A stretch of 64,000 nucleotides of DNA from Streptomyces sp. BA2. GTDB lineage: Bacteria > Actinomycetota > Actinomycetes > Streptomycetales > Streptomycetaceae. Positions 1 to 64,000 of the stretch are shown piece by piece (positions within the stretch are counted from its first letter, which is position 1; each line of letters begins with the position of its first letter). Both the position numbers and the translations under genes were made by a program. Location: NCBI RefSeq assembly GCF_009769735.1, contig NZ_WSRO01000002.1, positions 1,612,001 to 1,676,000 of the forward strand, read 5' to 3'. The notes beneath the pieces were generated by a model. It saw only the letters and a list, made by a program, of their open reading frames with translations, was not told the DNA's origin and ran no database searches.

Positions 1-89
1 GGCCAGGAGCGGGAGGCCACGCGGTGGAACGCCAGGCGGTCGGTGGCACCGAGCAGTCTGCGGATGTGCGAGGTCGGTAGATCACTCAT
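1..89 (-). CDS. Partial protein of unknown function (N-terminus only)
   Basis: Reading leftwards, an ATG at 89 opens a frame with no stop before the window edge. Only about 29 residues are visible, beginning MSDLPTSHIRRLLGATDRLA. I do not recognise a family from so short a piece. It lies divergent to the PadR gene, with about 80 bp between the two starts; that gap must hold both promoters and contains a TATACC hexamer near 98-103. The reading is supported only by the open frame and the divergent arrangement. Confidence 0.45.
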   Translation of the reverse strand, partial: MSDLPTSHIRRLLGATDRLAFHRVASRSW

Positions 90-168
90 GCACCCCCTAT
101 ACCCCCGCACGCTCTTCGCACCGCGCACATCTTGCGCCGGGACTGTGACGTTCACTTCAATCAGTCAT

Positions 169-831
169 ATGGCAGCCCTCCGTCCGACCTCACCGCAGCG
201 GCCCTCCGAGCTGCCGCCGACCGCATGGGCCGTGCTCGGCCTGCTCTCCTTCCCCGGGGAGCGGACGGGATACGAGCTGAAGAAGTGGGCGGACGCTTCG
301 CTGCGCCACTTCTACTGGTCCCCCGCCATCAGCCAGATCTACGCCGAGCTGCGGCGCCTCGAAGCGTTCGGGTACGCGACGTCGCGGCGCTCGGGACCCG
401 AGGAGCCCCGCGCGAAGCGGTCGTACGCCATCACCGCCGAGGGCCGTGCGGCGCTGATCGGATGGGCGGGGGGCGGCGGGGACGCGGGTCCTGCCGTCCT
501 GAAGCACCCGCTGCTCCTGCGGGTCTGGCTCGGGCACCTCGCGGCGCCGGATCATCTGCGGGCCCTGGTGACCGAGCACATCGCGCACACGCGGGGCGAG
601 CTGAAGGAGGTGCACGACGCGCTCGCCCGCGCGGAGGGGGAGGCGGCGTGGACACATCCGCTGATCGCGCTCCGCTGGAGCGGGCGGCGGCTCGAGGCGG
701 AGATCGGGCTCGCGGAGGCGATGCTCGCCGATCTCACGGAAATGGCGACGCCGACGCCCACCGAGCGCACGGAAACGGGCGCCTCCGCTCCCTCCGGTCA
801 ACCCCCCGAGGACTCGCCCACCCACGGGTGA
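169..831 (+). CDS. PadR family transcriptional regulator
   Basis: A 220-residue DNA-binding protein, probably a repressor. Residues about 15-95 form the PadR winged helix: the WAVLGLLS opening, GYELKKWAD, then SQIYAELRRLEAFGYA as recognition helix and wing, and KRSYAITAEGR closing the domain. Residues about 105-190 match the helical Vir_act_alpha_C dimerisation domain (LRVWLGHL, HIAHTRGELKEVH, ALRWSGRRLEAEIGLAEAML). The open frame extends upstream to 43, but the ATG at 169 begins just before the domain and follows a plausible promoter gap, so I chose it. The last 30 residues are Thr/Pro-rich and probably disordered. The regulated gene is not evident; the divergent truncated gene at 1-89 is the natural candidate. 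Confidence 0.85.
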   Translation: MAALRPTSPQRPSELPPTAWAVLGLLSFPGERTGYELKKWADASLRHFYWSPAISQIYAELRRLEAFGYATSRRSGPEEPRAKRSYAITAEGRAALIGWAGGGGDAGPAVLKHPLLLRVWLGHLAAPDHLRALVTEHIAHTRGELKEVHDALARAEGEAAWTHPLIALRWSGRRLEAEIGLAEAMLADLTEMATPTPTERTETGASAPSGQPPEDSPTHG

Positions 832-908
832 CGTGGCTCGCGGCGCGGGGGCCGCGGCCGGTAGGACGGGCGGGGTCAGCCGACCCCGCCGTACGGAGCA
901 GTGCACCT

Positions 909-1043
909 GTGACCACCCGCGCCGTCCTTGTCGCCGCCGTCATCACCGGGCTCCTGCTCGGGATCGTGGGAAGCAGAGGGGACGACTCCGATCCTGCCGG
1001 GCACCCCCGTACGGGCGGTTCCTTCGCGGAGGCGGGCCGTTAG
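909..1043 (+). CDS. Possible small membrane protein (44 aa)
   Basis: A GTG at 909, preceded by GGAG about 10 bases upstream, opens a 44-codon frame. The product has a hydrophobic segment (VLVAAVITGLLLGIVG, residues about 6-21) followed by a polar Asp/Gly-rich tail. Third-position GC is high in the first half and weaker in the second. It sits between the PadR gene and the glycerophosphodiesterase gene, with about 77 bp to the latter. This may be a single-pass membrane peptide. It may equally be an accidental frame: I know no family for it. Confidence 0.35.
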   Translation: MTTRAVLVAAVITGLLLGIVGSRGDDSDPAGHPRTGGSFAEAGR

Positions 1044-1120
1044 GCTGCGACCTTGCCGCGTGGCACCCACTGTCCTCGCCGCGTGGCCATCGAGCCGCCG
1101 TCGACGGAAGCGAGTGAACC

Positions 1121-1804
1121 TTGAACTTCCTCACCATCGGTCACCGCGGGGTCATGGGTGTCGAACCCGAGAACACCCTTCGGTCCTTCATCGCCGCGCA
1201 AGCCGCGGGCCTCGATCTCATCGAGCTCGATCTGCATCTGAGCAAGGACGGCGCCCTCGTCGTCATGCACGACGCCGACGTGGCCCGTACGACCGACGGC
1301 AAGGGACCGATCGCCGAGAAGACCCTGGCCGAGCTGCGGGAGCTCGACGCGGGGCGCGGTGAGCGCATCCCCGTCTTCGAAGAGGTCCTGGACGCGGTGA
1401 AGGCGCCGCTGCAGGCCGAGATCAAGGATGTGGCCGCCGCCCGCGCCCTCTCCGAGGTGATGCACCGGCGCGATCTGGTGGGCCGCGTCGAGGTGATCTC
1501 CTTCCACGACGAGGCGATCGCCGAGATCGCGCGGCTCGTACCGGGCGTACGCACCGCGCTCGTCGCGAGCCGCTACGGCACCGACGTCGTGGAGCGCGCC
1601 ACGGCGGTCGGTGCCACCACCCTCGTCCTGAACATCAGGCGTCTGACGCTGGAGATCGTCGAGCGGGCCAAGAAGGCAGACCTGCGGATCATCGGCTGGG
1701 TCGTGAACACGCAGGACGATCTGCGGCTCGTGCGCGCGCTGCAGCTGGACGGAGCGACCACGGACTATCCGGAGATCAAGCGGACGGGCCGCTTCACGGC
1801 CTGA
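1121..1804 (+). CDS. Glycerophosphodiester phosphodiesterase family protein
   Basis: Predicted to hydrolyse glycerophosphodiesters to glycerol 3-phosphate and an alcohol. The 227-residue protein has the GDPD TIM-barrel signature almost at its start: GHRGVMGVEPENTL (catalytic His plus the E-N-T block), then LIELDLHLSKDGALVVMHD, which supplies the metal-binding acidic residues and the second catalytic His. Later blocks (LQAEIKD, VVNTQDDLRL, ATTDYPE) fit the barrel. The start is a TTG at 1121 behind an AGCGAG-like site; a later start would remove the catalytic GHRG. There is no signal peptide, so it is cytoplasmic, and it is slightly shorter than many relatives (about 240-250). It converges on the GNAT gene with only 12 bp between stops. 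Confidence 0.88.
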   Translation: MNFLTIGHRGVMGVEPENTLRSFIAAQAAGLDLIELDLHLSKDGALVVMHDADVARTTDGKGPIAEKTLAELRELDAGRGERIPVFEEVLDAVKAPLQAEIKDVAAARALSEVMHRRDLVGRVEVISFHDEAIAEIARLVPGVRTALVASRYGTDVVERATAVGATTLVLNIRRLTLEIVERAKKADLRIIGWVVNTQDDLRLVRALQLDGATTDYPEIKRTGRFTA

Positions 1805-1816
1805 CCGTGTCCCTGC

Positions 1817-2368
1817 TCAGACCAGCGGCTTGACCAGCAGCTCGAACTGCAGGTCGTCCCGCTGCGGAATGCCGAACCGCTCGTCGCCGTACGGGAAGGG
1901 AGTCATCTTTCCCGTACGGCGGTAGCCGCGCCGCTCGTACCAGGCGATGAGGTCGTCGCGTACGGAGATCACGGTCATGTGCAGCTCCCGCACGCCCCAC
2001 GCCTCGTGGACGATCCGCTCGGCCTCCGCCATGATCACCTTGCCGAGACCCGCGCCCTGGAGCGCCGGGCTCACCGCGAACATCCCGAAGTAGGCGTGCT
2101 CCCCGCGGTGTTCCAGCTGGCAGCAGGCGACGATCTCGCCGTCGCGCTCGACCGTGAGCAGCTTGCTCGCAGGGGCCTTGATGACGTCGACGACGCCCTG
2201 CGGGTCGGTCCGCTGCCCCTCCAGGATGTCCGCCTCCGTGGTCCAGCCCGCCCGGCTCGAGTCGCCGCGGTACGCCGACTGGATCAGCGAGACGAGTACG
2301 TCGACGTCCGCGTCGGTGGCGTCACGGAAGGTGAGGTCGCTCGTGCTGGGGCTCGGGGCCGTGTTCAT
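1817..2368 (-). CDS. GNAT family N-acetyltransferase
   Basis: A 183-residue acyl-CoA-dependent N-acetyltransferase of unknown substrate. The acetyl-CoA pyrophosphate-binding loop reads QGAGLGKVIM (residues about 113-122), preceded by the strand YFGMFAVSPAL and followed by the C-terminal signature LIAWYERRGYRRTG. I chose the ATG at 2368 because AGGAGAA-like purines lie 8 bases upstream; a longer frame to 2398 has no such site. The gene is divergent from the VOC gene, with about 105 bp between starts, and convergent with the phosphodiesterase gene. Confidence 0.88.
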   Translation of the reverse strand: MNTAPSPSTSDLTFRDATDADVDVLVSLIQSAYRGDSSRAGWTTEADILEGQRTDPQGVVDVIKAPASKLLTVERDGEIVACCQLEHRGEHAYFGMFAVSPALQGAGLGKVIMAEAERIVHEAWGVRELHMTVISVRDDLIAWYERRGYRRTGKMTPFPYGDERFGIPQRDDLQFELLVKPLV

Positions 2369-2473
2369 GGGGCGGGTTCTCCGATCTCTCTGGCCCACCG
2401 CTGTCGGGCGCGGCGTGGGCGAGGCACGGTCGAGCGTAGCCCCCCGCCGATCCCCCCACTAAGGTGCGGCCGC

Positions 2474-2866
2474 ATGGTGCATGTACTGAGCAGCAGGATC
2501 CTTCTCCGTCCCACCGACCCCGAGCGCTCACGGGCGTTCTACGGCGACGCGCTGGGCCTAGCCGTCTACCGCGAGTTCGGCACGGGCCCCGACCGCGGCA
2601 CGGTCTACTTCCTGGGCGGCGGCCACCTCGAGGTCTCGGGCCGCTCGGAGCGTCCGCCCTCGCCCGGCCTCCAGCTCTGGCTCCAGGTGGCGGACGTGCG
2701 GGCGGCGCACGCGGAGCTGCTCGCGCGGGGCGTCGAGGTGGTGCGGGAGCCGGTGAAGGAGCCCTGGGGTCTTGTCGAGATGTGGATCGCGGACCCCGAC
2801 GGCGTCAAGATCGTCGTCGTCGAAGTGCCGGAGGACCATCCCATCCGGTACCGGCCCGGGATCTGA
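2474..2866 (+). CDS. VOC family protein (glyoxalase/dioxygenase fold)
   Basis: A 130-residue single-unit vicinal oxygen chelate protein with paired beta-alpha-beta-beta-beta modules. Visible landmarks are RPTDPERSRAFYGDALGLAV at the start of the first module, GGGHLEVSG, and the C-terminal signature PWGLVEMWIADPDGVKIVVVE. The last stretch carries the Glu often used as a metal ligand. The fold includes glyoxalases, antibiotic-binding proteins and dioxygenases; nothing here fixes the substrate. The ATG at 2474 is chosen since the upstream frame is non-domain and antisense to the GNAT gene. Confidence 0.82.
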   Translation: MVHVLSSRILLRPTDPERSRAFYGDALGLAVYREFGTGPDRGTVYFLGGGHLEVSGRSERPPSPGLQLWLQVADVRAAHAELLARGVEVVREPVKEPWGLVEMWIADPDGVKIVVVEVPEDHPIRYRPGI

Positions 2867-2900
2867 CGGAAGACACTGCCCTCCCCTGACCTCTTGTTAT

Positions 2901-2922
2901 CTCTAGACCGGTCGGTCTAGAG
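2901..2922. promoter_or_regulatory. Palindromic TetR operator
   Basis: A perfect inverted repeat with 10-bp arms (CTCTAGACCG / CGGTCTAGAG) around a 2-bp centre GT. It ends 9 bases before the GTG start of the TetR gene at 2931. The core TAGACCGGTCGGTCTA closely resembles the operators I associate with LmrA/YxaF-like TetR repressors. Its position over the expected promoter suggests repression of the TetR and metallo-hydrolase pair. Confidence 0.8.
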
Positions 2923-2930
2923 TCTCGTGT

Positions 2931-3551
2931 GTGACCAAGACACGCGGTGAGACCCGCGCCCGCATCCTGCGCACCGCAGCCGATCTGTTCCAGCGGCAGG
3001 GCTACGGCGCGACGGGACTCAATCAAGTGCTCGCCGAGAGTGGTGCCCCCAAGGGGTCGCTGTACTTCCACTTCCCGCAGGGCAAGGAGCAGTTGGCCGC
3101 CGAGGCCGTGGCGCTCGCCGGGGGCGAGATGGGGGCGCGCATGGCCTCCGTCGTGGGCTCCGCGGGCGGGGCGGAGGAAGCCGTTCTCGGGGTCGGTGAG
3201 CTGCTCGCGCGAGGGCTGCGCGAGTCCGGCTTCCGGGACGGCTGCCCCGTCGCCACCGTCGCGCTCGAGCAGGCCGGGGGCGAGGGACCCATCAGCGATG
3301 TCTGTCAGGTCACCTACGGCTCTTGGCTGTCAGGGCTCGCGGAGGCGTTTCGGGGGTGGGGCGCCGCCGACGAGGAGGCCGATGAGCTCGCCGAGCTCGT
3401 GATGTCGTCGTTGCAGGGGGCTCTTCTCCTCGCACAGGTGCGTCGTGACACCGCGGTCGTCTCGTCGGTGGCCCGGCGCGTCGGCTCGGTCGTCGCGCGA
3501 AGCCTGGAGAGTGCTGCGCACCCGGACAAGGGAACGGGGAGGAACGCGTGA
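2931..3551 (+). CDS. TetR/AcrR family regulator, LmrA/YxaF-like
   Basis: A 206-residue repressor. The N-terminal helix-turn-helix spans residues about 8-55: RILRTAADLFQRQGYGATGLNQVLAESGAPKGSLYFHFPQGKEQL. The C-terminal part (RDGCPVATVALE, SWLSGLAEAFRGWG, LVMSSLQGALLLAQVRRD) is typical of the LmrA/YxaF subgroup, whose ligands are often flavonoids or lipophilic drugs. The GTG start lies 9 bases past the palindrome at 2901-2922, so the transcript may be nearly leaderless. It overlaps the next gene by 4 bp (GTGA), so the metallo-hydrolase is very likely its target. Confidence 0.9.
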   Translation: MTKTRGETRARILRTAADLFQRQGYGATGLNQVLAESGAPKGSLYFHFPQGKEQLAAEAVALAGGEMGARMASVVGSAGGAEEAVLGVGELLARGLRESGFRDGCPVATVALEQAGGEGPISDVCQVTYGSWLSGLAEAFRGWGAADEEADELAELVMSSLQGALLLAQVRRDTAVVSSVARRVGSVVARSLESAAHPDKGTGRNA

Positions 3552-4360
3552 AGGTCCATCACCTCAACTGCGGGTCCATGATGAAGATCGAGCCCACCTA
3601 CGACGGGCCGCCACCGCTGCACGCCGTGTGCCACTGCCTGTTGGTGGAGACCGACGCGGACGGGCTCGTGCTCGTCGAGAGCGGGCTCGGGCGGGGCGAT
3701 GTGCGCAGGCCGCTCGAATCCCTCGATCCGGAGTGGACCGAACTCGCCGCTCCCGAACTGGATTTCGCCGAGACCGCTCTCACCCAGGTCGAACGGCTGG
3801 GGTACGCGGCATCCGACGTACGGCACATCGCGCTCACCCACCTGGACGTCGATCACAGCGGTGGCCTCCCCGACTTCCCCGAGGCACGCGTCCACCTCAT
3901 GGCCGCCGAACTCACCGCGGCCCTCGCGGAGGCCCCCAGCCGTCGCTACCGGCCCGCGCACTGGGCGCACGGCCCGCGCTGGGAGACGTACGAGGAGAAC
4001 GCCGGCGAGGAGTGGGCCGGATTCTCCGGGGTCCGCCAACTGGCGGGTCTTGGCGATGAGTTCCTGATCGTCCCGCTCGGCGGGCACAGTGCGGGGCACG
4101 CCGCCGTGGCGGTGCGCGATCGCGGGCGGTGGCTCGTGCATGCCGGGGACGCGTACTTCTACCACCGCGAGATCGCGCGGGAAGCCCCGCACTCGCATCC
4201 CCTGATGGACATCATCCAGCTGGACGCCCAGGTGGACGCCGAGCTGCGGGTCGCCAATCAGGGGCGGCTGCGGGAGGTCGCCACCCGGACGGACGAGTTC
4301 ACCGTCCTCAACGCGCACGATCCGTGGGACTATCTCCGGCTCGCCGGGGCAGGTGGCTGA
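3548..4360 (+). CDS. MBL fold metallo-hydrolase
   Basis: A 270-residue metallo-beta-lactamase-fold hydrolase. The metal motif reads THLDVDHSGG (His98, Asp100, Asp102, His103), so the second His of the classic HxHxDH is Asp, a variant common in one bacterial branch of the fold. Further ligands are likely in GGHSAGHA, the bridging Asp of LVHAGDAYF, and the late NAHDPWDYL. Lactone, thioester or ester hydrolysis are all possible; the substrate is not readable. It overlaps the TetR gene by 4 bp (GTGA), implying translational coupling and ligand-controlled expression. This would fit a small detoxification or quorum-quenching unit, which is inference only. Confidence 0.87.
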   Translation: MKVHHLNCGSMMKIEPTYDGPPPLHAVCHCLLVETDADGLVLVESGLGRGDVRRPLESLDPEWTELAAPELDFAETALTQVERLGYAASDVRHIALTHLDVDHSGGLPDFPEARVHLMAAELTAALAEAPSRRYRPAHWAHGPRWETYEENAGEEWAGFSGVRQLAGLGDEFLIVPLGGHSAGHAAVAVRDRGRWLVHAGDAYFYHREIAREAPHSHPLMDIIQLDAQVDAELRVANQGRLREVATRTDEFTVLNAHDPWDYLRLAGAGG

Positions 4361-4494
4361 TCCGACGGTTCGGGTGCAATCGTCCGGCGGTTCGGGGGTA
4401 CTCGGGTTCCTCGCCCGGCGCACCCGACGTGCGCCGGGCGGCCCCTCGTCGGAGGATTGACCGGACCCCTCGCCCAACCCTGGAGCGATCTCGT

Positions 4495-5883
4495 ATGCAA
4501 CGTCCCCGGATTCTGATCATCGGCGGTGGCTTCGCCGGTATGGAGTGCGCGCACAAGCTGGAGCGGACGCTCAAGGCACAGGACGCCGAAGTACGGCTCA
4601 TCAGCCCGCAGGACCATCAGCTGTATCTGCCCCTGCTTCCCCATGTCGCGTCGGGCGTGCTGACCCCGCAGTCGGTCGCTGTGCCGCTGCGCCGCATGCT
4701 GCGCCGTACGGCGATCGTGCCGGGCGGGGCCATCGGCGTGGACCCGAACGCGAAGGCCGTGATCGTACGGAAGATCAACGGCGAGGAGGTCGTGGAGCGC
4801 TACGACTATCTCGTCCTGACGCCGGGCAGCGTGACCCGGCAGTTCGACATTCCCGGAGTCGACCAGCACGCCGTCGGCGTGAAGACGCTGGCCGAGGCCG
4901 CCTGGATCCGCGACCACGTGATCTCGCAGCTCGACCTGGCGGCGGCGAGCTCCGACCGGGCCGAGCGTGAGTCCCGGCTGCAGTTCGTGGTCGTCGGCGG
5001 CGGATACGCGGGGACGGAGACGGCGGCGTATCTGCACCGTCTGACGAGCGCCGCCGTCAAGCGGTACCCGGGGCTCGACCCCTCGCAGATCAAGTGGCAT
5101 CTGGTCGATGTGGCACCGAAGCTGATGCCTGAACTGGGCGACCGGCTCGGGGAGAAGGCCCTCGACATCGTGCGGCGTCGTGGCCTTGAGGTGTCGCTCG
5201 GCGTGACGGTGGAGAAGGTGACCGAGGACACCGTCACTCTCACCGACGGGCGCGCGCTGCCCTGCCGGACGCTGATCTGGACAGCCGGTGTCGCGCCGAG
5301 CCCGCTCATCGCCACGCTGGGGGCCGAGACCAACAAGGGCCGCCTGGTCGTCGACCCGGAGCTGACCGTTCCCGGCATGGACGGCGTGTTCGCGCTCGGC
5401 GACGCGGCGGCCGTCCCCGACCTCGCCAAGGGCGGCGGCGCGATCTGCCCGCCGACCGCGCAGCACGCGATGCGCCAGGGGTGGGCCGCCGCGAAGAACG
5501 TCACCGCGGCACTGCGGGGCGCGCCGCTGACCGCCTACCGGCACAAGGACATGGGCCTGGTCGTGGACCTCGGCGGCATCCAGGCCGTATCGAAGCCGCT
5601 GGGCGTGCAGTTGAGCGGCCTGCCCGCTCAGATCGTCGCGCGCGGCTACCACTTGGGGGCGCTGCGCACCGTCACCGCGCGCTTCCGTACGGCCGCGAAC
5701 TGGGGCCTCAACGCGCTCGCCGGCGACGACTACGTACGCACCGGGTTCCAGTCCGGGCGGCCCGCCACACTGGCGGACTTCGAGAAGACGGACGTCTATC
5801 TCTCGCCGGAGGAGATCCACGCACGGATGACGTCGGAGGCGGCGGTGCGTTCGATGGCCCCGGAGAAGCCGCTGTTCCCGTAG
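4495..5883 (+). CDS. NAD(P)/FAD-dependent oxidoreductase, type II NADH dehydrogenase-like
   Basis: A 462-residue flavoprotein that probably transfers electrons from NADH to quinone on the inner face of the membrane. The FAD Rossmann motif IIGGGFAG occupies residues about 8-15, and the NAD-binding motif VVVGGGYAGTETA lies near residue 165. The LTPGSVTRQFDIPG, TLIWTAGVAPSPL and VFALGDAAAVPD blocks are characteristic of NDH-2 enzymes. The C-terminus lacks an obvious transmembrane helix, so membrane contact would be peripheral. GGAG lies 9 bases before the ATG at 4495. The gene is alone and is followed by a strong hairpin at 5902-5940. Confidence 0.88.
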   Translation: MQRPRILIIGGGFAGMECAHKLERTLKAQDAEVRLISPQDHQLYLPLLPHVASGVLTPQSVAVPLRRMLRRTAIVPGGAIGVDPNAKAVIVRKINGEEVVERYDYLVLTPGSVTRQFDIPGVDQHAVGVKTLAEAAWIRDHVISQLDLAAASSDRAERESRLQFVVVGGGYAGTETAAYLHRLTSAAVKRYPGLDPSQIKWHLVDVAPKLMPELGDRLGEKALDIVRRRGLEVSLGVTVEKVTEDTVTLTDGRALPCRTLIWTAGVAPSPLIATLGAETNKGRLVVDPELTVPGMDGVFALGDAAAVPDLAKGGGAICPPTAQHAMRQGWAAAKNVTAALRGAPLTAYRHKDMGLVVDLGGIQAVSKPLGVQLSGLPAQIVARGYHLGALRTVTARFRTAANWGLNALAGDDYVRTGFQSGRPATLADFEKTDVYLSPEEIHARMTSEAAVRSMAPEKPLFP

Positions 5884-5901
5884 CCAGTCGGAGAGTTCGA
5901 T

Positions 5902-5940
5902 CGGAGGCCGGTGCTCGCAGGCAGCGAGCACCGGCCTCCG
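5902..5940 (+). terminator. Intrinsic-type hairpin after the NDH-2-like gene
   Basis: A perfect 16-bp stem (CGGAGGCCGGTGCTCG, 5902-5917, with its complement at 5925-5940) closes a 7-base loop, starting 18 bases after the stop at 5883. There is no U-tract, as is usual for streptomycete terminators. Confidence 0.8.
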
Positions 5941-6211
5941 CGCGTGAGCGGCATCGGATCGCGCGCGCACGCCGGGCACATCGCTGCCTCTCTGGTCGTG
6001 CGGGCGGCGGGCGACTACCAGTGGTGGGGTAGGCGCCGCCGCAACGTGCCGGGCTCCGGAATGCCGCGGCCCTCGTCTCAAGGTCGGTGCCGCCGTCAGA
6101 TGACCGAGGGACGGCCCGGAAACCGCCTTCTCGCCACCTGGTTGATCACGGCGCACTCCACGTCCGTACTACGCATCACTCGCCCGTCGCCACACGAAGG
6201 ACTCCACCACC
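5941..6211. other. Intergenic region upstream of the HyuA-like gene
   Basis: About 270 bases without a convincing gene; frames crossing it are shadows. It should carry the promoter of the HyuA/DUF917 pair. The best candidate is TTGATC (6142-6147) with TACTAC (6167-6172), but the 19-bp spacing is long, so the assignment is weak. I see no clear operator and no strong ribosome-binding site; GAAGGA at 6196-6201 is the nearest purine tract before the ATG at 6212. Confidence 0.4.
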
Positions 6212-7792
6212 ATGCGTATCGGCATCGATGTCGGTGGGACCAACACCGACGCCGTCCTCCTCGGGTACGACGACCGCGTGCTCGCGGCCACCAAGTCACC
6301 GACCACCCCGGACATCACCTCCGGCGTCACCGCGGCGATCCAGGGCCTGGCACCACCCGTCGAATCCGTCACCGCGGTGATGATCGGCACCACGCACTTC
6401 CTCAACGCGCTCGTCGAGGGCGCCCGGCTCACTCCCGTGGCCGCCGTGCGTCTCGGCCTGCCCGCCACCGCCGCCCTGCCGCCCATGGCGGACTGGCCCG
6501 CGCGACAGCGGGCCGCCGTCGGCGGGCACGGCTATCTCTGCCACGGCGGAAGGGAGTTCGACGGACGGCCACTGTCGCCGCTCGACCCTGACGAGCTGAG
6601 GAGGACAGCCGCCGACATCGCCGCGCGCGGTCTCACCTCGGTCGCCGTGTCGTCGGTCTTCTCGCCGGTCGCGGAGGCGGACGAGTGGCGCGCCGCCGAG
6701 ATTCTGCGGGAGGAGCTCGGCGAGGGCGTGCACTTCTCGCTCTCGCACGATCTGGGCCGGGTCGGGCTGCTCGCGCGGGAGAACGCCACGATCATCAACG
6801 CATCGCTGCGGGACCTGGCCACGGTCATCGTCGAGTCGTTCGGCAAGGCGCTGGCCGAGATGTCGCTCACGGCGCCGTTCTTCCTGTCGCAGAACGACGG
6901 AACGCTGATGGACGTCGACTTCGCGCGGGCGTACCCGGTCGCGACGTTCGCTTCGGGGCCGACCAATTCGATGCGGGGCGCGGCGCTCCTCTCCCAGCTC
7001 GGGGACTGCGCGGTCGTCGACGTGGGCGGCACGACGGCCGACATCGGCGTGCTGACCGGGGGCTTTCCGCGCGAGGTAGCGGGCGAGAGCGAGGCTGCGG
7101 GGATCCGCACCAACTTCCGTATCCCTGACGTCCTTTCGCTCGGCATCGGTGGAGGGTCCTTGGTGTCGCGCGACGGTGAGACGGGGCCTCGGTCGGTGGG
7201 CTACCTGCTCACGGAGGAGGCGCTCGTCTTCGGCGGCACGCGGCTCACGGCGACGGACCTCGCGGTGGCGGCGGGACGCGCGGACATCGGGGACAGCTCT
7301 CATGTCGCCCATCTGGGGGGCGAGTTCACCGGGCGCGCCCTTGGCCGCGTCGCCGAGCGGCTCGCCGAAGGCGTCGACCGGATGCGCATCTCGGCGGCGG
7401 TGCTGCCCGTGGTCGCCGTGGGTGGCGGTTCCATCCTCGTGCCCGAGGTGCTGCCCGGCTTCACCGATGTGCGCAGGCCGGGCCACTTCGACGTGGCCAA
7501 CGCGGTGGGTGCGGCGATCGCTCAGGTCGGCGGCGAGGTCGACCGGGTCTTCCGGGTTCCCGAGGGACACCGGGACGCGGTGCTCGCCGGGGCCCGCGAA
7601 GAGGCCGTCGGGCGTGCGCTGGACGCCGGGGCGCGGCCCGGCAGCGTACGCGTCGTCAACATCGAGGAGGTGCCGCTCGCCTATCTGCCCGGCGGTGCGA
7701 CGCGCATCCGCGTCAAGGCCGTGGGCGATCTGGACCTGCGGCGTCTCGGTGAGGCCACCGCGCCCGGCTACGGGGCGATGTCCCGTGCGTGA
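6212..7792 (+). CDS. Hydantoinase/oxoprolinase (HyuA-like) family protein
   Basis: A 526-residue member of the HyuA/ATP-dependent oxoprolinase A family, which opens cyclic amides such as hydantoins or 5-oxoproline using ATP. The N-terminus IGIDVGGTNTDAVLL is the actin-fold phosphate-binding loop. CAVVDVGGTTADIGVLTGG near the middle is the second phosphate motif, and LSLGIGGGSLVSRD and VLPVVAVGGGSILVPE are further family blocks. At about 526 residues it is shorter than full HyuA subunits (about 680-700) and lacks the usual C-terminal extension. No HyuB subunit follows. The downstream DUF917 gene overlaps it by 8 bp, so the two are surely co-expressed and probably act together. Confidence 0.85.
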   Translation: MRIGIDVGGTNTDAVLLGYDDRVLAATKSPTTPDITSGVTAAIQGLAPPVESVTAVMIGTTHFLNALVEGARLTPVAAVRLGLPATAALPPMADWPARQRAAVGGHGYLCHGGREFDGRPLSPLDPDELRRTAADIAARGLTSVAVSSVFSPVAEADEWRAAEILREELGEGVHFSLSHDLGRVGLLARENATIINASLRDLATVIVESFGKALAEMSLTAPFFLSQNDGTLMDVDFARAYPVATFASGPTNSMRGAALLSQLGDCAVVDVGGTTADIGVLTGGFPREVAGESEAAGIRTNFRIPDVLSLGIGGGSLVSRDGETGPRSVGYLLTEEALVFGGTRLTATDLAVAAGRADIGDSSHVAHLGGEFTGRALGRVAERLAEGVDRMRISAAVLPVVAVGGGSILVPEVLPGFTDVRRPGHFDVANAVGAAIAQVGGEVDRVFRVPEGHRDAVLAGAREEAVGRALDAGARPGSVRVVNIEEVPLAYLPGGATRIRVKAVGDLDLRRLGEATAPGYGAMSRA

Positions 7793-8861
7793 GATCACCC
7801 TCGACAACCTCGACGACATCGCCCGGGGCGCCGGGATACTCGGCGCGGGTGGCGGCGGCGACCCCTACATCGGCAAACTGCTCGCCCGTGAGGCGATCCG
7901 CGCGCACGGTCCGGTGCGGGTCGCCCACATCGGCGAGGTCGACGCCGACGCGACCGTGGTCCCCATCTCCGGGATGGGCGCGCCCACCGTCCTCCTGGAG
8001 CGTGTGCCCAACGGGCGGGAGTGCCTGGCCGCGCTGCGCGCCCTGGAGCGACGCCTCGGGCGACGGGCCACGCACCTCACGCCGCTGGAGGTCGGCGGGG
8101 TCAACTCGATGCTGCCGATCGCGTGCGCCGCGGGGGCCGGGCTTCCCCTCGTGGACGGGGACGCCATGGGGCGGGCGTTCCCCGAGGCGCAGATGGTGCT
8201 GCCCGGCCTCGCCGGGATCAGCAACTCTCCGATGGCGCTTGCCGACGACAAGGGCAACACCGTCATCGTCGACGCCGTCGACAATCACGCCGCCGAGCGG
8301 ATCGCCCGCGCGGTCTGTGTGGAGCTCGGCTGCCAGATCAGTTGCGCGGACACGGTACTGCGCGGCGATCAGCTGGCCGACGGTCTGGTCCCGGCGACGC
8401 TGACGCTCGCCGGGCGGCTCGGCGCGGTGGTGCGGGAGGCGCGCGCCGCGCACGGCGATCCGGTGGCGGCGGCGCGGTCGCTGCTGGACGGCATCCCCCT
8501 CCTGACGGGCAAGGTGGCCGACGTGATCCGTCGCACGGAGGGCGGCTTCGCGCGCGGCCACGCCCGCGTCGACGGCACGCGGGATGACGCGGGCCGGGTG
8601 CTCGAACTCGGCTTCCAGAACGAGCACTTGCTCGCCACGCGCGACGGGGTGACGGTGGCGACCACGCCCGACCTGATCTGTGTCCTGGACAGCGAGACCG
8701 GTGACCCGGTGACCACGGAGGGCCTGCGCTACGGCCAGCGCGTGAGCGTCATCGCCGCCCGCTGCGATCCGCGCTGGATCACTCCGGCCGGCCTCGCACT
8801 GACCGGCCCCGGTTACTTCGGATACGAAGTGGACTACCTGCCCTTCGGATCGGCGGCCTGA
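7785..8861 (+). CDS. DUF917 domain-containing protein
   Basis: A 358-residue protein of the DUF917 family. Family marks are LDNLDDIARGAGILGAGGGG near the start, the central VGGVNSMLPIACAAGAGLPLVDGDAMGRAFPE split across about residues 104-135, and NEHLLA followed by DLICVLD near the end. DUF917 proteins are repeatedly found next to or fused with HyuA-like proteins; their chemistry is not established. The GTG at 7785 gives an 8-bp overlap with the HyuA-like gene. Unusually, the 3' end overlaps the 3' end of the convergent amidase gene by 28 bp (8834-8861). Confidence 0.85.
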   Translation: MREITLDNLDDIARGAGILGAGGGGDPYIGKLLAREAIRAHGPVRVAHIGEVDADATVVPISGMGAPTVLLERVPNGRECLAALRALERRLGRRATHLTPLEVGGVNSMLPIACAAGAGLPLVDGDAMGRAFPEAQMVLPGLAGISNSPMALADDKGNTVIVDAVDNHAAERIARAVCVELGCQISCADTVLRGDQLADGLVPATLTLAGRLGAVVREARAAHGDPVAAARSLLDGIPLLTGKVADVIRRTEGGFARGHARVDGTRDDAGRVLELGFQNEHLLATRDGVTVATTPDLICVLDSETGDPVTTEGLRYGQRVSVIAARCDPRWITPAGLALTGPGYFGYEVDYLPFGSAA

Positions 8862-11458
8862 GCCGTCGCGGCGGACGGCCGCAGCGTGATGGTCCGCCGC
8901 GTGTGCTTCTCCACCGCCTCGCGGGAGTAGAGGAGCGGGAAGGAACCGTCGGCGGCCCAGCTCGCGAACAGGTCGTCGTAGTGCGGGCTGCCCGGAACGC
9001 CGGACTGTCCCGGCGAGTTCATCGCCACGGAGTCGTCCCACGAACCGACGTCCACGACGACCCGGAAGGTGGCCCCCGCGGTCTGCCGGAACCCGGCCCC
9101 GTAGGCGGCAGCTCCCACGGTGTCCCCGCTGCCGCCGCGCGGAACGGGCCCCACGGAGGCCCACTCCGGGGCGGGCCCGTCGAGCAGGGCGGCGATGGCG
9201 TGGTGCGGGTGAGCGTGGTGAAGGGCGCCCCACGACCAGGCGTCCGGATCGGCCCCCAGGAGGCCGGCGAGTTCGTCGACTGCCGCGGTGAGCGTGCCGA
9301 GCAGCAGCTCGGGGTCCGGGTCACCGTCGAGGAGCTCCATGTCGACGCGGGGATCCGCCGCGGCGTCCTCGACGGGAAGAACCCGCGCCAGCGCCCGCTC
9401 CCGCTGCTCCTCGCCCACAACGCCGTCGAGGGCCCGCGCCAAGAGGGCGGGCCGCAGATGCCGCCGGTACCAGACCTCGAAGAGCGCGGCGGCGGGTGAG
9501 TCGGCGGTGAGCCGGGCGTCCCAGTCACGGAGGAGGGAGAGGGCAGCGGGGAGGCGGTCGCCGGGACCCGGGGCGCAGCCGGTAACGGACGCGCCCGCGG
9601 CCACGCCATCACCGAGCCCGCCCACCCCGCCGCCGCAAGCGGCGGCGCGACCGGAGGCCGTCACGCCCGCCACGGCCCCGACACCGCCGCCGACACCCTC
9701 CGTCGCACCCGCGGGCACGCCATCACCCACCCCGCCCACCCCGCCGCCGCAAGCAGTGGGGCGGTCGGAGGCCGTCGCGGGGCCGCGATCGCCGACGTCA
9801 GTACCCGGGGCCTCAGGCGCGTTGGCGCCGGACAGCACATCGTCGGGGGGCAGGGCTTCGACGTTCACCAACGCCGCGAGCAGTCGCTGTACCCGCCGAC
9901 CCGGCAGGCTCACGTAGTCCGTCTGCAGTCGTACGCAGTCCTCTACCGTCCAGGCCGCGTGCGCGTTCAGTTCCTGTGTGATGCGGTCGTGGCGGGTCGG
10001 TGCGTACCAGTCGTACGTCACCGTCTTCTCCGCGTTCGGGTACGTGGGCGGCAGGTTCAGTTGGTTGGCCGTGGCGAACCAGCCCTGGGCCGGGTCGCGG
10101 ACCGAGGGCAGTTCCTCGACGTCGAGGAAGCCGTCCCACTCGTAGCGGCCGTCGCCCGGCACCGGGAGTGTGCCGTCCCAGCCGGGGCGGACGGGGACAC
10201 GTCCGGCGGGGCGCCAGCCGATCGTGCCGTCGGGGGACGCGTAGACCTGGTTCTCGCCGGGCGCTCCCCAGCGGGCCATCGCCGCGACGAACGCGTCGGG
10301 GCTCGCAGCCCGCATGTAGTCCATGCTGCCCAGGTACGGGGCCATGCCGGGGCCAAGCCAGGCCGCGCGGACCGCGAACGCCGCGTTCCGCTCGGGGAGT
10401 TCGCGGATGACCGGGCCGTGGCGGGTGAACCACAGGTCCGCCTGGACCGGGTCCGCGTCGCGCACCGGGATCGATTCCCCGACGTGTGTCATGGGCTCCC
10501 AGCGGTCCTCGTACCAGTACTCGTGCGGGTTCGCCGGGTTCGTGCGGTAGACGTACAGGTCCTCCTGGTCGATCGGGAAGATCGTCAGGCCGAAGGCGAC
10601 GTGGCCGTTGTGGCCGATGGAGATGCCGGGCAGGGCCGGTTCGCCCGCTCCGATGGCGTCGATGCCCGGCGCCGAGAGATGCGCGAGGTAGCGCAGCGCG
10701 GGCAGGGCGATCCCGCGGTGCGGGTCGTTGGCCAGGAGGGGGCGGCCGGTGGCCGTACGGGACGGGGCGATGACCCAGTTGTTGGAGCCGTCCAGGCCCT
10801 GGCGGGGCGCCGCGTCCGCCGCCCACGGGGGCGTGGTGGCCATCTCGTACACGCGCAGGACGTCGGACGGGATGACCGACAGGTCGAGGCCTTCGGGGAC
10901 GCGCAGCCGGTGCGGGGCGGGCTCGCGCCGGCGGCGCAGTTCCTCCGCCTCGGGGCCGTGATCGCGCAGGGTGAGGGCCCGGGCGACCTCGTCGCGGAGG
11001 TTGTACTGCAGGCCGTGGCTCCGGACGCGGGCCACATCGGAGGGCTGCCAGTACGCCGGTTCGTATGCCAGGAGGGCGAATTCCGGCGGGAGTTGCGTCG
11101 CATCCGCGCGGCACAGCGACACGTACGCGTTGATGCCGTTGACGAAGGCCGTCGTCACCCGCTCGGTGTCGTCGCCGTACGCGCGCCATTCCTCGGCCAT
11201 GTCGCCGCGGTAGAGGAACAGCCGTGCCGCGCGGTCGTGTTCGGCGTACCGCTCCCCCAACACCTCGGCGAGCAACCCGAGTCCGCGTCGCCGCCACAGG
11301 TCGAGCTGGAAGAGGCGGTCGCGGGCGGCGTTGAAGCCCTGGGCCAGGAAGAGGTCGTCCTGGGACGCCGCGTACAGGTGCGGGACGCCCCACTGGTCGA
11401 TCCGGATCTCCACGGGCTCCTGGAGGCCCGGCACCTCGAAGCTGTCTCTGTCCGTCAT
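8834..11458 (-). CDS. Penicillin acylase family protein (Ntn amidase)
   Basis: An 874-residue precursor of the penicillin G acylase superfamily: N-terminal-nucleophile hydrolases that cleave amide-linked acyl groups from amines. An alpha-chain-like segment (IRIDQWGVPHLYA, GFNAARDRLFQLDLWRRRGLG) is followed by a spacer and the processing site GLDGSNNWVIAPSRT. Ser225 there would become the beta-chain nucleophile after self-cleavage. IGHNGHVAFGLT, WFTRHGPV and NQLNLPPTYP are further family blocks. No signal peptide is visible, so it may be cytoplasmic, unlike classic secreted acylases. Residues about 545-625 are a Gly/Ala/Val/Pro-rich insertion with an internal 38-codon duplication. The gene overlaps the symporter gene by 4 bp and is last in the minus-strand cluster. 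Confidence 0.88.
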   Translation of the reverse strand: MTDRDSFEVPGLQEPVEIRIDQWGVPHLYAASQDDLFLAQGFNAARDRLFQLDLWRRRGLGLLAEVLGERYAEHDRAARLFLYRGDMAEEWRAYGDDTERVTTAFVNGINAYVSLCRADATQLPPEFALLAYEPAYWQPSDVARVRSHGLQYNLRDEVARALTLRDHGPEAEELRRRREPAPHRLRVPEGLDLSVIPSDVLRVYEMATTPPWAADAAPRQGLDGSNNWVIAPSRTATGRPLLANDPHRGIALPALRYLAHLSAPGIDAIGAGEPALPGISIGHNGHVAFGLTIFPIDQEDLYVYRTNPANPHEYWYEDRWEPMTHVGESIPVRDADPVQADLWFTRHGPVIRELPERNAAFAVRAAWLGPGMAPYLGSMDYMRAASPDAFVAAMARWGAPGENQVYASPDGTIGWRPAGRVPVRPGWDGTLPVPGDGRYEWDGFLDVEELPSVRDPAQGWFATANQLNLPPTYPNAEKTVTYDWYAPTRHDRITQELNAHAAWTVEDCVRLQTDYVSLPGRRVQRLLAALVNVEALPPDDVLSGANAPEAPGTDVGDRGPATASDRPTACGGGVGGVGDGVPAGATEGVGGGVGAVAGVTASGRAAACGGGVGGLGDGVAAGASVTGCAPGPGDRLPAALSLLRDWDARLTADSPAAALFEVWYRRHLRPALLARALDGVVGEEQRERALARVLPVEDAAADPRVDMELLDGDPDPELLLGTLTAAVDELAGLLGADPDAWSWGALHHAHPHHAIAALLDGPAPEWASVGPVPRGGSGDTVGAAAYGAGFRQTAGATFRVVVDVGSWDDSVAMNSPGQSGVPGSPHYDDLFASWAADGSFPLLYSREAVEKHTRRTITLRPSAATAQAADPKGR
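9602..9776. repeat. 114-bp near-duplication inside the amidase gene
   Basis: The stretch at 9602-9662 recurs with few changes at 9716-9776, an offset of 114 bp (38 codons). It shares CACGCCATCACC and CCGCCGCCGCAAGC blocks. The reading frame is kept, giving two ACGGGVGG-GDGV segments in the Gly-rich insertion. The insertion interrupts the beta chain between otherwise conserved blocks, so it is probably a surface loop. Confidence 0.8.
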
Positions 11459-12999
11459 CGGGTCTCCTTCACGGTGGCTTGCGCCGAACTCTCGTCCGGC
11501 ACCGCGGGGTTGGCGACGGAGACCGCGGCCGGCCCCGGGCCAGGCGCTAGCCGGACGACAGCGAGCAGCACGACGAGGTTGGCCGCGAGGGCGATGATGC
11601 CACCGTTCACACCGTGGTACGGGTCGTTGTCGGTGGCCCACAGCGCGGTCATCACGACGAGCCCGGTGAGCATCCCGGCGACGGCGGCCCGCGCGGTCAA
11701 CCGCCGCCAGAACAAGGCGAGGAGCACGACAGGCACCAGCTGCGCGAGGCCCTCGTACGACAGGACGGAGAGCTCCACCAGGGTGTTGGGGTAGAAGAGA
11801 CTGCCCGCGAGGGCGATCAACCCCGCGACGACGCAGACCAGTTGGGAGAGCCGCTTGGCCCGCATGTCGTTCGTGTCGCCGGACGCACCCGGCGCGCGGC
11901 GGCGCGCCCGCGGGTCGGCGCCGTTGCCGCCGCCGAGGACCGTGCGGCCCCACAACGTGCCGATGGAGAGCATGAAGACGCTCATCGGCACGATCGCCGA
12001 CAGGGCGCCCGCGACGCCGATGAGCGCGACGACGGGCGAGGGCAGTGAATCGGTGACGAGGCTGAAGAGCGCCAGGTCGGGATTGCCCAGGGTCGGCATC
12101 ACGAACAGGGCCGTGGCACCGACCACCATCGGTACGAACAGGAGCAGTTGGTACCAGGGCAGGAGCAGCGCGTTGCGGCGCAGCGCGTTCGGGCTCTTCG
12201 CGCTGAGGTAGCCGGCGACGGTGGTCGGGAAGATGGTGATCGTCACGGCGTTGAGCACCACGGTGCTCAGGAACCACATGGCGTTGCGCCCGCCCGACTC
12301 GTGCCCGGGGAAGGTCAGCCACTCGGGCTTCTCCGTCACCATGCGCTGCATGAAGTCGCCGAAACCGCCGAGGTAGTGCATCGGGATGTACACGGCGAGG
12401 AACACGACGGCGACGATCACCAGCATGTCCTTGAGCGCGCTCACCCACGCCGAGCCGCGCAGGCCCGACACGAGGATGAACACCTCCGCGACGACGAAGG
12501 AGATGACGGCGGCGACCTTGAGGTCGACACTGCCGTACGTCATCGCGTTCACGACGACGCCCATGCCCTGAATCTGCACCTGGATGTAGGGAACGATGAA
12601 GACCGTCGCGACGACAGCGACGAGAATCCCCACCGGCCTTGAGCGGAACCGGAATTCGGCGATGTCCGCGATGGAGATGAGTCCGTGCCGGGACGCGTAC
12701 GTCCACAGGGCGGGACCGACGACGTACGCGACGGCGAAACCGACGGTCAGATAGGCGACCAGGTAGAGGATCGGTGCGCCGAAGGAGTACGACCATCCCG
12801 CGGTGCCGAGGAACGAGAAGCTCGTGTACGTCTCGCCGGCCATGAGCAGCCAGATGAACAGGACACCGAGCCCGCGGCTGGAGACGGACCACTCGGCGAG
12901 GCCCTTGGACCGGCCGCGGGCGCTCCATACGCCGATCAGGATGGTCGCGACCATGGCGAGCCCGAAGATGGTGGTGGCGCCGGCCGCTGAGCCGTTCAT
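11455..12999 (-). CDS. Sodium:solute symporter family protein
   Basis: A 514-residue integral membrane transporter of the SSS family (LeuT-like fold), expected to import a small metabolite with sodium. About 13 hydrophobic segments are visible. The family-typical early block GLGVLFIWLLMAGETYTSFSFLG (split here at residues about 43-65) is followed by LGTAGWSYSFGAP and the central LSAIVPMSVFMLSIGTLWGR. It overlaps DUF3311 upstream and the amidase downstream by 4 bp each, a DUF3311-SSS arrangement common in actinobacteria. The substrate is unknown; the neighbours suggest an amide or amino-acid-like compound. Confidence 0.9.
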   Translation of the reverse strand: MNGSAAGATTIFGLAMVATILIGVWSARGRSKGLAEWSVSSRGLGVLFIWLLMAGETYTSFSFLGTAGWSYSFGAPILYLVAYLTVGFAVAYVVGPALWTYASRHGLISIADIAEFRFRSRPVGILVAVVATVFIVPYIQVQIQGMGVVVNAMTYGSVDLKVAAVISFVVAEVFILVSGLRGSAWVSALKDMLVIVAVVFLAVYIPMHYLGGFGDFMQRMVTEKPEWLTFPGHESGGRNAMWFLSTVVLNAVTITIFPTTVAGYLSAKSPNALRRNALLLPWYQLLLFVPMVVGATALFVMPTLGNPDLALFSLVTDSLPSPVVALIGVAGALSAIVPMSVFMLSIGTLWGRTVLGGGNGADPRARRRAPGASGDTNDMRAKRLSQLVCVVAGLIALAGSLFYPNTLVELSVLSYEGLAQLVPVVLLALFWRRLTARAAVAGMLTGLVVMTALWATDNDPYHGVNGGIIALAANLVVLLAVVRLAPGPGPAAVSVANPAVPDESSAQATVKETR

Positions 13000-13337
13000 C
13001 GGCGGCCTCCTTCGGTGGCGGGGGCTGCGAAGTCGTCGGCCGGGATCGGCTCCACGGCGTTCGTGCGGTACGCCGGGTCGAGCCGGGCGGCGAGCCAGAT
13101 GACCAGAGGGCTGATCACGGTGGCGGCGATGACCCAGGCCAGGAGGAAGGGGATGCCGAGGATGCGCGGCTCGATGCGGTTGGCCACGAACGGGGCGGAG
13201 CCGTAGAGGAGCACGGGGACGAGGAGCAGCCAGAGGGAGGGCCGGGCCACGCCGCGGAGGGTGGGGAGGCCGTCCAGGGGCGAGGCTGCGGGGTTCGGTG
13301 GACCCTGCTCGCCGCTGGCTTCGGCTGTGGGGGGCAT
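12996..13337 (-). CDS. DUF3311 domain-containing small membrane protein
   Basis: A 113-residue protein with two predicted membrane helices (SLWLLLVPVLLYGSAPFVAN and IPFLLAWVIAATVISPLVIW), the usual shape of DUF3311. Such proteins normally precede a sodium:solute symporter gene, as here with a 4-bp overlap, and are presumed accessory subunits. The ATG at 13337 has AAGGAG 7 bases upstream. The first 35 residues are Pro/Ala-rich and cytoplasmic. Confidence 0.85.
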   Translation of the reverse strand: MPPTAEASGEQGPPNPAASPLDGLPTLRGVARPSLWLLLVPVLLYGSAPFVANRIEPRILGIPFLLAWVIAATVISPLVIWLAARLDPAYRTNAVEPIPADDFAAPATEGGRR

Positions 13338-13380
13338 GCGGGGGCTCCTTGGGGAGGTCACATCGGAGGGGCGGGGAGAG

Positions 13381-14199
13381 TCACACCGTGGGGTCGTAAC
13401 GCCCGTCGACCGCGGTCCAGCCGCCGTCGACTGTGAGCACGGTGCCGGTGACGAAGGTGGACGCGTCCGACACGAGATAGGCGACGGCGCCCGCGATTTC
13501 GTCGGCGCGGGCCCACCGCTTGAGCGCGGAGGCCTGGGCGTAGGCATCGAACCATGCGGGGTCTGCGGCGATCTGATCGGTGAGCGGAGTACGGACGACG
13601 CCGGGCGCGACAGCGTTGAACCGCACGCCCCGCGGCCCCCATTCCGCGGCCGCGGTCCGCAGCAATTGGATCAGGCCCGCCTTGGACGCGGCGTACGGCC
13701 CCTGCCCCGGCTCCACCTGGAAGGCCCGCATCGAGGCGAAGCCGACCACGCTCCCCCGGCCGCGCTCGGCCATACCGGGGGCGACGGCCTGGATGAGCGT
13801 GAGGTAGGAGCGCAGGTTCAGCGAGATGACGCGGTCGAACTCGTCGAGGCTGTAGTCGGCGAGGCGCTTGCGCACGTTGACCCCGACGGTGACCACGAGC
13901 CCGTCGAGCGGCTCCCACGCGGCGACGGCGGCTCGGACGGCGTCGGGGTCGAGGACGTCGAGGGGGTGGGCGACGGCGGTGCCGGGGGCGGGGGCGGGCG
14001 CATGGCCGGGAGCTCCCTCGCCGCCCCCGCCCACCGCGAGCTCGGCAGTCTCCGCCGCCCCCTCCGCGTCCCGGTCGGCGACGATGACGTGCGCGCCCTG
14101 GGCTACCAGCGCGCGGGCGGCCTCGCGGCCGATGCCGCTCGCGCCGCCCACGACCGCGACGCGGCGGCCGTCGAGCCGGAACAGGTTGCCGTAGTCCAT
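13381..14199 (-). CDS. SDR family NAD(P)-dependent oxidoreductase
   Basis: A 272-residue classical short-chain dehydrogenase. The cofactor motif reads VVGGASGIGREAA (residues about 15-27), VADRD ends beta-2, and VTVGVN replaces the usual NNAG. The catalytic Ser lies in GFASMRAF and the Tyr and Lys in PYAASKAG. The last strand VTGTVLTVDGGW is standard. Residues about 58-72 form a Gly/Pro/Ala-rich loop not usual in the family. The gene lies between the amidase/transporter genes and the aldehyde dehydrogenase gene. A role in oxidising an alcohol intermediate of the same catabolic route is plausible but not shown. Confidence 0.9.
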   Translation of the reverse strand: MDYGNLFRLDGRRVAVVGGASGIGREAARALVAQGAHVIVADRDAEGAAETAELAVGGGGEGAPGHAPAPAPGTAVAHPLDVLDPDAVRAAVAAWEPLDGLVVTVGVNVRKRLADYSLDEFDRVISLNLRSYLTLIQAVAPGMAERGRGSVVGFASMRAFQVEPGQGPYAASKAGLIQLLRTAAAEWGPRGVRFNAVAPGVVRTPLTDQIAADPAWFDAYAQASALKRWARADEIAGAVAYLVSDASTFVTGTVLTVDGGWTAVDGRYDPTV

Positions 14200-14337
14200 G
14201 GTGATGCTGCCTCTCTTGGCGGGGGTCGGGGCCGGGGTCGGGGTCAGGGTCGAGGTCGGTTGTCGTGGGTTGTCTGCTGGGGGGGGCGGGCTGGGGGTGA
14301 GCTGGGGCCGGGCGCTCGGCAGGGGTGCGGCTCCGCC

Positions 14338-14547
14338 CGGTCCGGAGGCGGCTTCGTCCGGGCCGGAGGCGGCTTCGTCCGGGCCGGAGGCAACTCCGTG
14401 CGGGCCGGAGGCGGCTCCGTGCGGCCCGGAGGCAACTCCGTGCGGGCCGGAGGCGGCTCCGTGCGGGCCGGAGGCGGCTCCGTGCGGGCCGGAGGCAACT
14501 CCGCCCGTACCGTAGGCGGCTCCGTGCGGACCGGAGGCGGCTCCGTG
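14338..14547. repeat. Intergenic 21-bp minisatellite, ten units
   Basis: Ten head-to-tail units of exactly 21 bp fill 14338-14547; degenerate half-units flank both sides (14317-14337 and after 14547). Each unit starts CGGGCCGGAGG and ends CTCCGTG. It contains a small dyad CGGAG-GCGG-CTCCG; in three units the centre is GCAA instead. The array lies in the 395-bp gap between the aldehyde dehydrogenase stop and the SDR start, the only sizeable gap in the minus-strand cluster. Every frame through it is open simply because the period is a multiple of three. I see no gene in the rest of the gap. Confidence 0.9.
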
Positions 14548-14594
14548 CGGCCCGTGGCGCGAGTGAGGCAGCCGCGCAGAGGCCCGGTCCTCGC

Positions 14595-16046
14595 CTAGGG
14601 CCTGACGACCGCCATCCGTGTCACCGTCAGCTCCTCGATCGCGAACCTGGGGCCCTCGCGGCCGATGCCCGAGTCCTTGACGCCGCCGTACGGGGCGATG
14701 TCGCTGCGGTAGCCGGGGACTTCGTTGACCACGACGCCGCCGACCTCCAGACGGTCCACGGCCTCCAGCGCCGCCCGCAGGCCCCGGGTGAAGACGGCCG
14801 CGTGCAGGCCGTAGCGGCTCGCGTTGACGAGGTCGTACGCGGCGTCCAGGTCCGGCACGGTGCGCAGGCAGACGACCGGGCCGAAGATCTCCTCGTCCCA
14901 GGCGGGTTCGCCGTCGGGGACCTCCGCGAGCAGGGTGGGGGCCACGCACCGGCCGCCCGCGTCGCGCACTCCCCCGGCCACAAGCCGCGCGCCCGCCGCC
15001 CGCGCCCGTCCGACCCAGTCGAGCACCCGCTCCGTCGCCGTCCCGTCGATGAGCGCCGAGACGCGTGTCCCGGGGTCCCGCGGGTCGCCGACCACCACGT
15101 CCGGCAGCCGGTCCGCGAGCCGCTTCTCGAACGCGTCCGCGACCGCGGCCACGACGATGACCCGCTGTACGGAGATGCAGGCCTGCCCCGAGGCGTAGAA
15201 CCCGCCCCGCACCACCGCCTCGGCCGCCGCGTCGAGATCGGCGTCCGCGGCCACGACGAGCGCCGCGTTGGAGCCGAGTTCGAGGACCACCTTGCGGGGC
15301 GCCGCGTCCCGCGCGATGCGGTGGCCGACGGCCGCTGACCCGGTGAAGGAGACCGCGGCGACCCCCGGGTGCGTGGTGAGCGTACGGCCGACCTCCGCGT
15401 CCCCCGTGACGAGTTGCACCGCTCCGACGGGCGCACCGGCCGCCGCGAGCTGTTCCCGTACGAGATGGACGAGCCGCAGCGTGGCGAGCGGTGTCGCCGG
15501 TGCGGGCTTGACGATCACCGGGCAGCCCGCGGCGAGCGCCGGTGCGATCTTGTGGGAGGCGAGAAGGACCGGGTAGTTGAAGCCCGCGATGCCGACCACG
15601 ACGCCGACAGGCTTGCGCGTCCAGAAGCCGAAGAGGCCCTCCCCGGACGGCTGGAGGTCAAGCGGCACGGTCTCACCGTGCAAACGGGCCACCTCGTCGG
15701 CGGCGGACTGCCAGGTCGCCACGGACCGCCGCATCTCGACCTCGCAGTCGACCCGCGGCTTCCCGGTCTCCAGGACGAGCAGGTCCACCAGTTCCGGCGC
15801 CGCGTCGTCCAGCGCTGCCGCGACCCCCGCGAGGACCTGCCGCCGCGTCCCGGCGGTCAGCCTGCCGACCCCCGCCCGCAGCGCCGCGGCATGTTCGACG
15901 GCCCGTACCGCGAGGTCTTCGTCGCCGATCGGCGCCGTGCCGATCTCGCTGCCGTCGTACGGAAAGCGGACGGGCCCACTGGCGGGCGCGGCCACCCAGC
16001 CGTCTCCGACGGGCAGCCCTTCGGGACACGTCTCGGGGCGGGTCAT
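14595..16046 (-). CDS. Aldehyde dehydrogenase family protein
   Basis: A 483-residue NAD(P)-dependent aldehyde dehydrogenase. Visible catalytic parts are the oxyanion Asn of VGIAGFNYPV, the general base Glu in VVLELGSNAALVV (residue about 250), and the nucleophile Cys in FYASGQACIS (residue about 284). EEIFGPVVCL and GYRSDIAPYGGVKDSGIGREG complete the family pattern. GGAGG lies 5 bases before the ATG. The gene overlaps the M20 peptidase gene by 4 bp, so both are made together. It probably oxidises an aldehyde released in the catabolic pathway encoded here. Confidence 0.92.
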   Translation of the reverse strand: MTRPETCPEGLPVGDGWVAAPASGPVRFPYDGSEIGTAPIGDEDLAVRAVEHAAALRAGVGRLTAGTRRQVLAGVAAALDDAAPELVDLLVLETGKPRVDCEVEMRRSVATWQSAADEVARLHGETVPLDLQPSGEGLFGFWTRKPVGVVVGIAGFNYPVLLASHKIAPALAAGCPVIVKPAPATPLATLRLVHLVREQLAAAGAPVGAVQLVTGDAEVGRTLTTHPGVAAVSFTGSAAVGHRIARDAAPRKVVLELGSNAALVVAADADLDAAAEAVVRGGFYASGQACISVQRVIVVAAVADAFEKRLADRLPDVVVGDPRDPGTRVSALIDGTATERVLDWVGRARAAGARLVAGGVRDAGGRCVAPTLLAEVPDGEPAWDEEIFGPVVCLRTVPDLDAAYDLVNASRYGLHAAVFTRGLRAALEAVDRLEVGGVVVNEVPGYRSDIAPYGGVKDSGIGREGPRFAIEELTVTRMAVVRP

Positions 16047-17281
16047 CGCGCACCTCCGGTCGCGCCGTTCAGGAAGGAGCGCGCCGCCGCGGCGTACACG
16101 CGCGTGTACTCGACGATCTCGCGCACCTCGACGAACTCGTCCTTCTGGTGCGCGATCCACTTCCCGCCGGGTCCGTAGACGACGGTCGGCAGACCGGCGT
16201 CGCGGGTGAGGATGGTCCCGTCCGTGGTGCCGGGCACGGCCCCGAACGGCGGTGGGCTGCCATGCACTTGACGGTGTCCGTCGACGAGGGCGGTGACCAC
16301 GGGGTGGTCCTCGGGGATCTCGATGGCGGGCCGGTCGTCGACCACGGTGAGGCCGACGCCGACCCCCACGGTCCCGGCCGCCTCGATCGCGAACTCCCTG
16401 ATCCGCTCGATGAGTTCGGCGTGGTCGGTGCCAGGGATCGTGCGTACGTCGATGCCGACGAGCCCGTGCGCGGGGATGACGTTGAGCTGGTCCGGGTCCC
16501 CACCGTGCAGGACGGTCGGCGTGACCGTCACGCTTCCGGCGTGCGGGTGGGTGCCGTACCGCTCCTGGGCCCAGTCCTGCACGCGGGCGAGTGCCTCGAC
16601 GATGCGGGCCCCCGCGACGATCGGGCTCCTGGCCTCCTGCGGCATGGCGCCGTGGGCCATCACCCCGTCGAGATCGAGCCGGAGCCGGATGCCGCCGCGG
16701 GCGGAGGTGCACACCTCGTACCCCTCCGGCTCGCAGACGATGACTCCGTCCACCTCACGCGCGAGCGGGGTCGCTGCGAACGCCTTCGCGCCGAGCATCA
16801 GCCCTTCCTCGTCGCACAGCACGCCGAGGACGACACGGCCCGGGAAGGGGCCGGACAGTTGCAGGGCCCGCACCCCGTAGATCATCGCCGCGACACCGGA
16901 CTTCATGTCGGCGGAGCCGCGCCCCCAGAGCCTGCCGTCCCGGATCTCCGCGCCGTAGGGATCGAAGCTCCAGTCCGCCGGGTCCCCCTCCGTGACGACG
17001 TCGATGTGCCCCTCGAACATCAGGGTCGGCCCTTCGCCTCCCCCGCCCTCGATGACGGCGACGGTGTTGGGCCGTCCCGGCGCGACCTCCACCACGTCGT
17101 ACGCCCAGCCGAACTCGGTGAAGAGGCGGGCGACGAGTTCGGCCGCGGGCCGCTCCACGTCGGTGGCACCGGCCGCGTTGACGGTACGCAGCCGGACCAG
17201 ATCCTGGGTGAAGGCGACGACGGCGGCGGAGTCGATGTCAGGGACGGGGACGGGGACGGACGTGCTTGAGCTGGTGTGCAT
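16043..17281 (-). CDS. M20 family metallopeptidase (ArgE/DapE-like)
   Basis: A 412-residue zinc hydrolase of the ArgE/DapE/ACY1 group, which removes acyl groups or terminal amino acids. Zinc and catalytic residues are visible: GHIDVV (His, then catalytic Asp), GRGSADMKSG (bridging Asp), LCDEEG (catalytic Glu and ligand), CEPE, and the late ligand in GKWIAHQKDE. HGAMPQEARSP marks the dimerisation domain. It is the first gene of the minus-strand catabolic cluster and faces the FadR/GntR regulator. The operator at 17310-17331 lies about 30-50 bases upstream of its start, so it is the most likely direct target. Confidence 0.9.
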   Translation of the reverse strand: MHTSSSTSVPVPVPDIDSAAVVAFTQDLVRLRTVNAAGATDVERPAAELVARLFTEFGWAYDVVEVAPGRPNTVAVIEGGGGEGPTLMFEGHIDVVTEGDPADWSFDPYGAEIRDGRLWGRGSADMKSGVAAMIYGVRALQLSGPFPGRVVLGVLCDEEGLMLGAKAFAATPLAREVDGVIVCEPEGYEVCTSARGGIRLRLDLDGVMAHGAMPQEARSPIVAGARIVEALARVQDWAQERYGTHPHAGSVTVTPTVLHGGDPDQLNVIPAHGLVGIDVRTIPGTDHAELIERIREFAIEAAGTVGVGVGLTVVDDRPAIEIPEDHPVVTALVDGHRQVHGSPPPFGAVPGTTDGTILTRDAGLPTVVYGPGGKWIAHQKDEFVEVREIVEYTRVYAAAARSFLNGATGGAR

Positions 17282-17309
17282 GGAACCTCCAAGTCGGTCA
17301 GCCGAGAGG

Positions 17310-17331
17310 CCAGTCGACTGGTCAGACCAGT
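17310..17331. promoter_or_regulatory. Overlapping palindromes, probable FadR/GntR operator
   Basis: Two perfect palindromes share the block ACTGG: CCAGTCGACTGG (17310-17321) and ACTGGTCAGACCAGT (17317-17331, 7-bp arms, one-base centre). The core TGGTCAGACCA fits the TGGT-N3-ACCA operators of FadR-type GntR regulators. The site lies between the divergent M20 and regulator genes, so one bound dimer or pair of dimers could control both directions. Confidence 0.78.
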
Positions 17332-17410
17332 TGAATTCCCGTACTCTGCCTGCACGTTCAGGGCCGGGTCAACCACCAGATCTTGGTTTTCCCGCGCCGA
17401 CACCGCGTAT

Positions 17411-17432
17411 CACTCGCGTAGCACTCGCGTAG
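17411..17432. repeat. Direct repeat in the regulator leader
   Basis: The 11-mer CACTCGCGTAG occurs twice head to tail (17411-17421, 17422-17432), 30 bases before the regulator start. It could be a duplicated promoter element or simple slippage; the sequence does not decide. Confidence 0.5.
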
Positions 17433-17462
17433 CAATTACGCACCGTGGAGGGGGGCGGGCCG

Positions 17463-18239
17463 ATGGCCGCCGACGACGCCGACCTGTTCCGGCCGGTCAC
17501 ACCGGTCCGCGCCTACCAGCGGGTGGCCGAGCAGATCGAGGAGCGCATCCTCAGCGGTGATCTGCCGCCCGGCTCCCGGCTGCCCGCCGAGCGCGAGCTG
17601 GTCAACCGCTTCGGCGTGGGCCGGTCCACGGTCCGCGAGGCACTGCGGGTCCTGCAGTCGGCGGGCCTGATCCGCTCCCGCCCCGGCGACCCGCTGGGCG
17701 CCGAGGTCCTCGGCGTCTCCCCCGACAACCTCAGCCAGGCCCTGGGCCGCCTGACCCGCTCCAGCGTGGCGACGCTCGGCGAACTGGTGCAGTTCCGCAT
17801 GGTGTTGGACGCGGAGAGCAACCGCCTGGCGGCACGTCTGCACGGCGAGGACGACCTCGCCCGGATGCGGGAGCAGATCACCCGCATGGAATCCCTCAGC
17901 CTGGGCGGCCCGGCGTCCCTGCACGCGTTCAGCGAGGCGGACGCGCTCTTCCATCGCGCGATCGCCGAGGCGAGCGGCAATTCCCTCCTGGGCCTGTGCG
18001 CACGTGCCGTGCACGAGGCGGTGGTGGAGGTCATCGAGAAGAAGATCGCGGGCGTCGCGGACACCACGGCCTGGATGGAGCGCTCCATAGCCCATCACCG
18101 CGAGGTCCTGACGGCGATCGCGGCAGGCAACGCCCCACTCGCCGCCCGCCTTGGCCGGACGGCCCTGCATGAGTACTACGCGGAGCATGTGGAGCCCGGG
18201 GCAAGGGATTTGCTGGCGGCGTCGATGGAGGACCACTGA
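17463..18239 (+). CDS. FadR/GntR family transcriptional regulator
   Basis: A 258-residue regulator. The winged helix covers residues about 15-80 (VAEQIEERILSGDLPPGSRLP, ERELVNRFGVGRSTVREALRVLQSAGLI). The FCD ligand-binding domain follows (residues about 95-235), with helices RMVLDAESNRLAA, FSEADALFHRAIAEASGN and SIAHHREVLTAIAAGN. The Asp and His residues in these helices form the metal site of FadR-type FCD proteins, which often bind carboxylates. I prefer the ATG at 17463, with GGAGG about 11 bases upstream, over the GTG at 17445. It is divergent from the M20-ALDH-SDR-SSS-amidase genes and is presumably their repressor. Confidence 0.88.
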   Translation: MAADDADLFRPVTPVRAYQRVAEQIEERILSGDLPPGSRLPAERELVNRFGVGRSTVREALRVLQSAGLIRSRPGDPLGAEVLGVSPDNLSQALGRLTRSSVATLGELVQFRMVLDAESNRLAARLHGEDDLARMREQITRMESLSLGGPASLHAFSEADALFHRAIAEASGNSLLGLCARAVHEAVVEVIEKKIAGVADTTAWMERSIAHHREVLTAIAAGNAPLAARLGRTALHEYYAEHVEPGARDLLAASMEDH

Positions 18240-18321
18240 CGGAGCGTCTCCCTCTGACGCAGCGTCCCCCTCGAACCCGGCTCGCCCCGCTCAGCCCCGG
18301 AAGGCGCGGCTCAGCCCCGGC

Positions 18322-19710
18322 TCAGCCGCGGAAGCCGGGTGAGAGACCGAGACGCCCCTCCAGCTGCCCCAGCAAATCCCCGAGCAGGGCGCTGAGTTGA
18401 CTCTGCCCGTCCTCGTCGAGCCCCGCGAGGACGACGGTCTCGTACGCGAGCTGATCGGGCAGGATCGAGTCGACCAGGTCACGGCCCGCGTCGGTCAGGC
18501 CGACGTGCGAGACACGGCGGTCACGAGTGTCGGCGCGCCGGTCGACCAGGCCGCGTTCCTGGAGCTGCTTGAGGCGCTTGGTGACGGCGGCACCCGACGA
18601 GAAGGTCTCGCGGGCCAGTTCACCGGGGGTCAGTTCATGTCCGGTGCGACGCAGCGCGCCGAGGAGGTCGAACTCGGGCCGGGTCAGACCGACGCGGCGC
18701 AGCGGGGCGTCCTCGGCCTGTTGCAGGAGGGCAGCACAGCGATTGATGCGGCCGATGACCTCCATAGGCCCGGTATCGATATCCGGCCGCACAGCCTGCC
18801 ACTGGCGCACGACAGCGGCGACGGTGTCACGGGGCGCGTGCGGAGCGGCGCCTGCCGCGGGCGCGGCGCTGCCCGTGGCGGAGGCGGCACCCCCCGTTGC
18901 AGGCCCGGCACCACCCGACACGGAGACTCCACTGCCCGACGCAGGACCGGCACCTCCCGACCCAGCGACGGTGCGGCCCGTCGCAGGCCCGCCGCCGCCC
19001 GAAACGGAGCCAGCGCTGCTCGACGTAGAGGAGGCACTGCCCGGCGTGAGCCCGGCGCTACCCGCCGCAGAGACGGCACTGCTCGTAGCGGGCGCGGCGC
19101 CACCTCCCGCAGGCCAGGCACCACCCGACGCGGAGGCGCCGCCGCCGGACGCAGAGACGCCACTGCCCGACGCGGAGAGGGCGCTGCTCGGCCCGGCGCT
19201 CCCCATCGCGGAGGCTGCACCACCCGTCGCAGGACCGGCACCGCCCGCTGCGGAGACGGCACTGCCAGACGCAGGCCCGGCACCACCCGAGACGGAGACA
19301 GCGCTGCTCGTCGTAACCGTGGCACTGCCCGGCGTGAGCCCCGCGCTGCCCGCCGCGGAGACGGCACTGCTCGTGGCGGGCGCGGCGCTCCCCGTGGCGG
19401 AGGCGGCACCACCCAGCGCAGGCCCAGCACCACCCGACGCGGAGACCCCACTGCCGGAAGCGGAGACGGCACGACCTGGCTCAGACGCGGCGGGTCCCGA
19501 CGCGGAGACGCCACCACCCGCCGCAGACCCGGCCCCACCCGACGCAGCGACGCCACTGCCCGGCACAGGACCAGCACCGCCCGACGCAGAGGCGCCGCTG
19601 CCCGGTGCCGAGGCGTCGCCTCGTGACGTGGGGTCGGCGCCGGCTGTGTCGGCATCTTCCGCACGGGACACGGCTTCTTCCGCCGTGGCCCGTTCGCTTC
19701 CGTTCCTCAT
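18322..19710 (-). CDS. MarR family regulator with a giant low-complexity N-terminus
   Basis: The last ~168 residues are an ordinary MarR winged-helix protein: VAAVVRQWQAV, GRINRCAALLQQAED, LTRPEFDLLGALRRTGHELTPGELA, GAAVTKRLKQLQERGLVDRR, then a C-terminal dimer helix. Ahead of it, in the same frame and without a stop, lie about 290 residues made almost only of Ser, Gly, Ala, Pro, Thr and Val. Close relatives normally begin near the domain. The start at 19710 (RNGSERATAEEAV) looks natural and is 29 bp after the FUSC stop, so FUSC and MarR form an operon. If the extension is not translated, an internal start near 18835 would be needed, but none with a good ribosome site is clear. Confidence 0.8.
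   Translation of the reverse strand: MRNGSERATAEEAVSRAEDADTAGADPTSRGDASAPGSGASASGGAGPVPGSGVAASGGAGSAAGGGVSASGPAASEPGRAVSASGSGVSASGGAGPALGGAASATGSAAPATSSAVSAAGSAGLTPGSATVTTSSAVSVSGGAGPASGSAVSAAGGAGPATGGAASAMGSAGPSSALSASGSGVSASGGGASASGGAWPAGGGAAPATSSAVSAAGSAGLTPGSASSTSSSAGSVSGGGGPATGRTVAGSGGAGPASGSGVSVSGGAGPATGGAASATGSAAPAAGAAPHAPRDTVAAVVRQWQAVRPDIDTGPMEVIGRINRCAALLQQAEDAPLRRVGLTRPEFDLLGALRRTGHELTPGELARETFSSGAAVTKRLKQLQERGLVDRRADTRDRRVSHVGLTDAGRDLVDSILPDQLAYETVVLAGLDEDGQSQLSALLGDLLGQLEGRLGLSPGFRG
18840..19650. repeat. Low-complexity repeat tract inside the MarR gene
   Basis: About 800 bp of imperfect, mostly 15-18-bp modules encoding ASG/GAGPA/SAV patterns. Higher-order copying is visible: a 68-bp segment at 19033-19100 is repeated almost exactly at 19321-19388, encoding APATSSAVSAAGSAGLTPG both times. 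Long frames are open on both strands because of composition. Confidence 0.85.
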
Positions 19711-19739
19711 GCGCCCCTGTCCTCGTGTCGCCCGGATCG

Positions 19740-21464
19740 TCACACCCGTACGCGCTCGCCGTGCTCCATGCCGCGTACCGTCGCCGCGAGCGTACGGTGT
19801 CCGGCCTGCTCGGCGGCCAGTACCCGTTGCTCCGGCAGGGCGCGCTGCCACCATTCGCCCGCCGCCGCGTCATGGGTGGCGCGGAGGTCGACCAGCGCGG
19901 CGGTCAGGTCGCGGCGCGCCGGGCGCAGGTTGGCTGGGGTGGCCGTCAGGGCCTGTTCGGCGCGGGCGCGGGCCCGGTCCGTGGCGTCGATGGCCAGTTC
20001 GATGTGGTCGGCGGCGCGCCGGTTGGTGACGGCGATCGCCGCGACGATGCCGAGCAGCGCGCCCACGAACGTGTCCACGACCCGGTCGAGGATCAGCTCT
20101 CCGGGCTGCTGGAACCGCGCGAACTCCGTGACCAGGAGCGCCATGGGCGTGACGCACACGCTGCCCAGCCAGTAGTTGCGGGCCATCAGCGCCTCCGCCC
20201 CGAAGGCGAGCGCCAGGCAGCAGACGATCAGCGCGGCCTGGCTGAGGTGGGCCAGCGGGGCGATCGCGGCAAAGGCGAGCACCCCGACGAGGTTGCCGAC
20301 CACGCGCTGCACTCCCCTGTTCCAGGTGAGCGTGACGTTGGCCTGGTAGAGGGACGCGGCCGTGACCAGCGCCCAGTAGGGGCGGCCGACGCCGAGGGCC
20401 AACGACACGTACCCCGCGAGCGCGCAGCCGACGGCCGTGCGCAGCGCGATGGGCAGCAGCGGCGATCCGGGGCCCAGGCGCCGCCAGAGCGAGAGCTCCG
20501 CCGCCAACTCGGCCTCTACTCCGAGGAGTTCGTCCTCCGCTTCGGGGCGTACGCCGCCGGGGCGGGGCACAGCGCCCGTACCGCGCAGTCCCGCCGCCCA
20601 GGCGCGCAGCTGGGCGGGGTCCGCCGCCGATGGCGCGGCCAGGGCCTCCTCGGCGTGGATGACCAGGCGCTCCAGGGCGCGCCGCGCCGCCGTGCGGGCA
20701 CCGGTGGCGAGCAGTGACTGCCAGGCCGCGTGGACGGCCGCTGCCGCCGCCGGCCGGGCGCGCTCACGGCCGGGGCCCGCCGCCTCGGCGTACGCGGCCG
20801 CCGCTCGCAGGGCCCGCGCGGTGGCCCGGCGCTCAGGGCCGTGCGGGCGCACCAGCGCGGGGGCCATGCCGACCAGCCAGGCCACCGCGCCCGCGCCGAG
20901 CGTCAGGGCGAGGTGACCGGGGACCTGCCCGATGGCCTGCGGCGCGAACAGCGTCGCGGAGCTGATGAACGTGAAGATGAGGTGGCCGGGCGGGCCGATG
21001 CGGGTCGCGTCGCAGAGCGTCTTCTGTGCGGCGGCGAGCAGCGCCCCGACCGCGACGAGCACCGCCGCCGACGTGGTGAGCGAGGCGGCGACCATGGCGA
21101 TGCCGACGCTGGCGAGCATCCCGAGGACGACACCGGCGAGGGCGCGGGCCCGCGCGGCGTAGGGGAGGTTGTGGGTGTAGAGGGCGCAGAACGATCCGGC
21201 CATCGTGTACATGACGAGGTCCAGGCGGCCGATCGCGAGGAGCGTCAGATTCGGTATCGCGGTGGCGACGACCACGCTCGACGCGGGCTTGAACCAGATG
21301 TCGGACGGCTTACCCGGGCGCAGCACACCGGCGAGCGGGAGTCGACGGACACGGACACGGGTGGGCCCGGAGGGGCTGGATGAGCTGGAGGGGCTGGAGG
21401 GGCTGGAGGGGCTGGAGGGGCTGGGGGAAGGTGGCGGCGTACTGCCCACCGGTGCACTGCTCAT
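19740..21464 (-). CDS. FUSC family membrane protein (aromatic acid exporter-like)
   Basis: A 574-residue inner-membrane protein with two clusters of hydrophobic helices (residues about 45-190 and 345-470) separated by an Ala/Arg/Glu-rich cytoplasmic domain, the layout of FUSC/AaeB-type exporters. Recognisable blocks are IWFKPASSVVVATAIPN, GRPYWALVTAASLYQANVT and LVGVLAFAAIAPLAHL, plus the late DTFVGALLGIVAAIAV. Such proteins export aromatic acids or other organic anions. The N-terminus holds a Ser-Ser-Pro repeat from a 9-bp DNA repeat. The ATG at 21464 lies just inside an AT-rich promoter with a dyad at 21471-21486. MarR follows in the same operon and is the expected regulator. Confidence 0.85.
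   Translation of the reverse strand: MSSAPVGSTPPPSPSPSSPSSPSSPSSSSSPSGPTRVRVRRLPLAGVLRPGKPSDIWFKPASSVVVATAIPNLTLLAIGRLDLVMYTMAGSFCALYTHNLPYAARARALAGVVLGMLASVGIAMVAASLTTSAAVLVAVGALLAAAQKTLCDATRIGPPGHLIFTFISSATLFAPQAIGQVPGHLALTLGAGAVAWLVGMAPALVRPHGPERRATARALRAAAAYAEAAGPGRERARPAAAAAVHAAWQSLLATGARTAARRALERLVIHAEEALAAPSAADPAQLRAWAAGLRGTGAVPRPGGVRPEAEDELLGVEAELAAELSLWRRLGPGSPLLPIALRTAVGCALAGYVSLALGVGRPYWALVTAASLYQANVTLTWNRGVQRVVGNLVGVLAFAAIAPLAHLSQAALIVCCLALAFGAEALMARNYWLGSVCVTPMALLVTEFARFQQPGELILDRVVDTFVGALLGIVAAIAVTNRRAADHIELAIDATDRARARAEQALTATPANLRPARRDLTAALVDLRATHDAAAGEWWQRALPEQRVLAAEQAGHRTLAATVRGMEHGERVRV
21372..21425. repeat. 9-bp tandem repeat in the FUSC N-terminus
   Basis: Six 9-bp units (consensus GGGGCTGGA on the plus strand, one reading TGAGCTGGA) encode the SSP repeat at residues about 16-33 of the FUSC protein. 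The in-frame period allows copy-number change without frameshift. Confidence 0.8.
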
Positions 21465-21470
21465 ACCTAG

Positions 21471-21486
21471 AACATTAGCAAGTGTT
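21471..21486. promoter_or_regulatory. Possible MarR operator upstream of FUSC
   Basis: AACATTAGCAAGTGTT is an imperfect palindrome (6 of 8 positions match between halves) within a conspicuously AT-rich 40-bp patch, 7 bases before the FUSC start. The size and AACA/TGTT ends suit a MarR dimer. The MarR gene of the same operon is the likely binder. Confidence 0.5.
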
Positions 21487-21642
21487 TTACTCAGAAACGA
21501 TTTACGATTTCCCTGGGGAACCACCCCGGAACCACCCCCCGCTCCCCCCGCGCTCCCCACGTACACCCGTGCGCTCGCGTACGACGCCCTGCGCGAGGGC
21601 ATCGACCCGACGACACGACACCGTCGATCGGGGAGGTGTGCG

Positions 21643-22242
21643 GTGCACGGACCGGCGCAGGCCGGCTGGCTGCTCGTCGCGCTGTGCGCGGCGACCGGGT
21701 CCTACTGCCTGCTGCGGATGCGCAGCAGGATCGAGGCACAGCGCCGGACGGCCGGCGGAGAGGCGCTCATGGGGTTCGGGATGGCGTTGATGGCCCTGCC
21801 CGCCGCCGTCCTGACCCCGCCACGGTGGGCCTGGCTGGGGTACGCGGCCGTGTTCGGCGCGGCGGCGCTTCACACCCTCTGGGCCGCCCGCCGGAACCGG
21901 CACCATCACCGGCACCATCGCCACCATCTACATCACCTGCATCACCTGCATCACCTGGTCGGCGCCTGCGCCATGGTCTACATGGCAGTGGCCATGGCCG
22001 CGACCCCCACCGCGCACGCGGGCCACGGCGGCGGGGGCACCCCGATGCTCACCGGTGCCCTGTTGCTGTACTTCGCGGGATACGTGCTGTGGTCGGGGGC
22101 CCGCCTCCTGCCCGTACCGACGCTCGCGATGGCGGAGGGGGGCGGCGGGACGGTCACAGGGTGGGCCGACCGCACCGAGCTGGCGATGGCGTGCAGACTG
22201 TCCATGGGGATCGCCATGATCGCGATGCTGCTGACGCTGTAG
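21643..22242 (+). CDS. DUF5134 domain-containing membrane protein, His-rich loop
   Basis: A 199-residue membrane protein resembling the actinobacterial DUF5134 family. Five or six hydrophobic segments are visible (WLLVALCAATGSYCLL, MGFGMALMALPAAVL, WLGYAAVFGAAALHTLWA, GACAMVYMAVAMAA, MLTGALLLYFAGYVLW). Between the third and fourth lies a loop with about 14 His residues; His clusters also follow at AHAGHGG. Metal binding is an inference from those His residues. The GTG at 21643 has GGGAGG 6 bases upstream. It precedes an M56 metallopeptidase gene, a common pairing. Confidence 0.75.
   Translation: MHGPAQAGWLLVALCAATGSYCLLRMRSRIEAQRRTAGGEALMGFGMALMALPAAVLTPPRWAWLGYAAVFGAAALHTLWAARRNRHHHRHHRHHLHHLHHLHHLVGACAMVYMAVAMAATPTAHAGHGGGGTPMLTGALLLYFAGYVLWSGARLLPVPTLAMAEGGGGTVTGWADRTELAMACRLSMGIAMIAMLLTL
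21931..21957. repeat. CATCACCTG triplication in the DUF5134 gene
   Basis: Three perfect 9-bp units encode HHL repeated within the His-rich loop; related CACCATC units precede them. Confidence 0.75.
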
Positions 22243-22415
22243 AACACCACGGCCCCACGAGGCAGAGGACGCGAGGCCGTAAGGGGCGCCGCAGAGGGCG
22301 CGAGGCCGTAAGAGGCGAGGCCTTAACGGGCGATATCCCGCGATCGGCCGTGGCGTGCGTCACTTGAGGCGATAGGCCATACCCTCCGACAGCGCCGCCC
22401 TCATAGTCTTGACAC

Positions 22416-23351
22416 ATGTTGCTCCCCGTTGCGCTGTTGCTGCTGGGCGCCCTCACCGCCGTCGTCGCCCCGCGCCTCCTCGCACGCGCCGACTGGCCGG
22501 AGCGCGAACCGGTGGTCGCGCTGTGGGCGTGGCAGTGCGTCGTGGCGGGTGTGCTCATGTGCTGCGCCCTGTCGATGACCTTGAGCGCCGCCGCCGCGTG
22601 GCAGGCCGTGCGCGGCCACGTCTTCGCGCCCGCGCCGCACGACGTGGTCGACGCGTACGCGCTCGGGGCGGGCGGCTACTGGGCGCCCGCGACCGCCGTG
22701 GCGCTGGCCCTGGGCGGCGTATGGACCGCCGCGATGCTGACCCGGGAGATCGCCCGGGCTCGGGCGAGGCGCCGCAAGGGGCGTGCCGAACTCCTCCTGC
22801 GCGCACCGCTGTTGCCCGGCGAGGAGCCCGGCGCCGACCGTCTCGTCGTCCTGGAGGGCGAGCGCCCCGACGCCTGGTGGCTGCCGGGGGCCGCACCCCA
22901 ACTGGTCATCACCACCGCCGCGTTGCGGCGCCTGAAGGGCCGTCAGCTGGATGCCGTGCTCGCCCATGAGCAGGGGCATGCGCAGGCACGGCACGACTGG
23001 CTCCTGCACTGCTCGGGCGCGCTGGCCACGGGGTTCCCGCAGGTACCTGTCTTCGCCGCGTTCCGGGACGAGATGCACCGCCTGGTCGAGCTGGCCGCCG
23101 ACGACGTGGCTTCGCGGCGCTTCGGGCGCCTGACGATCGCCCTCGCGCTGGTCGAGCTGAACGAAGACCGGGGCGTGTTCGGCCCCTGCCCCACCCCGCA
23201 GGCTCACGTACCGCAGCGGGTGCACCGGTTGCTGTCCGCGCGGCCTCGGCTCACCGCGGGGAGGCGGCTGCGGCTGACGGCTGCCGCGGCACTGGTGCCG
23301 GTGGTCCCGCTCCTGGTGACGTTCGTGCCGGGGCTGCGCGCGCTGGGGTAG
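22416..23351 (+). CDS. M56 family metallopeptidase (BlaR1/MecR1-like protease domain)
   Basis: A 311-residue integral membrane zinc protease. The zinc motif AVLAHEQGHAQARHDW (HExxH, residues about 185-200) is flanked by membrane segments at the N-terminus (LLPVALLLLGALTAVV, QCVVAGVLMCCALSM, GYWAPATAVALALGGVW) and C-terminus (LTAAAALVPVVPLLVTFVP). ELAADDVASRR would provide the third ligand. In many actinobacteria this family sits beside a BlaI/CopY repressor and may cleave it; none is present here. The ATG at 22416 follows a TCTTGACAC stretch with no ribosome site, so the transcript may be leaderless. The 170-bp gap upstream holds three GAGGCC(G/T)TAA repeats. Confidence 0.87.
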   Translation: MLLPVALLLLGALTAVVAPRLLARADWPEREPVVALWAWQCVVAGVLMCCALSMTLSAAAAWQAVRGHVFAPAPHDVVDAYALGAGGYWAPATAVALALGGVWTAAMLTREIARARARRRKGRAELLLRAPLLPGEEPGADRLVVLEGERPDAWWLPGAAPQLVITTAALRRLKGRQLDAVLAHEQGHAQARHDWLLHCSGALATGFPQVPVFAAFRDEMHRLVELAADDVASRRFGRLTIALALVELNEDRGVFGPCPTPQAHVPQRVHRLLSARPRLTAGRRLRLTAAAALVPVVPLLVTFVPGLRALG

Positions 23352-23446
23352 TGGTCTGCCGCCGGAGGCCGCGGCTGCCGGGTCCGACCCCGCGGGACCA
23401 CGCCCCGGGATGGCCCCCGGCGCCACCCGTCGGCGAGGATCTCCCT

Positions 23447-24145
23447 ATGCACCCCGCCGCACCCCTCGACTCGCCGCCCGGTCCGCCCCGTCCGCGCAGG
23501 CCCCGCGCCCCGCTCGTCGCCGCGCTCCTGTGCGTCCCCTCGCTCCTGCTGATCCTCCTGGTCGAGCTGGAATGGGGCCCCCTTGGCACCCTCGACGGAG
23601 ACATCGCGCGCACCACGCACCGGTGGGCCGTCGCGCACGACGGCGCCACCCAGGCAAGCCGCATCCTGACCGACTGGGTGTGGGACCCGTGGACGATGCG
23701 CGCGCTGATCTCCGTGGCCGTGGTGTGGCTCGCCTTCCGCGGGGCGTACGGGCTGGCCCTGTGGCTCGCGGTCACCTGCGTGGTGGGCACCGTGGTGCAA
23801 CAGGGCCTCAAGGCGGCGGTCGACAAGCCGCGCCCGACGTGGCCGGACCCGGTGGACTCCGCGCACTACGCGGCGTTCCCCTCGGGACACGCCATGACGG
23901 CGACGGTCGTCTGCGGGCTGCTCCTGTGGCTGCTGCGCGTGTACGGCGTCGGGCCCACCCTATGGCGCACGGGCGTGACGATCGCCGTGGTCTCCGTCGT
24001 CGGGGTCGGCGTGACCCGAGTCTGGAACGGCGTGCACTGGCCGTCGGACGTCGTAGGCGGCTGGCTCCTGGGCGCCCTGATGGTCACCCTGGCAATCGCC
24101 ACGTACGCGTACCGCCCGACCCCCCGCCCAACGGAGCCCACGTAA
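23447..24145 (+). CDS. PAP2 superfamily phosphatase
   Basis: A 232-residue membrane lipid-phosphate phosphatase. All three PAP2 motifs are present: KAAVDKPRP, the PSGHAMT block with catalytic His, and TRVWNGVHWPSDV with the nucleophilic His. Six hydrophobic helices surround them. The enzyme may act on undecaprenyl diphosphate or phosphatidic acid; the sequence does not say which. The ATG at 23447 has GAGGAT 7 bases upstream and begins about 95 bp after the M56 gene. Its stop codon lies inside the first CACGTAACGAG repeat. Confidence 0.88.
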   Translation: MHPAAPLDSPPGPPRPRRPRAPLVAALLCVPSLLLILLVELEWGPLGTLDGDIARTTHRWAVAHDGATQASRILTDWVWDPWTMRALISVAVVWLAFRGAYGLALWLAVTCVVGTVVQQGLKAAVDKPRPTWPDPVDSAHYAAFPSGHAMTATVVCGLLLWLLRVYGVGPTLWRTGVTIAVVSVVGVGVTRVWNGVHWPSDVVGGWLLGALMVTLAIATYAYRPTPRPTEPT

Positions 24146-24506
24146 CGAGCCCGCTCCCAGCCGACCGGCCGTGGCGCACAGCCCATGAGACACCGTCACC
24201 GTCCGCCTGCTGAACACGGCCGCTGAGCACACGAACAGCGCCCCACACGACCATGCCGTACGACCCACCACTGTCCCGGCCCCGCCCCAAAACCACGTAA
24301 CGAGGTCGCTCCCAGCCCATCGACCGCAGCGCACAGCCCATCACCACCGCCGCCGCCCACCCACACCTGAATCGGCACGCACCCCACCCCTCAGACGCCT
24401 GCACCGGCCGTCTGCTGAACACAGCTGCTGGACACAGGGACGGCGCCCCACAGGACCACGACGTACGCCGCCCCCGGCCCCCGCCCGGCCGAAATCACGT
24501 AACGAG
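24139..24506. repeat. Three-copy diverged repeat marked by CACGTAACGAG
   Basis: The 11-mer CACGTAACGAG occurs at 24139-24149, 24294-24304 and 24496-24506. It is followed each time by a CGCTC-rich stretch, and after the first two by GCGCACAGCCCAT. A second marker, CTGCTGAACAC, is also shared by the first two copies. Each copy is about 150-200 bp. The first begins within the PAP2 stop codon. Confidence 0.7.
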
Positions 24507-24822
24507 CCCGCTCGCCCCACCCCTCGGTCGCGACACACGCCCGGACAATGGCGCGACCAGCACCGCTCAACGGGCACGACCCAGCTGCGAAACGGCGCGC
24601 CCCGGCCATCAAGCCTCCCCGGAGACTGGCTGCTCGACGCACTGACGGCGACCCTCACGCCGGGACCGGCACGACCCACGGCTGGGTCAGCGCGCGTCGG
24701 CAGTCCGGAATCCTCCGCGGTTGACGCCCGGCGGGCCGCCGCCCGCGCACCCCGTGCCGCTCAACGCCCCCGCCGCCCAGCGCACTTGACCGCCCCTCGT
24801 GCAGTCCCGGAGGATCCCTGGC
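24146..24822. other. 677-bp gene-poor region
   Basis: I find no convincing gene between the PAP2 stop and the HAD start. Minus-strand frames here show related peptides (GRG..S-YVVVLWGAV-like) only because the DNA is duplicated. They lack ribosome sites and streptomycete codon bias. The right part (24510-24800) shows no clear structure except GGAGG at 24809 for the HAD gene. Confidence 0.55.
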
Positions 24823-25524
24823 ATGGCGATCAAGGGCGCGCTCTTCGACTTCTCCGGGACTCTGTTCCGCATCGAGTCCACCAGTGCCTGGCTGCGGGCG
24901 GTGCTCCACGAGGCCCGACTCCCGCTCCCCGCAGCCGAGTTCGAGCGGCTGGCGGCCGGTCTGGAGCGCGCCGGGGCGCTGCCTGGCGGGGCGCGGCCCG
25001 ACGTCGTTCCCGAGCGCCTGGCCGAGCTGTGGGCCCAGCGCGACCGCAGCGCCGCACAGCACCGCGCCGCGTTCACCGCCCTTTCGCGCGAGGTCACTCT
25101 GCCCGATCCGCTCCTGCACGACGCCCTGTACGAACGCCACATGCGGCCGGAGGCCTGGTCCCCCTACGCCGACGCGGCGGAGGTGCTCGGCGGGCTCCGT
25201 GAGCGGGGCGTCCGCGTCGCCGTGGTCAGCAACATCGGCTGGGATCTGCGGCCCGTCTTCCGCGACCACGGCCTGGACCCGTACGTCGACACGTACGCCC
25301 TGTCGTACGAGCACGAGATCCAGAAGCCGGACCCCCGCCTGTTCGCGCGCGCCTGCGTCGCGCTCGGCGTCGATCCGGCGGACGCGCTGATGGTCGGCGA
25401 CGAACGGCACGCGGACGGCGGCGCCACCGCGCTCGGCTGCGCCGTCCACTTCGTGGACCACCTGCCCGTGGACCAGCGGCCGGCCGGACTGCGCCCCGTC
25501 CTCGGCCTCGTCGACCGGGGCTGA
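24823..25524 (+). CDS. HAD family hydrolase with altered motif I
   Basis: A 233-residue haloacid dehalogenase-fold protein with an alpha-helical cap. Motif I is FDFSGTLF (Asp9-Phe-Ser11-Gly-Thr), so the second Asp of DxDxT, the general acid/base of phosphatases, is Ser. Motif II is VVSNIG, motif III has the Lys of EIQKPDP, and motif IV is LMVGDERHAD. Asp9 should still be the nucleophile. The change is seen in some actinobacterial relatives and means ordinary phosphatase chemistry cannot be assumed. GGAGG lies 10 bases before the ATG. No partner gene is evident. Confidence 0.85.
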   Translation: MAIKGALFDFSGTLFRIESTSAWLRAVLHEARLPLPAAEFERLAAGLERAGALPGGARPDVVPERLAELWAQRDRSAAQHRAAFTALSREVTLPDPLLHDALYERHMRPEAWSPYADAAEVLGGLRERGVRVAVVSNIGWDLRPVFRDHGLDPYVDTYALSYEHEIQKPDPRLFARACVALGVDPADALMVGDERHADGGATALGCAVHFVDHLPVDQRPAGLRPVLGLVDRG

Positions 25525-25682
25525 GAGGCTCGCTCGTGCGGCAGCCGCAGCCGCAGCCGCACAGCATCACGCGCGTCTCCCGCCCAGCCCCGCCGTCCGC
25601 CCCGCCACAGTGATCCGCAGGTCACCACGGATCACGAGCGTGCCGTCGACCCCGTCGACCCCGTCGACCCCGCCGAGGACAG

Positions 25683-25811
25683 GACATCACCGTCACCTTC
25701 GACGGGCGGCGGTGTCTGCACGCCGCGGAGTGCGTGCGCGGGCCGCCCCGGGTCTTCGACCTGCGGCTCCTCGGCCTACGCTCGCGGCGCGGCGCGGCTC
25801 ATGACCGGTAG
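25683..25811 (+). pseudogene. Remnant of a divergent 4Fe-4S (Fer4_19-like) protein
   Basis: The frame from 25683 reads DITVTFDGRRCLHAAECVRG followed by PPRVFD, the start of the small mono-cluster ferredoxin-like family whose members continue with a PWI...CPSGAL half. Here the second half is missing; the frame runs into unrelated Arg-rich codons and stops at 25809-25811. The natural upstream codons (a DHERAVDP-like stretch, 25636-25680) are in another frame, implying a frameshift. There is no start with a ribosome site. The DNA around it is repetitive (GTCGACCCC three times), so slippage may have broken the gene. Confidence 0.6.
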
Positions 25812-25834
25812 CCCTCTCATGACCGGTAGCCCTC
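25799..25834. repeat. 18-bp tandem duplication at the DUF2630 stop codon
   Basis: TCATGACCGGTAGCCCTC occurs twice in direct contact (25799-25816 and 25817-25834). The right copy holds the last five codons and stop of the DUF2630 gene, read on the minus strand (EGYRS and TGA). The left copy is an untranslated second end. Confidence 0.9.
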
Positions 25835-26062
25835 GACCTCGGCGGCAGGCCGCACCCGCGCCTCGTCAGGGTTCTCGCCGAACTCCGCCTTCGCGCGCCG
25901 CTGGCGCAGCAGGTCCCAGCACTGGTCGAGTTCACGCTCGATCACGCCGAGCCTCGCACGCTCCGTCGCCTCGTCGATCGCTCCCGACGCCAGGGAGTCC
26001 CGCAGCGTCCGCTCGTCGTCGACCATCGACGCGATCCGGGACAGAATCTGCTCTTGATCCAT
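25817..26062 (-). CDS. DUF2630 family protein
   Basis: An 81-residue helical protein typical of DUF2630. It opens MDQEQILSRIASMVDDERTLR, then RLGVIERELDQCWDLLRQRRAK, and ends with a short NPDEARVRPAAEVEGY tail. These are small, probably coiled-coil cytoplasmic proteins of unknown role. GAGGAGG lies about 11 bases before the ATG at 26062. It is divergent from the TetR gene at 26255. Confidence 0.88.
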   Translation of the reverse strand: MDQEQILSRIASMVDDERTLRDSLASGAIDEATERARLGVIERELDQCWDLLRQRRAKAEFGENPDEARVRPAAEVEGYRS

Positions 26063-26219
26063 CTCAGTACGCCTCCTCGGCCCCCCGGCCCACTGTAAGG
26101 ACGGTTCGGCCGATCGGCACCTGTGAGCAGGCAACACTCCCCCGCGGTGCTGCCTGCCCCAGGTCGCACCGGACCACGAGACGACCACTGAGGGTCTGGG
26201 CCCGAGACACGCTGAGTAT

Positions 26220-26236
26220 ACTGGCTCCCAGCCAGT
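26220..26236. promoter_or_regulatory. Palindrome upstream of the TetR gene
   Basis: ACTGGCT-CCC-AGCCAGT is a perfect inverted repeat with 7-bp arms, lying 18 bases upstream of the TetR start at 26255 and next to GAGTATA, a possible -10. It probably binds the TetR product and could also affect the divergent DUF2630 gene. Confidence 0.65.
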
Positions 26237-26254
26237 CAACGCAGGAGTTACAGG

Positions 26255-26941
26255 ATGTCCCCGCGTAGCGCATCGGTCAATGAAGAGTTGCGAAGGCGTT
26301 CCAGGGAACGGCTCCTGCAGGCCACGGTCGAGCTGGTGAGCGAGCGCGGCTACGAGGCGACGACACTCGGCGACATCGCGGACCGCGCGGGCTCGGCCCG
26401 AGGCCTGGTGTCGTACTACTTCCCCGGCAAGCGTCAGCTCCTGCAGTCTGCCGTGCACCGGTTGATGCACCGCACGCTGGAAGCCGCGCTCGAACGGGAG
26501 CCGCGGTCGACGGACGGCGATGAACTCCTGGCCCGTGCCATCGACGCGATCCTGGGCCTGGCCAGGGACCAGCCCGTCCTCATGCGCACACACATGGCGG
26601 GGATCCTCCAGGCGGACGGGTTCGTGCGCTGCCCTGAGCAGCAGCACCTAGCCCAACTGCTCCGCGACACCGTCGTACGCCATGGGTCGCCCGACGTGGA
26701 CACCGACTATCCGCTGCTGCGCGCGCTGCTGATGGGCGCGGTCTTCGCGGTGCTGCTTCCGGGGGCGCCGATGCCGCTGTGCGCGCTGCGTGCCGAGCTG
26801 TTCCAGCGGTACGGGCTCGCGTGGGAGCTCGGAGTCCCGCCGGGCGAGGAGCCGCCCGGCGGGACACACGCGCGAGTCGCCGATCAGGCCGCGCAGGAGA
26901 CGCGGTCACCTCAGCAGCCGACTCAGCAGCCGACCCATTAG
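26255..26941 (+). CDS. TetR/AcrR family transcriptional regulator
   Basis: A 228-residue regulator. The helix-turn-helix covers residues about 12-58 (RSRERLLQATVELVSERGYEATTLGDIADRAGSARGLVSYYFPGKRQLL). The C-terminal ligand domain is helical (LARAIDAILGLARDQPVLMRTHM, PLLRALLMGAVFAVLLPG). The last 30 residues are Gln/Pro/Thr-rich. AGGAG lies 8-12 bases before the ATG. The palindrome at 26220-26236 suggests autoregulation. It converges on the LVIVD gene with 41 bp between stops; which other gene it controls is unclear. Confidence 0.87.
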   Translation: MSPRSASVNEELRRRSRERLLQATVELVSERGYEATTLGDIADRAGSARGLVSYYFPGKRQLLQSAVHRLMHRTLEAALEREPRSTDGDELLARAIDAILGLARDQPVLMRTHMAGILQADGFVRCPEQQHLAQLLRDTVVRHGSPDVDTDYPLLRALLMGAVFAVLLPGAPMPLCALRAELFQRYGLAWELGVPPGEEPPGGTHARVADQAAQETRSPQQPTQQPTH

Positions 26942-26982
26942 CCGAGTCAGCGGTCGACTCAGCGATCAGCCCATCGGTCCAC

Positions 26983-28482
26983 TCAGTCGAAGTAGTCCGG
27001 CTGGGTCTGGACATTGAGCTCACGGACGCGGACCCGCTCGGCGGGATCCGTCCGCTTGTCGTCGATCTTCAGGACGTCGAAGCCCTTGGCGATGTCGTTC
27101 GAGTAGACATAGCCGTTGTAGTAGTACGCCGACCAGGAGCCGCCGGTCTGGATCGCGTCGGTGCTGAGGGGACCGCGCTCGAAGTAGCCGATCTCCTTCG
27201 GCTTCGAGGAGTTGGTGAAGTCCCAGACGGAGACGCCGCCCTGGTACCAGGCCTGGACCATCAGGTCCTTGCCCTTGACCGGGATCAGCGAGCCGTTGTG
27301 GGCCACGCAGTTCTCGGTTGCGGCCTGGTGGCGCGGGATCTTGTAGTAGCTCTTGAAGACGAGCTTGCGGTGATCACCCTTGCCCTTGACGTCGTAGATG
27401 CCGTTGGCGCCGCGCTCCGGTCCGGTGGCCTCGTCACAGGTGGCGGCGCCGCCGCCACCCAGCTCGTCGGTGAAGACGATCTTGTCGGCCTTCTGGTTGA
27501 AGGTCGCCGAGTGCCAGAACGCGAAGTTCTTGTTGTCCTGGACCTGGTCGATGACCTTGGGCTTCTCGGGGTTCTTGATGGAGAAGAGGATCCCGTCGCC
27601 CATGCAGGCGCCCGCGGCCAAGTCCTTGGAGGGCAGCACGGTGATGTCGTGGCAGCCGGTGGTCTTGGAGACGCCCGGGTTGGTGGGCCCGCCCGGGTTT
27701 CCGCCGCCGTCGGGGCCTTCACCCGGGAAGAGGACGGGGAAGTCGACGACCGCGGCCTTCTGCGGGGCCTTGCGGGGCACCTTGATGATGGAGATGCCGT
27801 CGTGCGGGGGCTGGCAGTCCGGGAACGTCGCGCTCGGAGAGTACGAGGAGACGTACACGTAGACGTTCCGCTTCTCCGGCACCAGGGTGTGCGTGTGCGA
27901 GCCGCAGGCGGTCTCGACGGCGGAGACGTACTTCGGGTTCGACTTGTCGCTGATGTCGAAGACCTTCATGCCCTCCCACGAGGACTTCTCCGTCGCGGGC
28001 TGCGAGGTGCTGCTGCAGGAGTTGTCGCTGCGCGAGGAGTCGGTGGAGAGGAAGAGCAGGTTCCCGGAGACGGAGATGTCGTTCTGCGAGCCGGGACACA
28101 GGACTTGGGAGACGGTCCGCGGCTTCTTCGGGTTGCTGATGTCGAAGATGCGGAAGCCGTCGTAGTTGCCCGCGAAGGCGTACTTCCCCTGGAACGCGAG
28201 GTCGGAGTTGGTGCCCGGCAGCGCGTCCTTGGGGATGTTGGCGAGGTGCTTGATGTTGTCCGAGTGCACGATCTCGTCGGGCGCGGGTATCTTCCCGCTC
28301 TTGATGTCCGCCTTCGCATCGGCGGCATCGCTCTTCGAAACGCTCTTGGGTGCGGCCGGCGAGTCGCCCGGGTCGGGCGTCGCTCCGGCGGGCGCCGCGC
28401 TGAACAGCGCGGCAATCAGACCGAGCGCGGCCGCGCCGACGCCGAAGCGTCTGCGCCGTGTTCGGGGGTTGTTCAGGGTCAC
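26983..28482 (-). CDS. Secreted LVIVD repeat-containing protein
   Basis: A 499-residue exported beta-propeller-like protein. A signal peptide is clear: Arg-rich start (PRTRRRRFGV), a hydrophobic core and cleavage near PAGATPDP. LVIVD-type repeats recur, such as GFRIFDISNPKKPRTVSQV, GMKVFDISDKSNPKYVSAVE, GILFSIKNPEKPKVIDQVQ and GVSVWDFTNSSKPKEIGYFE. Cys pairs (SCSS, FPDC, GCHD, ENCVAH) may form disulfides, and several His residues follow (GSHTHTL, FWHSAT). The GTG at 28482 has GGGAGGAC upstream. It is divergent from the DUF305 lipoprotein gene; such pairs recur in streptomycetes and may share a cell-surface role. Its substrate is unknown. Confidence 0.85.
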   Translation of the reverse strand: MTLNNPRTRRRRFGVGAAALGLIAALFSAAPAGATPDPGDSPAAPKSVSKSDAADAKADIKSGKIPAPDEIVHSDNIKHLANIPKDALPGTNSDLAFQGKYAFAGNYDGFRIFDISNPKKPRTVSQVLCPGSQNDISVSGNLLFLSTDSSRSDNSCSSTSQPATEKSSWEGMKVFDISDKSNPKYVSAVETACGSHTHTLVPEKRNVYVYVSSYSPSATFPDCQPPHDGISIIKVPRKAPQKAAVVDFPVLFPGEGPDGGGNPGGPTNPGVSKTTGCHDITVLPSKDLAAGACMGDGILFSIKNPEKPKVIDQVQDNKNFAFWHSATFNQKADKIVFTDELGGGGAATCDEATGPERGANGIYDVKGKGDHRKLVFKSYYKIPRHQAATENCVAHNGSLIPVKGKDLMVQAWYQGGVSVWDFTNSSKPKEIGYFERGPLSTDAIQTGGSWSAYYYNGYVYSNDIAKGFDVLKIDDKRTDPAERVRVRELNVQTQPDYFD

Positions 28483-28499
28483 TGCGTCCTCCCTAGTAG

Positions 28500-28517
28500 C
28501 CGTTCGTAATTGAACGG
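28500..28517. promoter_or_regulatory. Dyad in the LVIVD/DUF305 divergent promoter
   Basis: CCGTTC-GTAATT-GAACGG is a perfect inverted repeat (6-bp arms, 6-bp spacer), and GAACGGTTC (28512-28520) continues it as a third half-site. It lies 18 bases upstream of the LVIVD start in a locally AT-rich spot. A repressor site for the LVIVD gene is likely. Confidence 0.55.
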
Positions 28518-28659
28518 TTCACGGACACCCCGCAGTATCGTGCTCATCATGCACAGATCAACAGGTGGCAACACATCTGTAATGAAAGTTTTTGATCACT
28601 ACCGCGCGTAAGCGTGCTAGGACGGTCCTCAACTCCCCCGCACGCCACAGGAGGCAGCC

Positions 28660-29313
28660 GTGCACCACCGCCGTACGCCCGCCGCAACCGTGTTCCTCAC
28701 GGCCGCCGTTCTGGCGCTCGGCGCCTGCGACTCAGGAGGCTCCGACGCCGGTTCACAGCCGGACAAGAAGACCGCGCCCGGACCTTCGGTGATCGCTCCC
28801 GGCAAACCGGGCGAGAGCGCCGCGACGATGTCCGCCGAGGACGCGGCCAAGAAGAGAACCGACGACAACACCCCCAACTCGGCGGACTTCACCTACACCC
28901 AGATGATGATCACGCACCACGGCCAGGCCCTGAAGATGACCGAACTCGCCCCGAAGCGCGCCGATTCCGCGAAGGTCAAGCGCCTCGCCGACCGCATCTC
29001 GGCCGCGCAGCGCCCCGAAATCGGCGCGATGAAGGGCTGGTTGAAGAACCACGGCGGTGCGAAGAAGCAGCCAGCTCACGACCACGGGACGATGCCGGGC
29101 ATGGCCACCGAGGGGCAGCTGAAGCAGCTGCGCGCCGCGAAGGGCAAGACGTTCGACGAGCTCTTCCTGAAGCTGATGATCACGCACCACAACGGCGCGG
29201 TCACGATGGCCACGGATGTGCTCTCCGACGGCAACAACATCCAGGTCGAGGAGATGGCCAACGACGTGATCGCGCAGCAGACGACGGAGATCAGCCGGAT
29301 GCGCGAGATGTGA
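28660..29313 (+). CDS. DUF305 domain-containing lipoprotein
   Basis: A 217-residue lipoprotein. The lipobox LALGAC (Cys at about residue 25) follows a hydrophobic signal. The DUF305 four-helix fold shows its two hallmark motifs, TQMMITHHGQALKM (residues about 84-97) and LKLMITHHNGAVTMA (about 167-181), plus the linking H-D-H-x-x-M-P-G-M segment. The paired HH and Met residues suggest copper or other metal binding, which is an inference. AGGAGG lies 5 bases before the GTG start. The gene is divergent from the LVIVD gene and converges on an MFS gene with 11 bp between stops. Confidence 0.88.
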   Translation: MHHRRTPAATVFLTAAVLALGACDSGGSDAGSQPDKKTAPGPSVIAPGKPGESAATMSAEDAAKKRTDDNTPNSADFTYTQMMITHHGQALKMTELAPKRADSAKVKRLADRISAAQRPEIGAMKGWLKNHGGAKKQPAHDHGTMPGMATEGQLKQLRAAKGKTFDELFLKLMITHHNGAVTMATDVLSDGNNIQVEEMANDVIAQQTTEISRMREM

Positions 29314-29324
29314 GGCGCGGGGCG

Positions 29325-30572
29325 TCAGCCGCCGGTCCGCGCGGCGTCCCGCTCGTCGTGCGGCTCGTGGTCCCTTCGCGGCAGCAGCAGGGGGGTGGCA
29401 AGGATCAGGACGCCGGCGACCCCGACCGCGGTACGCGGTCCTGTGACGCCGGCCAGCAGGCCCCACAGAGCGGTCATGGCAGCGATGGAGAGCTTGCTGG
29501 TGACCGACCAAGCGGACAGGGTGCGGGCGACGCGGTCCGCCGGGGTGTGGTCGAGGCGGTAGGTCGCGAACACCGGGTTGAACACGCCCGAGCAGGTGAT
29601 CAGGCCGAACTCGACGACGATGACGAGGACGAGCCCGGCGACACCGGGGCCGACGAAGGCGAGGCCGAGGAGCCAGCACGCCCGCAGCGTCCCTGCGGTG
29701 AGCAGGACCCTGTGCCGCCCGAACCGCTCGACGAGCGGCCGGGCAAGCCGCGAGCCGATCAGGCCGCCGACGCAGGGCACGGCGAACGCCAGGCCGTACT
29801 GCCAGGGCGCGAAGCCGAGTTCGCCGACCATCAGGACGATCAGGAGGGGCGAGGTCGCCATGATCAGGCCGTTGTTCAGAACCGTGTTGAAGAACAGCGG
29901 GCGCAGCGCAGGGCCCGCCAGGATGTAGCGCCATCCGTCGAGCAGATCACCTGCCCGGAAGCGGGGTGCCGGCACGGTGCGCACGGGGTGCGGCTCCTTG
30001 CCGCCGATCGCGCGGACCCCCAGGGCCGAGAGCAGATAGCTGACCGCGTCGGCCAGCACCGTGATCACCGGACCGAAGAGCCCGATCACGGCCCCGCCCA
30101 GCGGCGGCCCGATCACCAGGGCGGTCCAACTCGTGGACTCCAGGCGGCCGTTGGCGGCGAGCAGGTCCTCCTTCCGTACGAGCGCCTTGAGGCACGCACC
30201 GCTCGCCGCGCTGAAGGCGATGTCGGCCGCGCCGACCACGACCGCCACGGCCAGGAGCTGGCCGAAGCCGAGCAGACCGAGCGCGTACGCGGCGGGGACG
30301 CTGAGCAGCGCCGCGCACCGGACCAGGTCCATCGCGATCATCACCGACCGCTTGCGGCGGAACTCCACCCACGGCCCGAGCGGCACCGCCACCACCGCGC
30401 CCACCGCGAACCCCGCCGCCGCGAGGACCGACACCTCCGTCGGACCGGCGTCCAGGGCCAGGATCGCGATCAGGGGGAACGCGTCGAACGCGAGCCGCGT
30501 GCCGAACACACTGATCGTGTAGGCCGCCCACAGCCATCCGAACTGCCGCCCGAGGGACCGCCTGGCCTCCAT
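29325..30572 (-). CDS. MFS transporter
   Basis: A 415-residue 12-helix permease. The early LWAAYTISVFGTRLAFDAFP and the loop-2/3 signature VPLGPWVEFRRKRSVMI are clear, and SASGACLKALVRKEDLLAANGRLESTS is typical of the enterobactin-exporter-like (EntS/DHA3) branch that exports drugs or siderophores. I chose the ATG at 30572 (AAGGGG upstream); a GTG at 30608 would add 12 residues. Upstream is the long dyad at 30613-30656, which may regulate it. The substrate is unknown. Confidence 0.87.
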   Translation of the reverse strand: MEARRSLGRQFGWLWAAYTISVFGTRLAFDAFPLIAILALDAGPTEVSVLAAAGFAVGAVVAVPLGPWVEFRRKRSVMIAMDLVRCAALLSVPAAYALGLLGFGQLLAVAVVVGAADIAFSAASGACLKALVRKEDLLAANGRLESTSWTALVIGPPLGGAVIGLFGPVITVLADAVSYLLSALGVRAIGGKEPHPVRTVPAPRFRAGDLLDGWRYILAGPALRPLFFNTVLNNGLIMATSPLLIVLMVGELGFAPWQYGLAFAVPCVGGLIGSRLARPLVERFGRHRVLLTAGTLRACWLLGLAFVGPGVAGLVLVIVVEFGLITCSGVFNPVFATYRLDHTPADRVARTLSAWSVTSKLSIAAMTALWGLLAGVTGPRTAVGVAGVLILATPLLLPRRDHEPHDERDAARTGG

Positions 30573-30612
30573 ACCCGGTGCCACCCCTTGCCGCGCGCTC
30601 GAACACACTCAC

Positions 30613-30656
30613 TTTGACCTGCGGCATCCAAACCGGCGAGGGGTCCGCAGGTCAAA
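30613..30656. promoter_or_regulatory. Long inverted repeat upstream of the MFS gene
   Basis: TTTGACCTGCGG (30613-30624) is exactly mirrored by CCGCAGGTCAAA (30645-30656) around a 20-base centre. It begins 41 bases before the MFS ATG at 30572. Arm centres are 32 bp apart (three helical turns), which suits a regulator binding two sites. As RNA it could also be a 12-bp hairpin ending the DUF6214 transcript. Confidence 0.6.
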
Positions 30657-30699
30657 CCACGGCGTCGCGCGGCCACAACCAGCGGCCACAACCATGTGC

Positions 30700-31188
30700 C
30701 TAGCGGCGGTTGTGGCGCGGTGGCAGCGCTCCCGCGTCCCGGGCGGAGGCGATGAGCTTGAGGGACCGGCGGCGGCTGCGGCCGGTCGCCTGCATCACCG
30801 CGAGGACGGGGTCCCGCCCCTCGGTCTGCGCCGCGCGGTACTCCTGAGCCACCATCAGCCGCCCCTCGCGTCCGCGCGGCCAGGACGGGCGGGCGCGGCG
30901 TACGGCGGGCCGGTCCTGCGGGCGCAGGGCGTCGCGGCGGGCCGGCGCGGTCGCGCCGTCATCCGCGTGCGGCGGCTGGGCGTGCAGCCCCTCCAGGGTG
31001 ATCCGCCCCTCCGACACCACGGCCCGCGCGTCGATGGCGGCCCCGTCACCGAAGGTCAGCCGTACATGGAACGAAGGCGGTGCTGGGGGTGAGAAGGAGG
31101 GCGAGCCATCAGCATTCGGTCGATAGTGATCAGAAACGCCAAGAAAGGGGCTCTCAAGCACAATCAAAAGGTAGCCGTGCGATCGCAT
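30700..31188 (-). CDS. DUF6214-like protein, possibly with a degraded middle
   Basis: A 162-residue Streptomyces-type protein. FHVRLTFGDGAAIDARAVVSEGRITLEGLHAQP (residues about 40-72) and the C-terminal REGRLMVAQEYRAAQTEG and DPVLAVMQATGRSRRRSLKLIA segments look like the DUF6214 family; the last may be an HTH-like helix pair. From memory of relatives, the segment between (L-x-x-D-x-A-V-L-A-x-W-I-like) is missing and replaced by a Pro/Ala/Arg stretch (residues about 74-105), so the gene may be internally rearranged. The start at 31188 lacks a ribosome site and is uncertain. Confidence 0.55.
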   Translation of the reverse strand: MRSHGYLLIVLESPFLGVSDHYRPNADGSPSFSPPAPPSFHVRLTFGDGAAIDARAVVSEGRITLEGLHAQPPHADDGATAPARRDALRPQDRPAVRRARPSWPRGREGRLMVAQEYRAAQTEGRDPVLAVMQATGRSRRRSLKLIASARDAGALPPRHNRR

Positions 31189-31340
31189 TAGGTCACGAAC
31201 GGCACGCAGGGCCCGCGCGGCGGACGGCTCCTGAGCGGGGCGCCCGGATCAACGCGCCCCTCACCGAGTCTCCCCCTTCACGCACGGGGGTGCGATGCTG
31301 AAGACATCCCCCGAGGCCGCCTCGCGGAAGGAGCACCGCC

Positions 31341-32699
31341 GTGCTGCAGGTCGCCGTCGTCGGATCGGGCCCGAGCGGGGTCTACACCGCGCAGTCCCTC
31401 GTCCAGCAGGACCTAGTGCCGGGGGTGCGCGTCGACGTCATCGACCGGCTCCCCTGCCCGTACGGCCTCGTCCGTTACGGCGTCGCGCCCGACCACGAGA
31501 AGATCAAGTCCCTCCAGAACAACCTGCGCACGGTCCTCGAACACGACAGCGTCCGCTTCCTCGGCGGCATCGAGATCGGCCCCGGCGGCCTCCCCACCGC
31601 GCGGCTGCTCGACCTCTACCACGCGGTGGTCTACTGCGTGGGCGCGGCGGCGGACCGCAAGCTGGGGGTGCCGGGCGAGGACCTGCCGGGAAGCCATTCG
31701 GCCACGGAGTTCGTGTCCTGGTACAGCGCGCACCCGGACGCGACGGCCGACGGATTCATCGGGGGCGTGGAGTCCGCCGTGGTCATCGGCGTCGGGAACG
31801 TCGCGGTGGACGTCGCCCGGATGCTGGCGCGCGGCGTGGCCGAGCTGCAGCCCACCGACATGCCGGAGGCGGCGCTCGGCGTGCTTGCCGAGAGCCGGGT
31901 GCGCGAGGTCCACATGGTGGGGCGGCGCGGCCCTTCGCAGGCGCGCTTCACCACCAAGGAGCTGCGCGAGCTCGGCTCGCTCCCGGACACCGAAGTGATC
32001 GTGGATCCCGCGGAGTTGGCGCTCGACCCCGCGTACGCCGACCCCTCCGGCCTGCCCGCGGTCGGCCGCCGCAACGTCGAGGTGATGCGCGGCTGGGCCG
32101 AGCGCCCCGCGCGGAATCTGCCGCGCAGCATCCGGCTCCGCTTCTTCCTGCGTCCGGTGGCGGTGACGGAGGCCGCGGGGCGCGTCGGCGGGGTGCAGTT
32201 CGAGCGGACGCTGCCGGACGGCCTCGGCGGGGTGACGGGTTCCAAGCAGTACGAGGACATCGCGGGGCAGCTGGTCCTGCGCTCGGTCGGCTACCGCGGG
32301 GTGCCCATCGAGGGGCTGCCGTTCGACCCCGGGCTCGGCACGGTGCCGCACGCGGCGGGGCGGGTGCTGCGCGAGGGTGCCCCCTCCCCCGGTGAGTACG
32401 TGGCCGGCTGGATCAAGCGGGGGCCGACGGGCGTCATCGGGACCAACCGCCCGTGCGCCAAGGAGACGGTGCTGTCCCTCCTGGAGGATGCCCCCGCCCT
32501 CGTACGGAAGGGAGTGCCCGAGGATCCGCTGCCGGCGCTGCGCGAGGCGGGGCTGCATCCCGTCGAGTGGCGGGGCTGGCAGGCGATCGAGCGGGCGGAG
32601 GCGGCGCTTGGCGCCGCGCTGGGCCGTGGCCCGGTGAAAATCGCCGACTGGCCCGGGCTCCTCGCGGCGGCACGCGCTGAGGCCGCGCCGGACACGTAG
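31341..32699 (+). CDS. FAD-dependent ferredoxin/adrenodoxin reductase-like protein (FprA type)
   Basis: A 452-residue NADPH-dependent flavoprotein of the adrenodoxin reductase/FprA group, which passes electrons to ferredoxins, for example for P450s. The FAD motif VVGSGPSGVYTA (residues about 5-16), the CPYGLVRYGVAPDH signature and YCVGAAADRKLGVPG are diagnostic. VVIGVGNVAVDVAR is the NADPH fold, and VAGWIKRGPTGVIGTN the conserved C-terminal block. GAAGGAG lies 9 bases upstream of the GTG start. No ferredoxin or P450 gene lies nearby, so its partner must be elsewhere. Confidence 0.9.
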   Translation: MLQVAVVGSGPSGVYTAQSLVQQDLVPGVRVDVIDRLPCPYGLVRYGVAPDHEKIKSLQNNLRTVLEHDSVRFLGGIEIGPGGLPTARLLDLYHAVVYCVGAAADRKLGVPGEDLPGSHSATEFVSWYSAHPDATADGFIGGVESAVVIGVGNVAVDVARMLARGVAELQPTDMPEAALGVLAESRVREVHMVGRRGPSQARFTTKELRELGSLPDTEVIVDPAELALDPAYADPSGLPAVGRRNVEVMRGWAERPARNLPRSIRLRFFLRPVAVTEAAGRVGGVQFERTLPDGLGGVTGSKQYEDIAGQLVLRSVGYRGVPIEGLPFDPGLGTVPHAAGRVLREGAPSPGEYVAGWIKRGPTGVIGTNRPCAKETVLSLLEDAPALVRKGVPEDPLPALREAGLHPVEWRGWQAIERAEAALGAALGRGPVKIADWPGLLAAARAEAAPDT

Positions 32700-32741
32700 T
32701 GACTTGACTGCGGGGCGTGGGGGCTTGTCGCGCGGTTCCCC

Positions 32742-32759
32742 GCGCCCCTTAAGGGGCGC
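32742..32759. repeat. Streptomyces-type palindromic repeat, GCGCCCCTTAAGGGGCGC
   Basis: A perfect 18-bp palindrome, preceded (32710-32741) by a CGGGGCGTGGGGGCTTGTCG-type segment. I recognise this combination as a very common intergenic repeat in Streptomyces genomes. It lies between two convergent genes, so it may serve as a bidirectional terminator. It also provides the TAA stop (32749-32751) and last codons of the ArsR gene. Confidence 0.7.
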
Positions 32760-33114
32760 TCGTGCGCTCCGCCTGAGCCTTCGCCGCCGCGAGGACACTG
32801 TCGAGGAGCCCCGGGAACAGCGCGTCCAGGTCCTCGCGGCGCAAGCCGTTCAGCTTTGCCGTGCCGCGGTAGATCTGTTGGATCACGCCGCTCTCGCGCA
32901 GCACCCTGAAGTGGTGGGTGCTCGTGGACTTCGTGACGGGCAGGTCGATCTGTGAGCACGAGAGTCCGTCGAGGCCCGGCTCGCACCCGGCCAGTTGCCG
33001 CACGACCCGCAGGCGCATCGGGTCCGACAGCGCGTGCAGCACACCCTCGAGGCGGATCTCCGCAGGCGTCGGATGGTCGAGCGCACGGCTGCTGATCGGT
33101 GCGGCGGTCGTCAT
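32749..33114 (-). CDS. ArsR family transcriptional regulator
   Basis: A 121-residue winged-helix repressor: LHALSDPMRLRVVRQLAG (residues about 26-43), then LPVTKSTSTHHFRVLRESGVIQQIYRG with the recognition helix and wing. The classic metal motif ELCVCDL is absent; Cys44 and Cys53 (AGCEP, LSCSQ) remain and could form a redox or metal site. GGAG lies 6 bases before the ATG. The gene is divergent from the Old Yellow Enzyme gene, and twin operators lie between them. This suggests the regulator senses an electrophile or oxidant that the flavoenzyme removes. Confidence 0.88.
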   Translation of the reverse strand: MTTAAPISSRALDHPTPAEIRLEGVLHALSDPMRLRVVRQLAGCEPGLDGLSCSQIDLPVTKSTSTHHFRVLRESGVIQQIYRGTAKLNGLRREDLDALFPGLLDSVLAAAKAQAERTSAP

Positions 33115-33187
33115 GACGGCTCCACTTCGTCGGGGCTCACGTCGGGCTTCACGTCGGGGCTTCACGTCTTCCCGAAGGCCTCCATAG

Positions 33188-33203
33188 TACGAGAGGCATC
33201 GTA
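33188..33203. promoter_or_regulatory. ArsR operator 1 (TACGA-N6-TCGTA)
   Basis: TACGA-GAGGCA-TCGTA, an inverted repeat 74 bases upstream of the ArsR start. It is identical in arms and spacing to the second site 34 bp away. Confidence 0.75.
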
Positions 33204-33221
33204 GTTTGACATCTGCCGTAC

Positions 33222-33237
33222 TACGAGGTTTATCGTA
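33222..33237. promoter_or_regulatory. ArsR operator 2 (TACGA-N6-TCGTA)
   Basis: TACGA-GGTTTA-TCGTA, 37 bases upstream of the flavoenzyme GTG. The centre-to-centre distance from site 1 is 34 bp, about three helical turns, so two dimers would bind the same DNA face. Confidence 0.75.
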
Positions 33238-33274
33238 CGAGCCGTACCGACGTCCGTGACGAATGGAGTCCGCC

Positions 33275-34372
33275 GTGAGCGCGCTGTTCGAGCCCTACAC
33301 CCTGCGATCGCTGACCATCCCCAACCGTGTGTGGATGGCGCCGATGTGCCAGTACTCGGCCGAGGTGTTCGGGCCGAACGCGGGTGTGGCGAACGACTGG
33401 CACTTCGCCCACTACGCGGCGCGCGCCGCCGGCGGCACCGGCCTGATCCTCGTCGAGGCGACGGCCGTGAGCCCCGAGGGCCGCATCAGCCCCGCGGACC
33501 TCGGGATATGGAACGACACGCAGGTCGAGGCGCTCCGCCGCGTCACCGGCTTCCTGAAGACCCACGGCACCACCCCGGGGATCCAGCTCGCCCACGCGGG
33601 CCGCAAGGCGTCCACCGACCGCCCCTGGAAGGGCGGCGGGCCCGTCGGCCAGGAAGACCACGGCTGGCAGCCGCTCGCGCCCAGCGCGCTCCCCTTCGAC
33701 GAGGGCCACCACCTGCCGCACGAACTCAGCACGGAGGAGATCCGCGACGTCGTCGGCCAGTTCGCGGCCGCGGCACGGCGCGCGCTTGACGCCGGCTTCC
33801 AGGTGGTCGAGATCCACGGCGCCCACGGCTACCTCATCGGCGAGTTCCTCTCGCCGTTCTCCAATCACCGCACGGACGAGTACGGCGGCTCCTTCGAGAA
33901 CCGCTCCCGGCTCGCCCTCGAAGTCGTCGACGCCGTCCGCGCCGTATGGCCCGAGGAGCTGCCCCTCTTCTTCCGGATCTCCGCGACCGACTGGCTGACG
34001 GAGAACCCCGAGGACGAGCGCGAGGGCTGGACGGCCGACGACACCGTCCGCCTCGCGAAGGAACTGCACGCCCACGGCGTCGACCTCCTGGACGTCTCCA
34101 CCGGAGGCAACGCCCCGAGGGCGCGCATCGAGGCGGGCCCCGGCTACCAGGTCCCGTTCGCGGCGCGGGTGAAGGCGGAGACGTCGCTCCCCGTGGCGGC
34201 CGTCGGCATGATCACCGACCCCGGGCAGGCCGAGAAGATCCTCGCCAACTCCGAGGCGGACGCCGTGCTCCTGGGCCGCGAACTCCTGCGCAACCCCTCG
34301 TGGGCGCGCCACGCCGCCAACGACCTCGGCGGCGAGGTCGCCACGCCCCAGCAGTACCACCGGATGGTCTGA
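33275..34372 (+). CDS. NADH:flavin oxidoreductase, Old Yellow Enzyme family (YqjM-like)
   Basis: A 365-residue FMN TIM-barrel ene-reductase that reduces activated alkenes with NAD(P)H. YqjM-class marks are IPNRVWMAPMCQYSA with the redox-tuning Cys, QLAHAGRKAS with active-site His, EIHGAHGYLIGEFLSP, NHRTDEYGGSFENRSRL and the FMN-phosphate block AVGMITDP. The frame is open to an ATG at 33263, but GGAG at 33265-33268 is placed for the GTG at 33275. It is probably derepressed by the divergent ArsR protein. Confidence 0.92.
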   Translation: MSALFEPYTLRSLTIPNRVWMAPMCQYSAEVFGPNAGVANDWHFAHYAARAAGGTGLILVEATAVSPEGRISPADLGIWNDTQVEALRRVTGFLKTHGTTPGIQLAHAGRKASTDRPWKGGGPVGQEDHGWQPLAPSALPFDEGHHLPHELSTEEIRDVVGQFAAAARRALDAGFQVVEIHGAHGYLIGEFLSPFSNHRTDEYGGSFENRSRLALEVVDAVRAVWPEELPLFFRISATDWLTENPEDEREGWTADDTVRLAKELHAHGVDLLDVSTGGNAPRARIEAGPGYQVPFAARVKAETSLPVAAVGMITDPGQAEKILANSEADAVLLGRELLRNPSWARHAANDLGGEVATPQQYHRMV

Positions 34373-34425
34373 GCCCCACGGCCCAGCCCACTTGCCGCGG
34401 CAGCCTTGGCCAAGGGTTGGGGACT

Positions 34426-34440
34426 GGGGTCATCCCTAGG
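34426..34440 (+). promoter_or_regulatory. Shared motif copy 1 (GGGGTCATCCCTAGG)
   Basis: This 15-mer lies 97 bases upstream of the small gene at 34537 and heads the LuxR transcription unit. It matches the motifs at 37771-37785 and (minus strand) 43002-42991 in the pattern GGGGTYATCCCT; after it comes GTGACTCCCCGAAG, echoed by GCGGTTCCCTGAGG at copy 2. It is probably a regulator site or promoter element of a local regulon. Confidence 0.6.
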
Positions 34441-34536
34441 TGACTCCCCGAAGCGCGGCCCCGACCGGGGTTCATACCGTGGCGCTGTCGCGATGTGTCA
34501 CGGTTCGGGGCCTGTACCGGCCCTCGGGAGGACGTT

Positions 34537-34746
34537 GTGCGCTACGTCATCGAGGTGTTCCGCTCCCCCGGGGGCGTGCACGGCAATGTGGTGGATACGG
34601 GCTGCGAGGATGGGGACACGGGCCACTGCACGCCGTTTCACGGCTGGCTGGAACTGCTCGCGCTGCTCGAACCGCCCCCGGACGCCGCGTCCGCGGAAGC
34701 CGGAGAACACCCTTGCGCGGCAGGTGATGACTCCTGTGGCGCCTGA
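34537..34746 (+). CDS. Small conserved-looking protein (69 aa)
   Basis: A GTG at 34537 with GGGAGG 6-11 bases upstream opens a 69-codon frame with normal streptomycete codon bias. The product starts MRYVIEVFRSPGGVHGNV and contains FHGWLELLALLEPPP, a pattern I associate with small streptomycete proteins of unknown role. Four Cys residues (GCEDGDTGHC and HPC..DSC) could bind metal or form disulfides. It ends 155 bp before the LuxR start and lies on the same strand behind shared motif copy 1, so the two may be co-transcribed. Confidence 0.6.
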   Translation: MRYVIEVFRSPGGVHGNVVDTGCEDGDTGHCTPFHGWLELLALLEPPPDAASAEAGEHPCAAGDDSCGA

Positions 34747-34901
34747 TGCCGCCTCGCGTGAACCGGCTCCTCGGGAGTGGGGAAACCGCTTGTACCGAGA
34801 ACAGTTCCGGCAGCATTGTGGACGTTCAGGGCCATGCGCCCGGCACGGGTCACCGTCACAGTCATGGCGCCCGTACCGGGTGCCGACATGTGGGGGCGGT
34901 G

Positions 34902-37733
34902 ATGACGTCCGGCGACATACTGAACGGCCATGTCCACGCACCGGCGCCCCATGAGGCGTTCTCCGGTCGTACGCGCGAACTCGCGGCGCTCCAGGAGGAG
35001 TTCCGCCACGCGCGCGAGGGTGCGCCGCGGCTCGTCCTGATCGACGGGCCCGGCGGCATCGGCAAGTCCGCGCTGGTGCGCAGGTTCCTGGACACGGCGG
35101 GCGACGCCTGTGTGCTCCAGGCCAGCGGCGAGGAGAACGAGAGCGTGCTGCCCTGCGGGGTGCTCGCCCAGTTCGTCGGGCAGAGTCCGATCCCGCTGCC
35201 CGACTGCCTGGGTGTGCTGGTCCGCACGCCCCGCTCGGCGCCCGGCACCCTGCCGCCGCTCGCGGCCGGCTTCGGTCTGCTCGACCTGCTGAGCGAGCTG
35301 CAGGACAAGGGCCCCGTCATCCTGGTGCTCGACGACGCCCACTGGGCCGACTCCGCGTCGCTGAACGCGCTGACGTTCGCGCTGCGGCGGCTGCGCGTCG
35401 ACAAGGTCCTCGCGATCGTGACGGCGCGGGACCCGCAGGCGCCCCAACTGCCGGACGGCATCCGCAGGCTGCTCGCCGACGTCCGCACCCGGCGCATCCC
35501 GTTGCACGGGCTGACCCCGGACGAACTGGGCTCCCTCAGCGCGCAGATGGGCAGCGACCGGCTCCCGCACTCCGCTTCCGTACGCCTGCGTGACCACACG
35601 CACGGCAACCCACTGCATGCCCGCGCCCTCCTGGACCAAGTGCCCGCGCACGTCCTGCGGGACGTCACCACACCACTGCCCGCGCCGCGTTCGTACGCCA
35701 TGCTGGTGCTCGCCAACCTCGCGGAGTGCGGGCCCCAGGCGCTGCGGCTCGTCCAGGCGGTCAGCGTGCTCGGGCTCTCCTGCCCGCTGAGCGTGGCCGC
35801 CTCGCTCGCCCGCGTCACCGCACCGCTGCCCGCGCTCGAACGGGCCGTCAAGGCAGGCCTGTTGAAGGAGACGCAGCCGGGGGCCGCACCCGAGATCGCC
35901 TTCCCGCACCCCCTCGTCCATGCCGCCGTCTACCAGGACATCGGCCCCGCGCACCGCGCCGATCTGCACACGCGGGCCGCCGCCCTGGTCGACGACGAAT
36001 ACGCGAGTCTGCGCCACCGCGTGCTCGCCGCCACGGGCCCCGACGAGCATCTCGCCGCCGCCCTCGCCGCCTGCGCGAGGCGCGAGGCCGCCACCGGACA
36101 GTGGGCGGTGGCCGGCACCCACCTGCGGCACGCTTCCCGCGTGGCGACGACCGACCTGGAGCGCGACCGGCTCGCCGTCGAGGCGGTCGAGGCGCTGCTG
36201 CTGGACGGCCGTGTGCACGAGTCGGCCGAGCTCGCCGCGGGGCTTCCGGCCGGCGCGGACCCGGCGCTGCGCGGGTACGTACGCGGATATGTGGCCCGCG
36301 TCCAGGGCCGCATGGAGCAGGCGCAGACGCTGCTCGTCGACGCCTGGAACCAGTGCGACCACGAGAGCAACCCCTCGCTCGCGGCGCGGGCGGCGGAGCA
36401 GCTGAGCTACGCCGCCGTGATGCGGGGGCGTTCCTCCGACGCCGCCCAGTGGGCGGAGCGCGCCCAGCGGCTCTCCACCCTCCAGGGGCCGAGCCGGATG
36501 CTGCGCTTCAACCACCTTCTCGCGCTGGGCCTCAGCGGGTGCGCCAAGAAGGGCATCGAACTCGCCGGTGACCTTCCCGATCCGCTCCTCGTGCCGCCCG
36601 CGAACATCGATCTGCTGCTGGCACGCGGCCAGTTGAGGCTGTGGTCGGACGATCTCCTCGGCGCACGCGCCGACTTGCTGGGTGCCGTGGCCAACTGCCG
36701 CAGGGGGACGGTGCCGTTGCGGCTGCTCTCGGCCTCCGCGCTCGCCCAGACCCTGCACCGGCTCGGCGACTGGGACGAGGCACTGATCCACGCCGAGGCG
36801 TCCGCCTCGATCGCCGACGACACCGAGCAGTCGTGGCTGAAGCCCGTCACGCACGCCATCGCCAGCTGGATCCTCTCGGCACGCGGCAGCTGGGACCGCG
36901 CGTCGGTGCACCTGCGGCTCGCCCTGGACGCGCCCGGCTGCGACGAGAGCGCGCTGGCCTACGCTTACGCGGCGTCGGCGCACGGGGCCTTCGCCGAGGC
37001 CCGCGCGGAGCCCGAGCGGGTGGTGGATGCGCTGCGGCCGCTCCTGGACTTCGCCTCGCACGACGGGGTGAACGAACCGGGCGTGGTGTCCTGGCGTGAG
37101 CTCCTGGTCGACGCGTTGATCCAGCTCGGCGATCTCGACGAGGCTCAGGCGGTCCTTCTGCCCTACGAGGAGCGGGCGCAGGCACGCGGGCAGCACGCGG
37201 CGCTGTCCGCCGCGGCCCGGGTGCGGGGCAATCTGCACGCCGCGCGCCGGGAGACGGACCGGGCCCAGGCGTCGTTCCTGCGCGCGCACGACCAGGCGGC
37301 GCAGATCCCGTCCCCGTTCGGCCGCGCCCGCGTCCAGCTGGACCACGGGGCGTTCCTGCGCAGGATCGGCCGCCGCTCGGTAGCCGTGGCGCAGCTGCAG
37401 GCGGCGTACACGACAATGCGCGAACTGGACGCCGGGCCCTATCTCGCGCGGTGCGAACGGGAGTTGGACGCCTGCGGGCGTGCGGCGCCCCCGCGGCCCG
37501 CGCACGACCCGGCGGACGTGGACTCCGCCGCCGAAGGGCTCACCCCGCAGGAGCTCGCCGTCGCGCGCCTGGCGTCGCAGGGCTTCACCAACCGGCAGAT
37601 CGCCACCGCGCTCGCACTGAGCGTCAAGACCATCGAGTACCACCTGGGCCACACCTATACGAAGCTCGGCATCACCTCGCGCATCGGGCTCGTGCACCAC
37701 TTCGCCCCCCAGGACCGGCGCACGTCGTCGTAG
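34902..37733 (+). CDS. LAL-type LuxR family transcriptional regulator
   Basis: A 943-residue large ATP-binding LuxR regulator. An N-terminal AAA/STAND ATPase carries Walker A GPGGIGKS (residues 49-56) and Walker B VILVLDDAHWAD (about 139-150). A long helical, TPR-like middle follows, and the C-terminus is a LuxR helix-turn-helix (LTPQELAVARLASQGFTNRQ with IATALALSVKTIEYHL, residues about 880-930). The frame is open further upstream, but the ATG at 34902 precedes the domain directly; the ribosome site (GGGGGCGG) is only fair. LAL proteins usually activate nearby pathways. Here the SARP gene follows 135 bp downstream with its own copy of the shared motif. Confidence 0.9.
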   Translation: MTSGDILNGHVHAPAPHEAFSGRTRELAALQEEFRHAREGAPRLVLIDGPGGIGKSALVRRFLDTAGDACVLQASGEENESVLPCGVLAQFVGQSPIPLPDCLGVLVRTPRSAPGTLPPLAAGFGLLDLLSELQDKGPVILVLDDAHWADSASLNALTFALRRLRVDKVLAIVTARDPQAPQLPDGIRRLLADVRTRRIPLHGLTPDELGSLSAQMGSDRLPHSASVRLRDHTHGNPLHARALLDQVPAHVLRDVTTPLPAPRSYAMLVLANLAECGPQALRLVQAVSVLGLSCPLSVAASLARVTAPLPALERAVKAGLLKETQPGAAPEIAFPHPLVHAAVYQDIGPAHRADLHTRAAALVDDEYASLRHRVLAATGPDEHLAAALAACARREAATGQWAVAGTHLRHASRVATTDLERDRLAVEAVEALLLDGRVHESAELAAGLPAGADPALRGYVRGYVARVQGRMEQAQTLLVDAWNQCDHESNPSLAARAAEQLSYAAVMRGRSSDAAQWAERAQRLSTLQGPSRMLRFNHLLALGLSGCAKKGIELAGDLPDPLLVPPANIDLLLARGQLRLWSDDLLGARADLLGAVANCRRGTVPLRLLSASALAQTLHRLGDWDEALIHAEASASIADDTEQSWLKPVTHAIASWILSARGSWDRASVHLRLALDAPGCDESALAYAYAASAHGAFAEARAEPERVVDALRPLLDFASHDGVNEPGVVSWRELLVDALIQLGDLDEAQAVLLPYEERAQARGQHAALSAAARVRGNLHAARRETDRAQASFLRAHDQAAQIPSPFGRARVQLDHGAFLRRIGRRSVAVAQLQAAYTTMRELDAGPYLARCERELDACGRAAPPRPAHDPADVDSAAEGLTPQELAVARLASQGFTNRQIATALALSVKTIEYHLGHTYTKLGITSRIGLVHHFAPQDRRTSS

Positions 37734-37770
37734 GCCGTCGCAGGCCCCCAGGCCCGGGCCCTGGCACACC

Positions 37771-37785
37771 GGGGTTATCCCTGGG
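37771..37785 (+). promoter_or_regulatory. Shared motif copy 2 (GGGGTTATCCCTGGG)
   Basis: It lies 83 bases upstream of the SARP gene at 37869, between the LuxR and SARP genes. Sequence and spacing to the gene resemble copy 1. Confidence 0.6.
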
Positions 37786-37868
37786 CGGTTCCCTGAGGCA
37801 CCCCTGCCGCTGTCCGGCGTAGTTTCTTGGCTGGTCAGGGGATGTGATGCACAAGTGGGGGTGCACAG

Positions 37869-38615
37869 ATGGCTGTCACGGAATGTCCGGCGGTATGCGG
37901 CGACGCTCCACCGGCCCTGCGTCTGCGGCTGCTCGGGGGGTTTCACCTCAGCCGCGGCGAAGGTGACGGCGGCGGGCAGGTCGACCTGTCCGCCAGCGGG
38001 CAGCAGTTGCTCGCCCTCCTCGGGCTCCGCGGCCCCGCGACACGTTCGGTGCTCGCGGGGACCCTGTGGCCCGACGTCATCGAGGAGCGTGCGCGGGCCT
38101 GCCTCCGTACCGCCATCTGGCGCCTCAACGCGGCGAGTTCGGCCGTCGGCGGCCCCCGGCCCGGGGTGCTCGCGCTCAGCCGGCGCGTACGGATGGACAT
38201 CCAGGACTTCACCACCACGGCACATCGCATACTCGCGGCCCCGGCTGAGGGGACCGGGGCCGCGTGCTCCTCACTGATGGGCATGGGGGAGCTGCTGCCC
38301 GGCTGGCATCAGGACTGGGTGGTGTTCGAGCGCGAGCGGTTGCATCAGCTGCGGCTGCACGCGCTCGAAGCCCTTTCGGCGCGGCTCGTCGTGCGCGAGC
38401 AGTACGCCCCCGCCCTGGAGGCCGCCCTGGAGAGCACCAGGATCGATCCGCTGCGCGAGAGCGCGCACCGTGCGGTCGTGACGGTGCACCTCGCCGAGAA
38501 CAACCTCGCGGAGGCGGTACGGCACTTCAAGGCGTTCCGCAGGCTGCTCCGCACGGAGCTCGGCATCGAACCCTCGGAGCAGTTCCGCACGATGGTGCGG
38601 CGCGCGCTGACCTGA
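37869..38615 (+). CDS. AfsR/SARP family transcriptional regulator
   Basis: A 248-residue regulator. Residues about 16-95 form the OmpR-like winged helix (LRLRLLGGFHLSRGEG, QQLLALLGLRG, RSVLAGTLWPDVIEERARACLRTAIWRLN). Residues about 105-245 form the bacterial transcriptional activation domain (TPR-like BTAD: LLPGWHQDWVVFERERLHQLRLHALEALS, ESTRIDPLRESAHRAVVTVHLAENN, TELGIEPSEQFRTM). SARPs typically activate secondary metabolism or differentiation genes, but no biosynthetic genes lie here. A target in the adjacent convergent cassette is possible. The stop is followed by a strong hairpin at 38863-38905. Confidence 0.9.
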   Translation: MAVTECPAVCGDAPPALRLRLLGGFHLSRGEGDGGGQVDLSASGQQLLALLGLRGPATRSVLAGTLWPDVIEERARACLRTAIWRLNAASSAVGGPRPGVLALSRRVRMDIQDFTTTAHRILAAPAEGTGAACSSLMGMGELLPGWHQDWVVFERERLHQLRLHALEALSARLVVREQYAPALEAALESTRIDPLRESAHRAVVTVHLAENNLAEAVRHFKAFRRLLRTELGIEPSEQFRTMVRRALT

Positions 38616-38862
38616 CGGACGGACACGACGGGGAGGCGGGGCAGCCATGGTGAACGGGACCGCAGCGAGGGTTCCTCAAGAACGGGTGACGCGCCACCAC
38701 GTCACCGACGGCCTGTCTGTCCGTGCGCGCTCGGGGGCGCACGGGCCGCAGGTCGTACCACCCACCCCTGCCGGCCGTGTTGGGGGACGCGGTCGGCAGG
38801 CCACCGACGTTCCGCCACGCACGGTCACGGGGGTGCCGAGCGCGGTACGGGGACGCCGGTAA
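38616..38862. other. Gap after the SARP gene
   Basis: Together with the hairpin that follows, this makes a 323-bp gap between convergent genes. A 71-codon frame at 38647-38862 has a fair ribosome site, but its codon bias is poor for this genome, so I do not call it. Nothing else stands out. Confidence 0.5.
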
Positions 38863-38905
38863 CGGTGACGGCCCCGGCAGGCGATGCCTCCCGGGGCCGT
38901 CACCG
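38863..38905. terminator. Bidirectional hairpin between convergent genes
   Basis: A 15-bp perfect stem (CGGTGACGGCCCCGG, 38863-38877, with 38891-38905) encloses a 13-base loop that itself can form AGGC/GCCT. It lies between the SARP gene (+) and the cassette end (-) and probably terminates both. Confidence 0.78.
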
Positions 38906-38938
38906 CGTTCCCCCTTTCCCCCCTTCATTCCCCCTGCA

Positions 38939-40357
38939 TCACTCCCCTCGCGGCCTCCTGAGCTCCTCGATCGCCCTGTCGACCGCCTTGTGCGGCAGGC
39001 CGGTCATCCGTGACAGGTCCTTGGCCTCCATGCTGCTCAGTACGTCGTCCACGCTCTTGTCCTCGACACTCGCGATCTCCCACACGTAGCGCTGGACCCT
39101 GTCGACCGGATCGACGAGCCGGGACCGCCTCGCCGCGAGGACGTCCCCCGCCACCGGCGCGACGAGGCCGCCCCGCGCCGCGATGCCCGGCCGGGGCTCC
39201 TGCTCAAGCCAGGTCGTCCACACGCCGCGCCCGACCATGTGTTCCGCCGCGCTCTCGGCCACCGAACCGTCCTGGAGGATGCCCGGGTCGGCCGAGTCCG
39301 CCCGGACCAGGAGGCGGCAGGAGGCCGCGAGCATGGGCGGTGACGCGACCGGCGGCACCGGCTCACCGAGCAGGGTGCGCAGCGCGGCGATGTCCGGCTG
39401 GTCGGGGGCGTACTTGACGAGTCGGTCCAGGATGCCGCGGATCCGCCCCAGATCGGGGGTCGGGTGCAGCAGCAGGGCATGGGCCCCGATGATGCCGAGG
39501 AAGGGGTTGACGCTCCGTGCGTCGAGCAGGCCGTGCAGCTGCCGCGTCGACACGAGGTCGATCCCCTGCCGCAGCCCCGAGAGCGCGGCCTCCAGGGCGA
39601 GGTCCAGGGTGCGGTCCGCCGGCTGCCACCCGATGCCCTGGGGCACCATCTGGATCGAGGCGAACTGCGGCTGCGGGCCCTGCGGTCCGTTGCTCACGAA
39701 CACCAAGGTCGTCCACCCGTCAAGGACGTGCAGCGCCTGCGCGAGGCGCAACCCGTCGGCGGGCTGCCTGCGTGTCCTCAACCGGTAGCCGCCGGGCGGC
39801 AGTTCGCCGCTCCAGGCCGACCACTCCTGTCCTCCGGAGGGCTCCCAGCCCCCGGCGCCGCCGTCCACGGGCACGCCGTGCTCGTCGGCGACCTCCAGGG
39901 CGAACGGGTCGAGCTGCCAGCCCCGGCGCAGGTTGCGGATGAGCACCATCAGGGTCGGCGGGCCCCCGCCGTGCGTCGCCTCCGCGCTCCAGCGCATCGC
40001 GGCGGCGCGGTGGTCCTCGCAGGTCGTGGGGGTGCCCTCGACCGGTGTGGCCGTGGGCATGCGGGGCAGCGCGAGCCGCTCGACGAAGGGTTCGGTGCCG
40101 ACCTCGACGAACCGGCTCTCCACCTCGCCGCCGAACCGCTGCTCGATGCGGTAGATGCCGGGCGGCAGCGTCGTGTCGATGGTGCCCATCGCGTGCGCCA
40201 CCTCGTGGAACGCGGAGTCCGTGACGGTGACGAGGACCGACGGGGTGTCCGGTATGACGACGAACGGCACGCGCTTCGCGGTCTCCTCCCGGGCGCGCCG
40301 CCGCTCCTTCGCCGCCTCCTCCCGGACGCGCCGCCGCTCTTCAGAGCTGGACACCAT
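38939..40357 (-). CDS. Uncharacterised protein of the caspase/hydrolase cassette
   Basis: A 472-residue protein I cannot assign to a family. Residues about 3-30 are a charged coiled coil (EERRRVREEAAKERRRAREE). Two beta-rich modules follow, each with a PG-x-Y turn: TTLPPGIYRIEQRF (about 62-75) and GELPPGGYRLRTRR (about 190-203). The preceding caspase has the same turn near its end (LAPGLYRATPE). The middle is helical, and the end (LSRMTGLPHKAVDRAIEELRRP) resembles a helix-turn-helix or adaptor helix pair. Its start overlaps the caspase stop by 17 bp, so the two are translationally coupled. The shared modules suggest that the two proteins bind the same target or each other; this is inference. 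Confidence 0.75.
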   Translation of the reverse strand: MVSSSEERRRVREEAAKERRRAREETAKRVPFVVIPDTPSVLVTVTDSAFHEVAHAMGTIDTTLPPGIYRIEQRFGGEVESRFVEVGTEPFVERLALPRMPTATPVEGTPTTCEDHRAAAMRWSAEATHGGGPPTLMVLIRNLRRGWQLDPFALEVADEHGVPVDGGAGGWEPSGGQEWSAWSGELPPGGYRLRTRRQPADGLRLAQALHVLDGWTTLVFVSNGPQGPQPQFASIQMVPQGIGWQPADRTLDLALEAALSGLRQGIDLVSTRQLHGLLDARSVNPFLGIIGAHALLLHPTPDLGRIRGILDRLVKYAPDQPDIAALRTLLGEPVPPVASPPMLAASCRLLVRADSADPGILQDGSVAESAAEHMVGRGVWTTWLEQEPRPGIAARGGLVAPVAGDVLAARRSRLVDPVDRVQRYVWEIASVEDKSVDDVLSSMEAKDLSRMTGLPHKAVDRAIEELRRPRGE

Positions 40358-41411
40358 TCCCACCGCCTGTCATTACCTCGAAGAATCCACGGTTCTGGAA
40401 GTCGTCCGCCGTCAAGCTCTCCGGCGTCGCCCGGTACAGGCCCGGGGCGAGCTTCTCGACGCGTTCCGTGGCGTCGACGAGCAGCCTGAGCGGTGGCTCG
40501 TCGGGGTCGCCGCCGCGCAGCTGCACCCAGCCCCGGAATCCGTCAGGGAAGCGCAGCGTGACGGCTGGCATGCCGTTCTCCACGTCACGGGCGAAGACCA
40601 TCGGAGCGCTGCCCTTGACGAACCTGGGCTGCTGCGGGACCAGCAGGTGCCTGGTGCGGTCCTCCACATGCCGTACGACGTAGTCCGCGAGGCTGTCGGA
40701 GGTGATGAGCCCCTTGCGGTTGGCGCTGCGACCGCCGAGGCCGTCGAGGAGCGCGGTCGTGAAGTGCCCGCGCGCCAGGTCGGGTTCGGCGTTCTGTTCC
40801 TCGTAGGCCGGGTCGCCTTGCGAGGTGGCGTACCCGACGAAGCAGTCGACCTTCTCCAGCGCCCCCGCTGTCGAGGTGAAGGGCGGCCCGAAGGGGAACA
40901 TGGAGCCGTTGCCGCTGCTCGTACGGCAGCAGTCCGCGAAGCAGACGATCTCGCGGAACGGCGACGACGACTCGTACCAGTCCAGGTACTGGCCCACGGC
41001 GAGGTGGTTGCCGAGCAGGTCGAAGGCGGCGTTGGCCATCAGGAGGGCGGTGCTGTTCGGGGGCGTCAGGAATCCGTGCCCCGCGAGGAAGAAGTAGAGA
41101 CGGGTCCGCTGCCTCGCGGCCTCCCACTCCTCCTCGGGCCGGTCCTGTATCGCCAGCTGGACCGCGATGTTCGCCCGGTAGAGCGCCAGATCGACGTTCT
41201 CTCTGGTCGGTACGGCGCTCATGAAGTCGGCGACGCGCTCCTGCTCCTCGGTGGCGGTGACCAGCGTGACGTTGCCTTCGGGCACATCGCCTCCCTCGGG
41301 GTCGACGAGCCAGTCCCGGAACCGGACCGCATCACCCCGCGCGGCCTGAAGGTCACTGATGGCCGGATAACGGTTGATGCCTACGACCACGGCGTAGTGC
41401 AGGTCGTTCAT
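40341..41411 (-). CDS. Caspase family protease (peptidase C14-like)
   Basis: A 356-residue protein with a caspase-like domain at residues about 5-245. It opens YAVVVGINRYP, carries the catalytic His in FFLAGHGFL (His112) and the catalytic Cys in CFADCCRTSS (Asp160-Cys161-Cys162, the D-x-C pattern of metacaspase-type enzymes). LARGHFTTALLDGL is the usual late helix. Residues about 270-356 form a beta-rich tail with LAPGLYRATPE, like modules in the downstream protein. Substrate preference cannot be read. GGGGAGAG lies 5 bases before the ATG, and the hydrolase stop is 33 bp upstream. Bacterial caspases are often effectors activated by partner proteins in stress or defence settings. Confidence 0.87.
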   Translation of the reverse strand: MNDLHYAVVVGINRYPAISDLQAARGDAVRFRDWLVDPEGGDVPEGNVTLVTATEEQERVADFMSAVPTRENVDLALYRANIAVQLAIQDRPEEEWEAARQRTRLYFFLAGHGFLTPPNSTALLMANAAFDLLGNHLAVGQYLDWYESSSPFREIVCFADCCRTSSGNGSMFPFGPPFTSTAGALEKVDCFVGYATSQGDPAYEEQNAEPDLARGHFTTALLDGLGGRSANRKGLITSDSLADYVVRHVEDRTRHLLVPQQPRFVKGSAPMVFARDVENGMPAVTLRFPDGFRGWVQLRGGDPDEPPLRLLVDATERVEKLAPGLYRATPESLTADDFQNRGFFEVMTGGGNGVQL

Positions 41412-41444
41412 CGGACTCTCCCCCTACGTTCAGTCCTCGCGCCG

Positions 41445-42941
41445 TCAGTCCGCGAGCATCGCCGCCACGCTCGCGAGGACCTGCGGGTCGTCGTCGAACG
41501 CGGTGTGGCTGCGCGCCCCCGCGTCCAGGCCCGGCGACCAGACCGTGCGCGCGGAGTCCGCCCGCAGGAAGCCCCGCAGGTCGTCGGAGCCGGGTCCCGG
41601 GGCGGCGGAGTCGAGGTACCAGCGCTGCATGCCCGCGATCGGCGTGACCACGGACTGCCCGGACGGCCCGCGCTCCAGGACTCCGGAGATGAAGTACAGC
41701 AGCGACCTCGGGTACAGGAACGGCACGAGGTGGTCGGCCTGCTCCGCCCTGTCGGTCATGGTGAACATCCGGAACCGGTCGAAGAGTTCGGCCTGTCGGC
41801 GGACGACCGGCGCGAGCTGCGCCACCGTGCAGGCCGGCGCGAGGAGGACCACGTCACGCAGCCGGAAGTCGGCGGGCAGGGGGTCGTTCTCCGCGGCGCG
41901 CCTGCGCACGAGGTCGTCGAGGAGGTTGCTGATGAACACGGCGCCCGCGCTGTGGCCGACGACGGTCACCTGGGGGCGGGTGCCGGCGGCGAGCAGCTCG
42001 GCGAACCGGTCCAGGAAGTACCGTCCGGCGCGGACCTCGTCGTCCGCTGCGGCGAAGGTGTCCGCGGTCTGCCGCTTCATCGCGCCCCAGATCGCGGCGC
42101 CCACGTTGGCGAGGTAGAACTCGCGGAGGATCTCCTCGACGACCGTCGGATAGAGCCCGTGGTCGTTGCGCTGCCGGAAGCGGCCTACGACGGCCGCCAC
42201 GACCCGCACGGTCTTGCGCACGATCAACGCGGTGCTCACCAGGGCACGTTCCCCCGTGCCCGCCCTGTCCGCGAGGTCGGCCACGACGTCCGGTGACATC
42301 AGTGTGGCCGCCGCGGCACGCCCCCCGATGATGTCTCGCGCCGCGGCGACCGGCTCTGTGGGTTCGGCCCCGGCCTGGGGCGTCACCGAGTTCACGATCT
42401 CCCGTGTGCGCTCGGCCAGTTCGGTGTCCGCCGAGAGCTCGGCGGCGATCTGCCTCTGCTCGACCTCGTTCAGCGGGGGCACCTCATGCGGGGCGGTCAG
42501 CCGCGCGTAAGGCTCCTGCCCCGCTCGTACTTGGGCGAGTTCGGCTGCTACGGCCCTCGGGGAAGGGGTGGTCACCGCCCCGAGGGCTCGCTGTCCCGGC
42601 TCCCGGAAGACGGTGCCGGTGGCGTAACGCGTGACCCTGTTGAGCAGCGTGCGGAAGACGCTCTCGTTCAGGATCTGCGGCAGGTTGCCCCGCAGGGTCT
42701 CCAGGAGCCCGCTGCTCCACACGAAGAAGACGGGCTCGGCGCCCGCCGCCTCGTACATGGGCGCGAGCCGCTCGGCGGTGGCGAACCCCAGCATGTCGTC
42801 GGTGAGTCCACCGTGGAAGTGGAGCACCACGCGCGGCCGGTCCTTGAGCCCGGCCACGAGCTCGTCGATGTCGGCGGTGGTGGTCGAGGCGAGTCGACCG
42901 CTCTGCCTGCTGTGGATGCACCGCTCACGGTAGGAAGCCAT
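41445..42941 (-). CDS. Alpha/beta hydrolase fold protein of the caspase cassette
   Basis: A 498-residue serine hydrolase-like protein. The oxyanion-side motif VVLHFHGGLTDD (residues about 38-49) is followed by a long helical insertion. The nucleophile elbow VVGHSAGAVF (Ser331 in GHSAG) comes next, with a late His-Asp region (RSHTAFDDDP, about 476-485) that could complete the triad. The insertion (about 90-300) is unusual for a simple esterase and may form a lid or partner surface. The start is uncertain: ATG at 42941 or 42977, neither with a ribosome site. I prefer 42941 because the shared motif at 43002-42991 then sits about 50 bases upstream. It is the first gene of the cassette. Confidence 0.78.
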   Translation of the reverse strand: MASYRERCIHSRQSGRLASTTTADIDELVAGLKDRPRVVLHFHGGLTDDMLGFATAERLAPMYEAAGAEPVFFVWSSGLLETLRGNLPQILNESVFRTLLNRVTRYATGTVFREPGQRALGAVTTPSPRAVAAELAQVRAGQEPYARLTAPHEVPPLNEVEQRQIAAELSADTELAERTREIVNSVTPQAGAEPTEPVAAARDIIGGRAAAATLMSPDVVADLADRAGTGERALVSTALIVRKTVRVVAAVVGRFRQRNDHGLYPTVVEEILREFYLANVGAAIWGAMKRQTADTFAAADDEVRAGRYFLDRFAELLAAGTRPQVTVVGHSAGAVFISNLLDDLVRRRAAENDPLPADFRLRDVVLLAPACTVAQLAPVVRRQAELFDRFRMFTMTDRAEQADHLVPFLYPRSLLYFISGVLERGPSGQSVVTPIAGMQRWYLDSAAPGPGSDDLRGFLRADSARTVWSPGLDAGARSHTAFDDDPQVLASVAAMLAD

Positions 42942-42990
42942 GCCCAGGAAGGTAGAGCGGCGGCGCTGCCGCGACATCGGGGACGGGCTC

Positions 42991-43002
42991 AGGGATAACC
43001 CC
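42991..43002 (-). promoter_or_regulatory. Shared motif copy 3 (GGGGTTATCCCT, minus strand)
   Basis: The 12-mer reads towards the hydrolase-caspase cassette, 49 bases before its preferred start. It is identical to the first 12 bases of copy 2 and differs from copy 1 at one position. Confidence 0.6.
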
Positions 43003-43025
43003 GGACCGGAAACGGCCGGGAGCGG

Positions 43026-43856
43026 CTAGGACCCCGAGGCAGGACCCATCCATTCCGCCTCGTATCCCGCGTACGTCCCGTCGTGCGTCGCCAGGTGCGT
43101 GAACTGGTCGACGTACTCCTTGAACTCCTCGTCCCCACGGGGCAGTGCGTATGCCTTCTCGGAGAAGGTGAAGGGCTTTTCGGGGTGCAGGGAGCAGAGT
43201 TCGGGGTGGATCTTGGCCTGGTAGCGGGTCTCGCTGGCGTCCGTCATCATCACGTCCGCCCGCCCCGCGATGATCTCCTTGAAGATCGTGGTGTTCTCCG
43301 GGTGCAGCTTGATCGTGGCCTGCTTGATGTTCTCGCGCGCGAACTGCTCGTTCGTGCCGCCGGGGTTGACGATGACGGTGGTGCCCGGCTTGTCGATGTC
43401 CTTGAGCGTGCCCTCGCCGAATTTCTCCTTGTCGGCGCAGCGCACGATCGGCGTCTTGCCGTCCTCGCGGGTGGGCTCGCTGAAGTAGACCTGACGGGCG
43501 CGCGGCAGGGTGATGGAGACGCCGCCGACCGCGATGTCACAGCGCCCCGCCGCGACGTCCTTGGCGAGGTTCGCCCAGGTCGTGGCCACGTACTTGGGCT
43601 TGGCATCGAGGCTCTCCGCCAGGTCCTCGGCCATCTTGATGTCGACGCCGCTGTACGTCTTGTCGGCGGGGTCCCGGTGCGTGAACGGGCGGTAGTCGCC
43701 GGTCGTGCACACCTTGAGGACCCCCGACTTCGGCACGGAGTCCAGGAGGCTGCCGTGGTGGCGGTCCTTGCCGCGCCCGGCGTCGGGGGACGCGGGCGCG
43801 GCGGCCGTGACGGCGAGCAGACAGACCAGGGCGGACAGGGTGGCGGCACGCTTCAC
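43026..43856 (-). CDS. Periplasmic-binding-fold protein, PheC (cyclohexadienyl dehydratase)-like
   Basis: A 276-residue exported protein with a signal peptide (MKRAATLSALVCLLAVTAAAPA). The fold is SBP_bac_3: LKVCTTGDYRPFTHRD, GVDIKMAEDLAESL, CDIAVGGVSITLPRARQVYFSEP, TTVIVNPGGTNEQFAREN, ADVMMTDASETRYQ. NPGGTNE, DASETR and HPELCSLHPEKPF resemble Pseudomonas PheC, a dehydratase evolved from an amino-acid-binding protein, more than transport receptors. No permease or ATPase genes adjoin it. It may be an extracytoplasmic prephenate/arogenate dehydratase or a solute receptor. GGAGGA lies 7 bases before the GTG start. Confidence 0.78.
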   Translation of the reverse strand: MKRAATLSALVCLLAVTAAAPASPDAGRGKDRHHGSLLDSVPKSGVLKVCTTGDYRPFTHRDPADKTYSGVDIKMAEDLAESLDAKPKYVATTWANLAKDVAAGRCDIAVGGVSITLPRARQVYFSEPTREDGKTPIVRCADKEKFGEGTLKDIDKPGTTVIVNPGGTNEQFARENIKQATIKLHPENTTIFKEIIAGRADVMMTDASETRYQAKIHPELCSLHPEKPFTFSEKAYALPRGDEEFKEYVDQFTHLATHDGTYAGYEAEWMGPASGS

Positions 43857-43931
43857 GGGGGCTCCTCCGTACGGGTTCGCGGCTCGGAGGGATCACCTTC
43901 GCAGAAGCGTTCCCGCCGGTGAAGCCCCTTC

Positions 43932-45509
43932 TCACCTGCCGGGCGACCCCAGCTGAGTGGGTGTCAGGTCGGGGCCCGCCCCGTCGTCGTGCGCGGCCTC
44001 GTCGAACGGGTAGAGCGGGCGCTCCACCCGGTGGTGGCCGAGCCGGGGCAGGTCCTGGTCGACGCCGCCCGGGGTGAGGGCGAGGAGCCAGTCGGCGGCC
44101 ATGCCGTAGAGCTCGGGCTCCAGGTAGCCGATCTTGACGACCACCAGGTCGAAGGTGCGCGGGTCGATGCCGAGGCCGCCGTCCGCCGGGCCCATGAAGT
44201 CCGCGAGGGTGTGGAAGGGCTTGCGGCGCTCGACGAGGATGACGGTCACGCCACCGGTCCGTACGGCCGCCATGTCGACGCCACGGTCGTAGGCGCCTCC
44301 CTCCGCCCGGTCCTTCTGCTCGGTCGCGCGCTGCAACGCCGTGACGGTGCCGGTGAGTTCGTACGGGCCGCCGTGGTTCGCGTCGACCTTGCCGCCCACG
44401 CTCAGGGTGACCTCGGCGCCCACTCCGGCCTCGAAGCAGCGGGCGACGGCGACCGGGTCGGTGATGCCGGGGTGGACGGCGGTGACCTTCCCGGAGCGGA
44501 TGGCGTCGTTCTCCAGGAGCTTGCCGAGCATGTACGCGAGGTCGCCTGCGCCGCCCGCCGTGGGGTTGTCGCCGGAGTCGCTGATCAGGAAGGGTCGTTT
44601 GGCCGACGCGACCGCCTTCTCGATGCACTCCTCCGCGCCGCCTGTCGGGCCGACGAAGACGAAGTCGCGGCGCGCGTCCCAGTAGCGACGGGCAAGCTTC
44701 TCGGCCTCGGCGGCGGCCAGTTCGGGGTCGTCCCCGGTGACGACGATCGCGGCCTTGCAGCGCGGCTCGTCCGCCCAGGCGTAGCCGACCCACAGCGCGG
44801 CGTCGAGGATGCCGTCCAGCTTCTCGATGTCGGCGAGCGAGGCGTAGAGGGACTTGGCGGGCTCCAGGCGGGTGCTGGTCTTCTCACCGGGCAGGAGCAC
44901 CGGCACCTGGACCCAGGCGCGGTGCGGCCGGGTTCCCTCGCGCAGGCAGCGTATGAGATTGCGTGCGGCCCGCTCACGGGTCTCCCAGGCGTCCTCGTGC
45001 GGGGCGAGGCGGTGGGCGGTGAGCAGGTCGACGGGCTCGGCGAACCGGCGTGAGACGTTGCCGTGCAGGTCCATGGCGGTCGAGATCATCGGGCGGCCGC
45101 CGTCGGGGGTGCCCACGGCGTCGAGGGCGGCACGGACCGCTTCCGTCAGGTCGGCCTCGGCGTCGGTCAGGCCGATGACGCTCATCGCGCCGTGGATGTC
45201 GTAGACGAGGCCGTCCAGAGGGCCCGCTTCCCGTATGCGCGTGACCAGTTCGTCCTTGAGGATCAGGTACGACTCGGCCTCGACCGGGCCGCCGGGCAGC
45301 GAGGTCGCGTGCAGGAGCGGCACCCATTCGACCGTGTACGCGAGGTCCGAGTCCGGCTGGGTCCAGGTGTAGCGGTCCAGGAGGTCCTGGCCCCGGGTCC
45401 GGCGGAAGTCGTCCGTGGTGGAGCGGTGCGGGCAGAAGGTCGAGGACTCGATGCCGATGCCGCCGATGCCGATGCGGAGGCGACGCTGGTTCGTTGCGGG
45501 GGTGGTCAT
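43932..45509 (-). CDS. M81 family metallopeptidase (MlrC-like)
   Basis: A 525-residue protein of the MlrC/M81 family, named after the protease that finishes microcystin degradation. IGIGGIGIESSTFCPH (residues about 12-27), GLVYDIHGAM, MISTAMDLHGN and LTAHRLAPHEDAWET carry the family His, Asp and Glu residues. DSGDNPTAGGAGD is another conserved block, and the C-terminal MlrC domain includes VVKIGYLEPE. Relatives probably cleave small peptides or amide-like compounds. The gene overlaps the ROK regulator by 4 bp. It lies opposite a dipeptide-type ABC transporter, so it may process imported peptides. Confidence 0.88.
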   Translation of the reverse strand: MTTPATNQRRLRIGIGGIGIESSTFCPHRSTTDDFRRTRGQDLLDRYTWTQPDSDLAYTVEWVPLLHATSLPGGPVEAESYLILKDELVTRIREAGPLDGLVYDIHGAMSVIGLTDAEADLTEAVRAALDAVGTPDGGRPMISTAMDLHGNVSRRFAEPVDLLTAHRLAPHEDAWETRERAARNLIRCLREGTRPHRAWVQVPVLLPGEKTSTRLEPAKSLYASLADIEKLDGILDAALWVGYAWADEPRCKAAIVVTGDDPELAAAEAEKLARRYWDARRDFVFVGPTGGAEECIEKAVASAKRPFLISDSGDNPTAGGAGDLAYMLGKLLENDAIRSGKVTAVHPGITDPVAVARCFEAGVGAEVTLSVGGKVDANHGGPYELTGTVTALQRATEQKDRAEGGAYDRGVDMAAVRTGGVTVILVERRKPFHTLADFMGPADGGLGIDPRTFDLVVVKIGYLEPELYGMAADWLLALTPGGVDQDLPRLGHHRVERPLYPFDEAAHDDGAGPDLTPTQLGSPGR

Positions 45510-46687
45510 GCCTGGACGCTCTCTTCCTGGGGTGCCGGGGTGATCGGGAGGTTCTGGCGCAGGGCGGTGAGTCCGGCGCCGAGGAGGCCCGCGTCGCGCC
45601 CTGTCACGGTGGTGGTGATCTCCAGGTCCGCGGTGGCCAGGGGCAGGCAGCGCTCGTAGAGGACGCCGCGCACGGCGGCGACGAGCGGTTCGGCGGTGGC
45701 GAGTACGCCGCCGAGGGCGACGGCCTGGGGGTTGAAGAAGTTCACGACGACGGAGAGGACCGTGCCGATGTGCCGTCCCGCGGTGCGGACGAGGGTGGTG
45801 GCCTGCGGGTCGCCGTCGGCGACCAGCCGCAGGAGCTCGGTGGTGTCCGCCACCTCGACGCCCTCCTTGCCGAGTTCGCGGATGAGGGCGGCGCCGCTTG
45901 CCACGGTCTCCAGACAGCCGATGTTGCCGCAGCTGCACGGGCGGTCGCCCGCCGCCTCGATGCGTACGTGACTGATGTCGCCCGCGGAGCCGCCCGCGCC
46001 GTCGTGCGGGCGGCCCGCCACGATGACGCCGCTGCCGATGCCGCGGCCCGCCTTGACGACGACCATGTGGTCGAGGCCCGGGCGCGCGGTGCGGTGCTCG
46101 CCGACGGCCATCATCGTGGCGTCGTTGTCGACGGTGACGGGGATGCCGAGGCGTTCGGCGAGGACGTCGCGCAGCGGGTAGCGGTGCCAGCCGGGCATGC
46201 GGGACGGGCTCATGACGCGGCCCTCGCCGGGCCGCACGGGGCCGGGGAAGGCGACGCCGAGGGCGCGGACCGCGCGGCCCGACTCCCGCTGCCGGGCGCC
46301 CAGTTCGGCGACCTGGCCGCAGAGCCAGTCGACGGCGGACTCGGGCCCGGCTGTGATGTCGTGCGGCAGGTCGACGGCGTCAAGGACGGTGCCGCCGAGG
46401 TCGACGACGCCGATACGGGCGTGGTGGCTGCCGAGGTCGGCGGCGAGAGCGACGCCGCCCTGCGCGTGGACTTGCAGGAGCCGGGGGCGGCGGCCACCGC
46501 GTGAGGCTCCCTCGCCTGATTCGGTGAGCACGCCGGCGGCGACGAGTTCCTGTACGCGCAGCGACACGGTGGAGGGGGCGAGCCCCAACTCCCTTACGAG
46601 ATCGGCCCGCGAGGAGGCGGCGCCCGAGGAGACCAGCTGCAGGATGTGCTGCGCCGACCCCGGTTCGCCGTGCGGTGTTCCGGCCAT
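45506..46687 (-). CDS. ROK family transcriptional regulator
   Basis: A 393-residue regulator with an N-terminal winged helix (AQHILQLVSSGAASSRADLV, PSTVSLRVQELVAAGVL) and a C-terminal ROK sugar-kinase-like domain (GVALAADLGSHHARIGVVDLGG, VDNDATMMAVGE). The zinc motif CSCGNIGCLETVASG (CxCGxxGC) is intact. Usual ligands are sugars or phosphosugars, though here the neighbours are peptide-related. I chose the ATG at 46687, with GGGGGCGG just upstream, over two earlier starts lacking ribosome sites. It is divergent from the ABC operon and overlaps the M81 gene by 4 bp. Confidence 0.88.
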   Translation of the reverse strand: MAGTPHGEPGSAQHILQLVSSGAASSRADLVRELGLAPSTVSLRVQELVAAGVLTESGEGASRGGRRPRLLQVHAQGGVALAADLGSHHARIGVVDLGGTVLDAVDLPHDITAGPESAVDWLCGQVAELGARQRESGRAVRALGVAFPGPVRPGEGRVMSPSRMPGWHRYPLRDVLAERLGIPVTVDNDATMMAVGEHRTARPGLDHMVVVKAGRGIGSGVIVAGRPHDGAGGSAGDISHVRIEAAGDRPCSCGNIGCLETVASGAALIRELGKEGVEVADTTELLRLVADGDPQATTLVRTAGRHIGTVLSVVVNFFNPQAVALGGVLATAEPLVAAVRGVLYERCLPLATADLEITTTVTGRDAGLLGAGLTALRQNLPITPAPQEESVQA

Positions 46688-46800
46688 GCCGCCCCCAGTT
46701 ACTTCGATCTGTTCGTTCGACATCGGGACGAACACTAGATCTCTTCGAAGCAAGTTGGCCAGACCCTCCCGACTTTGGGACTTCTTGCCGAATGAAGCTA

Positions 46801-46830
46801 TTGACTTGGTTTTCTCGTGCGGCCTAGCGT
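46801..46830 (+). promoter_or_regulatory. Promoter of the ABC transporter operon
   Basis: TTGACT (46801-46806) and TAGCGT (46825-46830) with an 18-bp spacer form a good vegetative-type promoter, 65 bases upstream of the ATG at 46895. CTTCGAAG-containing DNA at about 46743-46750 between this promoter and the ROK start is a candidate operator. Confidence 0.6.
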
Positions 46831-46894
46831 TCGGGCGCCGCCTCGTCGTTCTCCGGCACGGGGCCGGTCCCGTACCCCTTGGAGGCCCATCGCC

Positions 46895-48730
46895 ATGCGC
46901 TCACTCAGGTCTGCGGCGGCAGCGCTGCTCGTCCTCGCGGCGGCGCTCACGGGCTGCACGCAGGAGGGCGGCCGTATCGACATGGCCCCCACCGGCGGCG
47001 CTCCGGTCGAGGGCGGCACCGCCACGATGGCCCTGCCGCCCGCCGCGACGCCGAACTGGATCTTCCCGATCGGCGCCCCCGGCTACGGCGCCTCGTACAA
47101 CTACGGGATCCAGTCGCTGCTCTTCATGCCGGTGTACGACGCCGTGCAGGAGAAGGGCGAGCTGACCACGCACGGCCCCAGCACGCTCGGTCTGGAGCCG
47201 GAGTTCAGCGACGGCAACAAGACCGTGACCGTGCCGCTGCGCGAGGGCGTGAAGTGGTCCGACGGAAAGCCGGTCACGGCCCGCGACATCGAGTTCTGGT
47301 TCAACCTCGTCAAGGCCAACAAGACGAGCTGGGGCAACTACTCGGTCGGCACGATGCCCGACAACGTCAAGCGCTTCGAGACGGTCGACGACCATACCGT
47401 GCGCCTGCACCTGAGCCGCGCGTACAACCCCGACTGGTTCACCGCCAACCAGCTCACGCTGATGCGGGCACTCCCCCAGCACGCCTGGGACGCCAGGACC
47501 GACGGCGGCGAGGTCGGCGACTGGGACCGCACGAAGGAAGGCGCCAAGACCGTCTTCGCGCGGCTCACGCGGCACGCCAAGAGCCTGGGTTCGTACGGCT
47601 CCGACCCGCTCTGGAAGACCGTCAACGGCCCGTGGAAGCTGGCGGGTTGGCGCGACAGCGGCCAGGTCACCATCGTGCCCAACGAGAAGTACACCGGCCC
47701 GAAGTCGCAGCGCCCGCACCTCGACAAGGTCGTCTTCAAGCCCTTCACCACGGCCGACTCCGAGTACAACGTGCTGCGTTCGGGAGGCGTCGACTACGGC
47801 TACATCCCGCCGTCGGTGATGGCACAGAAGGAGAAGTTCGAGGAGAAGGGCTACCGCGTCGACCCCTGGGAGGGCTGGGCGGCGACGTACATCGTCTACA
47901 ACTTCAACTCCACGCACGCGGGCCCGATGATGGACCAGCTCTACATCCGCCAGGCGATGCAGCACCTCGTCGACCAGAAGGCGATGAGCGACGTCATCTG
48001 GCAGGGCAGCGCCACGCCGACGCTCGGTCCGGTGCCGGTGACGCCGAAGAGCCAGTACTTGTCCAAGGCGATGGAGAAGAACCAGTACCCCTTCGATGTG
48101 CACGAGGCCCAGCGGCTCCTCACCGAGCACGGCTGGAAGACCGAGGACGGGACCGCCCGCTGTGTACGCCCCGGAACGGGCCCCGACGAGTGCGGCAAGG
48201 GCATCGCGAAGAACGCACCGCTCGAACTCACCCTGCTCTCCCAGTCCGGCTCCACCGAGACCACGAACATGATGCAGGAGCTCAAGTCCTCGCTCTCCAA
48301 GGGCCGTATCGACCTGACCGTGCGTCAGCAGCCGCTGAACTCGGTGCTCGGCAACTCCGTTCCGTGCAAGGCGAAGGACCCCGGCTGCGCATGGGACATG
48401 TCGTTCTTCGGCACGGCCGGCAGCTGGTACTACCCGCTCAACCCGAGCGGTGAGCAGCTCTTCTCCACCGGCGCTTCGGCCAACTTCGGCAACTACAGCG
48501 ACAAGAAGGCCGACCGGATCATCCGCGGAGTGCAGTACTCGCCCGACATGAAGGCCGTGCACGAGTACGGCGAGTACCTCGCCGAGCAGCTGCCGGTGAT
48601 GTGGATGCCCAACCCCGCCTACCAAGTCTCCGTCATCCGCAACGACTTGCGAGGCGTCAGCCAGAACCCGACCGTCACCTTCGCGCCGCAGGACTGGTAT
48701 TACGTCAAGAAGAAGGGAGCCGACAAGTGA
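46895..48730 (+). CDS. ABC transporter substrate-binding lipoprotein, peptide type (SBP_bac_5)
   Basis: A 611-residue extracellular receptor for peptides or similar solutes. The lipobox LTGC (Cys about residue 19) follows the signal sequence. The family pattern is clear: FSDGNKTVTVPLREGVKWSDGKPVTARD (residues about 107-134), FNSTHAGPMMDQLYIRQAMQHLVDQ and the C-terminal YGEYLAEQLPVMWMPNPAYQ. The size is normal to slightly long. GGAGG lies 9 bases before the ATG. It is the first gene of a five-gene operon with a GTGA overlap to the permease gene; the divergent ROK protein probably controls it. Confidence 0.92.
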   Translation: MRSLRSAAAALLVLAAALTGCTQEGGRIDMAPTGGAPVEGGTATMALPPAATPNWIFPIGAPGYGASYNYGIQSLLFMPVYDAVQEKGELTTHGPSTLGLEPEFSDGNKTVTVPLREGVKWSDGKPVTARDIEFWFNLVKANKTSWGNYSVGTMPDNVKRFETVDDHTVRLHLSRAYNPDWFTANQLTLMRALPQHAWDARTDGGEVGDWDRTKEGAKTVFARLTRHAKSLGSYGSDPLWKTVNGPWKLAGWRDSGQVTIVPNEKYTGPKSQRPHLDKVVFKPFTTADSEYNVLRSGGVDYGYIPPSVMAQKEKFEEKGYRVDPWEGWAATYIVYNFNSTHAGPMMDQLYIRQAMQHLVDQKAMSDVIWQGSATPTLGPVPVTPKSQYLSKAMEKNQYPFDVHEAQRLLTEHGWKTEDGTARCVRPGTGPDECGKGIAKNAPLELTLLSQSGSTETTNMMQELKSSLSKGRIDLTVRQQPLNSVLGNSVPCKAKDPGCAWDMSFFGTAGSWYYPLNPSGEQLFSTGASANFGNYSDKKADRIIRGVQYSPDMKAVHEYGEYLAEQLPVMWMPNPAYQVSVIRNDLRGVSQNPTVTFAPQDWYYVKKKGADK

Positions 48731-49677
48731 CCGGCTTTCTGGTCAAGCGCTTCCTTCAGGCGCTCGTCGTGCTGTTCCTCGTCTCGATCATCGTCTTCAC
48801 ACTGCTCCACATGCTGCCCGGCGGCCCCGCGCGCGCCATCCTGGGCCCCAAGGGCACACCGCAGCAGATCGACACCTTCAACCACCAGCAGGGGTACGAC
48901 CGTTCGCTTCCCGCGCAGTACGTGATGTACCTGAAGCGACTCTTCACCGGCGACCTCGGCGAGTCGTTCAAGCTCAACTCGCCGGTCTTCGAGCTGCTCA
49001 AGCAGCGCCTGCCGAAGACCCTGCTCCTGACGGTGCTCTCCACCGCGCTCGCCGTGGTCATCGCCGTCCCACTCGGCCTGCTCCAGGCCGTACGGCGCGG
49101 CAAGGCGTCGGACTACGCGCTGACGGGGCTCGCCTTCCTCCTCTACGCGACGCCGGTGTTCTTCCTCGGCCTCATCATGATCATCGTGTTCGCGCAAGTG
49201 CTGCCGATCCTCCCGGCGGAGGCACCGCAGGGCGAGAGCGTCGGTGAACTCCTCGGCGACTTCACGGGGTTGGTGCTCCCGGTCGTCACCATGGCGTTCG
49301 GCATCGTGGCGATGTTCAGCCGCTACATGCGCTCGGCGGTCCTCGACAACCTCACCGAGGAATACGTCCGTACGGCGATGGCCAAGGGCCAGTCGAGCCG
49401 CCGGATCATGGTCCGCCACGTCCTGCGCAACGCGCTCATTCCGCTGGCCACGCTGCTCGGCCTCTATCTGCCGACGCTCTTCAGCGGCGCGCTCGTCGTC
49501 GAGTCGATGTTCAACTACCCCGGCATGGGGCTGCTGTTCTGGAACGCGGCGCAGGGCTCCGACTTCCCCGTGCTGCTCGGCGTGACGCTCGTCGTCGGCG
49601 TCGCCACCGTCATCGGCTCGCTGCTCACCGACATCCTCTACGCCGTCCTCGACCCCCGGATCCGGAGCGTGGCATGA
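48727..49677 (+). CDS. ABC transporter permease, DppB type
   Basis: A 316-residue inner-membrane permease. The N-terminal helix FLVKRFLQALVVLFLVSIIVF and the LPGGPARAILGPKGT segment are typical of DppB/OppB. The coupling motif lies in EEYVRTAMAKGQSSRRIMVRHVLRNALIPLATL, split here across residues about 218-250. Six membrane helices are expected. Overlaps of 4 bp with both neighbours indicate a tightly coupled operon. Confidence 0.92.
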   Translation: MTGFLVKRFLQALVVLFLVSIIVFTLLHMLPGGPARAILGPKGTPQQIDTFNHQQGYDRSLPAQYVMYLKRLFTGDLGESFKLNSPVFELLKQRLPKTLLLTVLSTALAVVIAVPLGLLQAVRRGKASDYALTGLAFLLYATPVFFLGLIMIIVFAQVLPILPAEAPQGESVGELLGDFTGLVLPVVTMAFGIVAMFSRYMRSAVLDNLTEEYVRTAMAKGQSSRRIMVRHVLRNALIPLATLLGLYLPTLFSGALVVESMFNYPGMGLLFWNAAQGSDFPVLLGVTLVVGVATVIGSLLTDILYAVLDPRIRSVA

Positions 49678-50588
49678 GTACCGCGACCGCAGACGTCACC
49701 CCCGGGGCGGCCCCGGGGAACGAGGCGGCGGCGCAGGCCACGCCCTCGCTGGCCCGCCGAACGCTCCAGGTCTTCACCGGCAACAAGCTCGCCCTGACGG
49801 GCGTGGTGGTCCTGATGCTGCTCCTGGCCTTCAGCTACCTCGGCCCGCTGCTCCACCCCACGGAGCAGGTGCACACCGACCTCTCCCAGGCGAATCTCGC
49901 GCCGGGCAGCCCCGGCCACCTCCTGGGCACCACCGACCTGGGCTACGACATGGTCGGGCGGCTGATGGCCGCCGGGCAGACCTCGCTCGAAATAGGCCTG
50001 GCGGCAGGCCTGTTGGCGACGCTCTTCGGGACCGTGTACGGCGCGGTCGCGGGGTACTTCGGCGGCTGGGTGGACGCGGCGATGATGCGGATCACGGACG
50101 CGGCACTCGCGATCCCGGCGATGTTCCTGCTCGTCGTGGTCGCCGCCATCATCACGCCGAGCAAGGGCGTCCTCATCGTCATCATCGCCTCGGTCGCCTG
50201 GCTCTCCCCCGCCCGTCTGGTGCGCGGCGAGGCGCTCTCGCTGCGCGACCGCGAGTACGTACAGGCGATGCGGATGATGGGCGGCGGTGGCGCGCGGGCC
50301 GTGTTCAAGCACATCGTGCCCAACGCGATCGGCACGGTCATCGTCAACTGCACCTTCCAGATCGCCGACGCCATCCTCTACGTCAGCTATCTCGCCTTCC
50401 TGGGCCTGAGCATTCCGCCGCCATCGGCCGACTGGGGCTCGATGCTCTCGGCCGGCATCACCTACACCCAGAACGGCTACTGGTGGCTGATCTTCCCGCC
50501 GGGCATCGCGATCGTCCTGGTCGTCGCCGCGTTCAACTTCATCGGTGACGGGCTGCGGGACGCGTTCGAAGTACGGCTGCGGAAGTAA
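49674..50588 (+). CDS. ABC transporter permease, DppC type
   Basis: A 304-residue permease partner of the DppB-type protein. The first helix GVVVLMLLLAFSYLGPLLHP is followed by the DppC signature LLGTTDLGYDMVGRLMAAGQTSLEIGL. The coupling motif is in LSLRDREYVQAMRMMGGGGARAVFKHIVPN, and PPSADWGSMLSAGITYTQNG ends the conserved region. The ATG at 49674 overlaps the previous stop by 4 bp. The next gene starts 13 bp downstream. Confidence 0.92.
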   Translation: MSTATADVTPGAAPGNEAAAQATPSLARRTLQVFTGNKLALTGVVVLMLLLAFSYLGPLLHPTEQVHTDLSQANLAPGSPGHLLGTTDLGYDMVGRLMAAGQTSLEIGLAAGLLATLFGTVYGAVAGYFGGWVDAAMMRITDAALAIPAMFLLVVVAAIITPSKGVLIVIIASVAWLSPARLVRGEALSLRDREYVQAMRMMGGGGARAVFKHIVPNAIGTVIVNCTFQIADAILYVSYLAFLGLSIPPPSADWGSMLSAGITYTQNGYWWLIFPPGIAIVLVVAAFNFIGDGLRDAFEVRLRK

Positions 50589-50601
50589 GGGAGTACAAGA
50601 C

Positions 50602-52644
50602 ATGACCCACCCTCTGCTCAAGATCGAAGATCTGCGCGTCGACATCACCTCGCGCGAGCGCACCGTCCACGCCCTCGACGGCGTTTCCTTCGAACTCGCC
50701 CCGGGTGAGGCCCTGGGCATCGTGGGCGAGTCTGGCTGCGGCAAGACGATGACCGCGCTCAGCGTCCTCGGACTCCTTCCGCCCGGCGGCGAAGTCACCG
50801 GCGGACGCGTCCTGTTCGACGGCCAGGACCTGGCCGCGGCCCCCGCGCCGGTCCTTCAGGACGTACGGGGCAACACCATCGGCATGGTCTTCCAGGACCC
50901 GCTCACCTCGCTGAACCCGACGATGACGATCGGGGCTCAGGTCGCCGAGCCACTCGTCCTGCACCGCCCCGAGCTGAGCAGGAAAGAGGCGTGGGCGCGG
51001 GCCGAGGAGATGCTGCGCCTGGTCGGCATGCCGCAGCCCGCCGAGCGCATGAAGGCGTATCCGCACCAGTTGTCAGGCGGCATGCGCCAGCGCGTGGCGA
51101 TCGCCATGGCCCTGGTCTGCGAGCCGAAACTGCTCATCGCGGACGAGCCGACCACCGCCCTGGACGTGACGACGCAAGCCCAGATCCTGGAGCTGATCGA
51201 CGGGCTCCGCGAGCGGCTCGGCATGGCGATGATCCTGGTCACGCACGACCTGGGTGTCATCGCGAGCCGGGTCGACCGGGTCGCGGTGATGTACGCGGGC
51301 AGGGTCGCCGAACAGGCCGATGTGCGCGGCCTGTTCGCGAGACCCCGGCACCGCTATACGGAGGCGCTGTTCGCCTCGCTCCCCGAGCGCGCCGCGGACA
51401 GCGGCACCGCGCTCCACACCATCCCGGGCCTTCCGCCGAACCTGGCGGTGCGCCCGACGGGGTGCCGCTTCGCGCCGCGCTGCACCTTCGCGTCGGACGA
51501 GTGCCGGGAGCGGGAGCCGCAGCTCGCGGACGACGAAGTGCGGGGCGGCGAGCACCGGTTCGCCTGCTTCCATCCGGTGCCGGACAACGCGTCGGAGGAC
51601 GAGGTCGTGATCCCGCCGGCCGTGCCCGCGCCGCGCGCACCCGGTGACGTGCTCCTCGAACTCGACGCTCTGGTCAAGGACTTCCCCCTCAAGAGCGGCG
51701 CCTTCTCGCGCCGTCGGGGCACGGTGAGCGCGGTCGGCGGGGTGTCCCTGGAGGTCAGGAAGGGCGAGACGTTCGGCATGGTCGGCGAGTCCGGGTGCGG
51801 CAAGACCACGCTCGGGCGGATCGTCGCCGGCCTGGAGGAGCCGACCGCCGGGCGGGTGCGCTTCGAGGGGCACGACCCGGCAGAGATGTCGCGGGCCGAG
51901 CGGCGGGCGCACCGGCGGCGCGTGCAGCTGATGTTCCAGGACTCCACTGCCGCCATGGATCCCCGGATGCGGGTGGGCGAGATCCTGCGGGAGCCCCTCG
52001 TCATCCAGGGTGTCGGCACCCGCGCCGACCAGGAGAAGCTGATCGGCGAACTCCTGGACGCGGTCGGCCTGCCGCGCGGCGCCGTGCACCGCTTCCCGCA
52101 CGAGTTCTCCGGTGGCCAGCGCCAACGTCTGGGTCTGGCACGGGCGTTGACTCTGTCCCCCGACCTGGTGGTCGCGGACGAGCCGGTCTCCGCGCTCGAC
52201 GTCTCCGTGCAGGCGCAGATCCTGAACCTGATGCGGGAGCTGCAGCGGGAACGCGGCCTGACGTATCTGTTCATCTCGCACGACCTGGCGGTGGTGCGCC
52301 ACCTCGCGGACACCGTCGGCGTGATGTACCTGGGCAAGCTGGTCGAGTCGGGCCCGGCCGCGCAGGTGTACTCCTATCCGCTGCATCCCTACACGCGGGG
52401 GCTGCTCGACACGGTCAACCTGCCGGACCCCACGGCGGCCAAGGGCCCAGGCCGCACTCCCCTGGAGGGCGAGACGCCGTCGGCCGCGAAGCCCCCGTCG
52501 GGCTGCCGCTTCCGCACCCGGTGCCCCCTGGCCCAGGTGGTGTGCGCCACCACGGAGCCGCCGGTGTCCACCCCGAACAGTGCGGGACACCAGGTCGCGT
52601 GCCACTTCCCCCTGTCCGCGCCTCGGCTAGCGTCGGCAGTGTGA
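50602..52644 (+). CDS. Fused dipeptide ABC transporter ATPase (DppD-DppF)
   Basis: A 680-residue protein with two complete ABC ATPase domains, equivalent to separate DppD and DppF. Each has Walker A (GESGCGKT, residues about 40 and 397), a signature (LSGGMRQRV; FSGGQRQRL) and Walker B (LLIADEPTTALD; LVVADEPVSALD). Each is followed by the Cys-rich oligopeptide tail (CRFAPRCTFASDECR; CRFRTRCPLAQVVC), which in some relatives holds an iron-sulfur cluster. AAGGGAG lies upstream of the ATG. It overlaps the methyltransferase gene by 4 bp (GTGA). Confidence 0.92.
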   Translation: MTHPLLKIEDLRVDITSRERTVHALDGVSFELAPGEALGIVGESGCGKTMTALSVLGLLPPGGEVTGGRVLFDGQDLAAAPAPVLQDVRGNTIGMVFQDPLTSLNPTMTIGAQVAEPLVLHRPELSRKEAWARAEEMLRLVGMPQPAERMKAYPHQLSGGMRQRVAIAMALVCEPKLLIADEPTTALDVTTQAQILELIDGLRERLGMAMILVTHDLGVIASRVDRVAVMYAGRVAEQADVRGLFARPRHRYTEALFASLPERAADSGTALHTIPGLPPNLAVRPTGCRFAPRCTFASDECREREPQLADDEVRGGEHRFACFHPVPDNASEDEVVIPPAVPAPRAPGDVLLELDALVKDFPLKSGAFSRRRGTVSAVGGVSLEVRKGETFGMVGESGCGKTTLGRIVAGLEEPTAGRVRFEGHDPAEMSRAERRAHRRRVQLMFQDSTAAMDPRMRVGEILREPLVIQGVGTRADQEKLIGELLDAVGLPRGAVHRFPHEFSGGQRQRLGLARALTLSPDLVVADEPVSALDVSVQAQILNLMRELQRERGLTYLFISHDLAVVRHLADTVGVMYLGKLVESGPAAQVYSYPLHPYTRGLLDTVNLPDPTAAKGPGRTPLEGETPSAAKPPSGCRFRTRCPLAQVVCATTEPPVSTPNSAGHQVACHFPLSAPRLASAV

Positions 52645-53543
52645 AACTCGCGGATGCCCTGACCCGCCGCCCGCTCGTGCTCGACGGCGGCCTCTCCAAC
52701 CAGCTGGAGGCCGCCGGGCACGACCTGAGCGACGCCCTGTGGTCGGCGAGGCTGCTTGCCGACGAGCCGGGGGCCGTCGCCGCGGCGCACCGGGCGTACT
52801 ACGAGGCAGGCGCGGACATCGCCACCACGGCGAGCTATCAGGCGACGTTCGAAGGCTTCGCGAAGCACGGCGTCGACGCGGTGAGCACTGCGGAACTGCT
52901 GCGCCTGAGCGTGGAGTTGGCCCGCGACGCGGGAGCGGATGCCGGGCGCGAGGTGTGGGTGGCCGCGTCCGCGGGACCGTACGGCGCGATGCTCGCGGAC
53001 GGCTCCGAGTACCGGGGCCGGTACGGCCTGACGGTGGCCGAGCTCGAACGCTTCCACCGCCCGCGCCTGGAGGTCCTGGCCGACGCGGAGCCGGACGTCC
53101 TGGCCCTGGAGACGGTGCCGGACACGGACGAGGCGCGGGCCCTGCTGCGGGCCGTGCGCGGGCTGGGCGTGCCCGCCTGGCTCTCGTACACCGTCTCCGG
53201 CGGCTACACGCGGGCGGGCCAGCCCTTGACGGAGGCCTTCGCGCTGGCCGCCGACGCCGAGGAGATCCTCGCGGTCGGCGTCAACTGCTGTGACCCGCAG
53301 GACGCGGACGCGGCGGTGCGCCTCGCCGCGCGGATCACGGGAAAGCCGGTGGTGGCGTACCCGAACAGCGGCGAGACGTGGGACGCGGCCGCGAGGACGT
53401 GGCGGGGCCCGGCGCACTTCACCGCGGGCCGGGTCGCGGGCTGGCGGGACGCGGGGGCACGGCTGATCGGGGGTTGCTGCCGGGTGGGGCCGGAAACGAT
53501 CTCACGGGTGGCCGCGGAACTGTCCGGGACCGGGCGGTCGTAG
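52641..53543 (+). CDS. mmuM: Homocysteine S-methyltransferase
   Basis: A 300-residue zinc methyltransferase that makes methionine from homocysteine, with S-methylmethionine or S-adenosylmethionine as donor. LVLDGGLSNQLEAAGHDLSD is the start of the barrel, and TTASYQATFEGF and VLALETVPDTDEA are family blocks. The zinc Cys residues lie in VGVNCCDP (about 213) and the C-terminal GGCCRVGPETI (about 278-279). The gene is translationally coupled to the ABC ATPase gene, so it may act on something the transporter imports. The genes downstream are separate. Confidence 0.9.
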   Translation: MKLADALTRRPLVLDGGLSNQLEAAGHDLSDALWSARLLADEPGAVAAAHRAYYEAGADIATTASYQATFEGFAKHGVDAVSTAELLRLSVELARDAGADAGREVWVAASAGPYGAMLADGSEYRGRYGLTVAELERFHRPRLEVLADAEPDVLALETVPDTDEARALLRAVRGLGVPAWLSYTVSGGYTRAGQPLTEAFALAADAEEILAVGVNCCDPQDADAAVRLAARITGKPVVAYPNSGETWDAAARTWRGPAHFTAGRVAGWRDAGARLIGGCCRVGPETISRVAAELSGTGRS

Positions 53544-53678
53544 CAAGGCCTCAAGGGCGGGCGACACCTCCGCCACACCCGCACCGACCTGCGGAGACGT
53601 CCGGCCCGGGGGTCACTGTCAGTGCCGGGGTGCAGACTGAGCCATACCTGAGACAACGACGTCCCGGAGGTGGCCACC

Positions 53679-54770
53679 ATGGCCGAGATGATCCTGACCG
53701 TAGGCACCCGCAAAGGCCTCTTCATCGGCCGCAAGCACAGCGGCGCGAGCACCTGGCAGTTCGACGAAAGTCCGTACTTCAACGCCCAGGCCATCTATTC
53801 GGTGGCCATCGACACCCGGGGCGACACTCCTCGTCTCCTGGCGGGCGGCGACAGTTCCCATTTCGGCCCGTCCGTCTTCCACTCCGACGACCTCGGCAGG
53901 ACGTGGACGGAACCGCCCAAGGCGCCGGTCAAGTTCCCCAAGGACACCGAAGCCTCCCTGGAGCGGGTCTGGCAACTGCACCCCGCAGCCGCCGAACCGG
54001 ACGTCGTGTACGCGGGCACGGAACCGGCCGCCCTCTACAAATCGCTGGACCGGGGCGAGACCTTCGAGCTCGTACGCCCCCTCTGGGAGCACCCCACGCG
54101 CGCCCAGTGGGTGCCGGGAGGAGGCGGCGAAGGCCTGCACACCATCCTGACCGACCCCCGGGACCCGGACGCGGTGACGGTCGCCGTCTCCACCGCCGGA
54201 GTCTTCCGCACCCTGGACGGCGGACAGAGCTGGGCCCCGTCGAACAACGGCGTGTCCGCGGTCTTCCTGCCGGACCCGAACCCGGAGTTCGGCCAGTGCG
54301 TGCACAAAGTCGCGCGGGACGCGGTCGACCCGGACCGCCTGTATCTGCAGAACCACTGGGGCGTGTTCCGCAGCGACGACGCGGGCGCGCACTGGACGGA
54401 CATCGGCGAGGGCCTGCCCTCCGACTTCGGGTTCGCCGCCGTCGCCCACCCCCACCGCGCGGACACGGCCTACGTCTTCCCGATCAACGCCGACATGGAC
54501 CGCGTCCCCGCCGACCACCGGTGCCGCGTCTACCGCACGGCCGACGCGGGCAAGAGCTGGGAGCCGCTCAGCGCGGGCCTCCCGGCGGGCGACCACTACG
54601 GCACGGTGCTGCGCGACGCGATGTGCAGCGACGACCAGGATCCCGCGGGCATCTACTTCGGCAATCGCAACGGCGAGGTGTACGCGTCGACGGACGACGG
54701 CGACAGCTGGCGGGAGTTGGCGTCCCACCTGCCCGACGTACTGTGCGTCAGGGCGGCGGCCATCGGTTGA
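53679..54770 (+). CDS. BNR/sialidase-like repeat protein
   Basis: A 363-residue cytoplasmic beta-propeller. Asp-box (BNR) motifs S-x-D-x-G-x-x-W recur: SDDLGRTWTE, SLDRGETFE, TLDGGQSWAP, SDDAGAHWTD, TADAGKSWEP and STDDGDSWRE. It begins ILTVGTRKGLFIG, like widespread exo-alpha-sialidase-annotated proteins that lack proven sialidase activity; catalytic Arg and Tyr residues cannot be confirmed by eye. GGAGG lies 9 bases before the ATG at 53679. The gene stands alone with 135 bp of upstream sequence. The true function is unknown. Confidence 0.82.
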   Translation: MAEMILTVGTRKGLFIGRKHSGASTWQFDESPYFNAQAIYSVAIDTRGDTPRLLAGGDSSHFGPSVFHSDDLGRTWTEPPKAPVKFPKDTEASLERVWQLHPAAAEPDVVYAGTEPAALYKSLDRGETFELVRPLWEHPTRAQWVPGGGGEGLHTILTDPRDPDAVTVAVSTAGVFRTLDGGQSWAPSNNGVSAVFLPDPNPEFGQCVHKVARDAVDPDRLYLQNHWGVFRSDDAGAHWTDIGEGLPSDFGFAAVAHPHRADTAYVFPINADMDRVPADHRCRVYRTADAGKSWEPLSAGLPAGDHYGTVLRDAMCSDDQDPAGIYFGNRNGEVYASTDDGDSWRELASHLPDVLCVRAAAIG

Positions 54771-54803
54771 TCGACGCCCCCTTTACGGCAGTAGGGTGAC
54801 GCC

Positions 54804-55481
54804 GTGGCACCACGACCCTTGCATGAAATCGTCGAAGCGGGCTGGGCGAAGGCCCTCGAACCCGTCGCCGGGAAGATCTCCGAGATGGGGGACTTCCTGC
54901 GCGCGGAGATCGCCGCGGGACGCACCTACCTCCCGTCCGGGCCGAACGTCCTGCGGGCGTTCCAACAGCCCTTCGACGAGGTGCGGGTGCTGATCGTCGG
55001 GCAGGATCCCTATCCGACCCCCGGGCACGCGGTGGGGCTGTCGTTCTCGGTCGCGCCCGAGGTGCGCCCGCTGCCCGGCAGCCTCATCAACATCTACCGC
55101 GAGATGGGCTCCGACCTGGGCATCGCGCCGCCGTCGAACGGCGACCTCACGCCCTGGACACAGCAGGGCGTCCTGCTGCTCAACAAGGCGCTCACCACGG
55201 CCCCGGGGCGTCCTGCCGCGCACCGGGGCAAGGGCTGGGAGGAGGTCACCGAGCAGGCCATCAAGGCGCTCGCCGCACGCGGGCGCCCCCTCGCCTCCAT
55301 CCTGTGGGGGCGTGACGCCCGCAATCTGCGGCCGCTGCTCGGCCCGCTGCCGTCGGTGGAGTCGTCGCACCCGTCGCCCATGTCGGCGGACCGCGGCTTC
55401 TTCGGCTCGCGCCCCTTCAGCCGGGCCAACGACCTGCTTGTCCAGCAGGGCGGGCAGCCGGTGGACTGGCGGCTTCCGTGA
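54804..55481 (+). CDS. ung: Uracil-DNA glycosylase, family 1
   Basis: A 225-residue DNA repair enzyme that removes uracil from DNA. The water-activating motif [18 protein letters not shown] has Asp68. LLLNKALTT provides the uracil-binding Asn, and [20 protein letters not shown] is the DNA intercalation loop with the catalytic His. The length is normal. The GTG at 54804 lacks a strong ribosome site, but earlier starts are not available. It overlaps the next gene by 4 bp (GTGA). Confidence 0.95.
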
Positions 55482-56476
55482 CGGACGCCCCGTGTGTACT
55501 CGGGGTGGACTCGGGCGGCTCGGGGATGCGGGTCGCCCTCGGTGGCCTCGACGGTGCGGGCGGCCCGCCCCCGGTGAGCTCGAAGGAGCCGGTGCCCACC
55601 GGCGAGCGCGGCATCGACGCCGGGCACTTCACGGAGCAACTGGTGCCCATGGCAAGGGAGTTGCTGGAGCGGGCGGGCGGAGGGCGGGTGACGGCCGTCG
55701 CCATCGGCGCCGCAGGCATGGCGACCCTCGGTGACGACCTGCGCGCGGAACTGCCGACCGCGCTGCACCAGGCTCTGGGCGTACGGCACATCGCACTCGC
55801 CGCGGATGCCGTCACCGCGTACGCGGGCGCGCTCGGCGACCGCCCCGGCGCGGTCGTCGCCGCGGGCACCGGCATGATCGCGATCGGCACGGACCTGGCC
55901 GCCTGGCACCGCGCCGACGGCTGGGGGCATCTCCTGGGCGACTGCGGCAGTGGCGCCTGGATCGGCCGCGCGGGCCTCGAAGCGGCGATGCGGGCGTTCG
56001 ACGGCAGGCGCCACGGGTCGAAGGCGCTGCTCGCCCGCGCCGAGGAGCTCTTCGGCCCCGCGCAGGGACTCCCCGGACAGCTCTATCCCCGCACGGACCG
56101 GCCCGCGATGCTCGCCTCCTTCGCACCCGAAGTGTCGCGCTGCGCTCCGGACGACCCCGTGGCCGGGGCGATCCTGCGGGACGCCGCCCGGCACATCGCC
56201 GAAGCCGCGGCCGCGGTCTGCCCGGCGTCCGGCGCGGTGACCGAAAGCGAGCGGCCCGAAGTCGCCCTGACCGGAGGCCTGTTCAAGATGGGCGACGCGC
56301 TGCTCCGCCCGGTGCGCGCGGAGCTGAAGGGGCGCCTGCGGCACGTACGACTGGTGCCGGCCGCCGGTGACCCGCTGGACGGCGCCGTGCGCATCGCCGC
56401 CGATCTCGCCGCGGACCGGCTGCGCCTGCCGCTCGACCCGCGCATGCTCACCGTGCACACGGAGTACGACAGTTGA
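55478..56476 (+). CDS. N-acetylglucosamine kinase-like BadF/BadG family ATPase
   Basis: A 332-residue actin-fold kinase. The phosphate loops are [16 protein letters not shown] (residues about 8-23) and [12 protein letters not shown] (about 128-139). [30 protein letters not shown] carries the sugar-site residues seen in GlcNAc kinases, and [15 protein letters not shown] is the adenosine motif. GlcNAc or muropeptide-sugar phosphorylation is the likely role. It is coupled to ung by a 4-bp overlap, which is probably positional. The stop lies inside the first GACAGTTGA copy flanking the 13-bp array. Confidence 0.85.
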
Positions 56477-56491
56477 CCGCCCCGGATGACG

Positions 56492-56556
56492 ACTCCGGAT
56501 GACCACTCCGGATGACCACTCCGGATGACCACTCCGGATGACCACTCCGGATGACC
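56492..56556. repeat. 13-bp tandem array
   Basis: Five perfect copies of ACTCCGGATGACC (56492-56504, 56505-56517, 56518-56530, 56531-56543, 56544-56556) have degenerate part-copies on both sides (CCCCGGATGACG before, ACTCCGGA after). The array is bracketed by a 9-bp direct repeat GACAGTTGA (56468-56476 and 56569-56577). The left one is the last codons of the kinase gene. The period is not a multiple of three, and the array is intergenic, 116 bp before the CbiX-like gene. Confidence 0.9.
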
Positions 56557-56672
56557 ACTCCGGAATATGACAGTTGAGCTTTACGTAACTCATAAGACAA
56601 AACCGGACTTATACCGCCCACCTGTACCCTCCCCGAACAGCGAAGCCCCGTGGACCAGTAGCATGCGGGGCC

Positions 56673-57614
56673 ATGAGCTCCCCCACCGGGCCCGCATCAG
56701 GCCTGCCCGTACGAATGCCGCGACCCCGCCAGCCCGGTCGGCACCGCCGCCCGGAGCCCGTGGCGGCTCCCGAGAACGCGCCCGCGCTCGTTCTCGCCGT
56801 ACCGGGCGTACCCAGCAGCGCCACGCGCAGCCTCGCCGAAGAGGTCGTGAGCATCGCCCGCTCCGAGCTGCCCGGCCTCGACGCCCGCATCGGGTACCTC
56901 GACGGGACCGAGGACGCCACGACCACGTCGTTCCCGGAGTTCCCCTCGCTGCACTCCGTGCTCGCGCGCGCCGCCACCGAGCGCACCGCACGCTATGAGC
57001 AGGCGCGCGCCGCGGGGGCGGACGTCGCCGAGCCCGACGGCCCCGTCGCCGTCGTGGTGCCCCTCCTCGCGGGCCCCGACAACGCGCTGATGCGGCGCGT
57101 GCGCCAGGCCGTGATGGACAGCCGCGCCCCCGCCGAGCTGACGGACGTCCTCGGCCCGCACCCGCTGCTCGCCGAGGGGCTGCACGTGCGCCTCTCGGAG
57201 GCCGGTCTGGCCCGCGCCGACCGCGCCCGCCTGTTCACGGTGGCCACCGCGGCGGACGGCATCGTCCTCGCCACGGTCGGCGGCGAGGAGGCCGTGCAGG
57301 CCGCCGGGATCACCGGCATGCTGCTCGCGGCCCGCCTCGCGGTGCCGGTGATGGCCGCCGCGCTCGACCAGGAGGGCGCCATCGCGAGCACCGCGGAGGA
57401 GCTGCGCGGCTCCGGTTCCACGCAGCTGGCGCTCGCCCCGTACCTGATCGGTCCCGAGATCGACGGCAGCCTGCTCGACGCGGCCGCCAAGGAGGCCGGC
57501 TGCTCGGTCGCCGAGTCGCTCGGCGCCTACCCGGCGATCGGCAAGCTCGCCCTCTCCAAGTACACGTCGGCCCTCGGGATCGCCCCGCAGCCGTCGGGCG
57601 CGCCGGTCCACTGA
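56673..57614 (+). CDS. CbiX/sirohydrochlorin chelatase-like protein without the first His
   Basis: A 313-residue protein resembling streptomycete members of the CbiX/SirB family (metal insertion into tetrapyrroles). The first module reads ALVLAVPGVPSSATRSLAEEVVSIARSELPGLDARIGYLDG. Functional chelatases have A-H-G-S at the place of VPGV, so the metal-binding His is absent. The second module (VAVVVPLLAGPDNALMRRVR, LGPHPLLAEGLHVRLSE) keeps His residues, and two more modules follow. A changed or lost chelatase activity is likely. The first 35 residues are Pro/Arg-rich. The ATG at 56673 lacks an obvious strong ribosome site. Confidence 0.75.
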   Translation: MSSPTGPASGLPVRMPRPRQPGRHRRPEPVAAPENAPALVLAVPGVPSSATRSLAEEVVSIARSELPGLDARIGYLDGTEDATTTSFPEFPSLHSVLARAATERTARYEQARAAGADVAEPDGPVAVVVPLLAGPDNALMRRVRQAVMDSRAPAELTDVLGPHPLLAEGLHVRLSEAGLARADRARLFTVATAADGIVLATVGGEEAVQAAGITGMLLAARLAVPVMAAALDQEGAIASTAEELRGSGSTQLALAPYLIGPEIDGSLLDAAAKEAGCSVAESLGAYPAIGKLALSKYTSALGIAPQPSGAPVH

Positions 57615-57643
57615 CCGCACCGCGCCGGCAGAACTGATGCCGT

Positions 57644-57692
57644 TACGCCGATGGGCCCGCCCCCTGATGCAGGGGGCGGGCCCATCGGCGTA
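57644..57692. terminator. Bidirectional terminator hairpin
   Basis: A perfect 22-bp stem (57644-57665 with 57671-57692) closes a 5-base loop GATGC. It lies between the convergent CbiX-like and lactonase genes and is the strongest hairpin in the window. Confidence 0.9.
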
Positions 57693-57707
57693 CGCGGGCG
57701 CGGTGGT

Positions 57708-58772
57708 TCAGTTGAAGATCACGCAGGAGGCGGCCGGGGCCTCGATCGAGCCCGCGCGCCGCGGAATGCCCGTCTCCGGGTCCACGGTGAACCAGGTCAC
57801 GTCGCCGGAGCGCTCATTGGCCGCGTACAGGAAGCGCCCCGACGGGTCGATGGCCAGGTCACGCGGCCAGTGGCCGCCGCACGGCACGGTGGCGGTGAGC
57901 CGCGGCCGTGTCCCCGCCTCGTCGAGGGCGAGCACCGAGATGACGTCCTGACCGCGGGTCGCGGTCCACAGGAAGCGCCCGTCGGGGGCGATGACGACCT
58001 CGGAGGGAAAAGCCTCGCCGTCGCCGTTCGTGGGGCCCGGCAGGACGGCCGCCTCGCCGAGCGGCTTGAGGACCCCTTCGGCGGCGTCCCAGGCGCAGAT
58101 CGTGACGGTGGGGGCGAGCTCGTTCAGGACGTAGGCACGATCGCCGCGCGGGTGGAACGCGAGATGCCGCGGGCCCGAACCCGGCCGCAGCGCGATCTCG
58201 CGGTGCAGGGACGGCTCGCCCGCCGCCGAGAGCTCACAGACGCGTACGGAGTCGGTGCCGAGGTCGACGCTCACCACCCAGCGGCCGCTCGGGTCGGGCA
58301 GGACCTGATGGGCGTGCGGCCGCTGCTGGCGCTGCGGGTGGGGCCCCGCGCCGGTGTGTTCCAGGACGCCCGAGAGGGCGGGCGCGAGGCTGCCGTCGGG
58401 GCGCACGGGCACGACGCTGACGCTGCCGGAGCCGTAGTTGGCGGTGAGGACGTGGCCCGCGTGCAGGGCGAGATGCGTGGGCGCGGCCCCGCCGACGGCG
58501 ACCGGCGGCCCGGTCTGCTCGGGCTTGTCGCCTTCCAGGCGGTACGCGGCGATGGCCCCGTCGGACGTCTCGCTGACGGCGTAGAGCATGTCGCCCGCGG
58601 CCGAAAGAGCGAGGTAGGAGGGGTCGGCGACGGTGTCCGTGGCGCCGAGAACGGTCAGCGCGCCGCTGTCCGCGTCGACGGCGGCGGTGAGGATCCCGGC
58701 ACCGCCCGCCGCGGTGAAGGACCCGATGTACGCCCGTTGACTGTCGTGCCTTTCGCCGTGCATGCCGACCAC
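57708..58772 (-). CDS. Lactonase family protein (6-phosphogluconolactonase-like propeller)
   Basis: A 354-residue seven-bladed propeller of the YkgB/Pgl lactonase family, which may hydrolyse 6-phosphogluconolactone or other lactones. AYIGSFTAAGGAGILTAAVD, DPSYLALSAAGDMLYAVSE, THLALHAGHVLTANYGSGSV, HAHQVLPDPSGRWVVSVDLG and GGHWPRDLAIDPSGRFLYAAN are the blade motifs, with the HAHQ and ELAPTVTI regions near the putative active site. The GTG at 58772 has GAGGGG 6 bases upstream; an ATG at 58763 is the alternative. It lies 72 bp downstream of the NOS gene and could be in the same transcript. Confidence 0.88.
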   Translation of the reverse strand: MVGMHGERHDSQRAYIGSFTAAGGAGILTAAVDADSGALTVLGATDTVADPSYLALSAAGDMLYAVSETSDGAIAAYRLEGDKPEQTGPPVAVGGAAPTHLALHAGHVLTANYGSGSVSVVPVRPDGSLAPALSGVLEHTGAGPHPQRQQRPHAHQVLPDPSGRWVVSVDLGTDSVRVCELSAAGEPSLHREIALRPGSGPRHLAFHPRGDRAYVLNELAPTVTICAWDAAEGVLKPLGEAAVLPGPTNGDGEAFPSEVVIAPDGRFLWTATRGQDVISVLALDEAGTRPRLTATVPCGGHWPRDLAIDPSGRFLYAANERSGDVTWFTVDPETGIPRRAGSIEAPAASCVIFN

Positions 58773-58844
58773 TGCGTTCCCCTCTCGACTCTCGACCGAG
58801 CGCCGTGTCCGGGGGCGCTCGTGCGGCAGACGCTAGCAGTCGGT

Positions 58845-60173
58845 CTAGACCAAGGCGCCCCGGCTCTCGCCGCGCGTCCTCGCGAGGGCTTCCGGGTGGT
58901 GGACGTAGGCGGGGTGCCGCTCCACCAGGTCGTACGTGCGGTGGAAGACGGGGGTCGCGCTGCCGGACAGCGGAGGCACGATCCAGGACCAGTCGGCTCC
59001 GACGGTGCGGCCCTTGCTCTCCTCCCGGCCGAGGTGGGTCAGGAAGCGCCGGGACTCGGTGTGGTGGTCGGCCATGGTGACACCGGCCCGGTCGAAGGAG
59101 TGGAGCACCGCCCGGTTGAGCTCGACGAGGGCGCGGTCCTTCCAGAGCGAACGGTCGCTCGCCGTGTCGAGCCCGAGCCGTTCGGCGACGCGCGGCAGCA
59201 GGTCGTAGCGGTCGCTGTCGGCGAGGTTGCGGGCGCCGATCTCGGTACCCATGTACCAGCCGTTGAAGGGCGCGGCGGGGTAGCAGACTCCCCCGATCTC
59301 CAGGCACATACAGGCCAGCGCGGGGACGGCGTGCCACCGCAGGTCGAGCTCCGCCCACCAGGGGTGGTCGGGGTGCTCGATCGGCACTTCGAGCACGGCG
59401 TCGGGCGGCAGCCGGAACCAGCGGGGTGCCCCGTCGGTGCCCTGGATCACCAGGGGCAGCACGTCGAAGGGGGTGCCGGGGCCGCCGGGCCAGCCGAGGC
59501 CGCGCGCGAACGCGGTGATCCCGACGTTGCGCGGGTCCCCGACGACACCACCGCCGGGCCGCTCGTATCCGGCGTACCGGATGAGCTGTTCGTTCCAGAT
59601 GCGGGGCCCGGGGCGGCCTGGCGCGTCGGGCGCGAAGACGGTGATGAGGGGCCTGATCCGCCGCCCGCCGCTGACGGCCTCCCGCAGATGATCAGCGGAC
59701 GCGGTGGCAATCTCCTCGGCGCCGGTCAGCTCCCTGCGGTCCAGGACGCGCAGGGAGCGCCAGTAGAGGCGTCCGATGCAGCGGGCGGCGTTGCGCCAGG
59801 CGAGCCGGGCGCCGAAAACGAGTTCCTCGTGAGTGTGGCGGTACGTCCCTGTCTCCGCGATCTCGGCGAACACCTGGGAGATCCGTGGCTCGGGGGCGCC
59901 GCGGCGGGCCTCGCCGTGGTGGAGGCGGACGAACTCGGCGGCGGCCCGGCGCAGGGCGGGCCCGGACAGCGAGCCGTCCGCGGGGCGCGGGGGCGGCGGC
60001 GCGGCGGCCTCTGCGTGGCCCGCGGCACGCTCCGGGCAGGCCGTGTCGGCGGCACGCTGATGGGGGTCGCCAGGGAGGGCGGCACCTTGCGCGCCGCGGT
60101 CCGCAGGAGTTCCGTATCCGGGCCTGCGCAGGAATTTCCGCATGGTGCACCCCCAGGGGCGGCTCCGGGGCAT
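58845..60173 (-). CDS. nos: Nitric oxide synthase oxygenase
   Basis: A 442-residue haem enzyme that makes NO and citrulline from arginine, using an unlinked reductase. The haem-thiolate Cys132 lies in WRNAARCIGRLYW. PFNGWYMGTEIGARNLADSD contains the substrate-binding Glu, and GVTMADHHTESRRFLTHLGREE and DWSWIVPPLSGSATPVFHRTY are pterin/dimer-interface blocks. No reductase domain is fused, as in other bacterial NOS. Residues 1-70 are an Ala/Pro-rich extension rare in such enzymes. The ATG at 60173 has GGGAG 7 bases upstream; an ATG at 60143 is the alternative. In some plant-pathogenic Streptomyces NOS serves thaxtomin nitration; no such genes are here. Confidence 0.93.
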   Translation of the reverse strand: MPRSRPWGCTMRKFLRRPGYGTPADRGAQGAALPGDPHQRAADTACPERAAGHAEAAAPPPPRPADGSLSGPALRRAAAEFVRLHHGEARRGAPEPRISQVFAEIAETGTYRHTHEELVFGARLAWRNAARCIGRLYWRSLRVLDRRELTGAEEIATASADHLREAVSGGRRIRPLITVFAPDAPGRPGPRIWNEQLIRYAGYERPGGGVVGDPRNVGITAFARGLGWPGGPGTPFDVLPLVIQGTDGAPRWFRLPPDAVLEVPIEHPDHPWWAELDLRWHAVPALACMCLEIGGVCYPAAPFNGWYMGTEIGARNLADSDRYDLLPRVAERLGLDTASDRSLWKDRALVELNRAVLHSFDRAGVTMADHHTESRRFLTHLGREESKGRTVGADWSWIVPPLSGSATPVFHRTYDLVERHPAYVHHPEALARTRGESRGALV

Positions 60174-60306
60174 GAACCGCTCCCGCACGGTCCGCGCGTC
60201 TGTTAGCCGCGGAGTTACCCCTCCGACGGGGTGATCCACCCTGTATGTGCCCGGTGAACATGCCTCAGACGTGGGCGAATTGTCCACGGGATGAGGGTCT
60301 CCGAGG

Positions 60307-60540
60307 TCAAGGGGAGGTTGCCGCGGCCGTGGGCCGCGCGGCGTCCTTGATGGCGGGCAGTGCGAGGGCGCCGGCCAGTTCCGCCAGTTCCTCGTCGGTC
60401 GGGCGGACGGGGCCGTCGGCGCCGTCCTCCGCGAAGGCCCGGATGCGTGGAGTGCGGATGCCGGTCTTGTCCGCGATCGCCTGGGGCGTCAAATGACGGC
60501 GGCGCATGGTCTGTTGGAGTAGCTGAGACAGGTCGTCCAT
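60307..60540 (-). CDS. Small helix-turn-helix protein
   Basis: A 77-residue protein with an XRE-like helix-turn-helix start: LSQLLQQTMRRRHLTPQAIADKTGIRTPRIRAFAEDG (residues about 4-40), then ELAELAGALALP. It is too short to have a ligand domain. GGAGGGG lies 4 bases before the ATG at 60540. It lies upstream of the NOS gene on the same strand, 134 bp away, and could regulate or be co-transcribed with it. The target is unknown. Confidence 0.75.
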   Translation of the reverse strand: MDDLSQLLQQTMRRRHLTPQAIADKTGIRTPRIRAFAEDGADGPVRPTDEELAELAGALALPAIKDAARPTAAATSP

Positions 60541-60608
60541 TGACCCCTCCTGCCCCGCCCGCACGCTCTCATGCCGTACGCCTCATCGCACGGCGCTGCG
60601 GGCCGTCG

Positions 60609-61085
60609 CTACCGGGGCAGGACGGCCCGGACGGTCTTGCCGTTCGGGCCCCTGGTCACGGTGACCGTCCTGGCCATGTGCTGGACCATGGGCCAGCCGA
60701 ATCCGCCGGTGCCGCCCGCCAGGTCGGGCGCCCGCTCCTGCGGCGGTCGCGGGTCGGCGTCGCCGACCGTCACCGCTATGCCGTCCGGCTGTGCCTGCAG
60801 CCGCAGGGAGCACGATGTCCCGCGTGCGTGCCGTATGGAGTTGGTGACGAGTTCGGACACCGTGAGTTCGACACTCACGACGTCCTGGGCCTCCACGGCC
60901 GGGCGGAGCCTGTCCACGAAGGCGCGGGCGAAGTCCCGAGCGTGGGCGACGGCCTCCGGCCGCTTGTCGAAGACCGCTCCGTCCGACGGTCCCGTGTCCA
61001 GGTCCGGCGGTCCCGTGTCCACGTCCGGCGGTCCGGTGTCCAGATCCGACCGTCCGGTGTTCAGTCGCGTCCCGTGCGTCCTCAT
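60609..61085 (-). CDS. Anti-sigma-type ATP-binding protein (HATPase_c, RsbW-like)
   Basis: A 158-residue GHKL ATPase of the small streptomycete anti-sigma/serine kinase group. The N box is VELTVSELVTNSIRHARG (residues about 69-86), the G1 box VTVGDADPRPP, and the G2 region GGTGGFGWPMVQHMA. The N-terminus has a 7-residue repeat (DLDTGPP, DVDTGPP, DLDTGPS) from a 21-bp DNA repeat. GAGGAGG lies 6 bases before the ATG. It is divergent from the sigma factor gene at 61296, so binding to that sigma factor is plausible. Confidence 0.85.
   Translation of the reverse strand: MRTHGTRLNTGRSDLDTGPPDVDTGPPDLDTGPSDGAVFDKRPEAVAHARDFARAFVDRLRPAVEAQDVVSVELTVSELVTNSIRHARGTSCSLRLQAQPDGIAVTVGDADPRPPQERAPDLAGGTGGFGWPMVQHMARTVTVTRGPNGKTVRAVLPR
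60981..61064. repeat. 21-bp tandem repeat in the anti-sigma N-terminus
   Basis: Four contiguous 21-bp units (60981-61001, 61002-61022, 61023-61043, 61044-61064) share GTCCGGCGGTCC and GTGTCCAG blocks. They encode four DxDTGPx-like heptads ahead of the ATPase domain. Confidence 0.85.
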
Positions 61086-61104
61086 GAGCCCTCCTCGTAC
61101 GGGG

Positions 61105-61140
61105 TGGCCTCTGTCCGAATATGGGATGGCCGCTGTCCGA
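61105..61140. promoter_or_regulatory. Direct repeats between anti-sigma and sigma genes
   Basis: TGGCCTCTGTCCGA (61105-61118) and TGGCCGCTGTCCGA (61127-61140) differ at one base and start 22 bp apart, about two helical turns. They lie 20-55 bases upstream of the anti-sigma start, suitable for an activator or repressor of that gene. Confidence 0.45.
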
Positions 61141-61295
61141 GTTGCACACTTGCCCGCAAAGCCGGGCCTGTAACGCCCCGGCACATAACGGATCTTGTTG
61201 CGGAGTGACGCGCATGAAGCACCGCCGTGCGGGTACGTGCGCCTCACCGGCCGGTCGGGGGACGACAAAGGGCCGGCGGACTGGGGAGGCAAACC

Positions 61296-62165
61296 ATGAC
61301 AGTGGCGACAGCTGCTACCGGTACGTCCACGGACGGTACATCCACGGACACCGGCATCGCGGAACTGCCGGAGATCGCCTCTCCCCAGGAGGTCGGGCCC
61401 AGCGACGCCCGCGACCTGACGAAGCTGTTCTTCACCAGGCTCGCCGCGCTGGAAGAGGGCACCCCCGAGTACCAGTACGCCCGCAACACCCTCGTCGAGA
61501 TGAACATGTCGCTGGTCCGGTACGCCGCCGGGCGGTTCCGCCACCGCGGCGACGACATGGAGGACATCGTCCAGGTCGGCACGATCGGCCTGATCAAGGC
61601 CATCGACCGCTTCGAACTCTCCCGCGAGGTCCAGTTCGCCACCTTCGCCGTGCCCTACATCGTCGGGGAGATCAAGCGGTTCTTCCGCGACACCTCCTGG
61701 GCCGTCCACGTTCCGCGCCGCCTCCAGGAGGCCCGCGTCGAACTCGCCAAGGCCACCGACGAACTCAGCACCCGCCTGGGCCGCGCCCCCCGGGTCAGCG
61801 AACTGGCAGAGCTGATGGACCTCACCGAGGACGAGGTCATCGAGGCCCGCACGGCCGCGAACGCCTACAACTCCACGTCCCTCGACGCGGCCGTCCACGG
61901 CGACCGCGACGACAGCGAGACGGCCCTCGCCGACTTCATCGGCGCGGAGGACCCCGCCATGGAGCTCGTGGAGGACTTCCACACCCTCTCCCCGCTGCTC
62001 GCCCGGCTCGACGAGCGCGACCGGCAGATCCTGCGCATGCGGTTCGTCGACGAACTCACCCAGTCCCAGATCGGCGAACACCTCGGCGTCTCCCAGATGC
62101 ACGTCTCACGCCTGCTCTCCCGCACCCTGTCCCGCCTGCGCGACGGCATGCTCACCACAGGCTGA
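61296..62165 (+). CDS. SigB/SigF/SigG family RNA polymerase sigma factor
   Basis: A 289-residue sigma-70 group 3 factor of the stress/sporulation type. Region 2 is NTLVEMNMSLVRYAAGRFRHRGDDMEDIVQVGTIGLIKAIDRFE with FATFAVPYIVGEIKRFFRD (residues about 68-135). Region 3 is VPRRLQEARVEL to LGRAPRVSELAELMDLTEDEV, and region 4 LDERDRQILRMRFVDELTQSQIGEHLGVSQMHVSRLL. GGGGAGG lies 6-12 bases before the ATG at 61296. A GGGTAC at 61231-61236 resembles the -10 of such sigma factors, hinting at autoregulation, but no GTTT -35 is well placed. The divergent small ATPase is its likely anti-sigma factor. Confidence 0.93.
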   Translation: MTVATAATGTSTDGTSTDTGIAELPEIASPQEVGPSDARDLTKLFFTRLAALEEGTPEYQYARNTLVEMNMSLVRYAAGRFRHRGDDMEDIVQVGTIGLIKAIDRFELSREVQFATFAVPYIVGEIKRFFRDTSWAVHVPRRLQEARVELAKATDELSTRLGRAPRVSELAELMDLTEDEVIEARTAANAYNSTSLDAAVHGDRDDSETALADFIGAEDPAMELVEDFHTLSPLLARLDERDRQILRMRFVDELTQSQIGEHLGVSQMHVSRLLSRTLSRLRDGMLTTG

Positions 62166-62189
62166 CGCCCCGGTTGCTGACGCCCCGGC

Positions 62190-62750
62190 CTAGCCGGCGG
62201 CGGTGCGTCGCTTCGTGAAGCGGTGCCACCAATGCCTGCGGCGAGGATGCACGGCACGGCCCAGCCTGCGGCCGATCAGCAGGTAACCGAGCACGGCGCC
62301 CGTGGTGTTGAGCAGGACGTCGTCGATGTCGAAGGCCCGCCCGGTGACCAGGACGCCCTGGGCGAGTTCGACGAGCAGCATGACCAGTGCCGTGACGGCT
62401 ATGACGCGTATGAGCCCCCGGGCGCGGGGCACGAGCACCGGCAGCAGCATGCCGAACGGCAGGCCGAGCGCGATGTTGCCGCCGAGCTGTTTGACGGTGT
62501 CGCGGAACGCGGGCTGCGCGAGATAGTCGCGGATCGAGTCGCCGGGGCGCATATTGCTGTGGGTCAGGGGCTCGGAGGCGGCCGAGGGTTCCAGCGTCAG
62601 CCGGGCGAGCAGCACGGCGAAGACCACCGTCCCCGCGAAGGCCAGCAGCATGGCCATCGCACGCGCCCATCCGGAGAGCGGGGGTGTACCGGGAGTTCTC
62701 CGGCTCCCCGCTTCCTTCGCGGCCTTGCCCTGCGGGACTGTCCGTGCCAT
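62190..62750 (-). CDS. VanZ family protein
   Basis: A 186-residue membrane protein with four or five helices. The VanZ core is GNIALGLPFGMLLPVLVPRARGLIRVI (split at residues about 91-117), TALVMLLVELAQGVLVTGRAFDIDD, and VLLNTTGAVLGYLLIGRRLG. VanZ relatives are linked to teicoplanin resistance, but most are of unknown function. The ATG at 62750 has GGAGG 6 bases upstream. It converges on the sigma factor gene with 24 bp between stops. Confidence 0.85.
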   Translation of the reverse strand: MARTVPQGKAAKEAGSRRTPGTPPLSGWARAMAMLLAFAGTVVFAVLLARLTLEPSAASEPLTHSNMRPGDSIRDYLAQPAFRDTVKQLGGNIALGLPFGMLLPVLVPRARGLIRVIAVTALVMLLVELAQGVLVTGRAFDIDDVLLNTTGAVLGYLLIGRRLGRAVHPRRRHWWHRFTKRRTAAG

Positions 62751-62834
62751 CACGAGCCTCCATTCAGGGGGTGTTCCGACTACCTCTTCCGCGCCTTCTG
62801 CGCCTTTTGCACCTTCTGTGGATTTCCCTGCGCG

Positions 62835-63227
62835 TCACGTGGGGTCCGTACGGCCGAACAGACCGGCGTGCCCCGGCGGAAGCTGCGTGAGGATGCGGCG
62901 CAGCAGGGCGTCGTCGGCGACCTCCGCGACGGTGGCGAGCACCGCGGTGACAGCACGGCGGGCCTGTCCCGCGTCGACGTCGACGCGCGCGCCCACCGCC
63001 GCGATGAAGGCCGCGGGCGTCAGCGGTTCACTGGCCGGTGAGCCTTCGGTGAGCAGCGGGCCGCACTGACGGGGCAGCAGGCGGGCGAGATCGGTGCGGT
63101 CGTCCCCCACCAGATGCTCCCCCAGGACCTCGAGGACGCTCTGCACCGCTCCGGCGGCCTCCTGCCGCTCCGCGTACCCTCCGCGTTCCTGGACGCGGTC
63201 AAGCAACACTTCCACGGGCTCGTTCAT
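62835..63227 (-). CDS. DUF2267 domain-containing protein
   Basis: A 130-residue helical protein of the DUF2267 family: LLDRVQERGGYAERQEAAGAVQSVLEVLGEHLVGDDRTDLARLLP, split over residues about 8-52, then a second similar helical half (AFIAAVGARVDVDAGQARRAVTAVLATVAE, LLRRILTQLPPGHAGLF). The role is unknown. GAAGGAG lies 5 bases before the ATG at 63227, and the start overlaps the GAF/ANTAR gene by 29 bp, so the two are coupled. Confidence 0.85.
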   Translation of the reverse strand: MNEPVEVLLDRVQERGGYAERQEAAGAVQSVLEVLGEHLVGDDRTDLARLLPRQCGPLLTEGSPASEPLTPAAFIAAVGARVDVDAGQARRAVTAVLATVAEVADDALLRRILTQLPPGHAGLFGRTDPT

Positions 63228-63960
63228 GGCCGCTCCTTCCCTCGGACTCGTCCTCGTGGTGGGCGTGGGACGGCTGCAGGACGGTGTCGGCCACGTCGAG
63301 CAGCGAGAGACGGTCCCGCGCACTCACCTCCTGGAGCCACGCCAACCCCTCGGCGACGTCGCACTCTTGACGGGCGGCGACGTAGTCGGCCGCTTGGTGG
63401 ATGCGCTCCCAGCGCGCCGCGCGCGTGCTGGTGGTCCACACCGGGCGCCGGCAGCCGCTGCCCGCCGCGTCGTGCACGGGCCGCCAGCGCAGCAGCGCGT
63501 CGAGCGCCAGGGCGGCGGCGCGCTGAGCGTGGGTGATGTGGCTGGAGGTCACGTCGGTGCGCTCGGTGTAGTAGAGACAGAGCACGCCGAGCGGTGTGTG
63601 ACCGTCGTGCAGCGGGAGCGCCAGCACGCGCCGGGTGCCCGGCAGTTCCGCCGACAGGGGCGGTCCCGTGCGGCACGGATAGTCGCGCAGATCCGGTACG
63701 AACACGGGATGCATCCCCAGTGCGGCGCTGACCGAGGGGCCGTCGGCGCGGGTGAACTGCGCGGCCTCGGCCTGCAGCGCGGGCTCGTCGGTGGCGTGGA
63801 GCAGTTGCCAGTGTTCGAGCCGGGGCAGCCAGGACAGGGCCGCCCGCTGCGCGCCCAGCGACTCTGTGAAGGCGGTACAGAGGCGGTTCGGCAGTGCGCG
63901 CCGCCCGACGGCTGCCGCGACCGACACGTCATGCACGATCGACGGTGATTCCTCCGGCAT
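63199..63960 (-). CDS. GAF and ANTAR-like domain protein
   Basis: A 253-residue regulator. The GAF domain spans residues about 15-150: LCTAFTESLGAQRAALSWL, GPSVSAALGMHPVFVPDL and RVLALPLHDGHTPLGVLCLYYTE. The C-terminal helices (RWERIHQAADYVAARQECDVAEGLAWLQEVSARDRLSLLDVADTVLQP) resemble an ANTAR RNA-binding domain, which prevents transcription termination, though the usual G-x-x-M block is altered. The ATG at 63960 has AGAGGG about 9 bases upstream; an ATG at 63969 is the alternative. A stress-signalling role beside the sigma factor region is plausible. Confidence 0.8.
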   Translation of the reverse strand: MPEESPSIVHDVSVAAAVGRRALPNRLCTAFTESLGAQRAALSWLPRLEHWQLLHATDEPALQAEAAQFTRADGPSVSAALGMHPVFVPDLRDYPCRTGPPLSAELPGTRRVLALPLHDGHTPLGVLCLYYTERTDVTSSHITHAQRAAALALDALLRWRPVHDAAGSGCRRPVWTTSTRAARWERIHQAADYVAARQECDVAEGLAWLQEVSARDRLSLLDVADTVLQPSHAHHEDESEGRSGHERARGSVA

Positions 63961-63974
63961 GGTGATCATCCCTC

Positions 63975-64000
63975 TCAGTCGCGCGCCTCCAGGAGCGGGA
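63975..64000 (-). CDS. Possible C-terminal end of an upstream gene
   Basis: Reading leftwards from the window edge, a frame ends PLLEARD with a TGA at 63977-63975, just 14 bases before the GAF/ANTAR start. Spacing and strand suggest the last codons of an operon partner, but eight codons cannot prove it. Confidence 0.3.

Follow-up and report, generated by a model that had tools for sequence, protein, structure and literature searches.

The closest described systems bring together caspases and partner proteins of several kinds. A caspase paired with an alpha/beta hydrolase is stated for the vWA-MoxR-VMAP systems in the relevant passages of Kaur et al. (2020, PMC7159879). The Canu system, in the passages of Tuck et al. 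(2025, PMC12799240) that describe it, unites a caspase of MALT1-like fold, an Ig tail and a partner protein; conserved glycines within its gating insertions are interpreted as caspase sites, and the authors report a defence-island signal. Thoeris appears as reference 56 in the same article. Within the window (the whole stretch of 64,000 nucleotides that we analysed), Streptomyces sp. BA2 carries a cassette of three minus-strand ORFs encoding an alpha/beta hydrolase of 510 residues (H), a caspase/paracaspase-like protease of 356 residues (C), and a third protein of 474 residues (T). Our preferred reading, to which we give somewhat better than even chances, is that of a compact caspase-switch operon: T would sense or scaffold, C would be its protease, and H would be a protease-gated lipolytic effector, in an arrangement like that of Canu with another effector.

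H, C and T form a gene unit

The original prediction had placed three minus-strand genes here in this order, and all three ORFs were recovered (Table 1). The trio and its gene order are conserved across relatives, and the expected co-occurrence was borne out in 69 of the 75 loci with room beside H. Spacing was taken from 62 loci, after dropping our own locus (L001), L010, L015, L018, and L065. H and C overlap or lie at most 100 bp apart in 61 of them (median 5); C and T overlap in 56, a figure partly overstated by the mechanical calling of starts at the first ATG, GTG, or TTG. The BA2 overlap measures 23 bp from the GTG start, and the predicted 17 bp holds with an in-frame ATG two codons later. 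In L065, L125, and L131, C and T are fused into a single ORF. Distances co-vary across 61 loci (r of 0.93 for H-C, 0.90 for H-T, and 0.91 for C-T, with 0 of 999 permutations as high), a correlation that still includes shared species history.

Table 1. Features of the cassette and of two adjoining regulator genes, in positions of the window.
Feature	Position	Strand	Evidence
LuxR-type AAA regulator	34746..37733	+	AAA_16 and GerE; accompanies same Streptomyces block
SARP/BTAD regulator	37869..38615	+	BTAD E 7.9e-15; adjoins cassette in Streptomyces relatives
T, third protein, scaffold/sensor candidate	38939..40363	-	ORF; adjoins C in relatives; model pLDDT 77
T HTH-like tail, residues 408-469, variable family end	38957..39142	-	Model helices; tails compared
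T helical domain with NP-x-LG block, residues 251-374	39242..39613	-	Model helices, block pLDDT 73-94; D324 62/67
T beta-sandwich 2, ca. residues 138-241	39641..39952	-	Predicted strands; PG-x-Y, G191 67/67, Y193 63/67
T beta-sandwich 1 (Ig/CnaB/transthyretin-like), residues 32-101	40061..40270	-	
C, caspase/paracaspase-like protease	40341..41411	-	ORF
C C-terminal beta-sandwich tail, ca. residues 280-356	40344..40574	-	Model strands 283-330, 343-346
C catalytic Cys162 in D-C-C-R	40926..40928	-	67/68 loci; 75/75 database alignment rows
C catalytic His112	41076..41078	-	67/68 loci (1 gap); 75/75 database alignment rows
H, alpha/beta hydrolase, cassette gene 1	41445..42977	-	ORF; motifs and conservation
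H nucleophile Ser343 in GHSAG	41949..41951	-	77/79; exceptions L020 Gly, L070 Ile
H insertion, ca. residues 95-280, candidate gate	42138..42695	-	Between HGG and nucleophile elbow
H Arg244-Ala245, second candidate cut site	42243..42248	-	Caspase-linked: R/K 67/68 (1 gap), next G/A/S 67/67
H Arg130-Ala131, first candidate cut site	42585..42590	-	Caspase-linked: R/K 66/68 (1 Pro, 1 gap), next G/A/S/T 66/66
H oxyanion-type HGG, residues 55-57	42807..42815	-	H55 76/79, G56 77/79, G57 78/79

Protease, partner protein and hydrolase

C has both the His-Cys dyad of the p20 motifs (H112; D160-C161-C162) and the caspase/paracaspase fold of the caspase superfamily (C14). In the Pfam search the BA2 protein itself matched 0 families, Peptidase_C14 included; Peptidase_C14 matches 29 of the 56 members of its alignment. 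The sole locus without C162 is L010, a deletion remnant of 182 residues, and R163 stands in all 68 loci. Its acidic residues are kept wherever a letter is present for D27 (66/66) and E204 (65/65), and in 67 of 68 loci for D160. D160 and E204 align with acidic residues of MALT1 that we take to belong to its Arg-binding pocket. In both structure and profile comparisons C is matched best by MALT1, and the best Foldseek hits of the model are MALT1 caspase-Ig3 constructs; the VIA alignment with MALT1 covers residues 1-276 only, the tail lying outside. That tail has a PG-x-Y motif (G324, Y326) on strands of the model.

T matched no Pfam family above cut-off. PG-x-Y occurs twice in it (G69/Y71 and G191/Y193), each time on beta strands of the model, and residues 30-105 are the well-tested part of its VIA comparison. 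The original prediction of beta modules shared by C and T stands as a similarity of motif and predicted fold; as homology it was rejected on the profile comparison of the C tail with T (hhalign probability 3.8%, not significant). Its HTH-like end finds some backing in the model helices and in weak, sub-threshold HTH matches of a few relatives. The coiled-coil start proved not to be general: in other loci the head before the first sandwich has 0-83 residues, a range that includes mechanical starts and excludes the fused L065. Among the swapped tails are GroEL (almost full-length, in Bradyrhizobium cytisi), EF-Ts (in Variovorax), LRR, proteases, and nucleases; those of L119 and L124 carry trypsin plus PLD or Endonuclease_NS. 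A protease-hydrolase pair with an adaptor, as originally proposed, is still the best-fitting anatomy, although the swapping of the T tail for other domains makes a role beyond that of an adaptor probable. These swapped tails lead directly to hypotheses on triggers and effectors. T could be a sensor-scaffold whose two beta-sandwiches and helical domain hold the caspase, and whose exchangeable tail meets the trigger or brings extra effectors.

H shows the features of the alpha/beta hydrolase superfamily: an oxyanion HGG (H55-G56-G57), a GxSxG nucleophile (G341-H-S-A-G345, with 288 residues from H55 to S343), an acid, and a histidine. H342 is kept in 79/79 and H491 in 76/79 (3 gaps), and either D409 (73/79) or E412 (79/79) may be the acid, to judge from the sequence. 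All predicted motifs of the two enzymes (HGG, GHSAG, His112, and D-C-C) were thus located, and the catalytic His, Cys, and Ser persist in relatives (Table 1). Curated families fit poorly: DUF900 scored 14.5 bits, under its cut-off of 20.5, and matches 4 of the 54 alignment members; profile matches were only weak; and neither H nor T reached the cut-off of any curated family in our profile searches. We read H as a serine hydrolase, probably a lipase or esterase.

Between the HGG and the nucleophile elbow lies the insertion, which the original prediction put at roughly 200 residues. This fits the ca. 185-190 positions missing from the hydrolase domain of the two C1-peptidase-fused relatives examined (L121 and L122), and among the 68 caspase-linked loci the HGG-to-GHS segment is 258-298 residues long in 65, three partial ones being left out. 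That the insertion is absent from the same hydrolase domain when a papain-type (C1) protease is fused to it supports a gated hydrolase. Six orphan copies of H without C or T retain an insertion of about the same length, which shows that its mere presence does not depend on the caspase; L073 counts among them, its N-terminal extension reading as a non-coding upstream frame and not as a C1 fusion.

What is tied to caspase presence is a pair of conserved basic-small sites in the insertion. When the columns of caspase-linked H were ranked by their score for basic residues with G/A/S/T in the next position, positions 244 (1.00) and 130 (0.99) came first, then 424 (0.82), which adjoins the core, and all others at 0.33 or less; the background of R/K followed by G/A in residues 95-265 is 272/1291. 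Among the 120 database relatives listed, position 130 is basic in 109 (6 gaps, 5 other) with a small residue next in 108 of the 109, and position 244 in 114 (2 gaps, 4 other) with a small residue next in 113 of the 114; all these counts include related sequences, so that rows are not independent. The orphans have R/K at 130 in 2/6 and at 244 in 4/6, a basic-small pair in 1/6 at either position, and both sites together in 0/6. Several orphans are long-branch rows, for which plain divergence could partly explain the loss of sites; long-branch caspase-linked rows such as L042 and L071 nonetheless carry both. Paired dipeptides of this kind are what one would expect of a caspase-activated pro-hydrolase, and we regard those at 130 and 244 as candidate caspase cut sites. 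They make two concrete, testable sites for a bacterial MALT1-like protease with Ig-type partner domains.

From these elements a mechanism may be proposed. C, a protease of the MALT1/metacaspase type whose predicted cuts fall between Arg/Lys and a following small residue, would be kept by T and then freed or clustered once T is triggered. The insertion would restrain H until C cuts at Arg130-Ala131 and Arg244-Ala245; cut H would then attack lipids or other esters and bring about growth stop or cell death, most plausibly upon phage attack or another insult. Binding of C to T, cleavage of H, its substrate and lipase or esterase activity, the trigger, and the anti-phage role of the cassette are all steps that we infer.

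We think it rather improbable that C does not activate H, so that T would recruit both as effectors acting in parallel, or H would regulate C. The insertions of the orphans would suit such an arrangement, as would the other enzymes that adjoin C-T elsewhere and locus L020, where Ser343 and H55 of H are lost and C, T, and the basic-small sites are kept, so that the chemistry of H is dispensable there, but T bears a thermolysin-like domain with HELTH intact. The tight H-C spacing and the co-varying distances speak against this reading, as do the site pair that accompanies C and that no orphan has complete, the C1-fused hydrolases without insertion, and the precedent of gated nucleases in the Canu passages of PMC12799240.

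Distribution, exchange and neighbourhood

C-T was found in at least nine phyla, and its partner enzymes are exchangeable: enzymes other than H adjoin it in L111, L125, L126, L127, and L131, and the alternatives in the effector slot are a nuclease-trypsin, a subtilase, and a metallopeptidase. One caspase-centred architecture in nine phyla, with H and T below the cut-off of every curated family searched, means that a good part of the bacterial protease switches is still uncatalogued. Speculatively, and we would not expect it to hold, C-T might be a general bacterial caspase signalling chassis with T as a receptor with plug-in tails; GroEL and EF-Ts tails, as copies of housekeeping proteins that invaders attack or make use of, would be integrated decoys, and the effector slot would be equally exchangeable. 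If true, bacteria would have their own version of the integrated-decoy immune receptor, with a MALT1-like protease under its control.

The surroundings of the cassette bear on whether it serves immunity at all. Among 108 of the 201 immediate-neighbour proteins picked we found no defence-island signal (5 PADLOC families at 1e-10, with 1-2 proteins each), which is an absence of signal and not a measured depletion. Pfam shows these neighbours to be mixed, largely housekeeping genes, and an argument from defence islands was dropped. SARP/BTAD and LuxR-type AAA regulators stand beside the cassette in 10 of the 11 loci L002-L012, the contig of the eleventh (L003) ending first. In L153 the cassette site is empty, and neither regulator was matched in that region. 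A search of 50,697 phage records with one H query came back empty, and in E. coli genomes nothing matched the Vibrio cassette at the DNA level.

The lack of defence genes nearby, the fixed position beside these regulators in a Streptomyces clade, and the phage search lend some weight to a stress, developmental, or housekeeping protease-hydrolase module, in which T would read an internal signal and C would process H or further substrates as cells differentiate or come under envelope stress. We nevertheless hold this to be unlikely. Presence is sporadic (H in 3/199 Streptomyces and 4/246 of the phylum, three of the latter being long ORFs of C1-fusion length); labels on the H tree change 6 times for Pseudomonadota and 3 times for Chloroflexota, but once each for Actinomycetota and Bacteroidota; and in the Streptomyces loci the cassette diverges faster than most flanks. 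Partner enzymes and T tails are exchanged, and the trio is found on a predicted viral contig (L118), adjoining an integrase, and on plasmids (L119, L123, and L124).

Comparison with described caspase systems

The vWA-MoxR-VMAP systems resemble the cassette in that an alpha/beta-hydrolase gene directly precedes that of the caspase, and differ in that their caspase is fused to VMAP and has MoxR and vWA partners (passages of PMC7159879). Their hydrolase also has a similarly long stretch ahead of its GHSxG elbow, but the H profile did not detect it within E 0.05, and a comparison of profiles gave a weak result (probability 40%, 67 columns); the two apparently belong to different families. T was not found in those systems. 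A cassette that is a degenerate outlier of the VMAP or EACC1 systems, its NTPase partners lost, would share their caspase superfamily and the upstream hydrolase, and in L111 the hydrolase coupled to C-T can be aligned with the ones that adjoin VMAP caspases. We consider this very improbable: Pfam found no VMAP-C, vWA, or MoxR in the cassette or five flanking genes, all four VMAP-C matches in the BA2 genome being located elsewhere; that the hydrolases form a single family could not be demonstrated; and the NCBIfam EACC1-caspase model (NF047832) scored 59 bits against a cut-off of 140.

The two-gene EACC1-caspase system likewise has a caspase and variable C-terminal domains on one component, which is the caspase there and T in our cassette (passages of PMC7159879). 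No EACC1 match was found in H or T. The TIR-caspase pairs of L128-L130 and L156, presumably Thoeris, share a small caspase-family protease and a compact operon, and differ in an upstream TIR gene and in that neither annotation nor matching placed a T or H next to the pair; no TIR match was found in the cassette or five flanking genes. The cassette was therefore rejected as a VMAP, EACC1, or TIR-caspase system, the defining components not having been found.

Human MALT1 shares with C the caspase fold, acidic residues near the cysteine, and an Ig-type domain after the protease. C is 21% identical over the aligned part, has no death or N-terminal Ig domains, and in the cassette further beta-sandwiches sit on the partner T. 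The cassette makes the origin of caspase-Ig signalling testable in small bacterial operons.

Canu (KaeCanABC), compared by its description in the passages of PMC12799240, is matched in a MALT1-like caspase with a C-terminal Ig-like fold, which for C rests on the model and Foldseek, the tail being outside the VIA alignment. The effector differs: an alpha/beta hydrolase encoded by the first gene here, and an MBL-fold nuclease (CanC) in Canu, whose place a lipid- or ester-hydrolysing executioner would thus take. Canu also has a defence-island signal, and none was found around H-C-T. Plasmid searches with C and T revealed no caspase-MBL locus among the plasmid records opened, and the cassette was not assigned to Canu for want of the MBL-fold pro-nuclease, of which Pfam found no match in the cassette or five flanking genes.

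The trio, the H hydrolase family, and T were not found in print, subscription papers and preprints lying mostly outside the search, and the passages of PMC8195603, PMC10910872, and PMC5978004 do not describe the trio. To that extent the original prediction of an unrecognised system stands; the pairing of a caspase with an alpha/beta hydrolase is already published for VMAP (PMC7159879), the Canu theme is related (PMC12799240), and the published systems that we found match the cassette in part only.

Composition and co-occurrence of the cassette

Three consecutive genes of the window, encoding an alpha/beta hydrolase (H), a caspase/paracaspase-like protease (C) and a candidate scaffold or sensor (T), form a real and conserved cassette that apparently carries no name in the literature searched. 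The host genome measures 10.04 Mb. All alpha/beta-hydrolase profile matches of H are sub-threshold; C is matched by the PADLOC caspase model and, but below its cut-off, by the NCBIfam EACC1-associated caspase model; and T exceeded the cut-off of none of the curated families searched.

GTDB species contigs were scanned with an H alignment and no condition on C or T. The best 80 of the 85 relatives found gave 79 loci (the window's own genome possibly not among them), against whose ORFs the C and T profiles were then run. C was present in 68/79 of these loci, T in 67/79 and all three in 66/79, counts that include L010, where both matches are a single 182-aa deletion remnant, and L079, where H and C are only broken fragments. 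Eleven loci lack C: in L043, L052 and L054 the sequence stops at most 134 bp beyond H, in L080 1.2 kb remains, in L060 T lies upstream of H and the contig begins within T, and the remaining six (L021, L064, L070, L073, L077, L078) are orphans, H without C or T, in which 5.9 kb or more of sequence follows H. Setting the contig-end cases apart and counting the orphans as true absences, C and/or T adjoin H in 69 of the 75 loci with room, again from the best 80 of 85 relatives.

Gene order is H-C-T everywhere except L018 (C-T-H) and L060 (T-H). With start codons called mechanically in 62 loci, the H-C gap has a median of 5 bp (at most 100 bp or overlapping in 61/62), and C and T overlap in 56/62. 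The H tree, with Streptomyces as the closest named relatives, spans 11 phyla by record titles; its Cyanobacteriota and Acidobacteriota rows are exclusively orphans, so that the trio occurs in nine phyla, several of them represented by MAGs. Over 61 loci, with truncated or broken rows excluded, the pairwise distances within H, C and T co-vary (correlations of 0.90-0.93), shared species history still included. In P0041, L010 and L079 the C-T region survives as a deletion remnant or a frame-broken copy, which suggests that this module is occasionally lost. Weak extra caspase-profile matches lie a few kb from the cassettes of L037, L065 and L076.

Among 199 Streptomyces genomes H was found in 3 and T in 5 (one marginal), while C-profile matches occurred in 64, four places reaching at least 199 bits and the others at most 86; phylum-wide, T was found in 4/396 genomes, two of them marginal. 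The LuxR-type and SARP regulator genes adjoin the cassette in 10/11 related Streptomyces loci, the eleventh contig stopping before reaching them. In L153, one of four relatives' regions examined, the block is absent and its border genes lie about 0.5 kb apart, hence a stretch of about 8.65 kb containing the cassette and its two regulators (34373-43025) was gained or lost jointly; the other three regions retain too few border genes for comparison. Identity to L002 is 82, 76 and 74% for H, C and T, against 89-96% for most surrounding genes, and in the farther relatives L004-L012 the SARP gene is as diverged as the cassette (61-69%). A defence-island setting is disfavoured by a PADLOC scan of 108 of 201 picked immediate neighbours, which gave almost no matches, and by phage records, in which one H query found no match. 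On one IMG/VR contig (L118) the trio lies 2.3 kb from a phage-type integrase.

Coordinates of cassette genes and related features
Feature	Location	Strand	Remarks
H	window 41445-42977	-	510 aa; first of three consecutive genes
C	window 40341-41411	-	356 aa; second gene, after H
T	window 38939-40363	-	474 aa; third gene, after C
Cassette beside phage-type integrase	L118:2331-10149		YqaJ-like and methylase-like genes near, named by eye
C1 peptidase-hydrolase fusion	L121:6528-8726		insertion absent
C1 peptidase-hydrolase fusion	L122:6606-8660		insertion absent
Small matrixin/astacin-like metallopeptidase directly upstream of fused caspase-T	L125:6286-9694; L131:5300-8313
T-GroEL fusion, in frame	L030:5309-8815	+	Bradyrhizobium cytisi; GroEL nearly complete, residues 648-1148
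T-EF-Ts fusion	L076:11383-13992	+	Variovorax; CETDFVA segment retained
T with trypsin and PLD	L119:11552-16935	+	plasmid pOM4; separate trypsin-like gene downstream
T with trypsin and Endonuclease_NS	L124:11580-15338	+
Weak extra caspase-profile matches	L065:13848-14852; L076:3727-4998; L037:3039-4982
C-T remnant	L010:2417-2965

Catalytic residues and candidate cut sites

Conservation of the active sites is high: H112 and C162 of C are each kept in 67/68 loci and R163 in 68/68; S343, H491 and E412 of H in 77/79, 76/79 and 79/79. The active-site exceptions in H are L020 (S343G, H55A), L070 (S343I) and L040 (H55E); D409 is substituted in six loci. Wherever the alignment has a letter, C retains the acidic residues D27, D160 and E204, the one exception being D160 in the L010 remnant. 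In the profile alignment D160 and E204 pair with acidic residues of MALT1 that act in Arg recognition; on this basis C is predicted to be specific for Arg/Lys.

Between the HGG and GHSxG motifs, caspase-linked H proteins carry 258-298 residues (65/68 measured). Within this stretch, which contains the insertion, position 130 is Arg/Lys in 66/68 caspase-linked loci (one Pro, one gap), followed by Gly, Ala, Ser or Thr in 66/66; position 244 is Arg/Lys in 67/68 (one gap), followed by Gly, Ala or Ser in 67/67. When every H column was scored for basic-then-small, 244 (1.00) and 130 (0.99) ranked highest, followed by 424-425 in the H core (0.82) and all others at 0.33 or less. Among 120 listed database relatives the pattern holds at 130 in 108 and at 244 in 113, gaps scored as misses. 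Each site is retained in one of the six orphans, in different proteins, and both in none; this loss may partly be plain divergence, since some orphans are long-branch rows. Arg266 is invariant, also in orphans, and is followed by bulky residues. As a pattern, 130 and 244 fit two candidate protease sites flanking a removable gate, and we give a gated-hydrolase mechanism for H somewhat better than even chances.

In L121 and L122 an H-type hydrolase domain follows a papain-type C1 peptidase within one protein, and about 185-190 insertion positions are missing. Four further plasmid records carry such a C1-hydrolase by annotation only, and long ORFs in G416, G239 and G320 resemble these fusions by length only.

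Swapped partners and T tails

On four plasmids that were not among the H search matches, C-T adjoins other enzymes: an Endonuclease_NS-trypsin in Sinorhizobium mexicanum (L126), a subtilase in Mesorhizobium huakuii (L127), and a matrixin/astacin-type metallopeptidase next to fused C-T in S. terangae (L125) and Cupriavidus (L131). The tail of T also varies. It is HTH-like in the window, LRR in L071, thermolysin in L020 and GroEL in L030 (718 bits against a solved Cpn60), and most tails scanned with Pfam had no match. In L020 (Streptomyces pseudovenezuelae GGS1) H lacks the nucleophile Ser and the HGG His, and the thermolysin domain on T has HELTH intact; an effector swap is possible there. The strangest observation of the analysis is the GroEL and EF-Ts tails, one occurrence apiece, which could be decoys, docking partners or accidental fusions.

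Comparison with known systems

According to Kaur et al. (2020, PMC7159879), VMAP-linked caspases always adjoin an alpha/beta-hydrolase gene. VMAP-C occurs in 49/61 Streptomyces and is not in the window cassette, and the hydrolases of VMAP systems appear to differ from H; in Streptomyces L111, C-T stands beside a GHSLG hydrolase alignable with those next to VMAP caspases. In Canu, as described by Tuck et al. (2025, PMC12799240), protection against phage T4 comes from a gated nuclease that is switched on by a MALT1-like caspase together with its partner CanB, and neither presumed cut site is dispensable. The H-C-T trio resembles Canu in its caspase-Ig architecture and in its pattern of paired sites, but the MBL nuclease of Canu is absent from the trio, which for this reason was not filed as Canu. 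The trio may well work like Canu, and by analogy it would have an immune role.
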